Positions 1-64,000 of a DNA stretch of 64,000 bases are shown here, in pieces. Location of the stretch: NCBI RefSeq assembly GCF_024137965.1, contig NZ_CP099975.1, forward strand, positions 3,162,001 through 3,226,000, read 5' to 3'. Position 1 is the stretch's first letter. The number at the start of each line of letters is the position of its first letter. The translations under genes were made by a program, and so were the position numbers. This DNA comes from Halomonas sp. Y3 (lineage in GTDB: Bacteria; Pseudomonadota; Gammaproteobacteria; Pseudomonadales; Halomonadaceae). The notes beneath the pieces were generated by a model. That model was not told the DNA's origin. It ran no database searches and was given only the letters and a program-made list of their open reading frames with translations.

Positions 1-1
1 G

Positions 2-265
2 GTGCAGGTGCCCGGCGTGCTCCACGTCTCCCCGCCCAGCCACTCCATCAGCCTCTGCGTGCAGTTCGCGCCGGAGGTGGATGACCGGCGCGTCGCCAGC
101 CGCCTGCTGCAATCCCACCTCATCACCCGCCCGCTGAGCCCGGCCTGCGCCCCCGACGACCCGCGCAGCGGCCTGATCCTCGGCATCGGCATGCTCTCCG
201 GCAACACCCTGGCCAGCGAAGCGGTACGCCTGCGCCACGTGCTGACGCGCTGCCTGGGGAGCTGA
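2..265 (+). CDS. C-terminal end of a MocR/PdxR-type PLP regulator (partial)
   Basis: Only the last 87 codons are inside the window; the reading frame is open at the left edge, so the first codon shown is not a true start. The fragment resembles the end of a fold-type-I aminotransferase domain as found in MocR regulators (GntR-type DNA-binding domain fused to an aminotransferase-like domain). It has a GVLHVSPP strand, an acidic DD turn, a variable pocket segment ending in PLSPAC, then GLILGIGML and a final helix with AVRLRHVL. A free class I/II aminotransferase cannot be excluded because the N-terminal half is missing. Two direct repeats about 165 bases downstream (428-458) have the form MocR proteins often bind. 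Confidence 0.55.
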   Translation: MQVPGVLHVSPPSHSISLCVQFAPEVDDRRVASRLLQSHLITRPLSPACAPDDPRSGLILGIGMLSGNTLASEAVRLRHVLTRCLGS

Positions 266-279
266 CGCCCTGCCGCCCC

Positions 280-327
280 TCTGCCACGCCAGTGCCCCCC
301 TCTGCCACGCCAGTGCCCCCCTCTGCC
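280..327. repeat. 21-bp tandem repeat, two full copies and a start of a third
   Basis: TCTGCCACGCCAGTGCCCCC recurs with a period of exactly 21 bases (280-300 and 301-321), and a third unit begins with TCTGCC at 322. It directly follows the stop codon of the upstream gene. No coding sense was found. The period equals the spacing of the ATTGGTCCAT boxes further downstream, but the sequences are unrelated. Confidence 0.75.
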
Positions 328-427
328 CCACCCCGGCGGCTCGACCAAAGTTCCATGGACGCCCCTCATCCCCCTGAACACCCCGCCAGGCGTCCGTCAA
401 GGCACCACGGGCAGCCGCCGCGGCCCG

Positions 428-458
428 ATTGGTCCATTTCGACGCGGCATTGGTCCAT
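428..458. promoter_or_regulatory. Direct repeat ATTGGTCCAT x2, MocR-style operator candidate
   Basis: ATTGGTCCAT occurs at 428-437 and again, identically, at 449-458, a 21-bp repeat period or two helical turns. Direct repeats in the same face of the helix are the usual binding form for MocR/GabR-type regulators, and a gene of that type ends just upstream. This makes it a candidate operator for the downstream TRAP operon or for a transcript reading into it. The link is inference. Confidence 0.5.
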
Positions 459-488
459 AGGCCGGCCTTGTCGATGCTGCTAGCGTGC

Positions 489-577
489 CTTCCGTGCCTG
501 AGGTGAACGGAAGCCGCTGCGACAAGGCCGCGGCGCCCTTCCGAAGAGTGTTAGCAGGGTAAAAATACCGACGCTAA
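489..577. promoter_or_regulatory. Inverted repeats upstream of dctP
   Basis: Two separate dyads lie in the 469-base gap before dctP. CTTCCGT (489-495) pairs with ACGGAAG (507-513). Further on, TTAGC (551-555) pairs with GCTAA (573-577), enclosing a second dyad GGTA (558-561) with TACC (566-569). The stretch from about 550 to 640 is strikingly AT-rich against the GC-rich background, as expected of a promoter, but I could not fix a -10/-35 pair with confidence. Confidence 0.35.
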
Positions 578-734
578 ATATAGAAATAATGGGAAAATTT
601 CTATGGTCTGCATTTTTATCTTATGCTTAACTCGAACCACCGATGCACAATCGGCATCAAGGCTCGGACTCGCCGCCCGACAGCGAACAAGCAGACAACG
701 AACAATCCGAAGAACCGACCACCAAGAGGCCTCC

Positions 735-1754
735 ATGAAACTCTCCACCCTGTTCAAAGGCACCCTGACTACCTCGATCGCGGCATCCCTGATCGCCAGC
801 CAGCTGGCCTACGCCGACAACATCCGTCTGCGCATGCACACCTTCTACGGCACCGAGGTGGATTCGATCGCCGCCGACCTGCGCGACCGGCTGCAGGAGG
901 CCAGCGACGGCTCCATCCGCCTGCAGTTCTTCCGCGGCGGCGAGCTGGTCGACAGCGACCAGTTCGTGGATGCCGTGGCGCGCGGCACCATCGACATCGC
1001 CCACGGCGTCGGCAGCTACTGGCCGGGCCGCGTGGGCATCGGCACCATCGAGGGCGGCCTGCCGGGCGCCTGGGTCTCCGCCGACGAGGCCCGCGACATC
1101 TTCGCCAACCAGGGGCTGGACGAGCTGATCGCCGAGGCCTACGAGGAGCAGGGGGTCAAGCTGATCGGCCGCGGCTTCGGCAGCGATTATGGCCTGCTGA
1201 CCCGCGAACCGGTCACCAGCCTCGATGACCTGCGCTCCATGCGCATCCGCGCCACCAGCTCCATCGCCACCGTGCTGGAGCAGTTCGATGTTCCCACCGT
1301 GTTCCTGCCCGGCCAGGAGCTCTACGTGGCGCTCTCCACCGGCGTGATCGACGGCGCCGTCTACGGCGGCCCGGTGGAGTACGAGCAGCTCAAGCTGCAC
1401 GAGGTGGCCAAGCACTACACCGACATCAACCTGCTCAACCCGGGCTGGACCGAGAACGCGCTGATCAACCCGCGCACCTGGGAGCGCATGAGCGAGGAGC
1501 AGCAGACCATCCTGACCGAGGCGCTCGACCAGTACCTGCTCGACGTTCATCAGTGGCTGGAAGAGGGCAACCGCGCCGTGATCGAGGCGGGCGAGCTCTT
1601 CGAGATCGCCGAGCTGCCGGAAGAGGACTCCCGCCGCCTGGCCGAGGCCGCCTTGCCCATCTGGGAAGCCGAAGCCGAGAAGTCCGAGCGCAACGCACGC
1701 GCCGTGGAGATCCTGATCAACAACGCCATCGAACAGGGACGGATCAGTGAGTAA
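735..1754 (+). CDS. dctP: TRAP transporter solute-binding protein (DctP family)
   Basis: Encodes a 339-residue periplasmic binding protein that hands its ligand to the DctQM membrane pair, driven by an ion gradient. The start was set at the ATG giving MKLSTLFKG, because it opens a normal Sec signal peptide ending near SQLAYA|DN at residue 24; the open frame upstream is longer but not protein-like. DctP features include the GSYWPGR segment, RIRATSS after the hinge (the conserved arginine usually contacts a substrate carboxylate) and FLPGQELYVALSTGVIDGAVYG, the ALQTGVVDG-type motif of the family. The stop overlaps the start of dctQ by 8 bases. The substrate is unknown; a carboxylate is likely by family. 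Confidence 0.9.
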   Translation: MKLSTLFKGTLTTSIAASLIASQLAYADNIRLRMHTFYGTEVDSIAADLRDRLQEASDGSIRLQFFRGGELVDSDQFVDAVARGTIDIAHGVGSYWPGRVGIGTIEGGLPGAWVSADEARDIFANQGLDELIAEAYEEQGVKLIGRGFGSDYGLLTREPVTSLDDLRSMRIRATSSIATVLEQFDVPTVFLPGQELYVALSTGVIDGAVYGGPVEYEQLKLHEVAKHYTDINLLNPGWTENALINPRTWERMSEEQQTILTEALDQYLLDVHQWLEEGNRAVIEAGELFEIAELPEEDSRRLAEAALPIWEAEAEKSERNARAVEILINNAIEQGRISE

Positions 1755-2292
1755 TGTCACCCGCTACCTGAGGGTGCAGGATGGCCTTTCCGACTGGGTC
1801 GGGAGGGCTGTCTCCTGGCTGACGCTAGGGATCATCGGCGTGCTGCTGTACGAAGTGGTGGCGCGCTACCTGCTCAACGCCCCCACCGTGTGGGGGCACG
1901 AGCTCTCCACCATGTTCTTCGGCGCGCTGAGCATCCTCGCCGGCAGCTACACCCTCCGCCACCAGGGCCACGTCCGCAGCGACGTCGTCTACCGGCTGCT
2001 GCCCCCCAGGGGGCAGGCCTTCTGCGATGTGGTGATCTTCGTACTGGCGCTGGTGGTGCTGGCCGTGGTCTTCCGCATGGCGGTGGACTTCGCCTGGCAC
2101 GCCTGGCGCATCGGCGAGTTTTCCAACCGCAGCGTCTGGCGTCCGCCGCTCTGGCCGATCAAGGCTACCATCCCGCTCGCCGTGGGGCTGCTGATGCTGC
2201 AGTGCCTGGCCGAGCTGGTACGCGGCATGCTGCGCCTGGCCGGCGTCACCTACGACGACCCCCGCGAAGATCCCGACGACAGCAACTCCTGA
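1747..2292 (+). CDS. dctQ: TRAP transporter small permease (DctQ family)
   Basis: A 181-residue inner-membrane protein with four predicted hydrophobic segments (roughly residues 18-38, 48-70, 90-112 and 135-155), the normal topology of the small TRAP subunit. It begins with GTG and overlaps dctP by 8 bases, so translation is probably coupled. The motif WGHELSTMFFGALSILAGSYTLRHQGHVRSD matches the family pattern, in which a conserved E precedes a hydrophobic run ending in HVR(V/S)D. Its role is to dock the binding protein onto the large subunit. Confidence 0.88.
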   Translation: MSNVTRYLRVQDGLSDWVGRAVSWLTLGIIGVLLYEVVARYLLNAPTVWGHELSTMFFGALSILAGSYTLRHQGHVRSDVVYRLLPPRGQAFCDVVIFVLALVVLAVVFRMAVDFAWHAWRIGEFSNRSVWRPPLWPIKATIPLAVGLLMLQCLAELVRGMLRLAGVTYDDPREDPDDSNS

Positions 2293-2353
2293 CCCTGCGC
2301 CCGGGGCGGCTGCGTGCTCGGCCCCGAGGACACCTAATGACAAGAGCGTTCCT

Positions 2354-3673
2354 ATGGCTGAACTCGAGCCCCTGACAATTACCGCCATCATGTTTTTCTC
2401 CATGCTGGTGCTCATGGCGATGGGGGCCCCCCTGGCTCTGGCGCTGATGATCTCCGGCATGGGCAGCGCCTACCTCATGTTCGGTCCAGGCGGCCTGGAC
2501 CTGCTGCTGGCCTCGGCCTACAGCGCCATGGACAACTTCCTGCTGGTCTCCCTGCCACTGTTCATCTTCATGGGCCTGGTGCTCGAGAGGTCGGGCATCA
2601 CCGACGACCTCTTCGAGATGATCCACAAGTGGATGGGCGGCATCCCCGGCGGCCTCGGCGTGGGGACAGTGCTGATCTGCGCGCTGATCGCCGCCATGGC
2701 CGGCGTCTCCGGCGCCGCGACGGTGAGCCTCGGCATCATCGCCCTGCCCGCCATGCTCAAGCGCGGCTACCACAAGCGCCTGGTCACCGGCACCATCATG
2801 GCCGGCGGCGCCCTGGGCTTCCTGATTCCGCCCAGCGTGCTGATGATCGTCTATGCCTTCCTGGCCCGGGAGTCGGTGGGCAAGCTGTTCGCCGCGGGCC
2901 TGATGCCCGGGCTGATGCTGGCCGGCATCTACATGGCCTACGTGCTGATCCGCTGCCGGCTCAACCCGGCGCTGGGCCCCGCCACGCCCCCCGAGGATCG
3001 CTTCACGACCCGGGAGAAGCTGCAGTCCCTGCGCCACGTCGTGGCCCCCGGGCTGCTGGTGGTCACGGTACTCGGCTGCATCATCGGCGGGGTGACCTCG
3101 CCCTCCGAGGCCTCCGCCGTCGGCGCCGCCGGTGCCCTGGTGCTCACCGCCCTGCGCGGCAGGCTCGACTGGAAGCTGCTGCGCTACGTGATGCTCAGCA
3201 CCACCAGGATCACCGGCATGCTGATCTGGATCGCCATCGCCGCGGTCTTCTTCAGCCGCATCTACATGGGCCTGGGCGCCGGCATGGTGATCAGCGACCT
3301 GATCTACGACTACTCCCTGTCGCCCTACACGGTGATCCTCTTCATGCTCTTCAGCTTCTTCCTGCTGGGCATGTTCCTGGATGACTTCGCCATCCTCTTC
3401 ATCACCGTGCCGCTCTACATCCCCATCGTGCGCGAGCTCGGCTTCGACACCACCTGGTTCGCGGTGCTGTTCATCCTCAGCATGCAGTCCGCCTACCTGA
3501 CGCCCCCCTTCGGCTACAACCTCTTCTACATGCGGTCGGTGGCACCGAAGTCGATCACCATCGTCGACATCTACCGCTCCGCCCTGCCCTTCGTGGGCCT
3601 GCAGATCCTCGGCCTGGCGCTGATCGTGGCCTTCCCGGGCATCGCCCTGTGGCTGCCCAACCTGCTCTTCTAG
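2354..3673 (+). CDS. dctM: TRAP transporter large permease (DctM family)
   Basis: A 439-residue, highly hydrophobic protein with about 12 membrane segments. Family marks are PLFIFMGLVLERSGI near residue 60, GVSGAATVSLGIIALPAMLKRGY near 117-139, and GFLIPPSVLMIVYAFL near 155. A distal repeat of the inverted fold follows with TPPFGYNLFYMRSVAP near 380. It is the ion-coupled transport channel of the dctPQM operon. The gap after dctQ is 61 bases, which suggests the same transcript. A GC-rich hairpin follows the stop codon. Confidence 0.9.
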   Translation: MAELEPLTITAIMFFSMLVLMAMGAPLALALMISGMGSAYLMFGPGGLDLLLASAYSAMDNFLLVSLPLFIFMGLVLERSGITDDLFEMIHKWMGGIPGGLGVGTVLICALIAAMAGVSGAATVSLGIIALPAMLKRGYHKRLVTGTIMAGGALGFLIPPSVLMIVYAFLARESVGKLFAAGLMPGLMLAGIYMAYVLIRCRLNPALGPATPPEDRFTTREKLQSLRHVVAPGLLVVTVLGCIIGGVTSPSEASAVGAAGALVLTALRGRLDWKLLRYVMLSTTRITGMLIWIAIAAVFFSRIYMGLGAGMVISDLIYDYSLSPYTVILFMLFSFFLLGMFLDDFAILFITVPLYIPIVRELGFDTTWFAVLFILSMQSAYLTPPFGYNLFYMRSVAPKSITIVDIYRSALPFVGLQILGLALIVAFPGIALWLPNLLF

Positions 3674-3692
3674 CGCCATCTTCGGCACCATC

Positions 3693-3720
3693 GCGGGGGC
3701 CTGCCCGGCCCCCGCCCTTC
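3693..3720 (+). terminator. Hairpin after dctPQM
   Basis: GCGGGGGCC (3693-3701) pairs with GGCCCCCGC (3707-3715) around a 5-base loop, followed by a short pyrimidine tail rather than a true T-run. It lies 20 bases after the dctM stop. Confidence 0.5.
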
Positions 3721-3829
3721 GCCTGCCGCGGCGTCTTCTTCCTGCCACCAAAGCATCATCGAATCGACACTGGCAAAATCGCCGAAGAGACCCCATAGTG
3801 TGCATGTCGCAATCGCCCACTGGAGCATC

Positions 3830-4108
3830 ATGAGTACTGCACGTCATACCCAAGCCGCGGACCAACTCGACCCCCCGCGAAGTAGCCCTGACCTCGACGT
3901 CAGGGACCTGGAAAAACGTACACGCCTCATGCGCATCGTGACTCGGCTGATCGCCGTCTCAGACCTCGGCTGCCGAGAGATCGCCCGCCGCGCCGGCCTG
4001 CCGGCCCAGAAGGTCAGCGACCTGCTCTCCGGCCGACTGGAGCATCTCTCCGTCGAGGAGCTGCAGCTGCTCTACCGCACCATCGACCCGGAGCCCACCG
4101 CACACTGA
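3830..4108 (+). CDS. Small XRE/HigA-like helix-turn-helix protein
   Basis: A 92-residue protein; the ATG at 3830 follows a GGAG site, whereas the ATG ten codons earlier has none. Residues about 35-85 form a lambda-repressor-type HTH: TRLIAVSDLGCREIARRAGLP, then QKVSDLLSGRLEHLSVEELQLL. The LSGR and LSVEEL wording is typical of the HTH of HigA-like or Nha1-type regulators. There is no toxin gene beside it, so it stands alone between two terminators. The first 30 residues are rich in polar residues and probably disordered. The target is unknown. Confidence 0.75.
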   Translation: MSTARHTQAADQLDPPRSSPDLDVRDLEKRTRLMRIVTRLIAVSDLGCREIARRAGLPAQKVSDLLSGRLEHLSVEELQLLYRTIDPEPTAH

Positions 4109-4151
4109 AGCCACATCGGTGTCCGAGCTCGATGACCCGAGATGCCAGCTG

Positions 4152-4180
4152 AAAAGAGCGCCCCGCGGGGCGCTCTTTTT
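4152..4180 (+). terminator. Rho-independent terminator after the HTH gene
   Basis: Perfect 13-bp stem (4152-4164 with 4167-4179) containing AGAGCGCCCC, a two-base loop, then five T residues. It can act in both directions because the left arm begins with four A residues, and the converging gene on the minus strand ends at 4204. Confidence 0.88.
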
Positions 4181-4203
4181 CGTCATGTGGCGGTACGTTC
4201 CGC

Positions 4204-5685
4204 TCAGTCGAGCAGGGTCAGCAGCCAGTCGTTGTTGGCCCGGATGGCATCATAGAGCGCGCGGCTGCGGGCCTCGAGCTCGGCGTCGTCGCCCCAGTCG
4301 CCGGGGCGCTCGAAGGCCTCGCCACTGCGGTAGGCGTTGCCCGCCGCGGTGGCGAACCAGGCAATGGCGGCCACCTGGCGGCGCTCGTCGATCACCTCGC
4401 CATCGGCCACCGCCAGGCGGCGCTGCATGAGGCCGTCCTCACCCAACTGGTAGTCCAGCGCGGCGTTGAGGAGACGGTCGCTCAGCGCGCCGATGCCCTC
4501 GCCGAGCTCGGGGCGGGTCTCCAGGAAGCTGGAGGTGCCGTCGCGCTCGCGAAGGGTGCCGAAGCCGCCGGTCAGGTGGTTGAGGAAGCGCCACTGGCTC
4601 TCGGTGTCGACCCGCTCGCCGTCGGCCTTCACGCCCTCCTCGGTGTAGACGACCCGCTCGGCCATACCCCAGTCGCGCACCGCCTCATCGCTCTCCAGCA
4701 GCGCCAGGGTCATGTCGGCCTTGCGCTCGAAGAGCTGCTCGGCCAGGGCCCGGTCCTCCTCGTCGCCGAACACCTGAAGGATCTCGTAGAGGGCCTTGTG
4801 GCCACGCACCAGGCTGCCCAGGGTATCCAGGTGGTAGGCGCCGTCGTTGTCCAGGTCGTAGGTCTGGCGATCGCCGTCCCAGGCCGCGTCGAGGGTGCCG
4901 GCCAGGTTGCGGCTGATGGCGACCAGCCGTTCCAGCGTAATGCCGTGCGCCGCTTCCATGCGCTCCTCGCTGAGCTGGCCCATGTCATCGGCGCCGCCCG
5001 GCTTGTCCCAGCGCACCCAGGAGTAGGCCAGGCTGTGCAGCGCGTCCAGGCCGTGGGCCAGGCTGGCGGCATCGCGGTCACTGCCCACATCCTGGAAGCC
5101 GCGCTGGCCGTAGTGGCTCTGATAGAGGCGCTGGGTGATGGCCCCCAGGTAGCCCGCGGGGCCGTAGGTGATCGCGTTCTCCAGGCCATGGTCGGCCCAG
5201 CGGCCGCCGCTGTGGTGCATGTGGTAGCTGAAGGCGGCCTGGGCGAGGTCGGCCAGGTTCATCTCGCGCCCCGGTACCCATTCACCATTCTCCTGCACCA
5301 TGGTGCCCACCGCGCCGTCGTCGGTGAAGAAGCCGGCGGCCTGATGCTGCAGGTCGAGCCAGGTCTGCCCCTGGGCCGCCATCGGGGCGTCGGCTAGTTC
5401 AGGGGCATAGTCCTCATGGCCCATCTCGCTGTCGCGCATGATGCGGCCGACGCTGGCCATGGCGTGCTGGACCGCCGAGATGTCGCGGTGATAGAGGGCC
5501 TCCTGATAGAAGAGCGCCTCGCCGTCATCGCCTACCTGGGCAGGGATGGGCAGGTCAACGCCGGCGGCCTCCGGCAGGGTGCCGTAGTTGGCCAGGGCCG
5601 GCAGGCTGGCGAGCGCCAGGCTGCCCATGCCGGCCGCCACGGCGCGGCGCAGCAGGGTCGGGGTCAGGCGTGGGGTAAGGGTCAT
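4204..5685 (-). CDS. Exported protein of unknown function, probable two-component target
   Basis: A 493-residue protein I do not recognise. The start was placed at MTLTPRLTPTLL because AAGGAG lies 7 bases before that ATG; the upstream ATG has no such site. Residues 1-33 look like a secretion signal with arginines (LLRRAVAAGMGSLALASLPALA). The mature part is acidic, largely helical and has no Cys, no membrane span and no motif I can name. Segments such as HHSGGRWADHGLENAITYGPAGYLGAI and LDNDGAYHLDTLGSLVRGHKALYEI are notable. It lies 83 bases downstream of a histidine kinase gene on the same strand, and the gap holds a direct repeat also found in front of the kinase, so it may be the output or a sensor partner of that system. 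Confidence 0.7.
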   Translation of the reverse strand: MTLTPRLTPTLLRRAVAAGMGSLALASLPALANYGTLPEAAGVDLPIPAQVGDDGEALFYQEALYHRDISAVQHAMASVGRIMRDSEMGHEDYAPELADAPMAAQGQTWLDLQHQAAGFFTDDGAVGTMVQENGEWVPGREMNLADLAQAAFSYHMHHSGGRWADHGLENAITYGPAGYLGAITQRLYQSHYGQRGFQDVGSDRDAASLAHGLDALHSLAYSWVRWDKPGGADDMGQLSEERMEAAHGITLERLVAISRNLAGTLDAAWDGDRQTYDLDNDGAYHLDTLGSLVRGHKALYEILQVFGDEEDRALAEQLFERKADMTLALLESDEAVRDWGMAERVVYTEEGVKADGERVDTESQWRFLNHLTGGFGTLRERDGTSSFLETRPELGEGIGALSDRLLNAALDYQLGEDGLMQRRLAVADGEVIDERRQVAAIAWFATAAGNAYRSGEAFERPGDWGDDAELEARSRALYDAIRANNDWLLTLLD

Positions 5686-5746
5686 CGGACTCTCCTTGTT
5701 GGCCAAGACATCACACGATGCCGAATCCTTACCTTAGCGCCCCTTC

Positions 5747-5763
5747 CTGAAATCCAACTGAAA
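5747..5763 (-). promoter_or_regulatory. Response-regulator box CTGAAA-N5-CTGAAA before the exported protein
   Basis: On the plus strand CTGAAA occurs at 5747-5752 and 5758-5763 (11-bp period). Read on the minus strand it is TTTCAG-N5-TTTCAG, followed 10-11 bases later by a TAAGGT-like -10 region and then the exported-protein gene. Same-face hexamer repeats overlapping the -35 are how OmpR/PmrA-class regulators activate promoters. The identical arrangement lies at 7147-7163. Confidence 0.6.
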
Positions 5764-5768
5764 GACCG

Positions 5769-7100
5769 TCACGGGGCCAGGGGGAGGGTCACCACCAGCC
5801 GGGTCCCTGCCCCCGGGGCGGAGAGCAGCCGGGCCTCGCCGTCGTGCTCGCGCGCCACCTCCTCGATGATGGCAAGCCCGAGCCCGGCGCCCCCCTGGTG
5901 GCGCTGTCGGGAGGGGTCCCCGCGGTAGAAGCGCTCGAAGGCGCGCCGGCGCTGCTCGTCGCTCATCCCCGGGCCGTTGTCGGCGATCTCCAACCGTGCC
6001 TGTCCCGCCTCGGCCGCCAGGCGGACGGTAATGGCCCCGCCAGACGGGGTATAGGCCACGGCGTTGTCCAGCCCGGCGCCCACCAGCCGGGCCAGCAGGT
6101 CGGCGTCGCCCACCACCCGAAGCCCCTCGGCCAGGTGGCAATCGAGCGTCTGCCCGCGCGCCTCGGCCTGGGGGCGGCGCAGGCGCGCCTGGCGCTCCAC
6201 CACCGCATCCAGCGCCAGGCGCTCCCGGCGCAGCGAGAGGCCGCCGGCGTCGAAGCGGGCCAGAAGCAGCAGCGCCTCCGACAGCCGCCCCAGGCGGCGG
6301 ACCTCGTCCCGAGCATCCACCAGGGTCTGGTGGTGGAAGTCATCGAGCCGCTCACGCCCCTCCCGCTCCACCAGGGCCAGGGCGGTGTTGAGCACGGTGA
6401 GAGGCGCACGCAGCTCGTGGGAGGCGCTGGCGATGAACTCTCGCTGCTGGCGAAGGGCCTGCTGCAGCGGCTGCAGGCTGCGGTCCGCCATCCACCAGCC
6501 GCCGAGGCCGGCCAGCACCACGAACCCCAGCGCCAGCACCAGCAGCAGCGCCAGCAGCTGTTCCAGGTGAGCCAGGCTGCCGCCCACGTCGGTGGCAGCA
6601 TAGACGCTGCCGAGATAGCTCCCCTCGGCATCCTCCACCGGATGGCGCAGCAGGGCCAGCGTCAGGGCTCCCTCCTCGTCGGCCTGAATCTCCTCGAAGA
6701 CCACCCGGCCCCGCGGCAGCGCGTTATCCTTGAGCAGCGCCAACACCTCGCCACGCAGGGATGGGCGGGTCTCGTTGCCGTGCACCAGCCGCGCATCGGG
6801 GCCCAACACGTAGTAGAAGGCGGTGCGATGGGGGCGAAAGCCGATGCTGACGTCCTCGGGACCGCGTCGGCCCGCCACCCAGGCCTCCAGATCCGGCTTG
6901 TGGACCTCCGCCTCGCGCTGGGCGAGCTGCACCAGCTCGCTCTTCAGCGACTGCTTCACCAGGGCCGAGTGCATCAGGTAGCCCACCAGCAGCACCGCGC
7001 AGAGGCCGAGCGCCATGCCCAGGGCGTAACGCCAGGCGAGGCGCCGCCGGCAGGCGTCGAGGTGAGCGAGGTCGTGGAGGGGGGGCGACGGTCGGGACAT
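5769..7100 (-). CDS. Sensor histidine kinase
   Basis: A 443-residue inner-membrane kinase. The start is at MSRPSPPLHD, with an AGAGG site upstream; the open frame continues further but overlaps the regulator gene. There are membrane segments at about residues 24-45 and 181-203, with a periplasmic sensor region of some 135 residues between them that I cannot assign to a known sensor fold. The dimerisation domain carries the phospho-accepting His228 in SASHELRAPL. The ATPase domain follows with DNAVAYTPSGG (N box), DNGPGM (G1) and GGAGLGLAI (G2). It has the QseC/PmrB type of layout. It follows its response regulator gene after 70 bases that contain their own regulator box, so the kinase may have an autoregulated internal promoter. 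Confidence 0.9.
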   Translation of the reverse strand: MSRPSPPLHDLAHLDACRRRLAWRYALGMALGLCAVLLVGYLMHSALVKQSLKSELVQLAQREAEVHKPDLEAWVAGRRGPEDVSIGFRPHRTAFYYVLGPDARLVHGNETRPSLRGEVLALLKDNALPRGRVVFEEIQADEEGALTLALLRHPVEDAEGSYLGSVYAATDVGGSLAHLEQLLALLLVLALGFVVLAGLGGWWMADRSLQPLQQALRQQREFIASASHELRAPLTVLNTALALVEREGRERLDDFHHQTLVDARDEVRRLGRLSEALLLLARFDAGGLSLRRERLALDAVVERQARLRRPQAEARGQTLDCHLAEGLRVVGDADLLARLVGAGLDNAVAYTPSGGAITVRLAAEAGQARLEIADNGPGMSDEQRRRAFERFYRGDPSRQRHQGGAGLGLAIIEEVAREHDGEARLLSAPGAGTRLVVTLPLAP

Positions 7101-7146
7101 GGGGCCTCTGGGCAGCAGGCATGGCCGACCAGCATACCTCAGCGGC

Positions 7147-7163
7147 CTGAAAACCACCTGAAA
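7147..7163 (-). promoter_or_regulatory. Response-regulator box CTGAAA-N5-CTGAAA before the kinase
   Basis: CTGAAA at 7147-7152 and 7158-7163 on the plus strand, the same hexamer and the same 11-bp period as at 5747-5763. On the minus strand a TATGCT -10-like hexamer follows about 11 bases after the second hexamer. It lies in the 70-base gap between the regulator gene and the kinase gene. Confidence 0.6.
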
Positions 7164-7170
7164 GGTCCGC

Positions 7171-7854
7171 TCAGGCCTCGTCAGTAAAACGATAGCCCAG
7201 GCCGCGGAGGGTCTCGATGGGCTGGCGGGCGGCGACGCGCTCCAGCTTGCGACGCAGCAGGCGCAGGGTGGCATCGAGGGCGTTGTCGGTGACCGCCTGG
7301 TCGCGCCCCCAGAGACGCTCGTAGATCAGCTCCCGGGGCACGCTGTGGCCGGCGCGGCGCATCAGCAACTCGAGCAGCTGGAACTCCCGTAGGGTCAGCG
7401 CGACCGAGCGCTCGCCGTGGATCACGCGCCGATCGTCACACTCCAGGGTCCAGCCGCCCACCTGCAGGCAGCGCTGGCTCAGCGGGCGGCAGGCCCGGCG
7501 CCCCAGCGCCTCGAGGCGCGCCAGCAGCTCCTCGGGCTCGAAGGGCTTGAGCAGGTAGTCATCGGCCCCGGCGGCAAAGCCCTCGAGACGATCCTCCAGG
7601 GCGTCCCGGGCGGTCAGCATCAGGATGCCGCCCTCGAAGCCTTCGGCGCGGGCCCGCTGGCACAGCGAGATGCCCGCCTCGTGGGGCAGCATCCAGTCCA
7701 GCACCAGCAGGTCGTAGTCGCCCTGGGCCATCAGCGCCGCCGCCACCCGCCCGTCATGGGCCACGTCCACGGTGTGCCCGGCCTGGCGCAGCAGATGGTC
7801 CAGCAGCCGCGTCAGTCGTCCGTCGTCGTCCACCAGCAGCAGATACACCCTCAC
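7171..7854 (-). CDS. OmpR-family response regulator
   Basis: A 227-residue regulator. The receiver domain (1-120) shows the acidic pocket DDD at 9-11, the phospho-acceptor Asp53 in LVLDWMLP, and the conserved Lys in LLKPFEPEEL. The C-terminal winged helix (about 130-227) has SVALTLREFQLLELLM, then VTDNALDATLRLLRRKL and GLGYRF, typical of the PmrA/QseB/TctD group. It is the first gene of a leftward unit with the kinase. Upstream, an ATTAA direct repeat with the same 11-bp period (7933-7948) may be its own site. It is transcribed away from the ttr operon, but it is not the TtrR type, which belongs to another response-regulator family. Confidence 0.92.
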   Translation of the reverse strand: MRVYLLLVDDDGRLTRLLDHLLRQAGHTVDVAHDGRVAAALMAQGDYDLLVLDWMLPHEAGISLCQRARAEGFEGGILMLTARDALEDRLEGFAAGADDYLLKPFEPEELLARLEALGRRACRPLSQRCLQVGGWTLECDDRRVIHGERSVALTLREFQLLELLMRRAGHSVPRELIYERLWGRDQAVTDNALDATLRLLRRKLERVAARQPIETLRGLGYRFTDEA

Positions 7855-7932
7855 CTCCCTGTCGCATCCTGCACGTTATCGCCTTTCGAGGCTCGTGCAG
7901 AACGTGAAGAAATACAACAGTCTAGCCCAATG

Positions 7933-7948
7933 ATTAAGGCAGCATTAA
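7933..7948. promoter_or_regulatory. ATTAA-N6-ATTAA direct repeat in the divergent region
   Basis: ATTAA at 7933-7937 and 7944-7948, an 11-bp period. The spacing matches the CTGAAA boxes at 5747 and 7147, and the form matches PmrA-type boxes (TTAA-N7-TTAA). It lies between the divergent regulator gene and ttrB, so it may be a third site of the same regulator. The base match to the other two is only partial (T.AA). Confidence 0.35.
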
Positions 7949-7966
7949 AAGCTTGCTAATAATCTC

Positions 7967-7980
7967 TTGATGCATATCAA
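7967..7980. promoter_or_regulatory. FNR/Anr box upstream of ttrBCA
   Basis: TTGATGCATATCAA is a perfect match to the FNR/Anr consensus TTGAT-N4-ATCAA and a perfect palindrome. It lies 97 bases before the ttrB start codon in the only intergenic space of the divergent pair. FNR control of ttr operons is established in enteric bacteria, which fits anaerobic induction here. Confidence 0.85.
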
Positions 7981-8076
7981 GCCCCTAGACCTTGGTCGCA
8001 GGTAGGCTTTCCGGTGTCACCCCTTTCTTCCTGTCGCGGGGCGATCCCCCGCGACACCCAGGCCACCGGAGGCGCC

Positions 8077-8856
8077 ATGGACCACCTTCGCCGCTCCCTT
8101 CTCGGCCAGCTCGCTCGCCTCAGCGCGGGTGCCGCCCTGATACCGCTCTCGAGCGTTGCCAGCGCCGGCATCAACAGCCAGCCGCCCCGCCGAGAAGGCG
8201 ACCCCACCAAGCGCTACGGCATGCTCATCGACCTGCGCCAATGCATCGGCTGCCAGGCCTGCACCGTGTCGTGCCATATCGAGAACGACGCCCCCCTGGG
8301 CAAGTTCCGCACCACCGTCTCCCAGTACGAGGTGGAGCATCAGGAGACCGGCGAGCTTGCCACCTTCATGCTGCCGCGCCTGTGCAACCACTGCGAGAAC
8401 CCGCCCTGCGTGCCGGTCTGCCCGGTCCAGGCGACCTACCAGCAGCAGGACGGCATCGTGGTGGTGGACAGCGACCGCTGCGTGGGCTGCGCCTACTGCG
8501 TCAACGCCTGCCCCTACGACGCCCGCTTCATCAACGACAGGACCCAGACCGCCGACAAGTGCACCTTCTGCGCCCACCGCCTGGAAGCCGGCCTGCTGCC
8601 GGCCTGCGTGGAGAGCTGTGTGGGCGGCGCGCGGATCATCGGCGACATGCGCGACCCGGAAAGCCAGATCAGCCGCATGATCGCGGAGCACCGCGACGAG
8701 CTGATGGTGCTGCAGCCCGAAAAGAACACCCTGCCCCAGGTCTTCTACCTCGGCATGGACGAGCGCTTCATCACGCGCCCGCTCGCCGAGCCGGTGGCCC
8801 TGGAAGTCCTCGACCCCCACGGCAAGGAGATGGGTTATGAATTCCATGGCCATTGA
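8077..8856 (+). CDS. ttrB: Tetrathionate-reductase-like iron-sulfur subunit
   Basis: A 259-residue ferredoxin-like subunit. The ATG giving MDHLRRSLLG follows a GGAG site 7 bases upstream. An N-terminal signal-like stretch ends near SSVASAG. Four Cys motifs for [4Fe-4S] clusters follow: CIGCQACTVSC, CNHCENPPCVPVCP, CVGCAYCVNACP and CTFCAHRLEAGLLPACVESC. It would pass electrons from the membrane subunit to the molybdenum subunit. The gene order B-C-A is that of the Salmonella ttr operon. The same architecture serves other CISM enzymes (polysulfide, arsenate, selenate reductases), so the substrate is an inference. Confidence 0.8.
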   Translation: MDHLRRSLLGQLARLSAGAALIPLSSVASAGINSQPPRREGDPTKRYGMLIDLRQCIGCQACTVSCHIENDAPLGKFRTTVSQYEVEHQETGELATFMLPRLCNHCENPPCVPVCPVQATYQQQDGIVVVDSDRCVGCAYCVNACPYDARFINDRTQTADKCTFCAHRLEAGLLPACVESCVGGARIIGDMRDPESQISRMIAEHRDELMVLQPEKNTLPQVFYLGMDERFITRPLAEPVALEVLDPHGKEMGYEFHGH

Positions 8857-10063
8857 GCTGCTCGCGCCCCGCTACGCCATCGCCTGGTACCCCTGGGCGG
8901 TGCAGTACTTCTTCCTGATCGCGCTCTCCTACGCCACCCTGTGGCTGGCGGCACCGGCGCTGGTGTTCGGCAGGCAGCGCTGGCTGCCCACCGCGCGCCT
9001 GGCGATGCTGGCCTGCCTGACCACGACCCTGGTGGCCCCGGTGGCGCTGCTCGCCGACCTGCACCAGCCGCTGCGCTTCTGGCACTTCTACGCCTACGCC
9101 ACCTCGAGCTCCTGGATGTCCATCGGCAGCCTGCTGCTGCCGCTCTACGTGGTGGGCGTGCTGCTGCTCGCCTGGCTGGCCTGGCGACCGGCGCTGCAGG
9201 CCAGCCGCCAGGCACCCGGCCTGCCGGGCCTCGCCGCCCGCCTGCTGTCGTTCGGCTCCGCCCCTACCCCGCGCGCGGCGCTGGTGCTGGTGGGCCTGGG
9301 CACCCTGGCGCTCTCCACCGGCATCATGCTCTACACCGGCGCCGAGCTTGCCGTGGTCAAGGCGCGCCCGCTGTGGAACACCGTCTGGCTGCCGCCGATG
9401 CTGGTCGCCACCGGCTTTATCGCCGCCGCCGGCCTGATCCTGGTGCTCAACCGGGTCAGCGGCCTGCGTGACCAGGCCACCATCGGCCAGATGCTCAGGG
9501 TGCTGCTGGGCGCCTGTCTGGTGGCCGGCCTCGTCGCCGGCAGCTGGTTCCTGGACGGCATCAACGCCAACGTCGGCTCGGTGGCCGCGGCGCTCGACTC
9601 GGTGCGCGCAAGCCCCTCCTGGCGCAGCACCGCCCTCTGGGGCGGCCTGACCGGGGTGGCCCTGTTCGGCGCCGTGCTCTACCTGCTCACCCGCCCCGCC
9701 GCCCGCCGCCCGGCCCTCTTCGCCTGGGCCTGGGTGCTGGGCCTGGTGGCCATCCACATGGGCTGGATGTTCCGCTGGGTGGTGCTGATGGACGTGCAGC
9801 ACGTGGCCCGCAACAGCGCCGGCTTCCACCACTACGGCATCCCCGCCGGCTCCTCCGGCATCCTCGGCATCGTCGGCACCTTCGGCCTGTGGCTCGCCGC
9901 CGCCCTGGTGATCGACCTGCTGATCCCGTGGCGCCAGGCGCGCCAGGGCGGCAGCGCCGCCGACGTCTCGCTCTCGGACAGCACAGCGTCATCCGACAGC
10001 ACCGCACAGTCCGACGCCCAACGCGCTGCACACAACATGGAAGGAGCGCCCCGCCATGGCTAA
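8837..10063 (+). CDS. ttrC: Tetrathionate-reductase-like membrane subunit (NrfD/PsrC family)
   Basis: A 408-residue integral membrane protein with about nine hydrophobic segments, the first at residues 20-42. It begins inside the end of ttrB (20-base overlap) with AAGGAGA 6-8 bases before the ATG. In this family the subunit oxidises quinol and gives electrons to the iron-sulfur subunit. Residues about 375-408 form a polar Ser/Asp-rich tail (SLSDSTASSDSTAQSD) that is low-complexity and probably cytoplasmic. The stop overlaps the ttrA start by 8 bases. Confidence 0.78.
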   Translation: MNSMAIELLAPRYAIAWYPWAVQYFFLIALSYATLWLAAPALVFGRQRWLPTARLAMLACLTTTLVAPVALLADLHQPLRFWHFYAYATSSSWMSIGSLLLPLYVVGVLLLAWLAWRPALQASRQAPGLPGLAARLLSFGSAPTPRAALVLVGLGTLALSTGIMLYTGAELAVVKARPLWNTVWLPPMLVATGFIAAAGLILVLNRVSGLRDQATIGQMLRVLLGACLVAGLVAGSWFLDGINANVGSVAAALDSVRASPSWRSTALWGGLTGVALFGAVLYLLTRPAARRPALFAWAWVLGLVAIHMGWMFRWVVLMDVQHVARNSAGFHHYGIPAGSSGILGIVGTFGLWLAAALVIDLLIPWRQARQGGSAADVSLSDSTASSDSTAQSDAQRAAHNMEGAPRHG

Positions 10064-13000
10064 GTCCCCCGTCGATACCTCACGCCGCCGCTTCATGAAG
10101 GGTGCCGTCGCCGCCGGCGGTGCCGCCACCTTCGTCGCCGGCTACTCCGCCCCCCTGGCCAAGATGGCCAAGGGCGTCACCGGCAGCGCCGGCGAGACGC
10201 CGAAGCACCCGATCCACGGCAACTCCCTGGCGCCGGAGTATCGGGTCGACCTCGACAGCGGCGAACTGACCCTCAACCCGGACCAGCGCACCGCCTTCAC
10301 CATCTGCTACGGCTGCACCACCCAGTGCGGCGTGCGGGTCCGCGTCGACAACGCGAGCGACCGGGTGCTGCGTGTCTCCGGCAACCCCTACCACCCGCTC
10401 TCCGCCGACGACCACCTGCCCATGCGCACCCCGGTGGCCGAGGCGCTGCGCCACGTCAGCGCCTACGGCGGCCAGGGCCAGGTCAACCGCTCCACCGCCT
10501 GCGCCCGCGGCAACGCCATGATGAGCCAGCTGGAGAGCCCCTTCCGCATCGACCACTGCCTCAAGCGGGTGGGCGAGCGCGGCGAGCGCCAGTGGCAGAA
10601 GATCTCCTTCGAGCAGCTGATCGAGGAGATCTGCGAGGGCGGCGACCTGTTCGGCGAGGGCCACGTGGACGGCCTGCGCGCCATCCACGACCATGACACC
10701 CTCATCGACCCGGAGAACCCGGAGTACGGCCCGAAGGCCAACCAGCTGATGGTGATGGAGGCCACCGACTACGGCCGCTCGGAGCTGCTCAAGCGCTTCA
10801 CCCTCAACGGCTTCGCCACCCGCAACTACGGCCACCACGGCTCCTACTGCGGACTGGCCTTCCGCATGGGCTCCGGTGCCGTGATGAACGACCTGGGCGC
10901 CAACGCCCACGTCAAGCCGGACATCCAGAACGCCCGCTTCATCATGTACATCGGCACCGCGCCGAGCCAGGCGGGCAACCCCTTCAAGCGCCAGGGCCGG
11001 CTGATCGCCAAGGCGCGCGCCGAGGGCACCCTGGAGTACGTGGTGGTGGACCCGGCGCTCAACGCCGCCGCCTCCCACGCCGCCGACCACAACCGCTGGG
11101 TGCCGATCCGCCCCGGCACCGACAGCGCCTTCGCCATGGCCATCATCCAGTGGCTGCTGGACAACGAGGGCTATGCACGGGCGTTCCTCGAGCTGCCCGG
11201 CAAGGCTGCCGCGGACGCCGCCGGCGAGGCCACCCACTCCAACGCCACCCACCTGGTGATCGATACCGAAAACCACCCCCGCCGCGGCCGTTTTCTGATG
11301 GCCAGCGACCTGGGCCTGGCCGAGGCCGGAAGCGACGCCGATGCCCCCCTGGTGGTGGTCGACGGCGAGCTCGTTCACGGCGAGGAGGCGATGGCCGCCG
11401 AGCTCTTCGTCGACCGCGAGGTCGAGCTCGCCGGTTCGTCGGAAGGGCCTGGGAGCACCGTGCGGGTGAAGAGCAGCATGACCCTGCTGCGGGAGTCGGC
11501 CAACGAGTACGACCTGGCCACCTATGCCGAGCACTGCGGCATCCCCGAGGCCACCATCGTCGAGCTGGCAGAACGCTACGCCAGCCACGGCCGCCGCGCC
11601 GTGGTCAACTGCCACGGCGGCATGATGTCCGGCAACGGCTTCTACGCCGCCTTCGCGGTGCAGATGCTCAACCTGCTGGCCGGCAACTACAACATGAAGG
11701 GCGGCAGCGCCGTGGGCGGCGGCCAGTTCAACGGCTTCAGCCAGGGCCCCCGCTACGATCTCGTGGACTTCCCCGGCAAGCGCGGCCCCCAGGGCGTCTT
11801 CCTCTCCCGCTCGCGCTTCCCCTACGAGCGCTCCTCGGAGTACCGCCGCAAGGTCGAGGCCGGCGAGAACCCCTACCCGGCCAAGGCGCCGTGGCGCTCC
11901 TTCGCCCCGCCCACCCTCACCGAGCACCTGCCCTCGGCGCTGGACGGCTACCCCTACCCGATCAAGGCGCTGATCGGCTGCATGGCCAACCCCATCTACG
12001 GCCAGGCCGGGCTCGAGGCGATGATCGTCGACAAGCTCAAGGACCCGAAGCGCCTGGGGCTCTTCGTGGCGGTGGACGGCTTCATCAACGAGACCAACCG
12101 CTACGCCGACTACATCGTGCCCGACTCGGTGATGTACGAGGTATGGGGCTTCACCGGCGCCTGGAAGGGCACGCTGGGCCGCCTGACCACCGCCTGCTGG
12201 CCGGTGGTGGAACCGCGCCAGCAGAAGACCGCCGAGGGCGAGCCGGTGTGCCAGGACAGCTTCTTCATCGCCGTGGCCAAGCGCCTGGGCCTCGCCGGCT
12301 TCGGTGACGAGGCGATCCCGGATGCCGACGGCGAGCTGCACCCGCTCAACCGCGCCGAGGACTACTACCTGCGCGCCGCGGCCAACATCGCCTACATGGA
12401 CGAGCCGCTGCCCGAGGCCGACGAGAGCGACATCGCCCACGCCGGGCTGGCCCCGCTGCTGCCGCGCCTCGAGCGCACCCTCAAGGAAGAGGAGCGCGGT
12501 CGGGTGGCCTACCTCTACGCCCGCGGCGGACGCTTCCAGGACGCCAGCGACCACTTCCGGGGCGAGCGGCTGACCAACGCCTGGCGTCGGACGCTCTGCG
12601 TCTACAACGAGGTAGTGGGCACCAGCATCGACACCATGACCGGCAAGCCCAACCGCGGCGTGCCCGGCCACAGCCTGCCGCTGCTGGCCAACCAGCAGAC
12701 CATGCGCGAGGTGTTCCCCGAGGACGAATGGCCGCTGCTCGCCTTCTCGTTCAAGTCCAACCTGATGAACTCCTACGCCATCGGCAACGAGCGGCTGCGC
12801 ATGATCAAGCCCTACAACCCGGTGCAGATGCATCGCCAGGATGCCGAGCGCTACGGCATTTCCCACGGCGACACCATCCGCATCGAGAGCCCCGGCGGCA
12901 GCGTGGTGGGCCTGGCGCTGGTCAGCGAGAGCGTGATGCCGGGGTCGCTGGGCATCGAGCACGGCTACGGCCACCGCGATCTCGGCGCCACGCCGCATGT

Positions 13001-13166
13001 GATCGATGGGGAGTCCCAGCCGGACATGCCCTGGCTGCGCGCCGGCATCAACATCAACGACCTGGGCTTCCGGGACCCGACCCGCAACGTGGACGGCACC
13101 TGGCTCGAGCCCATCAGCGGCGCCAGCGTGCGCCAGGGCCTGCCGGTAAGGGTCCGCCGCGCCTGA
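10056..13166 (+). CDS. ttrA: Tetrathionate-reductase-like molybdopterin catalytic subunit
   Basis: A 1036-residue DMSO-reductase-superfamily enzyme, close to the usual TtrA length. A twin-arginine signal (RRRFMKGAVAAGG, residues about 10-30) sends the folded enzyme to the periplasm. An N-terminal [4Fe-4S] motif CYGCTTQC begins near residue 87, with a later Cys in STACARG. The Mo-binding segment includes GHHGSYCGLAFRMG near residue 260, whose Cys is the likely Mo ligand. The family also includes arsenate and selenate reductases (ArrA, SrdA), and the sequence alone does not settle the substrate. The ttr reading rests on gene order, length, the Tat signal and the FNR box. A GGAAGGAG site precedes the start. 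Confidence 0.8.
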   Translation: MAKSPVDTSRRRFMKGAVAAGGAATFVAGYSAPLAKMAKGVTGSAGETPKHPIHGNSLAPEYRVDLDSGELTLNPDQRTAFTICYGCTTQCGVRVRVDNASDRVLRVSGNPYHPLSADDHLPMRTPVAEALRHVSAYGGQGQVNRSTACARGNAMMSQLESPFRIDHCLKRVGERGERQWQKISFEQLIEEICEGGDLFGEGHVDGLRAIHDHDTLIDPENPEYGPKANQLMVMEATDYGRSELLKRFTLNGFATRNYGHHGSYCGLAFRMGSGAVMNDLGANAHVKPDIQNARFIMYIGTAPSQAGNPFKRQGRLIAKARAEGTLEYVVVDPALNAAASHAADHNRWVPIRPGTDSAFAMAIIQWLLDNEGYARAFLELPGKAAADAAGEATHSNATHLVIDTENHPRRGRFLMASDLGLAEAGSDADAPLVVVDGELVHGEEAMAAELFVDREVELAGSSEGPGSTVRVKSSMTLLRESANEYDLATYAEHCGIPEATIVELAERYASHGRRAVVNCHGGMMSGNGFYAAFAVQMLNLLAGNYNMKGGSAVGGGQFNGFSQGPRYDLVDFPGKRGPQGVFLSRSRFPYERSSEYRRKVEAGENPYPAKAPWRSFAPPTLTEHLPSALDGYPYPIKALIGCMANPIYGQAGLEAMIVDKLKDPKRLGLFVAVDGFINETNRYADYIVPDSVMYEVWGFTGAWKGTLGRLTTACWPVVEPRQQKTAEGEPVCQDSFFIAVAKRLGLAGFGDEAIPDADGELHPLNRAEDYYLRAAANIAYMDEPLPEADESDIAHAGLAPLLPRLERTLKEEERGRVAYLYARGGRFQDASDHFRGERLTNAWRRTLCVYNEVVGTSIDTMTGKPNRGVPGHSLPLLANQQTMREVFPEDEWPLLAFSFKSNLMNSYAIGNERLRMIKPYNPVQMHRQDAERYGISHGDTIRIESPGGSVVGLALVSESVMPGSLGIEHGYGHRDLGATPHVIDGESQPDMPWLRAGININDLGFRDPTRNVDGTWLEPISGASVRQGLPVRVRRA

Positions 13167-13216
13167 GCCAGCCGCGCCCGAACCAACCGAGCCTGGATCC
13201 ACCACTGAAAGGCAGA

Positions 13217-13246
13217 GCGCCCCCGCCGGAAAACCGGCGGGGGCGC
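13217..13246. terminator. Bidirectional hairpin between ttrA and ilvD
   Basis: A perfect 13-bp stem, GCGCCCCCGCCGG with CCGGCGGGGGCGC, around an AAAA loop, between two converging genes. The tail is only weakly T-rich. The same 13-bp stem with a different loop recurs at 24436-24465. Confidence 0.75.
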
Positions 13247-13280
13247 TGTCGTTGGCGCTCCTGTCAGCCGCGTGGCAGGC

Positions 13281-14969
13281 TCAGTCGAAGGCGTCGGTGA
13301 CCGCCCCGGTGCTGGCGGAGCTGACGGTCCTCGCGTACTTGGCCAGCACCCCGCGGGTGTAGCGCGGCGCCGGCTGCTGCCAGGCGGCGCGGCGGCGCAT
13401 CAGCTCCTCGTCGGAGAGGTCGACCTCGATGGTATCAGCCTCGGCGTCGATGGTGATCACATCGCCATCCTCCACCAGCGCCAGCGGGCCGCCGTCGAAG
13501 GCCTCCGGGGTCACGTGGCCCACCACGAAGCCGTGGCTGCCGCCGGAGAAGCGCCCGTCGGTGATCAGCGCCACCTCGCTGCCGAGCCCGCGGCCCATGA
13601 TCGCCGAGGTGGGGGTGAGCATCTCGCGCATGCCGGGCCCGCCCCGGGGCCCCTCGTAGCGGATCACCACCACGTCGCCCGCCACCACGGTGCCGTCGTT
13701 GATGCGCGCCTGGGCCTCCTCCTCGGAGCCGAACACCCGGGCGGTGCCGGAGAAGCGCGTGCCCTCCTTGCCGGTGATCTTGGCCACCGCCCCCTCCGGG
13801 GCCAGGTTGCCGTGCAGAATGCGCAGGTGGCTCTCCGCCTTGAGGGGGCTGTCGAGTGCGGCGATGATCTTCTGGTCATCGGGATAAGGGGCGACACTGG
13901 CCAGGTTCTCGGCGAGTGTCTTCCCGGTCACCGTCAGGCAGTCGCCGTGGAGCAGGCCGGCATCGAGCAGGGTCTTCATCAGCGGCTGGATGCCGCCGAT
14001 CGCCACCAGCTCGCTCATCATGTAGTGGCCGCTGGGGCGCAGGTCCGCCACCACCGGCACGCGCCTGCCGATGCGGGTGAAGTCCTCGAGGGAGAGCTCC
14101 ACCCCGATGGTGCGGGCCATGCCGATCAGGTGCAGCACCGCATTGGTGGAGCCGCCGAGTGCGATCACCACGGTGATGGCGTTCTCGAAGGCCTCCCGGG
14201 TCATGATGTCCGAGGGCTTGAGGTCGCGTTCGAGCAGCTCGAGCACCGCGGCGCCCGCCGCCTCGCAGTCCGCGCGCTTGTCGCTGGAGACGGCGTTCTG
14301 CGCCGAGCTGCCGGGCAGGCTCATGCCCAGCGCCTCGATGGCCGAGGCCATGGTGTTGGCGGTGTACATGCCTCCGCAGGAGCCGGGCCCGGGGATCGCC
14401 GTCTCCTCGATCTGCTTGAGCTCGATCAGGTCGATGTCGCCGCGGCTGTGGGCGCCCATGGCCTCGAACACCGAGACGATGTCGGTGTGGCCCTTGCCGG
14501 GCAGGATGGTGCCGCCGTAGACGAAGACGCTGGGGCGGTTCAGCCGCGCCAGGCCCATCAGGCAGCCCGGCATGTTCTTGTCGCAGCCGCCGATGGCCAC
14601 CAGGCCGTCGAAGCCCTCGCAGCCGGCCACCGTCTCGATGGAGTCGGCGATCACCTCCCGCGACACCAGCGAGTACTTCATGCCCTCGGTGCCATTGGCG
14701 ATGCCATCGGAGATGGTGATCGTGTTGAAGATCACCCCCTTGCCGCCGGCGGCGTCGGCGCCGTCCCGGGCGTGCTCGGCCAGCTCGCCGATATGGCTGT
14801 TGCAGGGCGTGACCATGCTCCAGGTGGAGGCAATACCCACCTGGGGCTTGGCGAAGTCCTCATCACGAAAGCCCACCGCGCGCAGCATGGCGCGGCTGGC
14901 CGCCTTCCCGGGGCCGTCCACCACCTTGGCGGAGTGGCGGCGGCGGGGGTCCTTGGGGGTGTCGCTCAT
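13281..14969 (-). CDS. ilvD: Dihydroxy-acid dehydratase
   Basis: A 562-residue IlvD/Edd-family enzyme that removes water from 2,3-dihydroxy-3-methyl acids in valine and isoleucine (and hence leucine and pantothenate) synthesis. Iron-sulfur ligands appear in [16 protein letters not shown] and [14 protein letters not shown]; the catalytic-site segment near the C terminus reads [10 protein letters not shown] with [11 protein letters not shown]. At about 560 residues it matches the shorter IlvD group rather than the roughly 615-residue E. coli form. AAGGAG precedes the ATG. A sugar-acid dehydratase of the same family is possible but less likely with these motifs. It is unlinked to its neighbours in function. 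Confidence 0.85.
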
Positions 14970-15048
14970 GGCGGGGCTCCTTGTGAAGATGGGGTAACCC
15001 TCAGAGGGTGGACCTCGAGCCCCGGGCTGTCCATAGCCGCCGGCCTGG

Positions 15049-16728
15049 CTAGTCGGCGAGCCCCAGCTTGTTCCAGCGGTAGCTGAACTGGCGAGGCGTC
15101 AGCCCCAGCAGCTGGGCGGCACGGGTCTTGTTTCCCCCGCTGCGCCGCAGGGCGTGGCAGAGCGCCTCGGGGCTGTGGGAGGTGGCCGGCACATAGGGGC
15201 GTACGTCGGCGACCGTCGCGGTGGCGCCCGGAAAGGGGCCCCCGCCCTCCCCCGGCAGCGGCCCGCCCGCGGCACCTCCCCCCGGCGCCCCGGCCGCCAT
15301 CTCCTGCTCCCCGGGGAGGAAGCGCTCCACGTCCTCCGCCTCCAGGGCCGCCCGATCGGTCAGCAGCACCATGCGCTCGATCACGTTGCCCAGCTCGCGG
15401 ATATTGCCCGGCCAGGGGTAGGCCTGCAGGCGCTCCAGCGCCCCGCCGGTGAGGTGGACGTTGCGCTGGTTGGCCTGGTTGATCCGGTTTAGGTGGTGCA
15501 GCGCCAGGGCCGGGATATCGCCGCTGCGCTCGGCCAGGGAGGGAAGCCGGATCGGGATGACGTTGAGCCGGTAGTAGAGGTCCTGGCGGAAGGCGCCCCG
15601 GGCCACCTCCTCCTCGAGGTGGCGGTTGGTGGCCGCCACCAGACGCACGTCGATGGCGAGTTCACTCTTGCCGCCCAGCCGGGTGATCGACCCCTCCTGC
15701 AGGGTGCGCAGCAGCTTGGTCTGCATGGCCAGGGGCAGTTCGCCGATCTCATCGAGAAAGAGGGTGCCGCCGTCGGCCTGCTCGAAGGAGCCCTGGCGCA
15801 GCGACTGGGCGCCGGTGAAGGCGCCCTTCTCGTAGCCGAAGAGCTCGGACTCGAACAGGGTCTCCGGAATCGCCGCGCAGTTGACCTTGATGAAGGGCGC
15901 CTCCCGCCGCGGGCTGGCCAGGTGCAGGGCCCGGGCGAAGAGCTCCTTGCCGGTGCCCGACTCCCCCAGCAGCAGCACGCTGGCGGTGGAGTCGGAGACC
16001 TGCTCGAGCTCCGTCACCGCCTGGAGCAGCCGCGGGGAGCTGCCGACGATGCCGTAGCGGCTGGCGCTGGAAGCCAGCGCCCGGGAGAGCAGCCGGTTCT
16101 GCTGCCGGAGGGATTCGGTGCGCGCCTGCATCTGGGCGTGCAGCTGCAGCAGCTGGCCGGCATAGGCCGCCAGCAGCTTGAGCATCTGCAGGTCATCCGC
16201 CAGGGGGCGCGGGCGGCGCCGTATCCGGTGGCAGGCCAGCACCCCCAGGGTGCGCTCGGCCACCCGGATCGGCTGGGCGATGAAAGAGACCGGGCCCTCC
16301 GGCAGCCGGCTGCGCGCCACCATCCGCCCCAGGAAGAGCGGGTCGCGGTCGATGTTCTGGCAGACCATCAGCTGGCCGGTGGCCAGCACCCGACCGGTGA
16401 TCCCCTCGTGGAGCCCGTAGCGGCCCCGGGAGACCTCCTCCCGGGTCAGCCCGTAGGCGTAGCGGATCTCGCCGTGGCGGCCCGCCGCGTCCAGCAGCAC
16501 GATCCGCCCCCGGTTGAGTCCCAGCAGCTCCGACAGCAGGTGCAGCATCTCCTGGAGCGCCGGCCCCGGGTCCGTCTTGCGCCCCGCCAGCGCCATCACC
16601 TGCTGCAGCAGCAGCATCTCCTGGGCCCGCCAGAAGGCGGGAGAGCGCTCGCTGTCGGGCTCCTCGGCCCGGCGTCCGCTCCGCTGCCGCGAAACCCGGC
16701 CTGTCTCCGTCTCGCACTCCCTCTCCAT
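15049..16728 (-). CDS. cynF: Sigma-54-dependent activator, probable regulator of the cyanate operon
   Basis: A 559-residue enhancer-binding protein. The ATG at 16728 follows GGGAGGAG at ideal spacing, so it was preferred to the upstream ATG. Order: a GAF sensor domain (about 40-190), a linker helix, a AAA+ domain (about 210-440) with Walker A GESGTGKE, the sigma-54 contact loop GAFTGA and Walker [12 protein letters not shown], then a Fis-type HTH at the C terminus ([21 protein letters not shown]). It has the NifA/NorR layout. It lies 88 bases downstream of cynS, and the operon beside it starts at a -24/-12 promoter. A sigma-54 regulator named CynF is known beside cyn genes in Pseudomonas, which is the basis for the symbol. 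A glycine/proline-rich linker of about 30 residues ([15 protein letters not shown]) precedes the HTH. Confidence 0.82.
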
Positions 16729-16751
16729 GTCGCTCCTCCCGCAACGCAGGT

Positions 16752-16772
16752 GCCCCCGGCCGGGCCGGGGGC
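16752..16772. other. Near-perfect GC palindrome between cynS and the activator gene
   Basis: GCCCCCGGCC, one central G, then GGCCGGGGGC. It lies 23 bases before the activator start codon. It could be a transcription-attenuating hairpin for read-through from cynS or an operator; there is no T-run. Confidence 0.4.
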
Positions 16773-16816
16773 AAGACATCGCGCCTCACGGCGCCTGTTC
16801 TCTGGTCGACGCCGGC

Positions 16817-17266
16817 TCAGTAGCTCTTGTAGGGCAGGAACTTGCCCGACAGCACCACCTTGACCCGGTCGCCGTTGGGGTTCTCCTCGCGCTGGATATC
16901 CATGGAGAAGTCGATGGCGCTCATGATGCCGTCGCCGAACTCCTCGTGGATCAGCTCCTTGATGGTGGTGCCGTAGACGCTGACCACCTCGTACCAGCGG
17001 TAGATCAGCGGGTCGCTGGGCACCTCGGTGGGCAGCGACCCCTTGTAGGGCACCACCTGCAGCCAGGCCACCGCCTCGTCGGGCAGGTCGAAGATCTCGC
17101 CCAGCACCTCGGCCTGCTGCTTGTTGAAGGTCATCTGGCCGAGGCAGCCGGCGGTGGTCCACTCCTTGCTCAGGCCCACGGCCTGGGCCACGTCGCTCCA
17201 CTTCACGCCCTTGCTCACCTTGGCGGAGAGGATCATCTCGGTCACTTGCTTACGGTCGGTAATCAT
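16817..17266 (-). CDS. cynS: Cyanate hydratase (cyanase)
   Basis: A 149-residue enzyme that converts cyanate and bicarbonate to ammonia and carbon dioxide. An N-terminal HTH-like domain (1-80) is followed by the dimer/decamer domain. The catalytic residues are present with family spacing: Arg90 in YRWYE, Glu93 in the same motif and Ser116 in GIMSAIDF, corresponding to Arg96, Glu99 and Ser122 of the E. coli enzyme. The protein ends in GKFLPYKSY, close to the family end GKYLPTKPF. A GGAG site precedes the ATG. It is the last gene of a leftward operon with an ABC transporter, a position that fits nitrogen scavenging. Confidence 0.95.
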   Translation of the reverse strand: MITDRKQVTEMILSAKVSKGVKWSDVAQAVGLSKEWTTAGCLGQMTFNKQQAEVLGEIFDLPDEAVAWLQVVPYKGSLPTEVPSDPLIYRWYEVVSVYGTTIKELIHEEFGDGIMSAIDFSMDIQREENPNGDRVKVVLSGKFLPYKSY

Positions 17267-17334
17267 CGTGGTTTCTCCTGGTCACTCATCGAGGGGTACT
17301 GGGTAAAAGAGGCCGAGCGGGAAGCATCCCCGCC

Positions 17335-18273
17335 TCAGGCCGGGCCTGCCGCGGCGCGGCGGGGCGTATTCGTCGGCGGCTCATCATCCCGGGAGGCGAC
17401 GACCTTCAGGGAGTCGAGCCCCGGCCGCACCACCCTGGGCTCGCCGTAGGCGGCCTTGAGGTCGCGCGTCTCCTGGAGCTTCTTCGAGCGGTGCACCAGG
17501 AAGTCCACCAGGTGGTTGCGCAGCCGGTAGAACTGGGGGTCGTGGTGCATCGTCTCCCGCTGCCGCTCCCGGGGCAGCGTATTGATGACGATCTCGGCGA
17601 TATGGGCCCGGGGGCCGTTGCTCATCAGCAGGATCTTGTCGGCCAGCAGGATCGCCTCGTCCACGTCGTGGGTGATCATGAAGACGGTCTGACGGGTATC
17701 GGCGCAGATCCTGAGCAGCTCGTCCTGGATCACGCCCCGGGTCAGGGCGTCCAGGGCGCCGAAGGGCTCGTCCATCAGCAGCATCTTGGGCTCCACCGCG
17801 AAGGCCCGGGCGATGCCGACCCGCTGCTTCATGCCGCCGGAGAGCTCCGCGGGCTTCTTCTTCTCCGCCCCCGCCAGGCCCACCATCTTCAGGAAGCGGG
17901 CGCCGTGCTCGGCCACCTGGTTGCGCGACCACCCCGGATGGCGGGAGCGCACCGCGAAGGCGATGTTCTCCTCCACGCTCAGCCAGGGCAGCAGCGCATG
18001 GCCCTGGAACACCACGCCGCGATCGAGGCTCGGGCCGTCCACCTCCTTGCCGTCCATCACGATGCCCCCGCGGCTGGCCTGCTCCAGGCCGGCCAGGGCG
18101 TTGAGGATGGTGCTCTTGCCGCACCCCGAGTGGCCGATGATGCAGATGAACTCGCCCTTGTGGATGGAGAAGCTCACGTTCTCGAACACCGGCGGCAGAT
18201 CGCTGCGATACTGCTTGGCCAGGCCCTCCACCTTGACGAAGGCCACTTCGCTGTCTTTCACATCATTCGACAT
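17335..18273 (-). CDS. cynD: ABC transporter ATPase, nitrate/cyanate type
   Basis: A 312-residue cytoplasmic ATPase. Walker A GHSGCGKST, Q-loop VVFQGHALLPWLSV, signature LSGGMKQRVGIARA, Walker B LLMDEPFGALD and the switch His in MITHDVDEA are all intact. It is of the NrtD/SsuB/TauB group. The C-terminal 60 residues extend beyond the core, as often seen in NrtD-like ATPases. The start overlaps the permease gene by 11 bases, so expression is coupled. It powers uptake with the adjacent permease and binding protein; cyanate is the inferred substrate because cynS follows. Confidence 0.88.
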   Translation of the reverse strand: MSNDVKDSEVAFVKVEGLAKQYRSDLPPVFENVSFSIHKGEFICIIGHSGCGKSTILNALAGLEQASRGGIVMDGKEVDGPSLDRGVVFQGHALLPWLSVEENIAFAVRSRHPGWSRNQVAEHGARFLKMVGLAGAEKKKPAELSGGMKQRVGIARAFAVEPKMLLMDEPFGALDALTRGVIQDELLRICADTRQTVFMITHDVDEAILLADKILLMSNGPRAHIAEIVINTLPRERQRETMHHDPQFYRLRNHLVDFLVHRSKKLQETRDLKAAYGEPRVVRPGLDSLKVVASRDDEPPTNTPRRAAAGPA

Positions 18274-19111
18274 AGGTCACCTTCCTCTGCAGTTGGGCAA
18301 ACATCAGGTCCAGCAGCATGCCGATCAGGCCGATCATCAGGACCGCGAAGATCACGTTGTTCAGCGACAGGTTGTTCCACTCGTTCCAGACGAAGTAGCC
18401 GATCCCGGTCCCGCCCACGAGCATCTCGGCGGCGACGATGACCAGCCAGGCGATACCCATGGAGATCCGCATGCCGGTGATGATGGTGGGCGCCGCGGCG
18501 GGCAGGATCACCCGGAAGGCCTTGCGCAGGGGGTTCACCTCCAGGGTTCGCGCCACGTCCAGCCAGTCCTTGCGCACCCCCGCCACGCCGAAGGCGGTAT
18601 TGACCAGCATCGGCCAGATGGAGCAGATGAAGATCACGAAGATGGCCGAGATGGTGGAGTCCTTGATGGTGTAGAGGGCGATGGGCATCCAGGCCAGCGG
18701 CGAGATGGGCTTGAGCACCTGGATGAAGGGGTTGAGGGTCTGGTAGAGCAGCGGCGACATGCCGATCACGAATCCCAGGGGGATGGCCACCGCCATGGCC
18801 AGCAGGAAGCCCGCCGCCACCCGCCACAGGGAGTGGGCGAGCTGGATGCCGATGCCCTTGTCGTTGGGGCCGTTGTCGTAGAAGGGGCTGGCCAGGTGGC
18901 CCAGAGCGCTGGAGGCGAACTCGCCAGGGGTGGGAAAGCCGGAGCTGCGTTCGCTCTCCGCGGAGAGCCCCATCAGCATGGCGTACTCCGGGTCCAGCGC
19001 CTCGTCGCCACCGCTGGCGGTGACCTGGGTCGCCGCATGCCAGATGCCGACCAGCACCAGCAGCAGCAGGCAGGAGAGCAGCCCGGCGCGCAGTTTCAGT
19101 GTCTTGTCCAT
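18263..19111 (-). CDS. cynB: ABC transporter permease, nitrate/cyanate type
   Basis: A 282-residue inner-membrane protein with a first segment at residues 9-28, a periplasmic stretch, then five core segments. The EAA-like loop reads LEVNPLRKAFRVILPAAAPTIITGMR, typical of the BPD permease family and the contact point for the ATPase. It is close in layout to NrtB/CynB. The acidic insert between the first and second segments (about residues 30-85) is long, a feature of NrtB-type permeases. It is encoded between the binding protein and the ATPase. Confidence 0.88.
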   Translation of the reverse strand: MDKTLKLRAGLLSCLLLLVLVGIWHAATQVTASGGDEALDPEYAMLMGLSAESERSSGFPTPGEFASSALGHLASPFYDNGPNDKGIGIQLAHSLWRVAAGFLLAMAVAIPLGFVIGMSPLLYQTLNPFIQVLKPISPLAWMPIALYTIKDSTISAIFVIFICSIWPMLVNTAFGVAGVRKDWLDVARTLEVNPLRKAFRVILPAAAPTIITGMRISMGIAWLVIVAAEMLVGGTGIGYFVWNEWNNLSLNNVIFAVLMIGLIGMLLDLMFAQLQRKVTYVE

Positions 19112-19143
19112 GGTGTCATCCTCGATTCAGTCGGCTGTCGGGC

Positions 19144-20532
19144 TCAGGCCCGCGACAGCGGCAGGCTCTGCAGATACTCGTCGGCCCGATGGGGGTCGAA
19201 GGTGCGGCCCATGATCTCGAAGCTGGGGTAGCCATCCAGCGGCTCCTGCTCCGCCTCGGCCATGCCGAGCTCCGCCATCTGGCGCCTGGCGTCGGTCATC
19301 AGGAACACCTCCTCGGCCAGCGCCTTGAAATCCACCTCCTGCTTCAGGTAGCCCCAGCGCTTCATCTGGGTGAGCATCCAGGTCGCCATGCCGTACCAGG
19401 GCATCGGCTCGAAGCCGGAGCGGTCGGGCTGGTCCTGGATGCCGCCCAGGCCGTCGGCGTAGCGCCCGGTCAGCGCCTGGCGAATGACGATCTCCGGCTG
19501 GTTGAGGTAGTTGGGGGTGGAGATCGCCTCGGCGATGGTGCCGAGGTTGGCCGGATCCCGGGCCATGGCGGAGGCGTTGAGCACCGCCCGATAGAGCGCG
19601 GCGAAGGTGTTGGGATTCTCCTGGATGAACGCCTCGGACATGCCGAAGGAGCAGCAGGGGTGGCCGTTCCAGATCTCCTTGGTCAGCAGGTGCAGGAAGC
19701 CGATCTGGTCGTAGACGGCGCGCTGGTTGAAGGGGTCCGGCCCCAGGAAGCCGTCGATGTTGCCGGCGCGCAGGTTGGCCACCATCTCCGGGGGCGGCGT
19801 GACCCGAAGCTGGACGTCGTTGTCCGGGTCGAGGCCGTGCTCGGCCAGGTAGTGGCGCAGCAGGAAGTTGTGCATGGAGTATTCGAAGGGGATGGCGAAG
19901 CGGAAGCCCTTCCAGTTGCGCGGGTCGCGGTTGTCCTTGTGCTTCATGGCCAGGGTGATGGCCTGGCCGTTGGTGTTCTGGATGGTGGCCACGCGCATGG
20001 CCTGTCGCGACGAGCCGAGCCCCAGGGAGATGGCCAGCGGCATGGGCGCCAGGAAGTGGGAGGCGTCCAGCTCGCCGTTGAGCATCTGGTCGCGCACCAG
20101 GGCCCAGCCCGAGCTCTTGATCAGCGAGACGTTCAGCCCCTGTTCGGCGTAGAAGCCCAGCGGGTCGGACATGATCAGCGGCGTGGCGCAGTTGATGGGA
20201 ATGAAGCCCACCCGCAGGTCCTTCTTCTCCAGCGGCCCCTGGCGCTCCTCGGCCATGGCCTGCAGGCTCTCCATGGGCAGCACGCTGGCGATGGCCGCCA
20301 TGGCGCTGCCCATGCCCACCGCCTTGAGGAAGCGCCGCCGGGTGGCATCGTGGGGAAACAGTGCCTTGACCGCCGCCGCCTCCACAAAGTCCCGGGAGAG
20401 GGTATCGGGGTCCTGCGCCCTCGCCTGCCTGGCCGCTGCATCGTGGTCCGCCTGGCTCTGGTGCTGGCCGCAGCTGCAGCCGCCCAGGCGGGAGTCGCTC
20501 GAGTAGGGACGGTAGATATTGTTGTCGCTCAT
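19144..20532 (-). CDS. cynA: Tat-exported substrate-binding protein, NrtA/CmpA family
   Basis: A 462-residue binding protein. The Tat motif ATRRRFLKAVGMGSA sits at about residues 63-77, after a 60-residue leader that carries a GGCSCGQH motif (residues 17-24) and a polar stretch. The mature part has the CmpA/NrtA fold: LRVGFIPINCATPLIMSDPLGFYAEQG at its start and GNIDGFLGPDPFNQ in the middle. The long leader before the Tat motif and the paired Cys are unusual for a simple binding protein. It works with the following permease and ATPase; cyanate or nitrate are the family's substrates, and cyanase in the operon favours cyanate. Confidence 0.85.
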   Translation of the reverse strand: MSDNNIYRPYSSDSRLGGCSCGQHQSQADHDAAARQARAQDPDTLSRDFVEAAAVKALFPHDATRRRFLKAVGMGSAMAAIASVLPMESLQAMAEERQGPLEKKDLRVGFIPINCATPLIMSDPLGFYAEQGLNVSLIKSSGWALVRDQMLNGELDASHFLAPMPLAISLGLGSSRQAMRVATIQNTNGQAITLAMKHKDNRDPRNWKGFRFAIPFEYSMHNFLLRHYLAEHGLDPDNDVQLRVTPPPEMVANLRAGNIDGFLGPDPFNQRAVYDQIGFLHLLTKEIWNGHPCCSFGMSEAFIQENPNTFAALYRAVLNASAMARDPANLGTIAEAISTPNYLNQPEIVIRQALTGRYADGLGGIQDQPDRSGFEPMPWYGMATWMLTQMKRWGYLKQEVDFKALAEEVFLMTDARRQMAELGMAEAEQEPLDGYPSFEIMGRTFDPHRADEYLQSLPLSRA

Positions 20533-20562
20533 GGCTTGTCCTCGAAGGTGTTGTGCAAGGGG

Positions 20563-21897
20563 TCAGGCGGCGCGGCGGCCGGCGCCCACGCTCAGGGTGG
20601 CCAGGACGCGCTCGCCCTGGCGCTGTTCCATCTCGAGCCGCTCCGCGTCGTCGCTGACCGTGACCCAGTCGGCATCGGGATCCGGCCGACCGCTCAGGGT
20701 GATCGGCAGCTGCCGGGTCTTGAGGCGCACCACCGGCGCCGCGTGGCGGTAGCCCGGGTGGTCACGCTCCAGCAGCGCATGGGCCAGGGCCTCGGCCTGG
20801 CGCGCCAGCGGTTCGATGAAGCGACATGGCTGGCCCTCGATGGCGATGCAATCGCCCAGGGCGAAGATGCCGGGCACGCTGGTGGCCAGGGTGCGCCCGT
20901 CCACGCAGATCCCGCCGGCGAAGTCGAGCCCGGCCTGACGCGCCAGGCGCGGCTCGGTGGCAAGCCCGGTGGCGGCGACCACCTGATCCACCACCAGCCG
21001 CTCGCCGTCGGCCAGCTGCACCACCCGCTCCCCCGCCGCGTTGCGTTCGACGCCCGCGACCGCGACGTTCGGGTGCACCGCGATGCCCAGCGCCCGCTGG
21101 GCGGCCAGCAGGCGACGCCCGGCGGCCTCCGGCAGCAGTCCGGCCAGGGGGTAGGCGTGGCGGTCCAGCAGGCTCACGCGATGACCGGCCCGGGCGAGAT
21201 CCTCGGCCAGCTCGCAGCCGACCATGCCGCCCCCCACCACCGCCACCCGCGCCGGCCCGTCGGCCAGGGCCCGCTGCAGCCCGCTCCAGCCGGCCAGGTC
21301 GTTGACCCGCCAGCAGTGCGCCTCGGGCAGCGCCGCGGGCAGCGCCGGCCGGGCGCCCATGGCCAGCACCAGGCCGGTGTAGCTCAGGGTGCCGCGGGTG
21401 GTACGCAGGCGGCGCGACTGCGGCGAGAGGCCGGTGACGAAGGTGCGGGGCAGCAGCTGCACGCCCAGGCGCCGCGCCGCCTCGCTCCCGGACTCCCGCA
21501 CCAGGTCATCGGCGCTCTGGCCGCGGCTCAGCGCCACCGACAGCTCCGGCTTGTGGTAGCGGTCGCCCGAGCAGGCGGTCACCAGGGTGATCGGCAGGTC
21601 GCGATCCAGGGCCCGCAGGGCCTCCACCGCCGCCCAGCCGGCCAGGCCGGCGCCCACCACCACCGCACCGACGCGGCGGGGGCTGGCGTCGGCCGCCACG
21701 GCGTCCACCGGCTCCCTCGGCACGAAGGGCTCGAAGTCCGCCTTGGTCACGCCGCACAGCGGGCACTCCCAGTCGTCGGGGATATCCTCGAAGCGAGTGC
21801 CGGGGGCCAGGCCGCTGTCCGGGTCGCCCTCCGCCTCGTCGTAGATCAGGCCGCAGGCGCGGCAGATGTACTGCTGAAAGGGACGCTCCTCGCTCAT
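20563..21897 (-). CDS. Rubredoxin fused to NAD(P)H:rubredoxin reductase
   Basis: A 444-residue fusion. Residues 1-57 are a complete rubredoxin with the iron-binding pairs CRACG and CPLCG. Residues about 75-440 are an FAD/NAD reductase: [18 protein letters not shown] for [21 protein letters not shown] for NAD(P)H and [11 protein letters not shown] near the end for FAD. It would supply electrons through its own rubredoxin. Free rubredoxin reductases usually serve alkane hydroxylases or oxygen and peroxide detoxification; here the neighbouring flavoprotein is the obvious candidate acceptor. The start overlaps the upstream stop by 4 bases (ATGA). Confidence 0.88.
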
Positions 21898-23063
21898 GAC
21901 GGCATCTCCTCGCGCATCAGGCGCGCCATCTCCCAGCGCAGGTGCTTGATGGCCGGCGTCACGATGGCCACGAAGTGCGCCTCGCGAATGCGCCGCTGGG
22001 GAGCCGCGCTCATCAGATAGCCCCTGGCCCCCTGGTGCAGCAGCGCCGACTGGGAGGCGCGCAGCGCCAGCTCGGCCCCCTGCACCCGGGCGTCCAGCAC
22101 CTCGAGCAGGAAGTCGCGGCCGCCCTCGAAGGGGGTCTTCGCCAGCGTCAGGGCGCGCTGGCGCAGCTCGTCCAGCTCCGCCTGCAGGGCGTCGGGGCGC
22201 TCGTCGAGATGCTGGTTGACGTGCCCCAGCGCCGGCTCCACCTCGCGGATGGCGTCGATGCTGCCCTGGGTGACCCCCACCGCCATGCCGGTCTGCAGCA
22301 GGATGAAGGCGGCCTTGATGCGGGCGATGAAGGGGCGCGCCGGGTCGGCGATCAGCTCATCCTCGCCGACGAAGTAGTCCTTGAGGGTGATGCTCCAGGT
22401 GCTCGAGCCCTCCATGCCGGAGAAGGCCGGGCACTGGCGCAGCGCCACCTCCTCCCGGCAGTGCAGCACGAACATGATCTCGTGGGAGAGGCTGCCGTCG
22501 GCGCCCTCGACCCCGGCCAGGGCGCCGCAGTACTGGCCGGCGGCGATATGGCTCACCCAGGGCAGGGTGCCGCTGACCCGGTAGCCCCCCGGGACCCGCC
22601 GGGCCCGCAGCGCCAGGCTCTCGATCCCCGACAGCGCCTTCATGGGGTTGGAGAGCGCCGTGCCGCCGAAGCTGTCGCCACGGGCGTGGCGCTCCAGGAA
22701 GTCACCGCAGAGCGCCGGGTTGCCCGACTGCTCCAGGTAGAGGCCGAAGACATCGTGGGCCCAGACCAGAAAGCCGGTGGTGCCGCAGTGGCGGCTGACC
22801 TCGGCCATGGCGCCGATGGCCTGGTCGAAGCGCTGGCCGCGGCGGTCCAGGTGGGCCCCCAGGCCCCCGGCGCGCCCCAGGGACGCCATGATCTCCAGCG
22901 GGTAGTGGCCCCGGTCGATGCGTCCGGCCATCTCGGCCAGGGGGCCGGCGGCGATCCGCTCGACCCGCGACACGATATCGGCACTCGAGGCGTCGCCGGG
23001 TGGAAGCCCCGGGGCGGGGGGCGGCGCGGTGCGAACGGCGTTGGCAGTGGCGGCTTCGATCAT
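21894..23063 (-). CDS. Acyl-CoA-dehydrogenase-fold flavoprotein, possible monooxygenase or desulfurase
   Basis: A 389-residue protein of the acyl-CoA dehydrogenase superfamily. The start was set at [10 protein letters not shown] because GGAGAG lies 6 bases before it and touches the ATG two codons upstream. The N-terminal helical domain and middle strand domain are recognisable ([42 protein letters not shown]), as is the C-terminal helix bundle. I do not see the usual catalytic Glu context of fatty-acid enzymes, and the family also holds DszC/SfnC-like flavin monooxygenases acting on sulfur and nitrogen compounds. It is translationally coupled to the rubredoxin reductase. The substrate is unknown. 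Confidence 0.75.
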
Positions 23064-23106
23064 GGTCATCTCTCCGTGCAGGCGTTCAGGGGTACGGTCG
23101 CGCGGC

Positions 23107-23682
23107 TTATTCCGGGTCCGCCAGGCTGATGCTGAAGGGGATGGGGTTACGCATGGTGTTGGCCACCGGGGAGTAGAAGTTGGCGTGCCGGACGATCTCG
23201 TCGAGCTCCTCGCGGCTGGCGTCGCCCTCGACCAGCACCTTGACGCGGATCTCCTGGAAGCCCATCTCGGGAGGCTGCTTCTCGGCGCCGCCGGCTCCCC
23301 AGGCGGCGGGGTTGCCGATATCCCCCTCCAGGAAGATCTCCAGGCGGCTCAGCTTGACCTGCTTCCAGGTGGCCACGGCGGTGATGCCCACCGCCAGGCA
23401 GCCGCCCAGGCCGGAGAGGACGATCTCGCCCGGCGCCGGCGCGGTATCCTCGCCGAACAGGTGCAGGGGCTCGTCCACCACCACCTGGTGCCCGCTGACG
23501 TGGCTGATGGTGCGGTACTGCCCTTCGGTGACGGTGTGGACCTTGTTGGTGCCCCGGGTGGCAGGGTTGCTGCGGCCCTTCTCGGCGAAGCCCAGCAGGC
23601 CGTCACGGTCGATGGGGCGCAGATAGTCGGAGCCGGTGGTGGCAACGGTGGCGGAAACGGTGGCTTCGGCGGCTTGGCTCAT
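23107..23682 (-). CDS. OsmC-family protein, first gene of the cyanate operon
   Basis: A 191-residue protein; the ATG at 23682 follows CCCAGGAG and lies about 50 bases from the -12 element of the sigma-54 promoter, while the open frame upstream of it is non-coding. OsmC proteins are thiol peroxidases with two reactive Cys. The segment LSGLGGCLAVGITAVATW holds one Cys in the usual helix, but the second Cys in the strand near the C terminus is not present (HANFYSPVANTMRN). It may therefore be a non-peroxidatic OsmC, as seen in some sulfur-metabolism operons. Its place at the head of the operon suggests it works with the flavoprotein and rubredoxin reductase. Confidence 0.8.
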   Translation of the reverse strand: MSQAAEATVSATVATTGSDYLRPIDRDGLLGFAEKGRSNPATRGTNKVHTVTEGQYRTISHVSGHQVVVDEPLHLFGEDTAPAPGEIVLSGLGGCLAVGITAVATWKQVKLSRLEIFLEGDIGNPAAWGAGGAEKQPPEMGFQEIRVKVLVEGDASREELDEIVRHANFYSPVANTMRNPIPFSISLADPE

Positions 23683-23733
23683 GGTGTTCTCCTGGGTGTC
23701 TCGAATTGCTTGATGAACGTTTTCACCAAGCAG

Positions 23734-23750
23734 TTGCAAGCCAGGCACCA
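23734..23750 (-). promoter_or_regulatory. Sigma-54 (-24/-12) promoter of the cyanate operon
   Basis: On the minus strand TGGTGCCTGGCTTGCAA: the GG and GC doublets are exactly 10 bases apart, and the TTGCA -12 block is ideal. It lies about 50 bases upstream of the OsmC start codon, and a sigma-54 activator gene is in the same cluster. A second, weaker GG-N10-GC (TGGCATTCCTGGTGCC) overlaps it upstream. Confidence 0.8.
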
Positions 23751-23832
23751 GGAATGCCAAAAACCCTACTGAGTCTTTTATTTTCAGATACTTGAAAACC
23801 AGGCAAGGGACCTCGACCGATCCCGGGAAGCC

Positions 23833-23867
23833 CGACAATGTCGGACAGAGTGGCGACAATGTCGACA
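23833..23867. promoter_or_regulatory. Twin palindromes CGACAATGTCG, probable activator sites
   Basis: The 11-bp palindrome CGACAATGTCG (CGACA, A, TGTCG) occurs at 23833-23843 and again, identical, at 23854-23864, 21 bases apart; the second runs on into TGTCGACA (23860-23867). They lie about 85-115 bases upstream of the -24/-12 promoter, the normal place for enhancer-binding-protein sites. A different palindrome, GGTGCGACGCACC, follows at 23871-23883. The 365-base gap between OsmC and the next gene thus holds a full sigma-54 control region. Confidence 0.7.
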
Positions 23868-24047
23868 ATTGGTGCGACGCACCATGCCAAGAGGCCATGG
23901 CGGTGCAGGGAAACTCGCCCCATCCACTCTGCCCGGACGGGGCATGGGGACGGCGACGCTGCTAGAGTGTCAGGCAGCACATCGCAGCGACGGCGCACCG
24001 ATTCGCCTGTCGCCCCAACCCAGCCGTCAACCAACAGGGAGCGTTAG

Positions 24048-24410
24048 ATGAACAACGATTCACAGGAGCTGCTGCGCGACATGGTCGAGCCGCTCTACCG
24101 CGGCAAGTTCTGGATGCAGCTCACCGGCGTTATGCTCATTCTCTCGGGCATCCTCACCGCCCTCTCCATCGTCGGACTGATCGTGGCCTGGATTCCGATC
24201 TGGGCGGGCTGGGTGCTGATGCAGGCGGCGGGCGCCGCCGGGCGGGTCTTCGAGAGCGGCGACTCCCGGGACATGAAGTTCGCACTCGGCAAGCTCAAGA
24301 CCTACTTCACCATCTTCGGCGTGCTGATCCTCATCTACCTGGCCATCGCCGTGGGCGGAATGCTGTTCGGCGCCGTCGGCATGATGGGCATGATGGGCGG
24401 CCACATGTAG
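24048..24410 (+). CDS. Small membrane protein, two-segment
   Basis: A 120-residue protein with hydrophobic segments at about residues 23-58 (probably a hairpin) and 87-115, and a cytoplasmic central stretch VFESGDSRDMKFALGKLKTYF. The tail is Met- and Gly-rich (GMMGMMGGHM). It resembles the DUF5362-type small membrane proteins; the function is unknown. It diverges from the cyanate operon and shares the 365-base control region, so co-regulation is possible but unproven. A strong hairpin follows. Confidence 0.7.
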   Translation: MNNDSQELLRDMVEPLYRGKFWMQLTGVMLILSGILTALSIVGLIVAWIPIWAGWVLMQAAGAAGRVFESGDSRDMKFALGKLKTYFTIFGVLILIYLAIAVGGMLFGAVGMMGMMGGHM

Positions 24411-24435
24411 TCACCGGAACGACCCCGTCACGAGA

Positions 24436-24465
24436 GCGCCCCCGCCGGTCAACCGGCGGGGGCGC
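24436..24465 (+). terminator. Terminator-like hairpin, same stem as at 13217
   Basis: GCGCCCCCGCCGG (24436-24448), loop TCAA, then CCGGCGGGGGCGC (24453-24465). The 13-bp stem is identical to that between ttrA and ilvD, with the loop changed. There is no clear T-run. Confidence 0.7.
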
Positions 24466-24489
24466 CATTGCCGTATCCGAAGGCAGAAC

Positions 24490-24502
24490 CTATACTTTAT
24501 AG
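24490..24502. promoter_or_regulatory. Promoter/operator of higBA
   Basis: CTATA-CTT-TATAG, a perfect dyad with a TATACT -10-like hexamer inside it, 24 bases before the higB start codon. Toxin-antitoxin operons are usually repressed by the HigA antitoxin at such a dyad over the promoter. Confidence 0.5.
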
Positions 24503-24525
24503 CAAAATGCGATAGGGCAGCCGCC

Positions 24526-24813
24526 ATGCATGTCATCACCCAGAAGCGCATCTGGGAAGCCAAGCAGAAATGGCCGCAGGCCGCCTCTGCCCTGGATGCC
24601 TGGTATCGGCTCATGAAGTCGAGCGAGCCCGGCAGCTTTGCCGAGATGAAGGCGCTGTTTCCCGCCACCGACAAGGTCGGCCGGCAGCATGTCTTCGATA
24701 TCGGCGGCAACAAGATTCGTCTCATCGCCGTGGTGCACTATCGCTTCAGGAAGGTCTATATCCAGTACGTCCTCGATCATGCCGAATACGACAGGGGCAC
24801 CTGGAAGGAGTGA
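24526..24813 (+). CDS. higB: HigB-type toxin (mRNA interferase)
   Basis: A 95-residue protein of the HigB/RelE superfamily, cleaving mRNA on the ribosome when free of antitoxin. Features of this HigB branch are FAEMKALFPATDKVG, then FDIGGNKIRLIAVVHYRFRKVYIQYVLDHAEYDR, where the basic strand and the final His and Tyr form the probable active site. The toxin gene comes first and is followed after two bases by its antitoxin, the typical hig order. Confidence 0.92.
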   Translation: MHVITQKRIWEAKQKWPQAASALDAWYRLMKSSEPGSFAEMKALFPATDKVGRQHVFDIGGNKIRLIAVVHYRFRKVYIQYVLDHAEYDRGTWKE

Positions 24814-24815
24814 AC

Positions 24816-25220
24816 ATGAACAGCATCGTCCAACAGGCGGCCGCCCACTGGCGCTTCGTGGCCCCACTGCTCAATGCCCCAGAATCGGAAGACGACTACG
24901 ATGCCCTGGTCGCAGCGCTCGATGAGCTGCTGGAGCTGGTCGGAGACGACGAGGAGCACCCCCTGGCGAGCCTCGCCTCTCACATGGGTGACCTCATCGA
25001 GGAATATGACGATGCCCATCGCCCGATACCTGAGGTGAGGGGGGCCGACATGCTCCGCCACCTGATGCAGTGGCACAGCCTCGACCAGTCGAGCCTGCCG
25101 GAAGTCGGCACCCAATCGGTGATCTCGGAGATCCTCAACGGCAAGCGACGCCTGAACGTGCGCCAGATCAAGGCCCTAACCCAGCGCTTCGGGCTATCCG
25201 CCGATCTCTTCCTCGACTGA
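24816..25220 (+). CDS. higA: HigA-type antitoxin with HTH
   Basis: A 134-residue protein; the ATG at 24816 follows AAGGAG and lies two bases after the higB stop. The N-terminal 70 residues are very acidic (ESEDDYDALVAALDELLELVGDDEEH), which fits neutralising the basic toxin. The C-terminal XRE-type HTH has VGTQSVISEILNGKRRLNVRQIKALTQRFGL and probably binds the dyad upstream of higB. Confidence 0.92.
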   Translation: MNSIVQQAAAHWRFVAPLLNAPESEDDYDALVAALDELLELVGDDEEHPLASLASHMGDLIEEYDDAHRPIPEVRGADMLRHLMQWHSLDQSSLPEVGTQSVISEILNGKRRLNVRQIKALTQRFGLSADLFLD

Positions 25221-25297
25221 GGGGGCCTCCCCTCTTCCCCTGAGCAACGCCCACCGCAAGCAAGGCGGGTATGGCGACGGCTACCCGCGCAGCCCGC

Positions 25298-25993
25298 TCA
25301 GCGCGGCATCACGGCGTCGTGGAAGGCGCGCTCCCTGGCGACGGTCTCGCGGAAGCACTCGGCCATGCGGGTGAAGGCGGCGTCATCGAGCGCCTCGGCC
25401 TCCTCGTCCAGGCGGCGGCGCAGCCAGGCCACGAACTCCTGGAAGGCGGGGTTGTCGTGCAGGTCGATCCACTCCCCCACCAGGGGGTGCAGCCCCTCCA
25501 CGCGGGTGATGCGCAGCGCCCACTCGAGATAGATCCACTCGGTGACCACCAGGGCGGCGAGGATCTCGGCATAGCCGCCGTCGCTTCCGGTTTCGCGCAG
25601 CAGCGCCTGGAAGGCGCGGGTCTCGGGCAGGTAGTCCGGCGCCTGGCGCTGGGCGGCGGGCACCGCGAAGGCCTCGAAGGTGCGCTGGAAGGTGCTGTTC
25701 TCGTCGCTGGTCAGCATGCCCATGAACTGCCCCAGCACCACCCGGTCGGCCATGCTCGGCGCACGGCCGATGGCGAAGCCGATCAGCGCGGTGAAGGGGT
25801 CCACGAAGCCGTAGTCCTGCACCATGTAGGCGGCGAAGTCGGTGCCGGCGAGGCGACCCTCGGCCATGGCGTCGAAGAGCGGGTGGTTCACGGTGGCGGA
25901 CCAGTCGGGCTCGCTGATCTCGCGCAGCCAGTCGGTGAGGCGCGGCGCGTCCTGCTGCGCCGCCCAGGCGGTCCAGTCGGCTCGAGTCGTCAT
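25298..25993 (-). CDS. tenA: TenA-family thiaminase II-like protein
   Basis: A 231-residue TenA-fold protein for salvage of thiamine breakdown products. The start is at MTTRADWTAW, with AAGGAG before it and a 4-base overlap with the upstream symporter stop. Motifs are HPLFDAMAEGRL, YMVQDYGFVDPF and ALVVTEWIYLEWALR. The Cys of the classical enzyme (PC..Y motif) is absent at that position and a Glu is next to it, so this is likely the TenA_E subtype that acts on formyl-aminopyrimidine. The TPP riboswitch upstream of the operon supports a thiamine role. Confidence 0.85.
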   Translation of the reverse strand: MTTRADWTAWAAQQDAPRLTDWLREISEPDWSATVNHPLFDAMAEGRLAGTDFAAYMVQDYGFVDPFTALIGFAIGRAPSMADRVVLGQFMGMLTSDENSTFQRTFEAFAVPAAQRQAPDYLPETRAFQALLRETGSDGGYAEILAALVVTEWIYLEWALRITRVEGLHPLVGEWIDLHDNPAFQEFVAWLRRRLDEEAEALDDAAFTRMAECFRETVARERAFHDAVMPR

Positions 25994-27396
25994 CGGGCAT
26001 CTCCTTGGAGTGTCGGTTGGAATCTCGCCCCCGGGTACCGCCAGGCGATCAGCAGGCTCACCAGCGTGGAGGCGAGCAGCGCCCCCAGGAAGGGCGGAAG
26101 CGTCGGAATGCTCTCCGGGAAGGTGGCGGCGAGCACCCCGGCGGAGAGGCTCCCCAGGGTGATCCAGCCCGGCACGATCGCGCCGAGAAGACCCGCCACG
26201 CCGCCGGCCACCGCGGCGAGCGGCGACATGCGTCGCCACAGGCCCAGCAGCACCGGCAGCAGGATGGCCGCGCACAGGAGATCGGCGATCAGGAAGAGGC
26301 GCAGCACCGAGAAGCCCTGCAGCGCCACCCACACCACCGGCAGCATCAGCGCCACCGTGGCCAGGCGCGCCGCCCGCACCGAGAGACCGCGTAGGCCGGA
26401 GCTCGCCACCGCCATGGAGGCGATGGCGTTCTGCAGGGTATCGACGCTGGAGGCCACCAGGGTCACCGCCAGCACCAGGGCCGGCAGCGCCAGCCAGGCC
26501 GGCGCGGCGGAGAGCAGCGCGAAGAAGGGAATCGGCGGCTCGCCGAGCGGCAGCGCATGCATGGCCGCCACGATGCCGAGCCCGCCGATGGCCATCACCA
26601 CCAGCAGGCTGCTGGCCCCGCCCAGCAGGGCCCCACGGGCCAGGGCGCGGTCATCCTCGGCGGCCCACACCCGCTGCCAGTAGCCCTGATGGAAGAGGTT
26701 GGCCGCGGTGACGGCGATCACCAGGGTGAGCGCCACCGAGAGCGCGCTGCTCGTGGGAATCGAGGGCATCACGGCTTCGGCCGGCATGGGCGGCAGCCAC
26801 CACCAGGCCACGCCGCCCACCAGCACCAGCAGGGCCAGCAGCAGCCAGGCCTGCCAGCGGTCGGTGGCGAGGCTCGCCCGCAGCCCGCCCAGGGTGGTGT
26901 AGACCAGGGTGACCACCGCCACCCCGAGGATCACCAGCGCCGGCGGCACGTCGGAGAGCAGCGCGGCGATGGCGCCGATGGCGGTGAGCTCGGCGGCCAG
27001 GAAGATCGCCATGTAGGCCACCGAGACGAAGGAGACCCAGCGCCGCACCCCGGCGCCGTAGCAGGACTCCGCGAACTCGCCGATGCTGCGCCCCTGCGGC
27101 AGGTGGCGACGGATCGCCGGGCCGTAGAGCCCCAGCACGATAAAGGGCAGCGACGAGCCGATGGCGTAGCCGGCCAGCGCCACCGGCCCCACGAAGGCGC
27201 CGATCTCCGGCGGCGCGAAGAGGATCCAGGCCCCCATGCTGGAGGCCAGGAACGACAGGCCGATGGCCTGGGCGCCCTGGGAGTTGCGGGCGGTGACGTA
27301 GTCATCGAGCAGGCCATCGGCCCGGCGGGCCCGCAGGCCCAGGAAAGCAAAGCACAGAAGCGCCGCGCCGAGCACGGCAGACGTCAGGTAAGGCAT
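25990..27396 (-). CDS. Sodium:solute symporter under TPP riboswitch control
   Basis: A 468-residue SLC5-family transporter with about 13 membrane segments. Family marks are SSMGAWILFAPPEIGAFVG in the first repeat, FHQGYWQRVWAAEDDRALARGAL near residue 245, and the LASSVDTLQNAIASMAVASS segment where the sodium site lies. It is directly behind a TPP riboswitch and overlaps tenA by 4 bases, so a thiamine precursor such as hydroxymethylpyrimidine or a degradation product is the likely substrate. It resembles the ThiV/CytX role described for riboswitch-linked symporters. Confidence 0.85.
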   Translation of the reverse strand: MPYLTSAVLGAALLCFAFLGLRARRADGLLDDYVTARNSQGAQAIGLSFLASSMGAWILFAPPEIGAFVGPVALAGYAIGSSLPFIVLGLYGPAIRRHLPQGRSIGEFAESCYGAGVRRWVSFVSVAYMAIFLAAELTAIGAIAALLSDVPPALVILGVAVVTLVYTTLGGLRASLATDRWQAWLLLALLVLVGGVAWWWLPPMPAEAVMPSIPTSSALSVALTLVIAVTAANLFHQGYWQRVWAAEDDRALARGALLGGASSLLVVMAIGGLGIVAAMHALPLGEPPIPFFALLSAAPAWLALPALVLAVTLVASSVDTLQNAIASMAVASSGLRGLSVRAARLATVALMLPVVWVALQGFSVLRLFLIADLLCAAILLPVLLGLWRRMSPLAAVAGGVAGLLGAIVPGWITLGSLSAGVLAATFPESIPTLPPFLGALLASTLVSLLIAWRYPGARFQPTLQGDAR

Positions 27397-27402
27397 GTCG
27401 CG

Positions 27403-27488
27403 CTTCCTCCGCCGGTATGAACCGGATCAGGTTCCAGGGTCGGCGCTTGGCCCTCTCAGCCCCCGCGGATGCGGCGGGACTCCCCTGG
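27403..27488 (-). promoter_or_regulatory. TPP riboswitch (THI box)
   Basis: On the minus strand the order is GCCAGGGGAGTCCCG at the 5' end, then GGGGGCTGAGAGGGCC, GCGCCGACCC, GGAACCTGATCCGG and CATACCGGCGGAGGAAG. These are the conserved CTGAGA and ACCTGATC cores and the closing stem of the THI box. The Shine-Dalgarno GGAGGAA lies in the last stem, 8 bases from the symporter ATG, so ligand binding should block translation. Confidence 0.95.
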
Positions 27489-27660
27489 CGACAAGTGAAT
27501 GAGTTGTGTGGGCCCGCCGCTGTCGGTAACGCGACGGGCCGGAGGCATCATAGCGAGGCCATGGGCTGGCGGCCAGAGGCTACGGGGTCACCACTGACCA
27601 CCCGACCACGACGTTGGAGCCCTCTCGCGGCGAGACGATGTAAAAGCCACCCCTCTTGAT

Positions 27661-27678
27661 TAGTATGAGCGGATACTA
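27661..27678. promoter_or_regulatory. Inverted repeat before the HNH gene
   Basis: TAGTAT-GAGCGG-ATACTA, a perfect 6-bp dyad with a 6-base spacer, 25 bases upstream of the HNH start codon and overlapping the likely promoter of that gene. It is a possible operator. Confidence 0.45.
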
Positions 27679-27702
27679 TCGGCATAGAGCGGGGAGCAAG
27701 CC

Positions 27703-28623
27703 TTGCTGAATCTTGACACTCGTCTTCGACAAGCAGCCTTTCAGCGCCTTGAGGCCATCACTCGACAGTTTTCGAATGATGTCCCCTGGGAAGCCATTGC
27801 TGAACCTGTGCCTATGGGTGAAGAGACGTTCTATATCGCCAGCCGGGCCATTGGCATTTTCAAACCCAGACAGATGCCGGATGGCATTTTGAGCATCAAG
27901 ACCGTGGTGCCCAAGCAGGGGCGAGTCAATATCTATTCCGATGGCGCAAGCGATGAGGGAGGCTTCTGGTACTCGCTTGAGGCGGGAGGAACAGCCAAGG
28001 CGGCAAATCGGCAGCTACTGATTAGCTATGAAAGGCAAGACCCCATCATCTACCTGATGGGCGTGGCTCCAGGTCGCTACTTCCCCTTATGGCCCTGCTA
28101 TATCGATAGCGTGGACCTAGCTAGAGAGCTATGCCATGTCAGCATGCGCGAAAGAATCGGCGATGTGCGCCGTATCGCAGAGACCACCGGCACCTACGAC
28201 GTCGATGAACTAGAAAAACGCTACGTCATCCGTGAAGCCAAAACGCGGGGTCATCAGGCAGAGTTCCGTGCACGCGTGATGCAGGCATACTCCAATCGCT
28301 GCGCTATGACCGGTCTACCCGTGCCACAACTGCTCGAGGCAGCCCATATCATCCCGGACCCGCATCCAGGGAGCACCACCGAAGTCAGCAACGGAATCTC
28401 TCTCAGCCGTCTTCACCATCGGGCTTACGATGCCGATTTGATTGGCATAGACCCCGACTACCGGATCCATCTAAATGACGACTTGCTATCGACACAAGAT
28501 GGCCCGCTTCTCGAAAGCATGAAGCAGCTCAACGGCCACAAAATCTTCACCCCCAAGCGTTTGGATCAAAAGCCAAGCAAAGAGGCCCTTGAGCTGCGCT
28601 ATCAGCAATTTTTATCTCGATAG
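27703..28623 (+). CDS. HNH endonuclease-domain protein, low GC
   Basis: A 306-residue protein starting at TTG behind a GGGAG site. The C-terminal part (about 195-290) is an HNH nuclease of the type found in restriction enzymes: FRARVMQAYSNRCAMTGLPVP, EAAHIIPDPHPGSTTEVSNGISLSRLHHRAYDADLIGID. The first His follows AA and the His-His pair closes the fold. The N-terminal 190 residues are unlike any domain I know well. GC content is clearly lower than in neighbouring genes and codon use differs, which suggests transfer. No methylase is beside it, so it is either a modification-dependent restriction enzyme or a defence remnant. Confidence 0.8.
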   Translation: MLNLDTRLRQAAFQRLEAITRQFSNDVPWEAIAEPVPMGEETFYIASRAIGIFKPRQMPDGILSIKTVVPKQGRVNIYSDGASDEGGFWYSLEAGGTAKAANRQLLISYERQDPIIYLMGVAPGRYFPLWPCYIDSVDLARELCHVSMRERIGDVRRIAETTGTYDVDELEKRYVIREAKTRGHQAEFRARVMQAYSNRCAMTGLPVPQLLEAAHIIPDPHPGSTTEVSNGISLSRLHHRAYDADLIGIDPDYRIHLNDDLLSTQDGPLLESMKQLNGHKIFTPKRLDQKPSKEALELRYQQFLSR

Positions 28624-28628
28624 AGCCC

Positions 28629-29216
28629 CTACTTCTCCCTCGCCACCCTACCCATCAGGTAGAACTCCTCGTTGGGCGGGGTGCCGGCGAGGGTGACCAG
28701 GCGGTTGGACATGCCGAAGAAGGCGGCGATGGCGCCGATGTCCCAGATGTCGCCCTGGGTGAAGCCGACCTCCAGCAGACGGGTCTGCCACTGGTCGGTG
28801 AGTTCGCCGACCTCCAGCCCCGAGTGCATGGCGAAGTCGAGCATCACCCGGTGGCGCTCGCTCAGATTCGCCACTCGGTGGTTGATGGCGACCTGGTCGG
28901 CCAGCAGCGGGTCCTTGCTGTAGATGCGCACCAGGGCGCCGTGGGCCACCACGCAGTAGAGGCACTGGTTGCGGGCGCTGGTAGCCACCACGATCATCTC
29001 CTTCTCCGCCTTAGTGAGGGTGTCGGACTCCCGCTCCATCAGGGCGTCGTGGTAGGCGAAGAAGGCGCGGAACTCGGCCGGGCGGTGGGCCAGCATCAGG
29101 AAGACGTTGGGGATGAAGCCGGCCTTCTCCTGCACCGCCAGCATGGCGTCGCGAATGTCCTCGGGCAGCTCCTGGATCGACTCGGGGATGGGAAAGCGGC
29201 TGATGGGCGCGGTCAT
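28629..29216 (-). CDS. AhpD-like peroxidase-related protein
   Basis: A 195-residue protein of the carboxymuconolactone-decarboxylase/AhpD superfamily, peroxidase-related group. The active-site pair is in NQCLYCVVAHGALVR, with the catalytic His as usual 3 residues after the second Cys. An AGGAG site precedes the ATG at 29216; the longer frame with NNNH residues is not protein-like. A thiol-based peroxidase or reductase role is inferred from the CxxC motif. Confidence 0.85.
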   Translation of the reverse strand: MTAPISRFPIPESIQELPEDIRDAMLAVQEKAGFIPNVFLMLAHRPAEFRAFFAYHDALMERESDTLTKAEKEMIVVATSARNQCLYCVVAHGALVRIYSKDPLLADQVAINHRVANLSERHRVMLDFAMHSGLEVGELTDQWQTRLLEVGFTQGDIWDIGAIAAFFGMSNRLVTLAGTPPNEEFYLMGRVAREK

Positions 29217-29346
29217 GGTGACTCCTGGACTGTGGTTGTTATTGGAAAACATCAGTTAACGTCAACGTCAACAGGCTGTCCATACGGCGTGTGTCGAACC
29301 GGGTCCGAAAGGTACGGCGACCAGCCTGTCCAGCGGTGGTCTCCGC

Positions 29347-29520
29347 CGGGAGTCCTTCGGCCTCCAATCGCCCGGGGGACCCGGGCTCCTACAGAAAGAC
29401 AGCCAAGGCAGCCATGAACCGAGACGGGAGGCCTGTGGCCTCCATTCGCCCGGCAGAGCCGGCCTCCCACAAGGGACCCGGGCTCCTGCAGAAAGACAGC
29501 CAGGGGAGCCGTGGACCGAA
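29347..29520. repeat. Imperfect tandem repeat, REP-like
   Basis: Two units start with CGGGAG (29347) and CGGGAG (29425). Each contains GGCCTCCA, then TCGCCCGG, GACCCGGGCTCCT, CAGAAAGACAGCCA and a final GGACCGA-like end; the second has about 22 extra bases (CAGAGCCGGCCTCCCACAAG). GGAGGCC-TGT-GGCCTCC in unit two is a perfect stem. The element fills most of the 361-base gap before mmsA and looks like a dispersed non-coding repeat. Confidence 0.65.
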
Positions 29521-29525
29521 ACGCA

Positions 29526-29557
29526 CGCGGCCCCGCCTCTCTCGAGGCGGGGCCGCG
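29526..29557 (-). terminator. Terminator after mmsA
   Basis: CGCGGCCCCGCCTC (29526-29539) pairs with GAGGCGGGGCCGCG (29544-29557) around a TCTC loop; it lies about 20 bases past the mmsA stop on the minus strand. Confidence 0.75.
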
Positions 29558-29577
29558 TTGTTACCGAGCGGGTGTGA

Positions 29578-31077
<1,500 letters not shown>

Positions 31078-31187
31078 GGAGCGCTTCTCCTTTACCTGTA
31101 GTGTCGCCGCCCGGGGGGCCGCCTTGTTGTTGTTACCGTCTGCCGAGTCGACATGCTGCGCCGACGTGGACCGCCCTGGCATTAGAC

Positions 31188-31201
31188 TTTATGTGTATAA
31201 A
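31188..31201. promoter_or_regulatory. Dyad in the mmsA/lysR divergent region
   Basis: TTTAT-GTGT-ATAAA, AT-rich, in the 236-base gap between the two divergent genes, and overlapping the likely -10 of the LysR gene. LysR proteins commonly bind such T-N11-A dyads. Confidence 0.4.
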
Positions 31202-31313
31202 AACACGAAAGCTGATGAGGACGAGTCTATCCAGAGGTCGGATGGCGCCACAATAGGCACTCGGGCACATTGCTTGTGCGCTGATGCACAACCATACCTA
31301 TCCAGGAATCCCC

Positions 31314-32261
31314 ATGCAGCTCGACTGGCAGGACATCCAGATCTTTCTCGAGGTGGCCCGCAGCCAGCGGCTCACCGACGCCGCCCGCCGCCTGGGGCTG
31401 GACCACTCCACCCTCTCCCGGCGCACCCGGCGCTTCGAGCAGAAGCTCAACGCCCAGCTCTTCGAGCGCAGCACCCACGGCTACCACCTCACCGAGGCGG
31501 GGCAGCAGCTGCTCGCCCATGCCGAGGAGATGGCCCGCCACGCCTTCGAGGCCGGAGAGAGCCTCACCGACAAGAACCACCAGATCAGCGGCCAGATCCG
31601 CCTGGGGGTCACCGAGGGCCTGGGTACCTGGGTGATCGCCCCCCTGCTCTCGGCCTTCTGCGAGCGCCATCCGGGAGTCACCCTGGACCTGCTCGCCCTG
31701 CCCCGGGTGGTCAACCTGAGCCGCCACGAGGCGGATCTCGCCATCACCGTGGAGCGCCCGGTCAGCCCGGGGCTTGTGATCTCGCGGCTCTGCGACTACC
31801 GGCTGCGCCTCTACGGCAGCGAGGGGTACCTCGAGCGTCACGGCACGCCGCAGCGGCTCGCGGAGCTTAGCCGGCACCGGCTGATCGGCTATGTGGATGA
31901 CCTCATCTTCAGCGAGCAGCTCGGCTACCTGGCGCCGCTGCTCGACCCGGCGGTGGTGGACCCGCCGCCCCACTTCCCCCTGCGCAGCACCAGCGTCACC
32001 ACCCAGCACGTGGCCGCCCGCCACGGCACCGGACTCGCCGTACTGCCCTGCTTCATGGCCGAGACGGACACCACCCTGACCAGCGTGCTGGATGATGAGG
32101 TGGAGATCGTGCGCCAGTTCTGGATCACCGCCCGCCAGGAGCAGCGCCAGCTGGCCCGGGTGCGCCTGCTGTGGGACTTTCTGCGCGAGGCGCTGGAGGC
32201 CAATCGCCCCTTCCTGATGGGGGAGCAGAAAGCGTTGGTGATCCCGCCTACGGTGCCCTGA
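31314..32261 (+). CDS. LysR-family regulator, divergent from mmsA
   Basis: A 315-residue LysR protein; the start at MQLDWQDIQIF has an AGGA site and matches the usual beginning of the family. HTH at residues 4-64: FLEVARSQRLTDAARRLGLDHSTLSRRTRRFEQKLNAQLFER. A substrate-binding domain follows (about 90-300), including GVTEGLGTWVIAPLL and VTTQHVAARHGTGLAVLPCF. It probably controls mmsA. Its effector is not known. Confidence 0.88.
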   Translation: MQLDWQDIQIFLEVARSQRLTDAARRLGLDHSTLSRRTRRFEQKLNAQLFERSTHGYHLTEAGQQLLAHAEEMARHAFEAGESLTDKNHQISGQIRLGVTEGLGTWVIAPLLSAFCERHPGVTLDLLALPRVVNLSRHEADLAITVERPVSPGLVISRLCDYRLRLYGSEGYLERHGTPQRLAELSRHRLIGYVDDLIFSEQLGYLAPLLDPAVVDPPPHFPLRSTSVTTQHVAARHGTGLAVLPCFMAETDTTLTSVLDDEVEIVRQFWITARQEQRQLARVRLLWDFLREALEANRPFLMGEQKALVIPPTVP

Positions 32262-32284
32262 AAGACACTCAGGTCCGGGCCAGG

Positions 32285-34441
32285 CTACCCACTGATGGCC
32301 GCGTCAGCGTTCACACTCACGGTGTTACGGCCCTGACGCTTGGAGGCGTAGCTGGCGGCGTCTGCCCGGGCCAGTACCGTCTCGATGGCATCATCGCCCT
32401 CCTGGAAGACGGTCAAGCCGATACTGGCGGTCACGAAGTACTCGCGGCCCTCGTGGCTGACACTCACCTGGCTCACCACGGCCCTGACCGTTTCGGCGAT
32501 AGTCCCGGCCTGGCTCAGGGTGCAGCTCGGCAGCAAAAGGCCAAACTCGTCGCCCCCCTGGCGGGCCAGGTGGTCGCTGCGCCGCACTTCCCAGGCCACC
32601 ACCTGGGCCACGCGCCGCAGCAGCTCATCACCGAGAGCGTGGCCGCCGTCGTCGTTGATCGGTTTGAAGTGGTCCAGGTCAAAGAGCATCAGGGCTGCGG
32701 GCGTGCCGGTCTTGGTGAAGTCGGCCAGCGCCTCCTCGAGGCGACGCTCGAAGCCGCGGCGGTTGAGCAGGCCAGTCAGCGGGTCGTGCTCCGCCTCCCA
32801 GCGCCGCAGGGCCTCCTCGTGGCGGCGCTCGGTGATGTCCTTGACCATCCCGACGATGCCGAGCGGCGCCTCGCCGCCCGCTACCGGGCTGGCGTGCACC
32901 TCCAGCCACAGCAGCTCGCCGCGGGCGTCATGCATGCGCAGCTGCCGCAGGAAGTCTTCCCGCCGGGTCAGGGCATGCTGCCAGAGGTCCAGGGCCCCCT
33001 CGCGGTCATCCTCATGGATGCGCTCCAGCACGGCCGCCGTGGTGGTGTCCGGCGCGAGCCCCAGCATGGCCACCAGAGCGGGGTTGAGGTAGTTGATCTC
33101 GCCATCAAGACTGGCCACGAACATGCCGGTCGGCGTCGATCCCAGTACGGCGTTCAGGAAGGCCTCGCGGTCGCGCAGCCGATGCAGCGCCTCGCTGCGC
33201 TCGCGTTCGAGGCGGTTGAAGGTCGCCGAGACCTGGCGCAGCTCCTGCAGGTCGGTGGAGAGCACCAGGCGCTGGCGCCGCCCTGCGCCCACCTCGCCGA
33301 TCTGCGCCTCCAGGCGATGCAGCGGCGAGAGCTGACGCCCCACCCACCAGCGGGTCAGCGCCAGCAGCAGCAGGGCCGCCACCAGCCAGGTCCACCACAG
33401 CTGTTGCAAAAAGGCCTGCAGCGGTGCCAGCACCGAGCGACGCGGCATCATCATGGCCACCACCCAGTCGGCGTCCCACACCTGGCGGTAGGCCACCAGC
33501 AGGGTATCGCCCTGGAGCTCGTGGCGGGTTTCCCCCTGCCAGCCATCCAGCGCCAACTGGAAGTCCGGCGGGTCGAGCCGCGCCAGAGCATCGACAGCGC
33601 CGTTGAGGGCGCCCGGGACGAACAGGGGCTCTCCCTCGGCGGTAAAGATCGCGACGTGCCCCTGGTGCTCGAAGGAGAGCGAGGCGATGCTGCGGAAAAA
33701 CTGGCCATGGGCCAGGTTGAGCATGCCCCCCACCACCCCGGCGAATGCGCCATCGTCCGTGAAGCGGGGCACCAGCATCAGCACCAGAGGCTCCCCGCTG
33801 GCGCGCCCGACGAAGGGCCGGCTCACGTAGGGCCAAGGCGAGTGGCGCAGCATCTGGAAGTATTCGGTATGGGTGGTCTCGAGCCCCACACGGCCCGGCA
33901 GCTCGGGAAGGTCGGCGACCACGCGACCCTCGGCGTCGCTCACCATGACGCCCTCGAAGTGGGCCAGCAGGCTGCGGTTCTGCCGAAGCAGAGCGGCGAC
34001 GTCTTCACCGCTCCCGTCGGCCAGCTGGCCGGCCAGGTGCGAGAGCGCCATGAAGCGCTGGTGGAGGCGGTCCTGCAAGCCCCGGCCGAGCATCTCGGCC
34101 TGGTAGCCCAGGTGCGAATGGTTGGCGTCGCGGGCCAGGGTCTGGCCCATGCCCCAGGCCACGCCCAGCAGCAGGGCGATGATGACCAGCCAGGTCACCA
34201 CCAGCCCTGCAAGAAGACGGCCCTGCAGCGTCTGCAGTGCCCGCCAGAAATTCCATGGCACCAGCCCTTTTCGCAACCTTCCCCCGGCGCTGCCCCGAAT
34301 GACAACCAATGTCACAATTCGAGGGCATGTTACAACATTCGCCGCAAGAGGTTTACTTTCCCGAGGCCTGACGGGCCGCGTCAGGCGTAGCAGCTCCACC
34401 ACCGCCTGCCGATTGAGATTGGCTATCGCAGCGGTCGACAT
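32285..34441 (-). CDS. Membrane-bound diguanylate cyclase with PAS domain
   Basis: A 718-codon frame; the first 40-60 residues do not look like protein and no ribosome site is visible, so the real start may be the GTG at 34315 or 34261. Order: a membrane segment (about 75-95), a large periplasmic cache-like sensor region, a second segment (about 340-360), a HAMP-like linker, a PAS domain (about 420-530) ending in GMVKDITERR, and a GGDEF domain. The active site reads GGDEF and an RxxD inhibition site (RRSD) lies five residues before it, so product inhibition is expected. It makes cyclic di-GMP from an external signal. Confidence 0.85.
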   Translation of the reverse strand: MSTAAIANLNRQAVVELLRLTRPVRPRESKPLAANVVTCPRIVTLVVIRGSAGGRLRKGLVPWNFWRALQTLQGRLLAGLVVTWLVIIALLLGVAWGMGQTLARDANHSHLGYQAEMLGRGLQDRLHQRFMALSHLAGQLADGSGEDVAALLRQNRSLLAHFEGVMVSDAEGRVVADLPELPGRVGLETTHTEYFQMLRHSPWPYVSRPFVGRASGEPLVLMLVPRFTDDGAFAGVVGGMLNLAHGQFFRSIASLSFEHQGHVAIFTAEGEPLFVPGALNGAVDALARLDPPDFQLALDGWQGETRHELQGDTLLVAYRQVWDADWVVAMMMPRRSVLAPLQAFLQQLWWTWLVAALLLLALTRWWVGRQLSPLHRLEAQIGEVGAGRRQRLVLSTDLQELRQVSATFNRLERERSEALHRLRDREAFLNAVLGSTPTGMFVASLDGEINYLNPALVAMLGLAPDTTTAAVLERIHEDDREGALDLWQHALTRREDFLRQLRMHDARGELLWLEVHASPVAGGEAPLGIVGMVKDITERRHEEALRRWEAEHDPLTGLLNRRGFERRLEEALADFTKTGTPAALMLFDLDHFKPINDDGGHALGDELLRRVAQVVAWEVRRSDHLARQGGDEFGLLLPSCTLSQAGTIAETVRAVVSQVSVSHEGREYFVTASIGLTVFQEGDDAIETVLARADAASYASKRQGRNTVSVNADAAISG

Positions 34442-34535
34442 TGCCGCATTGTGCTAATGGATCTCGGAGGAGTAGGTTAGGGGTGATCCGGACAGGAGCA
34501 GCGGCCGTCGCGCCCGCAAGGTTGGCGATGGTTGA

Positions 34536-36806
<2,271 letters not shown>

Positions 36807-36857
36807 TCAGGGCCTGAGCCGGGCGCCCGCCCGGCTCATATCGGCTCACCGATACAG

Positions 36858-36887
36858 AGGCGCCCGGGGAAACCCGGGCGCCTTTCT
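36858..36887 (+). terminator. Terminator between katG and selO
   Basis: AGGCGCCCGGG (36858-36868), loop GAAA, CCCGGGCGCCT (36873-36883), then TTCTT. It is placed for katG; selO converges from the other side. Confidence 0.85.
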
Positions 36888-36908
36888 TGTGCCTGAAGGC
36901 AGCAGCGA

Positions 36909-38381
36909 TCAGGTGCCGCAGAATGTCCTGAAGACCTTCTCGGTGGCCGGCGCCGGCTCGGCGTACGCCTCCCGGCCGGGCTGCTCGGTGAAGGGGTCGG
37001 CCAGCACCTCGCGCAGGGCCTCGAAGGGGCCGAAGTCATCCTGCTCGGCGGCGGCGGCGATCATCCGCTCCACCTGGTGGTTGCGGGGGATATAGAGCGG
37101 ATTGACGGCGTTCATGCGTGCGGCGATCTCGCCGGCACCGGCCGCCTCCCGGGCCAGGCGCTCCCGCCAGCGCGGCAGCCAGGCGCGCAGCGCCCCGTCG
37201 CTCTCGAAGCGCTCGAGCAGGGCGGGGGCGTCCTCCTCCACCGCCTCGCTCAGGCGGCGGAACGCCAGGGTGAAGTCCGCCCGGCCGGCCTCCATCGCCT
37301 CGAGCAGCGTCTCGGCCAGCTCGCGGTCGCCCTCCTCCTCCTGCACCAGCCCCAGCTTGGCACGAAACAGCGCCAGCCGCTCGGCCTCATGGCACGGCAC
37401 GAAGGCCTCGATCACCGCCGTGGCCCGCTCGATGGCCCGCTCCTGATCCGCGTCGAGCAGGGGCAGCAGGGTCTCGGCGAAGCGCGCCAGGTTCCACTGG
37501 GCGAGCCAGGGCTGGTTGCGGTAGGCATAGCGCCCCTGCTCGTCGATGGAGCTGAACACCGTGGTCGGCGAGTAGGCCTCCATGAAGGCGCAGGGGCCGT
37601 AGTCGATGGTCTCCCCGGAGACGGCGCAGTTGTCGGTGTTCATCACCCCGTGGATGAAGCCGAGCCCCATCCATTTCGCCACCAGCGCCGCCTGGCGCCC
37701 GGCCACCGCCTCCAGCAGCGCCAGGTAGCGCTCGCCCTCCTCCAGGCCCTGGAGCTCTGGATAGTGACGCTCGATGGCCAGGTCGGCGAGGGTCCGCACC
37801 GCCTCCACATCGTCCCGGGCGGCGAAGTACTGGAAGGTGCCCACCCGCAGGTGGCTCGCGGCGACGCGGGTCAGCACCCCGCCGGGCTCCGGCACCCGGC
37901 GGAAGACCCGCTCGCCGGTGGTCACCGCGGCCAGCGCCCGGGTGGTGGGCACGCCCAGGCGGTGCATCGCCTCGCTCACCAGGTACTCTCGCAGCACCGG
38001 GCCCAGCGGCGAGCGGCCGTCGGCGCCCCGGGAGAAGGGGGTCATGCCGGCGCCCTTGAGCTGGATGTCGCGCAGCCGCCCGTCGCGGTCGACCACCTCG
38101 CCCAGCAGCACCGCCCGGCCGTCGCCCAGGCGCGGGTTGAAGTGGCCGAACTGGTGGCCGGCGTAGGCCTGGGCCACGGGCTCGGCGCCTTCCGGCAGGG
38201 CGTTGCCGGAGAACCACTCGGCGGCGCGCGCCTCGTCGAAGGCGTCGAGGTCGAAGCCCAGCGCCTCGGCCAGGGGGCGGTTGAAGGCCACCAGGCGCGG
38301 CGCGGGCACCGACACGGGGTCGAAGCGCTCGAAGAAGCGCTCGGGAAGGCGGGCATAGCGCAGGGTGAACTCGGGAAACAT
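36909..38381 (-). CDS. selO: SelO-type protein adenylyltransferase
   Basis: A 490-residue SelO/YdiU pseudokinase that transfers AMP to target proteins and affects redox balance. Marks are the nucleotide loop LKGAGMTPFSRGADGRSPLGPVLREYL and the metal-binding stretch GVMNTDNCAVSGETIDYGPCAFM, which holds the Asn and Asp of the SelO active site. The C terminus ends FCGT, a Cys form of the redox tail found in the family. The start follows GGAG at usual spacing. It appears monocistronic. Confidence 0.93.
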   Translation of the reverse strand: MFPEFTLRYARLPERFFERFDPVSVPAPRLVAFNRPLAEALGFDLDAFDEARAAEWFSGNALPEGAEPVAQAYAGHQFGHFNPRLGDGRAVLLGEVVDRDGRLRDIQLKGAGMTPFSRGADGRSPLGPVLREYLVSEAMHRLGVPTTRALAAVTTGERVFRRVPEPGGVLTRVAASHLRVGTFQYFAARDDVEAVRTLADLAIERHYPELQGLEEGERYLALLEAVAGRQAALVAKWMGLGFIHGVMNTDNCAVSGETIDYGPCAFMEAYSPTTVFSSIDEQGRYAYRNQPWLAQWNLARFAETLLPLLDADQERAIERATAVIEAFVPCHEAERLALFRAKLGLVQEEEGDRELAETLLEAMEAGRADFTLAFRRLSEAVEEDAPALLERFESDGALRAWLPRWRERLAREAAGAGEIAARMNAVNPLYIPRNHQVERMIAAAAEQDDFGPFEALREVLADPFTEQPGREAYAEPAPATEKVFRTFCGT

Positions 38382-39038
38382 GGCGGCTCCGATAGGCGGC
38401 GGGGGCGTGAATACCCGAGTATAACGCTCGGAATTCTCCCTTTCGACCTATCGCCCCCATAGCGGGCTCAGTCCGCTGTCACCGGCGCCAGGGCCTCGCG
38501 GATCCGCTCGGCCAGGCACAGCAACCGGGTGGATTCGGCGAAAGTGCACGCAATTCCCCACGCTTTCGGAGGAGATTGGACATTCGCTTTTCGGGTGAGT
38601 AGGGTAATGTCCCCCGGATCAGGACAATATCGACAAAAAACCGATCCCTGACGTGCCGCGGCCCCAGCGCCCGGCCACCCTGGTCTTGCCTCACCGCAGA
38701 CTGGATCGCCGTACCCTTCGACTGACCGTCGTCGACGCCATCGAGAGAGAAGGAATCCATGTCGCGCCACTACGCCGATGAGGGCCGGTGCATGCCGCGC
38801 CGCCCGCCGCCCGACCTCCCCTTAGCGGGGTAATGCCTCCACGGCAGGCTCTGCCGTGTTCGGTTGCCATCCCCTGACGCTGCGCCCATGCGCCGGCGGC
38901 ACTCTGCTGCCTGCCTGCCCGCTCGCGGACCGACCGCTCGCGCCGTCACGGCCCCTGGCTCCCCCAGCATCGTCACTGCGTTCGGCACTCCGGCTCGCCC
39001 GGCGTGCCCGGGACGCCTCCGTTCCACCTACCGAGGGA
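38382..39038. other. 657-base gap with a possible gene remnant
   Basis: No complete gene is seen. On the minus strand, codons at about 38468-38545 read as a normal Halomonas-type protein end (LLCLAERIREALAPVTAD then stop), while the frame upstream is not protein-like; this looks like the tail of a lost gene. TGTCC-N9-GGACA (38608-38626) is an inverted repeat in the same gap. The rest, from about 38630 to 39030, shows nothing I can name. Confidence 0.4.
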
Positions 39039-40745
39039 ATGCTCTTGAACAACGAGCTCTATCAATTCTCGACCCTGACGGTCCTTCTGCTGCTGCTCGC
39101 CTTCTACGGCGGCACCTACCTGATGACACTCGGCATCCGCAAGAAGAACGAGGACGCCGACGCCTTCATGGTCTCCAACCACCGCGTCGGCTTCGGCATC
39201 GGCGCGGCCAGCATGACCGCCACCTGGATCTGGGCGGCCTCCTTCTACGCCGCGGCCACCTCCGGCTACACCTACGGCGTCTCGGGCCCCATCCACTACG
39301 GCCTCTGGGGCGCGCTGATGATCCTCTTCATCTACCCCTTCGGCCGGCGCTTCCGCAAGCTCGCCCCCAACGCCCACACCCTGGGTGAGCTGATCCACGC
39401 CCGCCACGGCTCCTCCAGCCAGCTGATCCTGGCGCTCTCCAACGTGCTGGGCAGCGTGATCAGCCTGATGGTCAACTTCACCGCCGCGGGTGCGCTGGTC
39501 TCGGTGCTCTCGCCGCTCTCCTTCCAGGCCGGGGTGATCATCGCCGGCGTCGGCGTGCTGCTCTATACCCTCTGGTCGGGCTTTCGCGCCTCGGTGCTCA
39601 CCGACTTCGCCCAGCTGGTGGCGCTCATGGCCATTGCCATCGTGATCATTCCCGCGGTGTTCTTCGCCATGGGCGGCCCCACCGAGCTGGTGGCCGGCCT
39701 CGACACCCTGACGCCGGAGCAGGCCAGCTTCTTCTCCATGGACGCCATCCTCAACCAGGGCGCGCCCTTCTTCGTCGCCGTGCTGGCCTACGCCATCGGC
39801 AACCAGACCATCTCCCAGCGCCTCTTCGCGGTGAACGAGGACCACATCAAGCCCACCTTCCTCACCGCCACCGTGGGCTACGGCGCCATCGTCATCGGCC
39901 TGGGCATGATCGGCCTGATGGCCCTGACCACCGGCATGGAGCCGCTCAACGGCGACATGAACAACCTGATCCCGCAGATGGTCTCCGGCTACCTGCCGCC
40001 GCTGTTCATCGCGCTCTTCTTCATCCTGGTGATCGGCTCGCTCTCCTCCACCGCCGACTCCGACCTCTCGGCGCTGTCGGCGATCATGATGGCCGACGTC
40101 TACGGCAAGAACATCGCCCGCGGCAAGGCCGACCCCAAGCGCATGCTGCTGGTGGGCCGCCTGACCATGATCATCGCCACCATGGTGGGCGTGGTCTTCG
40201 CCAGCTTCGCACTCGATATCCTGGTGATGCTGGTCTTCGTGGGCGCGCTCTGGGGCGCCATCGTCTTCCCGGTGATCGCCAGCTGCTTCTGGAACCGGGT
40301 CACCAACCAGGCCTTCACCACCTCGGTGCTGGTGGCCATGGTGCTCTTCTGCGTGGCGCGCTTCGAGCTGGTCTCCCTGGACGGCGGCAGCGGCCTCTTC
40401 TTCGAGCTGCTGGCAAGCGTGGGCGGCGGCGTCATCATCGGCCTGATGGTGTTCGGCTTCCTGGGTCGCACCGCGGGCTTCATCGCCGGCGTGCTGGCCC
40501 TGGTCGCCATGCTGGTCTTCGCCACCGGCTTCCTGCACGACTACACCGTGCTGCTGGCCTCGCTGACCGCCTATGGCGCCAGCACCGTGGTCTGCGTGGT
40601 GATGAGCCTGCTGAGCCGCCAGCCGGACTTCGACTTCGACACCATCCGCGAGCGGGTCGGCGACTATGACAGCCACGAGGAAGCCCCCGGCGCTGCCGAC
40701 GACGACGCCCTCCCCGCCGCCACCCGCCTGGCGGGCCAGCGCTGA
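39039..40745 (+). CDS. Sodium:solute symporter
   Basis: A 568-residue SLC5-family transporter with about 13-14 segments, first at residues 8-28. The start is taken at the ATG (MLLNNELYQF); the GAGGG site fits the in-frame TTG two codons later even better. The first repeat contains MTATWIWAASFYAAATSGYTYGVSGP and YGLWGALMILFIYPFGRRFRK; SSTADSDLSALSAIMMADVYGKNI follows near residue 330, holding the sodium-site serines. Residues 535-568 form an acidic cytoplasmic tail. It is paired with a 42-residue membrane protein just downstream. The substrate is unknown; carboxylates or urea are common for this branch. Confidence 0.88.
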   Translation: MLLNNELYQFSTLTVLLLLLAFYGGTYLMTLGIRKKNEDADAFMVSNHRVGFGIGAASMTATWIWAASFYAAATSGYTYGVSGPIHYGLWGALMILFIYPFGRRFRKLAPNAHTLGELIHARHGSSSQLILALSNVLGSVISLMVNFTAAGALVSVLSPLSFQAGVIIAGVGVLLYTLWSGFRASVLTDFAQLVALMAIAIVIIPAVFFAMGGPTELVAGLDTLTPEQASFFSMDAILNQGAPFFVAVLAYAIGNQTISQRLFAVNEDHIKPTFLTATVGYGAIVIGLGMIGLMALTTGMEPLNGDMNNLIPQMVSGYLPPLFIALFFILVIGSLSSTADSDLSALSAIMMADVYGKNIARGKADPKRMLLVGRLTMIIATMVGVVFASFALDILVMLVFVGALWGAIVFPVIASCFWNRVTNQAFTTSVLVAMVLFCVARFELVSLDGGSGLFFELLASVGGGVIIGLMVFGFLGRTAGFIAGVLALVAMLVFATGFLHDYTVLLASLTAYGASTVVCVVMSLLSRQPDFDFDTIRERVGDYDSHEEAPGAADDDALPAATRLAGQR

Positions 40746-40832
40746 TTGCGAGCGTTGCCCCTCACTCACACAGGCGCTGCCGTACTGCGGCAGCGCACCA
40801 TGCTCCACAAGGCATGACAAGGGAGAACGAAC

Positions 40833-40961
40833 ATGACCGCCCTCTATGGTTTCTACGTCCTGATCTGGCCCGCCCTCACCCTGGGCGTGCTGGCGCTGAT
40901 CATCCGCGCCGTGCTGCGCGACCGCCGCAAGGCGAAAGAAGAACAGCGCGAGCTGGTGTAG
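40833..40961 (+). CDS. Putative transporter small subunit (42 residues)
   Basis: A very short gene with a clear AAGGGAG site 7 bases before ATG. The product has one membrane segment (about 5-27: FYVLIWPALTLGVLALII) and a basic cytoplasmic tail RAVLRDRRKAKEEQRELV. It begins 88 bases after the symporter stop. Proteins of this size and shape are annotated elsewhere as small subunits beside sodium:solute symporters, so it probably assists or stabilises the symporter, much as KdpF-like peptides do. Confidence 0.75.
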   Translation: MTALYGFYVLIWPALTLGVLALIIRAVLRDRRKAKEEQRELV

Positions 40962-40981
40962 ACCGCCAGCCAGCCGAACGC

Positions 40982-41005
40982 AACGGGCCCCTCATGGGGC
41001 CCGTT
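40982..41005 (+). terminator. Terminator after the symporter unit
   Basis: AACGGGCCCC (40982-40991), loop TCAT, GGGGCCCGTT (40996-41005), tail GTCGTTG. It lies just before the mobile-element cluster. Confidence 0.75.
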
Positions 41006-41033
41006 GTCGTTGCAGCCTCCGAGGCCTCCTTCG

Positions 41034-41044
41034 GGGTCAGACCC
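41034..41044. repeat. Palindrome GGGTCAGACCC at the left end of the IS cluster
   Basis: The palindrome (GGGTC, A, GACCC) occurs here and again at 44540-44550, at 46052-46062 and, with a central T, at 47371-47381. These are the four edges of the three insertion elements, so it acts as a shared target or target duplication. Confidence 0.8.
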
Positions 41045-41168
41045 GAATGGCACTTACTTAAGGGCTAAAAGAGGCGTAACCCCTTGATATAAATGAAAAC
41101 AGGCGTCGGATGAGGTATTGTGTAAGTCGCGAAACCACACACAACCCGCCAATCCAACGCCTGCTCTC

Positions 41169-42545
41169 ATGACCTATCCTACTGATCTGCTTCACCAATG
41201 CCAACAGCGGCGCGTCGCGCATCATGCCAACCGCCCGGGTCACACCGAGCTATACGCTCAACTCCACGCGACTTTCGCAGCTTCCGGCCTGGATCAAGCG
41301 CTGCCGGCTTGTCGCCATCGGCTCTTTCCGCCCATGGTCACGCTGGAGACATTCATCGCGCAAGTCCTGGGAGCCGACGGCTCTTGCCAGCAAGCCGTCA
41401 ACCGCCATCTCCTGACCTGGACACATCACCAGCAGGCCACGGCAAGCCCTCGTACGGGCGCCTACTGCCGGGCCCGGCAGCGACTGCCAGGCGATGTCAT
41501 CGCCGACCTGACACGTCATCTTGGCCATACCCTGGCAGCAAGTATGCCCGCAGCCAGAACCTGGCAAGGCCGGCCCATCAAGCTGATTGACGGCACCACC
41601 GTGTCGATGCCGGATACGCCCGAGAACCAGCAACGCTTCCCCCAGCCAGGTAGTCAGAAGCCCGGCCTGGGCTTTCCGATGGCGCGCCTGGTGGTCATCA
41701 TGGACATGAACAGCGGTGCGGTACTCAATGCCGCCATGGGTCCCTTGAAGGGCAAGGGGACGGGCGAGCATGCTCTGCTGCGGGAGATGCTCGACACCTT
41801 TGAGGCTGGAGACATCGTCATTGCGGATCGCTATTACCCGTCCTATGCCCTGGTCGCAGAACTGGCTGCCCGCGGTGTCGATGTGGTGATGCGCCAGCAC
41901 TTCCGACGCGAGACGGATTTTCAGGCCGGCGACCCGCTGGGGCACAAGGATCACATTGCGACGTGGGAGAAACCCAAGAATCGCCGTGACTGGATGAGCC
42001 AAGCGGCGTTCAACGCCTTGCCGACGACGCTGTCGATGAGGGAGCTGGCGGTTGGCGGTATGGTTCTGATCACGACATGCACCGACAGAGCGGTGCCCCG
42101 TCAGCAAATCCAGGAACTCTATCAGATGCGTTGGCAGGTGGAGCTGCGCCTGCGGGACATCAAGACGACCCTGGGCATGGACCGGCTACGCTGCAAGACG
42201 CCCGCCATGGTGGAAAAGGAGGTGTGGGTGTATCTGTTGGCCTACAACCTGATCCGCCGTGTGATGGTGGAAGCCAGTGACTGGGCAGACTGCTTGCCTC
42301 AGCACCTCAGCTTCAAGCATACGGTGCAGATGGTGCGGCAGATCGCGGCACGTTCGCCGCTTCACGATCATGAGCGCGCTTGCCTCATGAAACAGATCAC
42401 GACGCTTCGTGTGGGGCAGCGGCCGGGGCGGGTGGAGCCTAGAGCGCTAAAACGACGACCATCACCCCACCCGCTGTTGAAGACGCCGCGGCCAATAGCC
42501 CGAGAGCAAATCCGCCAGCATGGTCATCCGAAAAAGGTCGGGTAG
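41169..42545 (+). CDS. IS4-family transposase, copy 1
   Basis: A 458-residue DDE transposase; the start at MTYPTDLLHQC is used because the frame upstream begins with TTG inside the terminal region. The DDE residues are in LIDGTTVSMPDTPENQ (first Asp), DIVIADRYYPSYAL (second Asp) and YQMRWQVELRLRDIKTTLGM (Glu). The N-terminal region includes a DNA-binding part with RTGAYCRARQRLP. The gene ends KKVG because the intron changed the last two codons; copy 2 ends KKLK. The enzyme is otherwise intact and may be active. Confidence 0.92.
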   Translation: MTYPTDLLHQCQQRRVAHHANRPGHTELYAQLHATFAASGLDQALPACRHRLFPPMVTLETFIAQVLGADGSCQQAVNRHLLTWTHHQQATASPRTGAYCRARQRLPGDVIADLTRHLGHTLAASMPAARTWQGRPIKLIDGTTVSMPDTPENQQRFPQPGSQKPGLGFPMARLVVIMDMNSGAVLNAAMGPLKGKGTGEHALLREMLDTFEAGDIVIADRYYPSYALVAELAARGVDVVMRQHFRRETDFQAGDPLGHKDHIATWEKPKNRRDWMSQAAFNALPTTLSMRELAVGGMVLITTCTDRAVPRQQIQELYQMRWQVELRLRDIKTTLGMDRLRCKTPAMVEKEVWVYLLAYNLIRRVMVEASDWADCLPQHLSFKHTVQMVRQIAARSPLHDHERACLMKQITTLRVGQRPGRVEPRALKRRPSPHPLLKTPRPIAREQIRQHGHPKKVG

Positions 42546-42576
42546 ACCGGGCGATTACTCGACCCGGCCCCCCACA

Positions 42577-42609
42577 GAGCCGGACGTGCGCGATTAACGC
42601 ATCCGGCTC
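42577..42609 (-). ncRNA. Domain V of the group II intron
   Basis: On the minus strand GAGCCGGATGCG and CGCACGTCCGGCTC form the conserved 33-34-base hairpin of domain V. Domain VI (rich in GGGGGGCCGGG with a bulged A) follows to 42537. Domain V is the catalytic core of self-splicing. Confidence 0.85.
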
Positions 42610-42614
42610 TTCAA

Positions 42615-43931
42615 TCACCAGCTTCGCTGAAGGGTTCGTTGGTGCACAATCCTTGCCTTGGGTAACGGCAGGCGCTTGAGCAGCAGGTTGGCTTTATCCC
42701 ACGAGAAGCCTCCCCGTTGAGAGCGACGTCTCAGCCATTTGACCCAGATCCGTCGGGCCTGATCCACAAGCGCTTTCAGCGCTTCATAATTGCCTGTGAT
42801 GCCATAGTAGGCAAAGTGCCCCTTGACCTTCCGACATAGGTGGCGATGCTGGATCAGAAGGGGCTGGTGCCGATTCGCCCGGCACCAGACCGACAGGTGC
42901 CTCAAGGCTCGCTTGAGTCGATCCTTGGCCGTCTTCTGCTTGATAACCCAGTAACCGCGCCGGGACTTCCCCCAGTAGTGGGTGAAGCCCAGGAAGTCGA
43001 AGGTCTCGGCGCGCTGTCCACCGTGTGGCTGAAACCGTACCAGTCGGGTCTTGGCGGGGTGCAGGGTAAGGCCGAAGCGTGCAAAACGCCTGGGCAGTAC
43101 CTCCAGCACCTTGCGGGCTTCGGCTTCGTTGCTGAAGGCGAGCACGGCGTCGTCGGCAAACCTTACCTCGAACGCGCGTCCACGCAGGCGTGGCTTGACG
43201 TCTTTCTCAAACCACTCGTCCAGCACATAGTGCAGGTAGATATTCGCCAGTAAGGGGGATATCACACCCCCTTGCGGGCTTCCTACCTCACCTTTCTGCC
43301 ACTGCCCGGCCTCCAGGACTCCGGCCTTGAGCCACTTACCGATCAGGCGGAGGACGACACCGTCCTTCACTCGTTGCTGCAGAAACTCACGCAGGTGCCG
43401 ATGGTCGATCGTGTCGAAGAAGGCTTGGATGTCCAGGTCAATGACCCAGCCACCTCCCATCGACATCAAGCTCTCCCTCACCGTCTCGATCGCCTGGTGC
43501 GCCGAGCGTCCCGGCCGGAAGCCGTACGAGCCGTCCAGAAAGTCGTACTCGTAGAGCGGCTCCAGCAGGGCCACTACAGCACGCTGCAGGACCTTGTCTT
43601 CGAAGGTGGGGATGCCGATCGGCCGTGTGGTGCGCCCATCTCCCTTGGGGATATGGACACGCCGCACTGGCGGCGCCCGGTAGCAACCACTCTTGGCCGC
43701 TTCCAGCAACCGCTGGATATTGGCCTCGAAGTCGCGCGCGAAGTCGTCCGCCGTCTGGCCATCAATCCCGACGGCGCCATCACGGCGCGTCATCAGGTAG
43801 GCCGTCTTCAGCCACTGGGCATCGATATGATGCGCCAGTGACGTGAAGGCACGCTGCGGGAAGCACTCTGCCAGTGCTGCTATCCGCACTTGTTTCGTGG
43901 ACATGACCTCAGGTTCCTGTGCACCTGTCAT
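42615..43931 (-). CDS. ltrA: Group II intron reverse transcriptase/maturase
   Basis: A 438-residue multidomain protein; the ATG at 43931 (MTGAQEPEVM) follows GAGG at good spacing, and the earlier frame is intron RNA. RT motifs: GIDGQTADDF, RPIGIPTFEDKVLQRAV, SYGFRPGRSAHQAI, FFDTIDH, GSPQGGVISPLLANIYLH and the active-site RFADDAVLAF (FADD instead of YADD). Domain X for splicing follows (FLGFTHYWGKSRRG to HFAYYGITGNYEALKAL). There is no HNH endonuclease domain, as in group IIC-type enzymes. It binds the intron RNA, helps splicing and copies it at the target. Confidence 0.92.
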   Translation of the reverse strand: MTGAQEPEVMSTKQVRIAALAECFPQRAFTSLAHHIDAQWLKTAYLMTRRDGAVGIDGQTADDFARDFEANIQRLLEAAKSGCYRAPPVRRVHIPKGDGRTTRPIGIPTFEDKVLQRAVVALLEPLYEYDFLDGSYGFRPGRSAHQAIETVRESLMSMGGGWVIDLDIQAFFDTIDHRHLREFLQQRVKDGVVLRLIGKWLKAGVLEAGQWQKGEVGSPQGGVISPLLANIYLHYVLDEWFEKDVKPRLRGRAFEVRFADDAVLAFSNEAEARKVLEVLPRRFARFGLTLHPAKTRLVRFQPHGGQRAETFDFLGFTHYWGKSRRGYWVIKQKTAKDRLKRALRHLSVWCRANRHQPLLIQHRHLCRKVKGHFAYYGITGNYEALKALVDQARRIWVKWLRRRSQRGGFSWDKANLLLKRLPLPKARIVHQRTLQRSW

Positions 43932-44521
43932 GTTGCCCTCGTGCAGTTCTGATGATTGGCCGCCCCTTCCCTCCAGTGGGTCCCGTCGAGTCGGTTCCCC
44001 ACCTTCCCGGGTACTATGAGCGACTCCGACTCCCGCCCCTCCATCCGGCTGGCTCCTTGTCGTCGCCTGGCCGTACCCCCTGAGTGCCTGCTGTTTGCTT
44101 CCGGTACCGTCAGGCACGACAGCACCGGACCGGGAGCTTTCTCGGCAGGCAGCCCCATGCCTGTCGTCCTGGTTTTCGGAGGAGAAGGACGGGCCTCCCA
44201 GGTTCCTGGGAAACCCCTATATGAACATGCCCTGCTCTTCGACCCCGGCGGCCCGCATCCGCCAAGCCATAAGGCGGAGACGTTTTGCCTTCCATTCTTA
44301 AGACAATGTCGGCAGCCACGTTTCACAATTTCGGGGCTCTATCACACGGCCTGCTCACTCGCTGTGTACGCTTCGCAGCGGCGGTTGCCCGACACCACGC
44401 AACACTCGCTACCGGCTGGTGGCTAGCCTTGGCCGGGTGGGACTTGCACCCACTGGGTTTCATTTCATCCTTTCAGCTGTTTGACACTGCTTCCCGGATG
44501 ACCAGGCTTTCCCTGGCGCAC

Positions 44522-44568
44522 CTTAAGTAAGTGCCATTCGGGTCAGACCCGAATGGCACTTACTTAAG
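44522..44568. repeat. 47-bp perfect palindrome joining the two IS4 copies
   Basis: The right terminal repeat of copy 1 (CTTAAGTAAGTGCCATTC), GGGTCAGACCC in the centre, then the left terminal repeat of copy 2 (GAATGGCACTTACTTAAG). The arms are 23 bp around a single A. As RNA or single-stranded DNA it folds into one long stem. The intron starts right at its left edge. Confidence 0.92.
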
Positions 44569-46051
44569 GAATAGAGGAAGCGTAACTCCTTGATATAAAT
44601 GAAAACAGGCGAGGGATGAGGTATTGTGTAAGTCGCAAAACCACACACAAACCGCCAATCCAACGCCTGCTTTCATGACCTATCCTACTGATCTGCTTCA
44701 CCAATGCCAACAGCGCCGCGTCTCACAGCGTATCCGCCGCCCGGACCTCACCGAGCTGCGTGCTCAGCTCCATGCGGCCGGTGCCTCGTCAGGGCTCGAT
44801 GAGGCGCTGGCCACTGACCGGCACCGACTCTTCCCGCCGACGGCCACCCTGGAAACCTTTGTGTCGCAGGTGCTGGATGCTGATGGCTCCTGCCAGCAGG
44901 CCGTCAATCGCCTCATGCTGAACCGAGAGCGTCCCGGGAGTGTTCGCACCGGCGCTTACTGCCGCGCTCGCCAGCGCTTGCCGGGGACGGTGGTGGCTGA
45001 CCTGGCGCGGTACTTGGGTCGTTCGCTGGCCAAGGACGTTCCCTCTCGGTGGACGTGGCAGGGCCGGCCCATCAAGCTGATTGACGGGACGACCGTGTCG
45101 ATGCCGGATACGCCAGAGAACCAGCAGCAGTTCCCTCAACAAACCAGCCAGACACCTGGCCTCGGGTTCCCGGTCGCCCGGCTGGTAGCCATCATGGACC
45201 TGAGCAGTGGCGCGGTGCTCAACGCCGCCATGGGGCCAGTCAAAGGCAAGGGAACCGGCGAACATGCGTTGCTGCGGGGGATGCTCGACACCTTTGAGCC
45301 AGGCGACATTGTCATCGCCGACCGCTACTTCCCCGCCTATGCCCTCATCGCGGAACTGGCATCTCGCGGCGTCGATGTCGTGATGCGCCAGCATTTCGCC
45401 CGGAAGACCGACTTTCAGGCCGGCACGCCACTGGGGAAGAAGGATCATATAGCGACCTGGCAGAAGCCCAAGGCGCGCCACGCGTGGATGAGCCAGGAGG
45501 CTTTTAATGCCTTGCCTGAAAGCCTGCCAGTGCGGGAGCTGGCGGTAGGCGGTACGATCCTCATCACGACGCTATGCTCGGCGAAGCACGCCCCCCGACA
45601 GCAACTGCAAGCCCTCTACAAGGGTCGCTGGCAGATCGAGCTGAGTTTCCGCGACATCAAGACGACGCTGGGGATGGAGGTGTTGCGCTGCAAGACGCCC
45701 GCCATGGTGGAGAAGGAAGTCTGGGTGTATCTGCTGGCGTACAACCTGGTCCGTCGGGTGATGGCCGTCTCCAGCAAGTGGGCGGACTGCTTGCCACACC
45801 AGGTCAGTTTCAAGCACAGTGTGCAGCTTTTTAGGCAGATAGCGCCATGTTCGCCTCTAACAGAGGCAGAGTACCAGCGTGTGATGCAGCAGATGACGAC
45901 GATTCGGGTGGGTCAACGACCGGATCGGTTGGAGCCAAGAGCCATCAAGCGGCGACCTCGACCCCACCGGTTATTGCAAATGCCCCGCCACGAAGCACGT
46001 GAACAGATTCGCCAACACGGTCATCCGAAAAAGCTTAAGTAAGTACCATTC
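44551..46051 (+). mobile_element. IS4-family element, copy 2
   Basis: Left end GAATGGCACTTACTTAAG (44551), right end CTTAAGTAAGTACCATTC (46034-46051), 18-bp inverted repeats with one mismatch. It is complete, with one transposase gene. Copies 1 and 2 differ throughout at the DNA level, so they are relatives that arrived separately rather than a recent duplication. GGGTCAGACCC flanks it on both sides. Confidence 0.85.
44675..46042 (+). CDS. IS4-family transposase, copy 2
   Basis: A 455-residue DDE transposase starting MTYPTDLLHQCQQRR, clearly diverged from copy 1 but the same family. Catalytic context: KLIDGTTVSMPDTPENQ, DIVIADRYFPAYALI, and YKGRWQIELSFRDIKTTLGMEVL. It ends HPKKLK, the native ending, in the terminal repeat itself. 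No frameshift is visible. Confidence 0.92.
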   Translation: MTYPTDLLHQCQQRRVSQRIRRPDLTELRAQLHAAGASSGLDEALATDRHRLFPPTATLETFVSQVLDADGSCQQAVNRLMLNRERPGSVRTGAYCRARQRLPGTVVADLARYLGRSLAKDVPSRWTWQGRPIKLIDGTTVSMPDTPENQQQFPQQTSQTPGLGFPVARLVAIMDLSSGAVLNAAMGPVKGKGTGEHALLRGMLDTFEPGDIVIADRYFPAYALIAELASRGVDVVMRQHFARKTDFQAGTPLGKKDHIATWQKPKARHAWMSQEAFNALPESLPVRELAVGGTILITTLCSAKHAPRQQLQALYKGRWQIELSFRDIKTTLGMEVLRCKTPAMVEKEVWVYLLAYNLVRRVMAVSSKWADCLPHQVSFKHSVQLFRQIAPCSPLTEAEYQRVMQQMTTIRVGQRPDRLEPRAIKRRPRPHRLLQMPRHEAREQIRQHGHPKKLK

Positions 46052-46061
46052 GGGTCAGACC

Positions 46062-47371
46062 CTGAGGCCTCCCCACGAATCATACGGTGACCGCCCGTTC
46101 GGCTTCTTGTCGCATCAGCCGGAGGAGCCTGTCCATTCGGCCCGCTGGATAGCGGGCCAGAATGGCTTCGCAGCCAAGCCGCCACAGCGAGAGGCTACGC
46201 CGTGATCGGCGCGTGTTGCTCTGATAGGCCGGCGCCTTCCCCGCTTGATCGAGGGATAAGCCGCTAGCCAGGAGTCGAAAGCTAGCCAGCATGGCGATGA
46301 GCAGCAGGATCTCGATGCGGCGTGCGCATCGGGTGCCATGCAAGTTGAAGGCAAATCCGAAGCGCTCACTCTTGATATCCCGAAACCCTTCCTCGATTTC
46401 CATGCGCCTGCTGTAGAGCTGTACGACCTTGGCGGCGGTATGGTGGCGGGGTGTCAGATTACTGACCAGCACCCAGGGTTCTCGATGCCCCTTGGCCACC
46501 TTGCGGCTTCGAGCGGCGCGTGACGCCCTGCCGTTCTTGTTGCGGTCTTTGCGCCCTCGGTAGGGGGCGCGGTACAGGTACAGGTGGGTCGCCAGTGACC
46601 GTGTCTTGGCCAGTGTGACGGAACCGCGCGCTGCTGGTTCGCGTGTCGCCAGCGGAAACAGTGATTCCAGGCGGCGCCAGTCGGATTCACCGTCGTGCCT
46701 CAGTTGAGTTGCCCCACGCACCCGGCCGACGTAGTACCAACCATACGCCTCGACAGCCCGTAACCAGGGCGTCTTGAAGCCGGCATCGGTGACCAGAATC
46801 GGCGTGGTCTGCGGCGGCAACATCCACGCCAGGTCAGCGAGGAGTGCTTTCTGACAACGGGGGCAGGCGTCCTTGTGGTGCACACGTTCATAGATCGGAA
46901 ACGATCGCTTCCCGAAGGGGATCGCGGCACGCAGCAAAAAATGCTGCCCGCGGTCGTCGATCGGTGACCAATCGACTAGGATCACCGGATATCGCTGAGT
47001 GCCTACCAGCTGGCGAGCGACGTCCGCATAGAGCCATCGCCGCTCACGTTGCAAGTGAGGGTTGCCCAACAAACGATCGACACACTTGATCGCGTGCTTG
47101 GGCTTCGCCTGGCGCGGGAGCTGACGGCCGATTGCCGTCAGGGACAGCCGTTGCCCCATCAATAATGCCTCGACGCAGGTGGCCAGGGCATTGAAGCGTG
47201 TGGCATGCAGCAGGGAGGCTGAAGTCATCAGAATCTTGTGCAAGAATCGGGATGTCTGCATGGGCTCCTCGGCATATTGTTGGTTTGGCGATTAACAACA
47301 TGCCTGCCCATGCAGACTTTTTTCAACCCTAATATTCTGATTTCCCTATGTTATTCGTGGGGAGGCCTCAG
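46062..47371 (-). mobile_element. IS10-like element (IS4 family)
   Basis: Terminal inverted repeats CTGAGGCCTCCCCACGAAT at 46062-46080 and its complement at 47353-47371 (19 bp, perfect). The CTGA tip is that of IS10. The 9-bp flanks are GGTCAGACC (left) and GGTCTGACC (right), which match apart from the centre base, and each lies in a GGGTCNGACCC palindrome. Confidence 0.88.
46080..47261 (-). CDS. IS10-like transposase
   Basis: A 393-residue DDE transposase that follows the IS10 plan: LLHATRFNALATCVEALLMGQRLSLTAIGRQLPRQAKPKHAIKCVDRLLGNPHLQRER at the N-terminus, VILVDWSPIDDR (first Asp), PILVTDAGFKTPWL (second Asp) and YSRRMEIEEGFRDIKSERFGF (Glu). GAGGAG precedes the ATG. It is intact and may be active. 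It points away from the dctM gene beside it. Confidence 0.92.
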   Translation of the reverse strand: MQTSRFLHKILMTSASLLHATRFNALATCVEALLMGQRLSLTAIGRQLPRQAKPKHAIKCVDRLLGNPHLQRERRWLYADVARQLVGTQRYPVILVDWSPIDDRGQHFLLRAAIPFGKRSFPIYERVHHKDACPRCQKALLADLAWMLPPQTTPILVTDAGFKTPWLRAVEAYGWYYVGRVRGATQLRHDGESDWRRLESLFPLATREPAARGSVTLAKTRSLATHLYLYRAPYRGRKDRNKNGRASRAARSRKVAKGHREPWVLVSNLTPRHHTAAKVVQLYSRRMEIEEGFRDIKSERFGFAFNLHGTRCARRIEILLLIAMLASFRLLASGLSLDQAGKAPAYQSNTRRSRRSLSLWRLGCEAILARYPAGRMDRLLRLMRQEAERAVTV

Positions 47372-47391
47372 GGTCTGACCCCGAGGGGAGC

Positions 47392-48657
47392 TTAGCGGCC
47401 GATCAGGGCGGTGGTGAGCCAGGGCTGCCAGGCCAGCAGTACCAGGGTGGCGAGGCTCGCCAGCAGGAAGGGCAGCAGCGAGCGGAAGATGCGCATGGGC
47501 GAGGCGCCGGTCATGGAGGAGGCGATATAGAGCCCCGCCCCCACCGGCGGGGTGAGCAGCCCCAACACCAGGGTCAGGCAGACCACCACGCCGAACTGAT
47601 AGGGGCTGATGCCGAACTGCTGGGTGGCGATGGGCAGCAGGATCGGCACCACGAGGATCAAGGCGGCGATGCCGTCGATGATCATCCCCACCACCAGCAG
47701 CACTGCGATCATCAGCAGCAGGAAGAGGAAGGGGTCGGTGGTCATGGCGGCGATCCAGGCCGCGGCCATCTGCGGCAGCCGCTCGTAGACGATCACCCAG
47801 CCGAAGACGCCGGCGGCGGCGATCAGCATGATCACGAGCCCGGCGTTCACCGCGGTGCGCTTGAGCACCGTCGGCAGCATGGCGAAGCGCAGGTCGCCGT
47901 AGAGGAAGCGCCCCAGCAGCAGGGCGGCGAGCGACGCCAGGGCCGCGGACTCCGTGGGCGTGGCCAGCCCCAGCAGGATGCCGCCGATGATGATCAGCGG
48001 AATGGCCAGCGCCGGCAGCCCCATCGTCAGCGCCGTCTTCGCCTCGGCCCGGGTGGGCCACTCCCCCTTGGGGTACTGCTTGACCAGCCCCACCACGGCG
48101 ATGGCCAGGAAGAAGGTAAAGCCCAGCAGCAGCCCCGGCAGGATGCCGGCGATGAACATCTCGGCGATGGGCACCTGGGCCATGACGCCGAAGAGCACGA
48201 AGAGCATCGACGGCGGGATGATCGGCGAGAGCAGGCCCCCGGCGGCGGTGATCGCCGCGCTGTAGGGCTTGTCGTAGCCCTCCCGCTCCATGGCCGGCAC
48301 CATGGCCCGGGACATGATGGCGATCTGGGAGGCCGCCGAGCCGACGATGGCCGCCATCATCATGTTGGCCACCAGGTTGATATAGGCGAGCCCGCCCCGA
48401 AAGCCCCCCACCAGCAGCCGCGCCAGGTCGATCAGCCGGCGGGTCACCCCGCCCTCGTTCATCAGCTCGCCGGCCAGCATGAAGAGCGGGATCGCCAGCA
48501 GGCCATAGCTCTCGATGGCCCCGAAGAGCTGCTGGGGGTAGGAGTCGAAGAGCACGCTGTTGCCCGAGGTCTGGATATAGACCATGGCGGTGAGGCCCAG
48601 CACCAGGGCAATGGGCACGGCGCCCAGCAGCAGCAGCACGAAGACCGCAATCGTCAT
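47392..48657 (-). CDS. dctM: TRAP transporter large permease, second system
   Basis: A 421-residue permease with about 12 segments. Motifs are AIPLFMLAGELMNEGGVTRRLIDLA, VGSAASQIAIMSRAMVPAMEREGYDK, LLSPIIPPSMLFVLFGVMAQ and LLTPPVGAGLYIASSMTGAS, all in family positions. The stop codon lies only 21 bases from the end of the IS10-like element, so any original terminator was removed or displaced. It overlaps dctQ by 4 bases. The substrate is unknown. Confidence 0.9.
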   Translation of the reverse strand: MTIAVFVLLLLGAVPIALVLGLTAMVYIQTSGNSVLFDSYPQQLFGAIESYGLLAIPLFMLAGELMNEGGVTRRLIDLARLLVGGFRGGLAYINLVANMMMAAIVGSAASQIAIMSRAMVPAMEREGYDKPYSAAITAAGGLLSPIIPPSMLFVLFGVMAQVPIAEMFIAGILPGLLLGFTFFLAIAVVGLVKQYPKGEWPTRAEAKTALTMGLPALAIPLIIIGGILLGLATPTESAALASLAALLLGRFLYGDLRFAMLPTVLKRTAVNAGLVIMLIAAAGVFGWVIVYERLPQMAAAWIAAMTTDPFLFLLLMIAVLLVVGMIIDGIAALILVVPILLPIATQQFGISPYQFGVVVCLTLVLGLLTPPVGAGLYIASSMTGASPMRIFRSLLPFLLASLATLVLLAWQPWLTTALIGR

Positions 48658-49214
48658 GGCGTGGCCTCTGGCGGCGCCTGGCCGGGGTCACGCAGCCCGC
48701 GCAGGGCGCCGCCCAGGTTGACCAGGCCGTGGAAGGTCAGCGAGAGCGCGAACCAGGGCAGGATCAGCCACACCCAGAACTTGCGGATGCCAAGCGTCGA
48801 GGTGCGCTCCGAATAGATGAAGTTGAAGGTCTCCCCCTGGAAGGCGCGGAAGTCGAAACCCGCCTGGGCCAGCGCCAGGGGCTGGTACCAGCGCCAGCAG
48901 AGCCACAGCAGCAGCGCCGCGAACACCAGCACGGCGAGGTCCACCGCGGCCATCAGCAGCCGATGGCCGAAGCCCGACAGCAGGTCGCTGACCAGGGTGA
49001 CCGAGATGCTCTGGCGGCGCTTGAGCACCGCGCTTGCGATCAGGAAGGTCATCCAGATCATGGCGTAGATGGCCAGCTCGCTGACCCAGTAGAGGGGGCT
49101 GCCCGCGGCGCGAAAGGCCACGTTGACCAGGATCAGCAGGGTGACCGCCGCCGCGAGCGCCGCGGCGGCGGCCTCCTCCAGGCGTGCCAGGCGATCGGAG
49201 AGGCGGGAGAGCAT
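48654..49214 (-). CDS. dctQ: TRAP transporter small permease, second system
   Basis: A 186-residue DctQ-family protein with four segments (about 17-35, 46-66, 88-110 and 145-165). WVSELAIYAMIWMTFLIASAVLKRRQSISVTLV is the family segment around the second span. An unusual alanine-rich first span (AAAAALAAAVTLL) and an insert FDFRAFQGETFNFIYSERTSTLG in the periplasmic loop are notable. It is coupled to dctM by a 4-base overlap. Confidence 0.88.
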   Translation of the reverse strand: MLSRLSDRLARLEEAAAAALAAAVTLLILVNVAFRAAGSPLYWVSELAIYAMIWMTFLIASAVLKRRQSISVTLVSDLLSGFGHRLLMAAVDLAVLVFAALLLWLCWRWYQPLALAQAGFDFRAFQGETFNFIYSERTSTLGIRKFWVWLILPWFALSLTFHGLVNLGGALRGLRDPGQAPPEATP

Positions 49215-49229
49215 CGGCGCAGCGCCTCC

Positions 49230-50213
49230 TTACTGACGCAGGCGCTCGGCTTCCTCGCGCAGCGCCTCGAGCATGGGCGCCTTCTCGGCCCAGGTGGCCT
49301 CCCACTCGGCGATGGCCTCGCTGAAGAACTCGGCGTCGGCCTCGACGATATTGAGATCCAGCTGGCGGATCTCCTCCTCCTGGGCGGCGTCCATCGCCTG
49401 GAAGCCGGCCAGCACGTTCTCCAGGTGTTCGGCCATGGTGGTCTCGATCAGCTCGCGATCCTCGGCGGAGAGCTCGCGCCACACCCGACCCGACACCACC
49501 CCCACCATGGGAAACATCATATGGTTGGAGATCAGCAGGTTATTGGCCTGCTCGTGGAATTTGAGGATCAGGATCGAATCGAAGTCCATGTCGATGGCGT
49601 CCACCTGGCCGTTGGCCAGGGCGTCATAGACCTCGAGCAGCGGCATCGGCGCCGGCGCCGCCCCGGTGGCGGTGTAGAAGTCGCGAATCGGCTCGAAGGG
49701 GGTGATGCGCAGGCGCTGGCCGCGCATGTCCGCCTGGCTCTCGATGGGGCTGCGGCTGAGGACCTGGCGCATGCCCACCATGCCGTAGCCGAGCCCGACC
49801 AGGCCCACCTCGGCGGGCATCAGCTCGAGCAGCTCGGCGGCGGTATCGGAGCGCAGCAGCGCCGCGGCGTGATCCACACCGTCCACCAGGTAGGGGGCAT
49901 AGAGGGCGCCGAAGTCCGGGATGCGGTTGGAGATCTCGGCGATGGTCAAAAAGGCCATGTCGAGTGCGCCGGTCTGCAGCTGCTGGACCATCTGCGCCTC
50001 GTTGCCGAGCTGCTGGGCCGGGTAGACGCTGACGCTGTGCTCGCCGCCGGAGCGCTCGTGCAGGCTCTGGGCGAAGGCCTCGGCCTCGGTGGACCAGAGG
50101 TGCTGGGGCGGCGTGATCAGCCCCAGGCGGAACTCCCGGGCCTGGGCGGTCAGGGAGGTGGCGGCCACGGCGGCGGCGGCCACGGCAAGCGTCAGCGTCT
50201 TGAGTCGGGTCAT
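49230..50213 (-). CDS. dctP: TRAP transporter solute-binding protein, second system
   Basis: A 327-residue periplasmic protein. The ATG at 50213 follows GAGG and gives a proper Sec signal (LTLAVAAAAVAATSLTAQA|R). DctP marks are LGNEAQMVQQLQTGALDMAFLT, RGQRLRITP (with the binding arginine) and LLEVYDALANGQVDAIDMDFDS. It is first of the leftward unit P-Q-M, the order of a classic TRAP operon, with 15 bases between it and dctQ. It is unlike the first DctP of the window in detail, so it has a different ligand. Confidence 0.9.
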   Translation of the reverse strand: MTRLKTLTLAVAAAAVAATSLTAQAREFRLGLITPPQHLWSTEAEAFAQSLHERSGGEHSVSVYPAQQLGNEAQMVQQLQTGALDMAFLTIAEISNRIPDFGALYAPYLVDGVDHAAALLRSDTAAELLELMPAEVGLVGLGYGMVGMRQVLSRSPIESQADMRGQRLRITPFEPIRDFYTATGAAPAPMPLLEVYDALANGQVDAIDMDFDSILILKFHEQANNLLISNHMMFPMVGVVSGRVWRELSAEDRELIETTMAEHLENVLAGFQAMDAAQEEEIRQLDLNIVEADAEFFSEAIAEWEATWAEKAPMLEALREEAERLRQ

Positions 50214-50345
50214 GGAGAGCCTCGTGTCGGTCCAGCGTGGCCCGGCCGTCTCGATGCAGTGCACGGCGGCGGGCCCTGTTATCGTCAGGCTGACGAGATT
50301 ACCGCAGACGAGGCGTTGATGGCAGGGGCGACGACGTCGGCCCGG

Positions 50346-50999
50346 TCAGGAGGCTCCCCGCGCTTGGCGGCTCAGGGAGCTGCCCGAGGCGGGGCGCTCC
50401 ACCTCGAAGAGGTCGGTGCAGCGGATGTAGTCGTTGCCCGCCAAGCGCCCGATGGGCCTGAGCCCGTCGGCATCCACGTGGCGGCCGTCCCAGAGGGTAT
50501 CCTCGATGTGGATCGAGACCACCTCGGCCAGCACCAGATTGCCGGCCAGGGGCTGGTCACCGAAGCGGATGATCTCGCGCAGCCGGCAGCCGAAGGCAAC
50601 CGGCGCGCCGGCCACCCTGGGCACCGAGACGCCGGGCATGGTGACCTTCTCGAGCCCGGCATGAATGAACTCATCCTCGCCGCGGGCAAGGCCCGCGCTG
50701 GTGGCGTTCATCTCCTGCACCAGCCCCTCGCCGCAGAGGTGCACCACGCACTCCTCCACCTCCTTGAGGTTGCGCACGGTATCCTTGGGGTTGGCGTCTC
50801 CGTCGAGCAGCGGCGAGAAACCGAGCACCGGCGGGTTGACGCTGACCACGTTGAAGAAGGAGAAAGGCGCCAGGTTGGCGTTGCCGGCGGCATCGAGGGT
50901 CGAGACCCAGGCTATGGGGCGCGGGCAGATGCTCCCGGAGAACAGACGATAGATCTTGCCCGGGCTGAGCGGGCTCTCTTCCAGCAGGTAGTCGCTCAT
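50346..50999 (-). CDS. Flavin reductase-like FMN-binding protein
   Basis: A 217-residue protein of the flavin-reductase-like (DIM6/NTAB) family, binding FMN and passing electrons to a monooxygenase or free flavin. AAGGAG precedes the ATG at 50999. Marks are ICPRPIAWVSTLDAAGNANLAPFSFFNVVSVNPP and AFGCRLREIIRFGDQPLAGNLVLAEVVSIHI. It lies 132 bases upstream of the dctP start on the same strand; whether it is co-transcribed is not clear. No oxygenase partner is beside it. Confidence 0.85.
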   Translation of the reverse strand: MSDYLLEESPLSPGKIYRLFSGSICPRPIAWVSTLDAAGNANLAPFSFFNVVSVNPPVLGFSPLLDGDANPKDTVRNLKEVEECVVHLCGEGLVQEMNATSAGLARGEDEFIHAGLEKVTMPGVSVPRVAGAPVAFGCRLREIIRFGDQPLAGNLVLAEVVSIHIEDTLWDGRHVDADGLRPIGRLAGNDYIRCTDLFEVERPASGSSLSRQARGAS

Positions 51000-51092
51000 G
51001 GCGGCGTCACTCCTTGGGGTTACGGGGTGCCGCCATGGTACGCCTGCCAGGCCCCGCGTCGACACCGCATGCCTCGGCGGGACCGCCGCGCG

Positions 51093-51581
51093 CTAGAACA
51101 ACAGCGAGGGCGGCAGCGCGATGCCGATCATGCGCTGGAACAGCACCCACACCACCAGACCCACCAGCGGCGGCACGATCAGCAGCCCCTTGAGGCTGAT
51201 GTTGGGCGCCAGCAGCGCGATCAGCGCCCCGTTGAAGAGCACCGTCGAGACCACCAGGCCCACGTTGAGCACCAGCCAGAAGTAGACCAGCCCCCCGCCG
51301 AGCATGACGGCAATGGAAACGCCGACAGCCACGAGGTCTTCAGGCTCGCTTCCCGGACGCTCCAGCGCACCGAGCCTGCCGCGCAGGGCAAAGAAGCCGA
51401 GCACTGCCAGCAGCCAGGCCGCCGAGCCAATCAGAAAATAGTAGGCCGTCTGGGGCATGATGTAGGAGGGCACCAGCGACGCCGGACGCCAGGCGCCGTA
51501 CTGGATATGCAGCAGCCCGGCGATACCGAGCCCCAGCATCGCCGCCGCCGAGAGCAGCTCACGGGTCACTGTACGATTCAT
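51093..51581 (-). CDS. tctB: Tripartite tricarboxylate transporter small subunit (TctB family)
   Basis: A 162-residue membrane protein with four segments, resembling TctB. It starts with MNRTVTRELLSAAAML and overlaps the tctA stop by 4 bases. The segment FWLVLNVGLVVSTVLFNGALIALL holds the third and fourth spans. The partner large subunit upstream is broken, so this gene is probably no longer part of a working transporter. Confidence 0.75.
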   Translation of the reverse strand: MNRTVTRELLSAAAMLGLGIAGLLHIQYGAWRPASLVPSYIMPQTAYYFLIGSAAWLLAVLGFFALRGRLGALERPGSEPEDLVAVGVSIAVMLGGGLVYFWLVLNVGLVVSTVLFNGALIALLAPNISLKGLLIVPPLVGLVVWVLFQRMIGIALPPSLLF

Positions 51582-52847
51582 GCGCGTTTCCTCAAGGCAA
51601 CGGTAAACAGCAGGATCAGCGCGAAGGCGGCCACATAGAAGCCGATCGCGATGGGACTGGTCACCAGCACCGTCCAGTCGCCGCGGCCCATGATCATCGC
51701 CTGACGCAGGGCGCGCTCGGCCCCCGGACCGATGATGAAGCCCAGCACTAGCGGCGCCAGCGAGAAGCTCATCAGGCGCAGCGTCACGCCCAGCGCCCCG
51801 GCGAACAGCAGCACCCAAACATCCACCACGGAGTTGTTGGCCGCGTAGGTGCCCACGATGGCCGGGATGAAGACCGCTGGAATCATGTAGCCCGGCTGGA
51901 TCATGGCGATCCGCGAATAGTAGGGCAGCAGGATCTTGCCCAGCACCAGATTGACCAGGTTGGCGAAGATCAGCGTCAGGAAGAGCGCATAGATGATCGC
52001 GGTGTTGTCGGTCAGCAGGCTCGGCCCCGGCGTCATGCCCATCAGAATGAATGCCGCGCCGAACAGTGCCGCCGTGGCGCCGCCGGGAATCCCGAAGGCG
52101 AACAGCGGAATGAAGGTGGAGTCGCAGGTGGCGCTGTTGCCGGACTCGGCGCTCGCGATCCCCTCAAGGGACCCCTTGCCGAACTCCTCCGGCTTGCGCG
52201 AGAAGCGCTGGGCCAGGCCGTAGCTCATGAAGGCCGCCAGCGACTGCCCCGCCCCCGGCAGCGCGCCGATGAAGGTCCCCACGGCGGCGCCGATATAGGT
52301 GGCCTTGATGGTGGACTTGAACTCCGCCCAGGTCAGCTTGTCCTTGCGGATGTCATAGCCCTGCAGCAGGCTCGCCTGCTCCGCCACGCTGTCCATCAGC
52401 TTGTCGACCTTGCGCCGCCACAGCTTGGCCCCCTGGATCACCACCTCGGAGATGGCGAACACCCCTATCAGCACCGGGATCAGGCTCAGCCCACCAGAGA
52501 GCCCCGGCATCCCGAAGGTGAGGCGCGAGGCACCGGTGATGGGGTCGCGCCCGATCATCGCCAGCAGCACGCCGATGGCCGCCACCGCCAGCCCCTTGGC
52601 CACCATGCCCTGGCTGAATGCGGCAATCGAGCATCCGAATAGCCCCCTTGTAGATCTCCGCCAGCAAGCCCATGGCCATCGCCGGCTCCAGGAAGAAGAC
52701 GAAGGTCAGCAGCAGAGCGATAGCCATGTCGCCGGAAAGCCCCGGGATGGCACCCATCGTGATGCCCAGCAGCACCCCGAGGAATACTTACATCAAGACA
52801 TAGGGATGGAAGGCCAGCGCGCTGGCCTCGATAAGAAGGTCTACCAT
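51578..52847 (-). pseudogene. tctA: Decayed tctA (large subunit of tripartite tricarboxylate transporter)
   Basis: The gene starts at the ATG at 52847 (GGGAGA site) as MVDLLIEASALAFHPYVLM and meets an in-frame TAA at 52788-52790. Beyond it, VFLGVLLGITMGAIPGLSGDMAIALLLTFVFFLEPAMAMGLLAEIYKGA continues in the same frame. At about 52640 the frame breaks and about 80 residues of the usual TctA middle are missing; the second frame then runs MVAKGLAVAAIGVLLAMIGRDP to LLFTVALRKRA. So there is a nonsense mutation plus a deletion with frameshift. The 342-residue C-terminal part alone would not transport. Confidence 0.85.
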
Positions 52848-53018
52848 AAGCGCTCTCCCTCGAGGCTGGAACGTTCACGGCCGGTCGCAGCGATACCGCC
52901 CGGCGGCGCCGCTGAACGGGTCATGCCGGCTCAGTCGGGGGCGAGCAAGACGACGACGTCGCGGACCCGCTCGGTGGTGGCCTCGTAGACAGCGCGCGCT
53001 GTCGCGTCCCTGAACGTT

Positions 53019-53312
53019 CTACAGCCCGGCGGAGGCCTGATCGCTCATGGTCTGGGCGGTACCGGTCTCCAGGCCAGTGATGATGCACTCGGCAAGCTGA
53101 TGCTGGACCTCCTCCGGCACGGAAGAGAAGTTGTAGACCAGCAGCGGCAGTTGCACCAGGCTGAGCGGGTCAGCATGGCCGAAGACCAGGGTGCTGGGCT
53201 CAACCCCGGCCAGCTCTACCCAGTCCTCGATGCTCTGGATCGCATGGTCGGCCTTGGCATAGTCGGTAGGCCTCCAAGCGGTGAGATGAACTATCGGCAC
53301 CCAGTCCTCCAC
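53019..53312 (-). pseudogene. Truncated gene of unknown family, cut by the IS3 element
   Basis: The frame (97 residues from a GTG) is open upstream to about 53376 without a start, where the IS3 remnant begins. The sequence VPIVHLTAWRPTDYAKADHAIQSIEDWVELAGVEPSTLVFGHADPLSLVQLPLLVYNF is protein-like but I could not place it. Its position beside tctA and tctB suggests it was the missing solute-binding gene or something from the same cluster, but this is inference only. Confidence 0.35.
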
Positions 53313-53404
53313 CTTCCTGGGCGTATCCCCCAGTGTCAGGATGACTGTCGTGCCCTCTGATACCCTGTTCCTATAAATCGACTAGGGGGCGAAAGGAGAC
53401 ACTC

Positions 53405-53902
53405 ATGCCTCGTTACTCAGAGGAACGCCGGCAAGCCGTGGTCACCAAGCTGCTGCCTCCCCACAACCTCTCCCCGCAGGTGATCGCGGAGCAGGAAGGG
53501 ATCTCGTTGGGCACTGTCTACAAGTGGCGCAAGGAAGCCCGTGCCGAAGGGCGCTGCCTGCCGGATGCGCTGGGCAAGGGCGCCGATGGCTGGTCATCAA
53601 AGGACAAGTTCAACACCGTGCTTGAGACCGCTTCGATGAACGCCCAGGAGACGGCGGAGTACTGCCGCCGCCGCGGGATCTACCCCGAGCAGCTGGAGCG
53701 GTGGCGCCATGACTGCGAGCAAGCCGCCAGCCTCTCGCACTCCGAACGCCAGCGTGAAGCCGATGAGGCCAAGCAGCAGCGCAAGCGCATCAAGGCGCTG
53801 GAAAAGGAGCTCGCCCGCAAGAACGAGGCCCTGGCGGAAACCGCAGCGTTGCTGGCCCTCAGAAAAAAGGCGAGGGCGATCTGGGGGGACGAGGACGCAT
53901 GA
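53405..53902 (+). CDS. IS3-family OrfA
   Basis: A 165-residue transposase subunit with HTH EERRQAVVTKLLPPHNLSPQVIAEQEGISLGTVYKWRKEAR at the N-terminus and a coiled coil (EADEAKQQRKRIKALEKELARKNEALAE) near the C-terminus, a typical OrfA plan of the IS3 family. AAGGAG precedes the ATG. The stop overlaps the orfB start by 4 bases (ATGA), where a programmed frameshift often fuses the two. Confidence 0.9.
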   Translation: MPRYSEERRQAVVTKLLPPHNLSPQVIAEQEGISLGTVYKWRKEARAEGRCLPDALGKGADGWSSKDKFNTVLETASMNAQETAEYCRRRGIYPEQLERWRHDCEQAASLSHSERQREADEAKQQRKRIKALEKELARKNEALAETAALLALRKKARAIWGDEDA

Positions 53903-54192
53903 TCAGCACCCCAGATCGCCGACGCGCCATCGCGCTGATCGAAGAGGCCAGGGCCCAGGGAGCACGCCTGGAGACCGCTTGCCGCGAGCTGGGCATCACC
54001 GCCCGAACGTACCAGCGCTGGACGCGCGGCGGAACGCTGCACGAGGACCAGGGCCCTTTGGTCGACCGGCCGGTGCCGGCTAATGTGCTGACACCGGCCG
54101 AAGAGCAGGCGATTCTCGATGTGTGCCACCGCCCCGAGTACGCCAGCCTGCCGCCAGAGCAGACTTGTCGATTCCGCGCCAATCTAAATTAA
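53899..54192 (+). pseudogene. IS3-family OrfB, truncated
   Basis: Only 97 residues remain of an integrase-type protein that is usually near 300. The fragment keeps RRRAIALIEEARAQGARLETACRELGITARTYQRWTR and PEYASLPPEQ, then drops into CRFRANLN and a stop. The catalytic DDE core is absent, so transposition is not possible. Confidence 0.85.
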
Positions 54193-54360
54193 GGCCATGA
54201 CAAGCCCGAGCCCACTCGGCGGCAGGCGTGGACCTCAGGCTCTGGAGGCTCCTGCTCGGGGTGCCGTGGTACGACGTCGATGGGCCGCAGCGGATCGTGC
54301 CGCAGAACAGGCGATCGGTGGCCTGGCTGCTTGGCGGGGATGCTTCCAGCAGATTGACGC

Positions 54361-55389
54361 TTATGAATGACCCTCTTCCAGCGATGAATGGCCAGGTCGA
54401 ATGGTGTTCTCCTGAATAGCGCCTAGCCCCTGGTTAAGTTGCCCGAACGGTACATGCACCGATGGCAAAAGATCGCTGGTGGCTGAGAGATGAGACGCCT
54501 GGTCGTCGAAGAAGATATGCGGCTTGATGATGCCGAGAACATGCTCCTTGGCGATGCCGCCGAGGAAATAGGCCTCGTTGACGGTCACGCCCCAGCTACG
54601 CATGGTATGGATGACCCGCTCATGGGCCGGCGCGTTGCGGGCCGTCACGATGGATACCCTGACCTTGGGCCGATAGGCGCCCTGGGTTTCCTCTTCGCGC
54701 TGCTTCTCCAGCATCTGGATGTGGGCGAGCTTGCGCAGAAACACGGCCAGCAAGCCCGCCGCGGGCGGTACCTGGGCATTGGCCCGTTCATACGCGTGAA
54801 ATGCTTCGATCCCCTGCTGCTGGTAGATGGTTTCGGACTCGTCGGTGACCAGCACGCCGTCGAAGTCGAAGGCAATGCGCAGCTCCTCCTCATCGGTCAG
54901 ATCGAGATCGCCCGATGACAGCACCTGCCCCGCCGGGTGCCCCGCCAGGATCGCCTGGTCGACATCCTGGCGATTGGCGGACAGGAAGAGGCTGATATTC
55001 AACGCCGGAATGAAGCGATGGGGGTAGCGCCCCTGGAGAAAGATAGCCCGCGTAATGCCCAGCTCATGGTGCTCGATCGACTTCATGACCCGCAGCCCGG
55101 TTTCCGGATCGTTGCGCGAGAGCAGCACCACCTCGATAGGCGGGTTGTCCGGGCTCAGCTCGTTCAACGACAGCAGGCGCTTGATGAAAGGGAAGGCAAC
55201 GCCGGTACCGAGAGGCGTGTTCTCGTGATCGCGCTGGTAGACGCGATAAGAGGCTTCCCCCTGCTCACGGAAGACCCGATCGGACTCGGCCAGATCGAAC
55301 AAGGCACTGGATGCCAGCCCGATTACCAGGCGTTCGCTGAGGTCATAGGCCATGGTCGTCGCTTGTTGCCGATCAAGGGTGGATTCCAT
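54361..55389 (-). CDS. Cytosolic 5'-nucleotidase (NT5C1-like)
   Basis: A 342-residue enzyme resembling bacterial members of the cytosolic 5'-nucleotidase I family, releasing phosphate from nucleoside monophosphates. Typical features are ERLVIGLASSALFDLAESDRVF, LLSRNDPETGLRVMKSIEHHEL and the HAD-like DFDGVLVTDESE. Further motifs are VSIVTARNAPAHERVIHTMRSW and a C-terminal FFDDQASHL. The ATG at 55389 is taken; the ATG at codon 13 is an equal choice. The DFDGV aspartates are the likely nucleophile and acid. It is alone between the IS3 remnant and a small membrane gene. Confidence 0.85.
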   Translation of the reverse strand: MESTLDRQQATTMAYDLSERLVIGLASSALFDLAESDRVFREQGEASYRVYQRDHENTPLGTGVAFPFIKRLLSLNELSPDNPPIEVVLLSRNDPETGLRVMKSIEHHELGITRAIFLQGRYPHRFIPALNISLFLSANRQDVDQAILAGHPAGQVLSSGDLDLTDEEELRIAFDFDGVLVTDESETIYQQQGIEAFHAYERANAQVPPAAGLLAVFLRKLAHIQMLEKQREEETQGAYRPKVRVSIVTARNAPAHERVIHTMRSWGVTVNEAYFLGGIAKEHVLGIIKPHIFFDDQASHLSATSDLLPSVHVPFGQLNQGLGAIQENTIRPGHSSLEEGHS

Positions 55390-55469
55390 TGACCATGCCC
55401 CAGGGAAGAGAATCGATCAAGCTTCGTCATTTCCGAACAGCACCCGGGGGTAAGCCTGGATCGTTCGTC

Positions 55470-55841
55470 TTAGCGCATGGGCCGAGAAGGCTCCGGTCGC
55501 GTAATCAGCCAGGCCGCCACCGCCACCAGTAGCGCTACGATCGCCCAGCGCAGCCAGCCCTCACCGAGGTGCAGCAGGATCATCACCATGCTGGCGCCGA
55601 TCATTCCCACGGCGACGAACTTGGCTCGCCGTGGGATCGCCCGCTCCCTTTCCCAGTTCTCGAGCAGTGGCCCGACATGGCGCCGCGAGCGAATCCAGGC
55701 CTCGAAGCGCGGCGAGCCGCGAGAGGCGCAGTAGACCGCCGCCAGCATGAACTCCGTGGTCGGCAGTAGCGGCAGAAACAGGCCGAGAAAGCCCACAGCA
55801 AAGCTCAATGCCGCCAATGCCACCCATAACAATCGCACCAT
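55470..55841 (-). CDS. YbaN-like (DUF454) inner-membrane protein
   Basis: A 123-residue membrane protein; the ATG at 55841 has GAGG 8 bases upstream, whereas the ATG two codons earlier has it too close. Three or four hydrophobic segments are present (residues 1-25, about 25-40 and 75-112). The segment LLPTTEFMLAAVYCASRGSPRFEAWIRSRRHVGPLLENWERERAIPRRAKF is the DUF454 core. The function is not known. It diverges from the Fur-box-preceded siderophore-interacting gene and may share its promoter region. Confidence 0.85.
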   Translation of the reverse strand: MVRLLWVALAALSFAVGFLGLFLPLLPTTEFMLAAVYCASRGSPRFEAWIRSRRHVGPLLENWERERAIPRRAKFVAVGMIGASMVMILLHLGEGWLRWAIVALLVAVAAWLITRPEPSRPMR

Positions 55842-55922
55842 TACCATCGCCTCGTTAACCTACGGTTCATCCAATACCCATGAGAGTTAACGTTCCAGGC
55901 GGGGTTATTCATCATACTCAAT

Positions 55923-55941
55923 ATAATTGAGAATCATTACT
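55923..55941. promoter_or_regulatory. Fur box before the siderophore-interacting protein
   Basis: ATAATTGAGAATCATTACT matches the GATAATGATAATCATTATC Fur consensus at most positions, with the right half (GAGAATCATTA) the best. It lies 43 bases before the start codon at 55984 and within the divergent gap with the YbaN-like gene, so iron repression is expected. Confidence 0.7.
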
Positions 55942-55983
55942 ACCAGTGATAGCATTCCCACCTCACCATGGGAGTCATCCACT

Positions 55984-56913
55984 ATGCCTGGACGCACGAG
56001 CTATCGCCTTTTCGATATCACCCTGGCACGCCGTACCCAGGTCAGCCCATCGCTGGTCAGGTTCACCTTCACCGGGCCCCAGGTTGGCCAGATGGCCACT
56101 CACGCGCCGGACCAACGCATCAAACTGTTCTTTCCCAAGGACGCCAACGGCCTAGACGCGCTGTTCGAGATCGCCAAGCTGGAAGAGCACGACTGGTTCG
56201 GCGCCTATCGTGCCCTGCCCGACACCCAGCGCCCCCCTATGCGCACCTATACCATTCGCGCACTGCGCCCGGCACGCGGCGAAGTCGATGTCGAGTTCGT
56301 GCTGCATGGCGACAACGGCCCCGCCTCACGCTGGGCGATGCGCGCCCGCCCCGGCGACCGCCTGGCGATGACCGCCCCGCTGGCCAATGCCGGGGGCGAA
56401 AAGCTCGGCTATGAGTGGAAGCCACCGCGGGGTGTACGGCGCATCCTAATTATCGCCGACGAGACCGCCCTGCCGGCGGCCGCCGGCATCTTCGAAACAC
56501 TCGACGACCTGCCTCTCGCCCCACGGGTAGAGGCCTTGATCGAAGTGCCGCGTAGCGATGATATCCAGCCCCTCTCTCCCCCCGCCAAGCTGCGCTGGTT
56601 GAACCGCGATAGCGAGCCGGATTGCCACCACGGCGACCTGCTGATGCGGGCCATCCGCGACATCGACCTGCACCAGGAGATCCGCGCCCTGGGCGGCCAA
56701 TCGCATGGTGGCGCCACCGAGGGGCTAGACGAAGACGACGCCGCCCTGTGGGAGCCCGCCAGTCTCGACGACAATGCGCCTTTCTATGCCTGGGTGGCGG
56801 CCGAAACCAAGGTCACCCGACATATTCGCCACTATCTGGTCAATGAGTGCGGCCTGCCCAAGCAGTGCGTCACCAGCATGGGCTATTGGCGCCTGGGCAA
56901 GGCGGACAGCTGA
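55984..56913 (+). CDS. Siderophore-interacting protein (ferric reductase)
   Basis: A 309-residue FAD/NAD(P)H reductase that releases iron from ferric siderophores in the cytoplasm. The start was set at MPGRTSYRLF with GGGAG upstream; the earlier frame lies in the Fur-box region. Motifs: the FAD-binding RTYTIRALRP, GPASRWAMRARPGDRLAMTAP, the NAD-site start RRILIIADETALPAAAGI, and the SIP-domain segment FYAWVAAETKVTRHIRHYL. An acidic insert (EGLDEDDAALWEPASLDDN) sits before the last domain. It is followed after 22 bases by a cytochrome b561. Confidence 0.9.
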   Translation: MPGRTSYRLFDITLARRTQVSPSLVRFTFTGPQVGQMATHAPDQRIKLFFPKDANGLDALFEIAKLEEHDWFGAYRALPDTQRPPMRTYTIRALRPARGEVDVEFVLHGDNGPASRWAMRARPGDRLAMTAPLANAGGEKLGYEWKPPRGVRRILIIADETALPAAAGIFETLDDLPLAPRVEALIEVPRSDDIQPLSPPAKLRWLNRDSEPDCHHGDLLMRAIRDIDLHQEIRALGGQSHGGATEGLDEDDAALWEPASLDDNAPFYAWVAAETKVTRHIRHYLVNECGLPKQCVTSMGYWRLGKADS

Positions 56914-56935
56914 ACATCGCGTGGACCCCTGAGTC

Positions 56936-57517
56936 ATGACAACACCGGCCAATCGCTGGCGAGACACCCCCGATCGCTATGGCCTCGTCAGCCGTCTCCT
57001 CCACTGGCTGACGGCAGCGCAAGTGATACTGTTATTCGGCGTTTTGTTGGCCTGGAAGGGATTCGGTGAGCACGCCGTCACCCTGCTGTTGGCAAGGATC
57101 GGCCCCCACGGCTCGCTGGGCGCCATGCTGCTGGTAACGACGCTGCTGCGCGCCATGTGGGCCTACCGCCAGCGCCATCACCGACCGCCCCGCCCACCAG
57201 GCTTGGGGGGATTGCTGGCTCGGAGCGTGCACCTGGCCTTCTATGCGCTGTTGATCCTGATACCGGCGATGGCCATCTTGCGTCAGTATAGCCGGGGCGG
57301 CCACCTGATCTTCTATGGCATGGAACTGATGCCGGAGGCGGAGCGCGAGATTGCCTGGATGATGGCGCCTGCCGATCTGCTGCACAGCACCCTGGCCTGG
57401 CTGCTGCTGGCACTGATCGCTGGCCATGTGGCGATGGCACTGGCCCATCGCCTGTGGCTCAAGGATGGCATCCTGGCGCGCATGCTGGGCAACCCCAGCC
57501 CCCAACAGGACACCTAA
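56936..57517 (+). CDS. Cytochrome b561-family membrane haem protein
   Basis: A 193-residue membrane protein with four segments (about 24-42, 54-72, 95-115 and 145-170). The haem ligands are probably the His in SRLLHWLTAAQ, ARSVHLAFYAL and LHSTLAWLLLALIAGHVAMALAHRLW. In the YodB/CybB family it moves electrons between membrane and periplasm. It lies 22 bases after the siderophore-interacting gene and is likely in the same Fur-controlled unit, suggesting a link to iron reduction. It converges on the has operon. Confidence 0.88.
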   Translation: MTTPANRWRDTPDRYGLVSRLLHWLTAAQVILLFGVLLAWKGFGEHAVTLLLARIGPHGSLGAMLLVTTLLRAMWAYRQRHHRPPRPPGLGGLLARSVHLAFYALLILIPAMAILRQYSRGGHLIFYGMELMPEAEREIAWMMAPADLLHSTLAWLLLALIAGHVAMALAHRLWLKDGILARMLGNPSPQQDT

Positions 57518-57529
57518 CCAAACCCGCGC

Positions 57530-58879
57530 CTAACCTGCACCGAAAGCCTCCGCCACCCGTTCGATATCGCCAGCGTCGAGCACGCCCGCCTGCCAGCGTA
57601 GCGACAGCCAGGCGAGCAGGTAGTCGTAGCGGGCGCGGGCCAGGTCGCGCTGGGCTTCGACGTGCTGCTGTTCGGCGTTGAGGGCATCGAGGTTGGTGCG
57701 CTCGCCGCCGAGGATGCTGCGCCGGGTGGCATCGAGCCGCGCTTCGGCGGCGACCACGGCGTCGCGGTAGGCCTCGATGCGCCGCTGGCTGCTCAGGGTC
57801 ATGCGGTACTGGCGCTCGACGTCGTTGAGCAGTTCGGCCATGGCGCCGTCAAGCTCGAAACGAGCCTGCTCCAGGGTGTCGCTGGCCTGACGGCTGGCGG
57901 CGCGCACGCGCCCTCCAGCGAATAGCGGAACCTGAACTTCCACGCCGATGCTGTCGGTGTCGTAGCGCTGCCCCACCTGATTCTCGGCGTTGGAGTCGGT
58001 GATCTGGCTGCGCGCCACCAGCCGCACGCTGGGCAAATGTCCGGCGCGCTGCTGGTTTCGCTGCTGCCGGGTGGCTTCGAGCAGGCTGCGCTGGGCGGCA
58101 AGCTCAGGGTTATGGGCCACGGCCAGCTCGCGCCACTCTTCAAGCGGCAGGAAGTCGGGCTCTTGCATATGCGCGGCATCGCTCAACGGCACCAGCGCCG
58201 CGGCTGGCAGGTGGCCGATCAATATCGCCAGGGCGTTGCGGGCATCCTGCCAACGGTCCTCGGCCTCGATCAGCTGTGCCGCCAGAAGCCTCCGCTGCGC
58301 CTCGATCTCCATCTGGTCGGTGCGAGTGCCCTCGCCGCCTGCCACGAAGCGTCGGCTGCGCTCGGCCTCCTCTTCCAAGGCTCTGCCATGGGCGCGCATC
58401 AGCACCACCTCCTCCTCGGCATAGAGGGCCTCGGTATAAGCCTGCAGCACCCGTACCGCCAGCGCCTGGCGCGCCCGCTCCAGGGTCAGGCCGGCGGCCT
58501 CGGCGCGTGCCTTACCCTCGCGGTACTGGGCGAATGCCGCTGCATCGAACAGCGGCTGGGTAAGGGTGAAACCAGAAGAGAAGCTGGTGTATTCCAGGTC
58601 CTGCCGGGTCGTACCCAAGGGAGTATCCTGACGAATCTCAGCGTCGTTGCGCATGCGGGTATAGCGGTAGCTCAGATTGGGCATCAGCGCGGCACGCCCC
58701 AGCGCCCGCTCATGGCTGCCCGCGGCGCTCTCGCTGCGGGCCGCTTGCCAGGTCGGGTCGTGCTGCAGCGCCAGCTCGTAGGCCTGGCGGAAATCCAGCG
58801 CCATGGCGGGCAGGGCCAGCAGTCCGCTCCCGGCCACCAGCAGCCAGGCGGCAAACCCGCGGCTAACCAGCTTATCCAT
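57530..58879 (-). CDS. hasF: TolC-family outer-membrane channel of the has system
   Basis: A 449-residue TolC-type protein. A Sec signal (residues 1-28, LLVAGSGLLALPAMA|L) is followed by two OEP-type repeats with long helices; examples are YELALQHDPTWQAARSESAAGSHERALGRAALMPNLSYR and its later counterpart LAVAHNPELAAQRSLLEATRQQRNQQRAGHLPSV. The gene overlaps the adaptor by 1 base, so it belongs to the same operon. It forms the exit channel for the haem-binding protein. In enteric has operons the channel is often outside the operon; here it is inside, as in Pseudomonas. Confidence 0.87.
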   Translation of the reverse strand: MDKLVSRGFAAWLLVAGSGLLALPAMALDFRQAYELALQHDPTWQAARSESAAGSHERALGRAALMPNLSYRYTRMRNDAEIRQDTPLGTTRQDLEYTSFSSGFTLTQPLFDAAAFAQYREGKARAEAAGLTLERARQALAVRVLQAYTEALYAEEEVVLMRAHGRALEEEAERSRRFVAGGEGTRTDQMEIEAQRRLLAAQLIEAEDRWQDARNALAILIGHLPAAALVPLSDAAHMQEPDFLPLEEWRELAVAHNPELAAQRSLLEATRQQRNQQRAGHLPSVRLVARSQITDSNAENQVGQRYDTDSIGVEVQVPLFAGGRVRAASRQASDTLEQARFELDGAMAELLNDVERQYRMTLSSQRRIEAYRDAVVAAEARLDATRRSILGGERTNLDALNAEQQHVEAQRDLARARYDYLLAWLSLRWQAGVLDAGDIERVAEAFGAG

Positions 58880-60240
58880 CAGGCATCCCCCCAGGCGGTG
58901 CGAGCACGATCCAGCAGCGGCTTGAACAGGTAGTTGAGCAGCGTACGCTCGCCGGTGCGCACGAAGGCTTCCACCGGCATCCCGGCACGCAGCACGTCAC
59001 TGCCCAGTCCCTCCAGGGCTTGCGCCGCCACTTCTACCTGAACGCGGTAGTAAGGCTCGCCACTGCGCTCATCGACCAAGCGGTCGGCGGAAACCTGGGC
59101 CACCTCGCCAGGCACCCTAGGTGTGGTGCTGCGCTCGAAGGCGGTGAAGGCAAGCTCCACCGACAGCCCAGCGTGCACCCGGTCGATATGCTCGACCGGT
59201 AACTGGCCCTCCACCAGCAGCGGCTCGTGCTCGGGGACGATCTCCATCAGGCGGCCGCCGGGCGCCACCACGCCGCCTTCGGTGTGCTGGGCCAACCCCA
59301 CCACGATGCCTGCCGTCGGGGCGCGCAGTTGGGTATGGGTCAGCTCGAACTCCGCCGAGGTCAGGCGGCCGGCCAGCTCACGCATGCGCGAGCGTGCCTG
59401 GGTCAAGGCTTCGCGCACGTCGCGCTGATACTCCTCGCGGCGCTGGGTCATGCGCAGGCTGAGTTCGTCGATCTGACGCTCTGTCTGCTCCAGGGTGCCG
59501 CGGGCGGCGACCAGCTCCCCCTGCAGTTGGGCGTACTGGCTCTCGATCTCCAGTAGCCGGTTGCGCGGAATGTAGCCCTCTTCCGCCAGGCCGCGCAGGT
59601 TATCGCGCTGCTCGCCCAGCAGCGCCAGCCGCAGGCGCTTCTGCGTCAGCGATGCTTCTAGCCCGCTAGCCTGGGCGCGCTGGCCTGCCAGACTGGCGTC
59701 CAGCCCCGCCAGCTCCGAGGCGAGCGAGGCCTGACGGCTCTCGAACAGTTGGCGGTGCAGCGCCAGCACGGTCAGCCGTTCCGGGTCTGCCTGCTCGGTC
59801 AGCTCGGAGGGGAATTCGATGCTAATGAGACCGTCACGCTCCGCCTCGAGGCGAGCGATCTCCGCCAGGGTGGCGCTGTATTGGCCGCTCAGTACGTCCA
59901 CCTCACTGGCATGGCGGGTGGCATCCAGGCTGACCAACACTTGGCCCTGGGTGACGCGGTCGCCCTCGCGCACCCACAGGCGCTCGACGATGCCGCCGCT
60001 GGGGTGCTCTACCGCCTGGCGGTTGCCCGACACCACCACGGTGGCGGGTACCGCAACGCCGTTGTCCAGCGGCGCCAGGGCCGCCCACACCACGAAGGCT
60101 ACGAAGCCCGTCAGCAGCAGCCAGCCGCCCAGGCGACGCGGGCGCCGCCGCCGCTGCGCCATCGCTTGCCAGTCCGGCGTGGCCGACGCGATGGCAGTGC
60201 CGGTCTCGGCGCCATGCGCCGTATCGGGAGATAGGCTCAT
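58879..60240 (-). CDS. hasE: HlyD-family adaptor of the has type I secretion system
   Basis: A 453-residue adaptor: a short cytoplasmic tail, one segment (about 35-55, [20 protein letters not shown]), a lipoyl-like domain ([33 protein letters not shown]), a long coiled coil of about 200 residues and a beta-barrel part with [40 protein letters not shown]. It bridges the ABC exporter to the outer-membrane channel. It overlaps hasD by 4 bases and hasF by 1 base. Confidence 0.88.
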
Positions 60241-61985
60241 GCGCTGTTCTCCATCTGGTAGGGGCTATGCGCCATCAGGGTCGCACCGCGGGCAGCGGCC
60301 TGACGTGACGCCCCCGCCTGCAGTACCTCCTGGGTCGGGCCGAACCGCGTCTGCCGGCCGTCCTTCAATGCCAGCAGATGCGAGGTGGCCTTGAGCACCT
60401 GAGGCCGATGGGTGATCAGCACCACCGTCACCTTGCGCTCACGCAGCCACTGCAGGGCTGCCAGCAACGCCTGTTCGCCGGCGTCGTCGAGGTTGGCATT
60501 GGGCTCATCGAGCACCACCAGCGATGGTGGACCGTAGAGCGCCCGGGCCAGGCCAATGCGCTGCCGTTGGCCACCGGAGAGCCCCACGCCGCCGTCGCCC
60601 AGCGGCGTGTCATAGCCCTGGGGCAGCGATAGGATCAGCTCATGCACCCCAGCCGCCTTGGCGGCGGTAATGACCTGGGCCGAATCCGGCTCGGCAAAGC
60701 GCGCAATATTCTCCGCCACGCTGCCGGCAAACAGCTCCACGTCCTGGGGCAGGTAGCCGATGTGGGGCCCTAACTGGGCCTTGTCCCAGTGCTGGATGGC
60801 GGCGCCATCCAGCCGCACCGTGCCCACCTGGGGCCGCCATACGCCCACCAGCAGCCGCGCCAGGGTCGACTTGCCGGAACCGGAGGGGCCCACCACTCCT
60901 AGCGTGTCGCCCGGCGCCAGGCGAACATCGATCTGCACCAGAGTCGGTTTGCGGCCTCCCGGCGGCATCGCGCTAACGGCTTCTACCGCCACCTCGCCCC
61001 GCGGCGCGGGTAGCGCCATGCCCGTTTCGCGAGCAGGATGCGCCTCCAGCAGCGCCGCCAGACGCTGATACGCCAGGCGCGTGGTGCTCCACTGCCGCCA
61101 GGCGTTGATCACCTGGTCGATAGGCCCCAGCACGCGTCCCATCAGTATCGACCCCGCGATCATGGTGCCCGGGCTGATGGCGCCGCCCACCGCCAGCCAG
61201 GCGCCCAAGCCCAGCACCAGCGACTGCAGCGCCACGCGCAGGCTCTTCGATGCCGCGGTGATCAACGCCGTGCGCTCGCTGGCCAGCCCCTGCAGGGCGA
61301 CGAAACCACCATGCAGCCGCGCCCAACGCTGCGACAGCGCACCCAGCATGCCCATGGCTTCGATGGCCTCGGCATGGCGCAGCTGGGCCTCGGCGGTGCT
61401 GGCTGCCTGTACCGACAGGCCGCCCGCTTCACGCAGCGGTGGCTGAGATAGCCGCTCGTTGAGCCACGCCAGGGCGACCAGTAGCAACGCGCCCGCCAAT
61501 GCCAGGCAGCCGATCCAGGGGTGGAACAGGAACATCACCAATAGATAGAGGGGAAACCATGGAGCATCGAAGAAGGCGAAGATGGCGTTGCCGGTGATGA
61601 ACTGGCGCAGCGAATCGAGATCCCGGGTGGCCTGGCCGGCCTGGGCACCCTGGCCGGCCAGGCCGCGCTCGAAGGCTGCTGTATAGGCCCGCTCGCCGAG
61701 CCGCTCATCCATGCGCTCGCCGACCTGGATCACCACCAGGCTGCGCACGTACTCCAGCGCCCCCATTAGCGCCAGCAGCCCCACCGCCATCAGCGTCAGC
61801 AGCAGCAGCGTGGTGGTGTTGCCCGAGGCCAGCACCCGGTCATAGACCTGCAGCATGTAGAGCGGCGGCACCAGCATCAGCAGATTGATCACTGCGCTAT
61901 AGATGCCAACGCTGCGAAAGCCGCCGCGATAGGCACCCAGCGCCTGGCGTATCTCGTTACGCGGCTCGCCGCGCGAAGGTTTCAT
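60237..61985 (-). CDS. hasD: ABC exporter of the has type I secretion system
   Basis: A 582-residue half-transporter with six membrane segments in residues 25-300 and an ATPase domain after that: Walker [11 protein letters not shown]-loop [12 protein letters not shown], signature [15 protein letters not shown] and Walker [13 protein letters not shown]. It is of the PrtD/HasD group and lacks the N-terminal C39 peptidase domain, as expected for a substrate with a C-terminal signal. It is the first gene after hasA, separated by 225 bases that contain two strong hairpins. Confidence 0.9.
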
Positions 61986-62121
61986 GGTGGACTGCCCCTA
62001 AATAAGCGTCGTGGAAACTCGGCGCGCCCCCGTCGGGGCCCGCTCATGTATCTGTTCCGCTCATCGCAGGGTCACGGTGGTCATGCTTGACATCGCGCCA
62101 CTGCTGGCGACAATGCCAAGG

Positions 62122-62156
62122 CACCGCGCCCCGGGCACAAGGCCCGTGGCGCGGTG
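62122..62156 (-). terminator. Long hairpin between hasA and hasD
   Basis: CACCGCGCC (62122-62130) pairs with GGCGCGGTG (62148-62156), and inside CGGGC pairs with GCCCG around a 5-base loop, with single mismatches in between. It has no T-run on the minus strand, so it may protect the hasA mRNA end or partly stop read-through. Confidence 0.55.
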
Positions 62157-62168
62157 ATCAAAGGTTGC

Positions 62169-62195
62169 GGCAAGGGGATTCCCCTTGCCTTTTTT
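62169..62195 (+). terminator. Plus-strand terminator inside the has operon
   Basis: GGCAAGGGG (62169-62177), loop ATT, CCCCTTGCC (62181-62189), then six T residues on the plus strand. It is a textbook terminator but in the wrong direction for the has genes; on the minus strand it is a stem without a T-run. It may end antisense transcripts. Confidence 0.65.
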
Positions 62196-62210
62196 ATTAG
62201 GTGGCGATGC

Positions 62211-62765
62211 TCAGGCAGCCAGGGCGACGTCGAGGTCGCTGAACTCTTGCACACCCGTGGCGGAAGCCGGTGCAGGGAAGAGGTCCCCCAGTTGTGCGGT
62301 ATCAAACTCGCTCTGAGTCAGCAGGCCTTCGGAAACGATGTAGTCTTCCAGCTCACCGATATTGCCATTCATCAGCCCCCAGACGATCTCGTGTACGTCA
62401 TTTCCTGCACCGCTACCACTAGCGTCAAGGCCTTCGATGCCGAGCGCCCAGTCACTTAGCCCGAAGGCACCTCCTGTTGGCCCAGTGAGGCCATAGCCAA
62501 ACTGGACGCTGTCCAGGTCTCCGGATAAAACGTGAGCGCCTAGGTCATACTGCAGCCCGTTCGTCGTGTCACTGCCTGCAATAAAGGCAAAATCATTGCC
62601 CGAACCGGTAATGGCATACTCCTCACCGGACAGACCGCCACTATTGAAGCCACCTGTATTTGAGTCACCATGGTCAGAGTTTTGGAAATCAAATGACCAC
62701 TCCGCCAGGTAATCAGCCAAGCTCCAGTCTGCGAATTGAGCATCGTAGGTAATGTTAAAGGACAT
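62211..62765 (-). CDS. hasA: Secreted haem-binding protein (HasA haemophore)
   Basis: A 184-residue protein. AAGGAG lies before the ATG giving MSFNITYDAQFADWS, which matches the usual HasA beginning. It has no N-terminal signal; the C-terminal end DVALAA is the type I secretion signal. The haem loop residue His32 (SDHGD) and Tyr73 with His78 (LQYDLGAHVL) match the His32, Tyr75 and His83 of the Serratia protein. The fold core LSGEEYAITGSGNDFAFIAG follows the family. It takes haem from host or free haemoproteins and gives it to HasR. GC content is lower than in the neighbouring export genes. Confidence 0.93.
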   Translation of the reverse strand: MSFNITYDAQFADWSLADYLAEWSFDFQNSDHGDSNTGGFNSGGLSGEEYAITGSGNDFAFIAGSDTTNGLQYDLGAHVLSGDLDSVQFGYGLTGPTGGAFGLSDWALGIEGLDASGSGAGNDVHEIVWGLMNGNIGELEDYIVSEGLLTQSEFDTAQLGDLFPAPASATGVQEFSDLDVALAA

Positions 62766-62850
62766 GATATGACTCCTTACTTGGTTTAAATGAAGGAGGT
62801 TCATCCCCCTTCATAGTATTCACCCATTGGGGTGAAATCGTACTCAGGGC

Positions 62851-64000
62851 CTAGAAACGGTATTCCAACATGCCCTGAAGTGTTCTCCCGCGGGCCAACG
62901 CCACGTTTGCAAGATTCGTATCCCCCATCGCGACCAGATAAGCCTCGTCAGTCACGTTATCCATGGCTAGACTAAAAGTTAGAGCGTCGGTCATATGGTA
63001 GAAAGCATAGAGATCATAGACCTCATATTTTGGCCATACAGCCAGGGCATAATTGGTATAGTCACGATCTTCGTAGTCGACGCTATTGCCTTCGCTATAG
63101 CGCCACCGTCCTCCGATATCCAGCCGCCCATCTAGGAAGCGGAAGCCCAGTGTGGCCGAAGCGCGATCCGCGGGCATAAAGACGGCATTACCCATAGCAG
63201 CAGCACAATTGACGATGCTGTTTCGCTCAGGGTCATCAACCGTGACGTAGCCATTTTGACGTACAGTAACGACACGGCCACTACTAAGCGTACGCTCTTG
63301 CTCGAACACTTCGCCGCTGGGCTCCCTGCGGCTTGCACCGCCGAGATAATATGGGTGATAACAGAACTCGTTACTGCCCATCATCTGGGTATAGCTCAAA
63401 TCCGCGTAGGCGAATCCTGCATCATAATTTAGCTGATACTCCACGCCCTGGAAACGGGTGCTGTTCAGATTATTGACGTAGGCGGATTGGCCTAATGACG
63501 CCGAATGAAAAGCATATGGCAGGGTCACATTCGAGGCCATATAGGTGAAGTTATCAACTTTATTATCAAAATAGGCCACCTTCGCGGCGAAGCGATCGTT
63601 GCTGGTCAACAACCCACGCTTGATAATATTGAAGCCCGCCTCCCAGCTTTCCGAACGCTCTGGTTCCAAATAGGGATTGGGATACATTCTCTCAGAGCCG
63701 CCACCGTGTGGGCGGCCAGTCTGAAAGCTCTCGGTGACCGCAGGTGGTCGCCAACCCTTGCCATAACTGGTATAGAGCTGCAACCAGTCTACGCCAGGAT
63801 TAACACCAACCCCCAAAGTAGGGGAAAGCCGACCATCATTACGGTCCACATCATAAGTGACAGGCACCTGACGCACTTGCCCTTCCGGATCCCAACTCGG
63901 AGTGTTGTCAATATACTGGCGTACCGTCATGCCAGTTTGTCCCTTGAGGCGGTAATGGTCATAGCGCAAGCCACCCCAAATCGATAGCCAGTCACCATAC
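62851..64000 (-). CDS. hasR: HasR-like TonB-dependent haem receptor, C-terminal part
   Basis: Only the C-terminal 380 or so residues are in the window; the frame is open at the right edge (YGDWLSIWGGLRYDHYRLKG crosses the first TTG), so the true start lies outside. The beta-barrel reads SYGKGWRPPAVTESFQTGRPHGGG, then GFNIIKRGLLTSNDRFAAKVAYFDNKVDNFTYM and many alternating strands. The last residues are ARGRTLQGMLEYRF, ending in an aromatic as usual for outer-membrane barrels. It is upstream of hasA in the same direction, 85 bases away. It binds HasA-haem and passes haem in, using TonB. Confidence 0.88.
   Translation of the reverse strand, partial: YGDWLSIWGGLRYDHYRLKGQTGMTVRQYIDNTPSWDPEGQVRQVPVTYDVDRNDGRLSPTLGVGVNPGVDWLQLYTSYGKGWRPPAVTESFQTGRPHGGGSERMYPNPYLEPERSESWEAGFNIIKRGLLTSNDRFAAKVAYFDNKVDNFTYMASNVTLPYAFHSASLGQSAYVNNLNSTRFQGVEYQLNYDAGFAYADLSYTQMMGSNEFCYHPYYLGGASRREPSGEVFEQERTLSSGRVVTVRQNGYVTVDDPERNSIVNCAAAMGNAVFMPADRASATLGFRFLDGRLDIGGRWRYSEGNSVDYEDRDYTNYALAVWPKYEVYDLYAFYHMTDALTFSLAMDNVTDEAYLVAMGDTNLANVALARGRTLQGMLEYRF

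Follow-up and report, generated by a model that had tools for sequence, protein, structure and literature searches.

Group II introns that are borne by insertion sequences (IS) and spread by retrohoming are already known. RmInt1 resides in ISRm2011-2, and RmInt2 in both inverted repeats of ISRm17 (PMC5894124). The Halomonas intron described here is a further member of this kind of system. Like RmInt2 of Sinorhizobium meliloti, it is endonuclease-minus and uses IS inverted repeats as targets. However, RmInt2 is reported to fill left and right repeats, whereas the Halomonas intron occupies right ends only, as its IBS3 predicts. RmInt2 is also described as class D-related (PMC5894124). RmInt1 is similar in being multicopy and endonuclease-minus, with an IS as its main home and ectopic sites that have a similar IBS. 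It is said to block the spread of its IS (PMC5894124). Conversely, the Halomonas intron costs its transposase only two residues.

Other described introns share parts of this behaviour. For the TeI introns of Thermosynechococcus, EBS divergence is reported to open new targets, some within an IS; the TeI4h intron-encoded protein (IEP) has an endonuclease domain, unlike its Halomonas counterpart (PMC2882425). E.c.I4 of E. coli is described as having recently proliferated into IS elements (PMC3522654). It enters IS3, and the Halomonas intron IS4; the two are likened by insertion habit. Class E/IIB introns of Halorhodospira are likewise endonuclease-minus, inhabit halophiles and lie near inverted repeats. 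According to the same account they are 5'-truncated and adjoin attC-like structures (PMC7923331), whereas site use by the Halomonas intron shows no influence of hairpins. In the literature on group II introns and Halomonas, judged by titles and abstract openings, we found no description of this intron.

The window is the 64,000 bp stretch of Halomonas sp. Y3 DNA that we analysed. The intron (GTGCG...CCCGAC) covers 1985 bp on its minus strand (42537..44521). Matches to Rfam models RF02005 and RF00029, ends common to seven near-identical copies, and an empty copy of the host IS (L072) identify it. The D1-D4 model RF02005 aligns at 44233..44446 (minus strand; 158.6 bits, gathering 49). Domains V and VI (D5/D6; RF00029) align at 42537..42611 (minus strand; 41.9 bits, gathering 40), and this match stops exactly at the proposed intron 3' end. 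Between these lies the IEP, a reverse transcriptase (RT) and maturase of 429 aa (42615..43904, minus strand; TIGR04416, 346.8 bits, above cut-off). The GTGCG...GAC ends (GUGYG...AY), D5/D6 and an RT-maturase in D4 are those of a mobile group II intron. No endonuclease (D/En) domain was found in the IEP: Pfam gives RVT_1 alone and TIGR04416 reaches residue 394. The IEP has the motif FADD, as do 45/46 locus readings, many of which are the same sequence read twice. FADD in place of YADD is given as a mark of ORF group g2 of Toro and Martinez-Abarca (PMC3552965). D5 begins AGC, as opposed to the CGC triad ascribed to group IIC/class C (PMC7923331). Our best reading of the sequence is an endonuclease-minus intron with IIB-type exon recognition.

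The host is the first of two tandem IS4-family elements. Copy 1 (plus strand throughout) is preceded by an 11-bp direct repeat, GGGTCAGACCC (41034..41044), and begins with an 18-bp left inverted repeat (IRL), GAATGGCACTTACTTAAG (41045..41062). Its transposase gene (41118..42545; NF033592, 234.1 bits) takes its last two residues from the intron. The 18-bp right inverted repeat (IRR; 44522..44539) lies outside the intron. A single 11-bp direct repeat, again GGGTCAGACCC (44540..44550), is shared with copy 2, also on the plus strand. This second element comprises an 18-bp IRL (44551..44568), a transposase gene without an intron (44624..46042; NF033592, 245.4 bits) and an empty IRR (46034..46051), followed by another 11-bp direct repeat (46052..46062). 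Consistent with the IS4 family and its DDE transposases, NF033592 scores exceed the cut-off, the inverted repeats are of 18 bp and the direct repeats of 11 bp. The genome has two types of this IS, about 76% identical to each other. Among nine near-full copies, the direct repeats form an identical pair in 7/9 and are one base off in 2/9. In 6/9 both repeats have the sequence GGGTCWGACCC; L071 and L072 are variants, as is L073 on one side.

The intron sits exactly between AAAAAG and CTTAAG of copy 1, on the minus strand. The same IS type is also present without the intron, as L072, which reads AAAAAGCTTAAGTAAG and matches the window copy at 100% identity over 1428 bp. Hence, the joint AAAAAG|CTTAAG is exact, as the original prediction had it. 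Lying antisense to the transposase, the intron breaks into the IS six codon letters ahead of the transposase stop, with both inverted repeats retained. The encoded C-terminus is HPKKLK* in L072 and HPKKVG* in the window; only the last two residues are altered, which had also been foreseen. On its far side the intron abuts a 47-bp palindrome (44522-44568). This consists of the IRR (18 bp), the 11-bp repeat and the IRL of copy 2 (18 bp), which closes it. Folded as DNA, it reaches -24.9 kcal/mol, and 0/200 shuffles are as good. The palindrome is the junction of two tandem IS copies across one direct repeat, and no separate feature.

Seven full-length introns, with identities of 99.85 to 100%, are present in the genome, besides two fragments (L008, L009). 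The IEP is open in 6/7 copies and is frameshifted in L007 (231 aa). Three copies, L001 (that of the window), L002 and L007, are in right ends of the host IS; L002 is in the other IS type. The remaining four lie elsewhere. L003 splits dctM in antisense and L005 is intergenic, upstream of an EAL/GGDEF gene. L004 and L006 each directly follow the 3' arm of a long interspersed inverted-repeat element, at its 3' end. This element has 26 partial or whole matches in the genome, and an empty copy reads CCTTGAG|CCGG. The intron sense strand is on the lagging-strand template in 5/7 copies (p = 0.23). Hence, we claim no replication polarity.

What these sites have in common is pairing with the intron. 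EBS1 (CUUAAG, intron nt 220-225; 44297..44302, minus strand) occupies the loop of a helix in the Rfam D1D4-6 model. It forms 6/6 pairs with IBS1, the CTTAAG of the 5' exon (44522..44527, minus strand). We compared 33 distinct 5' exons with their attached introns and read EBS1 in 31; L048 and L051 were left out of this count as their alignments end short of EBS1. EBS1 makes 6/6 pairs with the last six exon bases in 28/31 rows and 5/6 in 3/31. Taken over 16 intron types, pairing averages 5.81 of 6 pairs, against 2.80 when permuted (0/5000 permutations); intron types were the permutation unit as rows are related sequences, and relatedness is not wholly removed. This covariation bears out the position originally proposed for EBS1. 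EBS2 (UUGUG, intron nt 194-198; 44324..44328, minus strand) covaries with exon positions -13..-8, the IBS2 region (44529..44534, minus strand; 3/6 pairs at the window site). For the bases after CGAAA in D1 the mean is 3.52 pairs against 2.40 permuted (0/5000). The seven other EBS2 registers tried gave 260 to 3804 of 5000 permutations, none significant at 1%. EBS3 (G; 44240, minus strand) is the base after GUC in GUC(G/A)AAGAGC. It is G with a 3' exon C, and A with T, in 20/21 rows; the single exception is L034 (= L018). Because all three pairings were found, we assign recognition to the IIB type.

The seven own sites conform to this scheme. IBS1 is CTTAAG (3), CTTGAG (3) or CTTAGG (1), all with 6/6 pairs when G-U is allowed. 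EBS2 makes 3 to 5 of 6 pairs over the seven, and 3/6 at the IS sites. IBS3, the first base of the 3' exon (42536 in the window, minus strand), is C at every one. The IS itself supplies a comparison. Its left inner ends read CTTAAG|G in 9/9 copies: IBS1 and IBS2 do not differ from those at the right ends, IBS3 is a G that mismatches EBS3, and 0/9 are filled. Right ends (CTTAAG|C) contain the intron in 3/9. The empty left ends fit a possible role for IBS3, although they are too few to prove it.

The original prediction was that the intron targets the IS terminal hairpin. It would then recognise a 5' exon hairpin, as class C introns do at terminators or attC sites. For 34 5' exons, we folded the terminal 60 nt and the terminal 130 nt and compared the results, corrected for GC, with windows from the same flanks; 120 nt spanning each of 19 joined empty sites were folded too. 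At 60 nt, L001 is the sole extreme and has the strongest hairpin of the 34 (z -10.4); no background window reaches -5. L025 and L011 (z -3.2 and -2.5) bring the exons below -2 to 3/34, against 1.04 expected from 3883 background windows. With 130 nt folded, values below -2 are also seen for L007, L025, L026 and L040. Here L001 stands at -7.7, or at -5.4 with a background that overlapped sites, the overlap accounting for the smaller value. L004 and L006, which follow an inverted-repeat arm, and the attC-like structures reported before class E introns of Halorhodospira (PMC7923331) point the same way. However, the 27 non-own 5' exons have a mean z of 0.05 at 60 nt. Without GC correction they fold less than their flanks (median fraction 0.85), which we put down to base composition. 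Of 19 joined sites L001 alone is under -2, and the mean z is 0.11. IS right ends with a strong 5' hairpin at 60 nt are 1/3 filled: L001 (-25.4 kcal/mol) holds the intron, but L069 (-21.9 kcal/mol; the same tandem junction as in the window, with one G-T) and L068 (-18.6 kcal/mol) are empty. Those without (-5.0 to -9.8 kcal/mol) are 2/6 filled, namely L002 and L007 but not L066, L067, L070 and L072. Hence, IS ends are filled equally often with and without a hairpin. The palindrome is missing at 2/3 intron copies in the IS, and 4/7 copies are outside the host IS altogether. Copies at unrelated sites, named beforehand as the finding that would count against hairpin targeting, thus occur in the same genome. 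Group IIC/class C introns lack EBS2-IBS2 and have a hairpin upstream of IBS1; our intron has EBS2, a D5 triad of AGC and no general hairpin excess over its exons. We rejected the hairpin as a target signal on the filling counts and this lack of excess, and consider hairpin recognition very improbable. On our best reading, the palindrome has no part in the choice of target.

The distribution of copies bears on two further explanations. The IS and intron might move as a unit, some copies arising by IS transposition with the intron inside and not by retrohoming. The same intron-bearing IS type is indeed found at two places (the window and L007/L073) with different flanks, identical cores and both inverted repeats, and its transposase is nearly intact. 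However, L072, the third copy of that IS type, is empty and yet equally identical. Hence, two independent insertions explain the pattern as well. The direct repeats of L007 differ by one base, and joint movement leaves L002, in the other IS type, and the four non-IS copies unexplained. We regard it as unlikely, though worth keeping in mind. Alternatively, the intron could be a dead relic with no current activity, as the L007 frameshift and the fragments L008 and L009 might suggest. This can hardly be reconciled with 5/7 copies that show no difference over 1985 bp, plus another that is one base off, at unrelated sites. In our judgement the element is, with high probability, a group II intron that is active, multicopy and endonuclease-minus and has exon recognition of the IIB type. 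It would retrohome by EBS1/2/3 pairing, and the palindrome would be irrelevant to targeting. Exact insertion, seven copies, EBS/IBS covariation and sites with and without hairpins are apparent in the DNA sequence; splicing, reverse splicing and priming at replication forks we infer. Less easily accommodated by retrohoming through EBS1/2/3 pairing are the 3/6 EBS2-IBS2 pairs at IS sites, the EBS3 exception (L018/L034), some structured 5' exons, and the location of L004 and L006 after an inverted-repeat arm.

Relatives of the intron are widespread. At E <= 0.001, 29/90 genomes of the genus and 55/275 of the family have DNA matches, many of these being fragments. Most named relatives come from Halomonas and allied genera (19 loci). 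Those with a changed EBS occur in or beside IS256, IS1380, IS110 and IS21 elements; other relatives are not at an IS. L016 marks an IS256 site, with L015 and L020 placed there by similarity. L017 is at an IS1380 site about 40 bp inside the IS end, joined by L025, L047 and others by similarity. L041 and L010 are at IS110 sites, and L014 is at an IS5 site. For IS21, L030 is within the transposase gene and L044 is upstream of it. Flanking transposases exceed the NCBIfam cut-off for L011 (104 bp from the intron site), L014, L016, L017, L041, L044 and the neighbour of L030; this family scan covered 20 flanking ORFs of many and gives no share of IS sites among relatives. The flank of L062 has an IS630 match under the NCBIfam cut-off, and that of L022 a weak IS3 match only. 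L019 adjoins a tyrosine recombinase.

Taken as an active retrohoming intron, the element may work as follows. An RNA-protein particle would reverse-splice into DNA through EBS1-IBS1 (6 bp), EBS2-IBS2 (3 to 5 bp) and EBS3-IBS3 (1 bp). A good target, CTTACTTAAG|CTTTTT, would lie at the inward-facing edge of the right inverted repeat in the resident IS4-family element, and other targets would be scattered. At the IS, the intron would settle in antisense within the stretch that separates the transposase stop from the inverted repeat. Because of this placement, the original view of a harmless IS rider is plausible for the host IS. It is not general: L003 splits dctM, and L030 is within an IS21 transposase gene.

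More tentatively, and with a good deal of doubt, the Halomonadaceae may harbour an intron lineage specialised in non-coding strips at IS ends. Such a lineage would switch IS family through EBS1/2/3 changes and leave the transposase nearly whole. It may also travel with the IS as a composite, giving two routes of spread. A tempting but wrong idea, that of a hairpin-seeking IIB intron, is removed. In its place there is a clean natural series: one intron lineage in which 16 EBS types have matching targets over several IS families, and, within one genome, nine instances of a single IS end, some filled and some empty. Hence, the rules of target choice and what the intron costs the IS can both be tested.

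Two of the seven near-identical intron copies in Halomonas sp. Y3, L004 and L006, share a genomic setting. Each intron is found at the 3' end of an inverted-repeat element that is interspersed in the host genome (26 matches; L004, L006 and L079-L098). The arms of this element read GGCGCCGGGG.CAGGTC and GGCCTGTC.CCGG, and some copies carry an additional inner segment of ~85 bp. At a further copy, L003, the antisense intron interrupts a dctM-like TRAP transporter gene (616-1500 of the locus plus the intron start). The intron at L007 has two deletions, of 2 bases and 1 base, and its IEP is shortened to 231 aa.

We also inspected relatives of the intron. Among 46 locus readings, a total that counts repeats, 45 have FADD in place of YADD as the RT motif (L010-L026 and the own copies). 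The relative at L027 has YADD. Pairing of EBS3 G with a 3' exon C, and of A with T, has a sole exception in 21 rows: the L018/L034 relative has EBS3 A despite a 3' exon C. At four sites (L011-L014) around 20 bases, CGCTCGCCGACTTTTCAGA, are common 5' of the intron; the flanks are otherwise different. The relative at L020 is located on a 3351-base contig assigned to Scrofimicrobium canadense, reflecting either contamination or transfer.

Elsewhere in the window, a TPP riboswitch is encoded on the minus strand (27386-27496; 59.6 bits).

A second, distinct IS4-family transposase (NF033591; 46080-47261) lies beside IS copy 2, the empty element of the tandem pair. Copies of AGGCCTC(A)GGGTCWGACC are present on both sides of this gene (region 46052-47381), and IS copy 2 seems to be placed at the end of the corresponding element. 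The window contains 4 instances of the palindrome GGGTCWGACCC, against 0.04 expected (41034-41044, 44540-44550, 46052-46062 and 47371-47381). It is also the usual 11-bp direct repeat of the IS4 element that forms the tandem pair. REP palindromes are known targets of some IS elements, according to a previous study (PMC1525189). The IS4 element of the tandem pair seems to choose the GGGTCWGACCC palindrome as its target.
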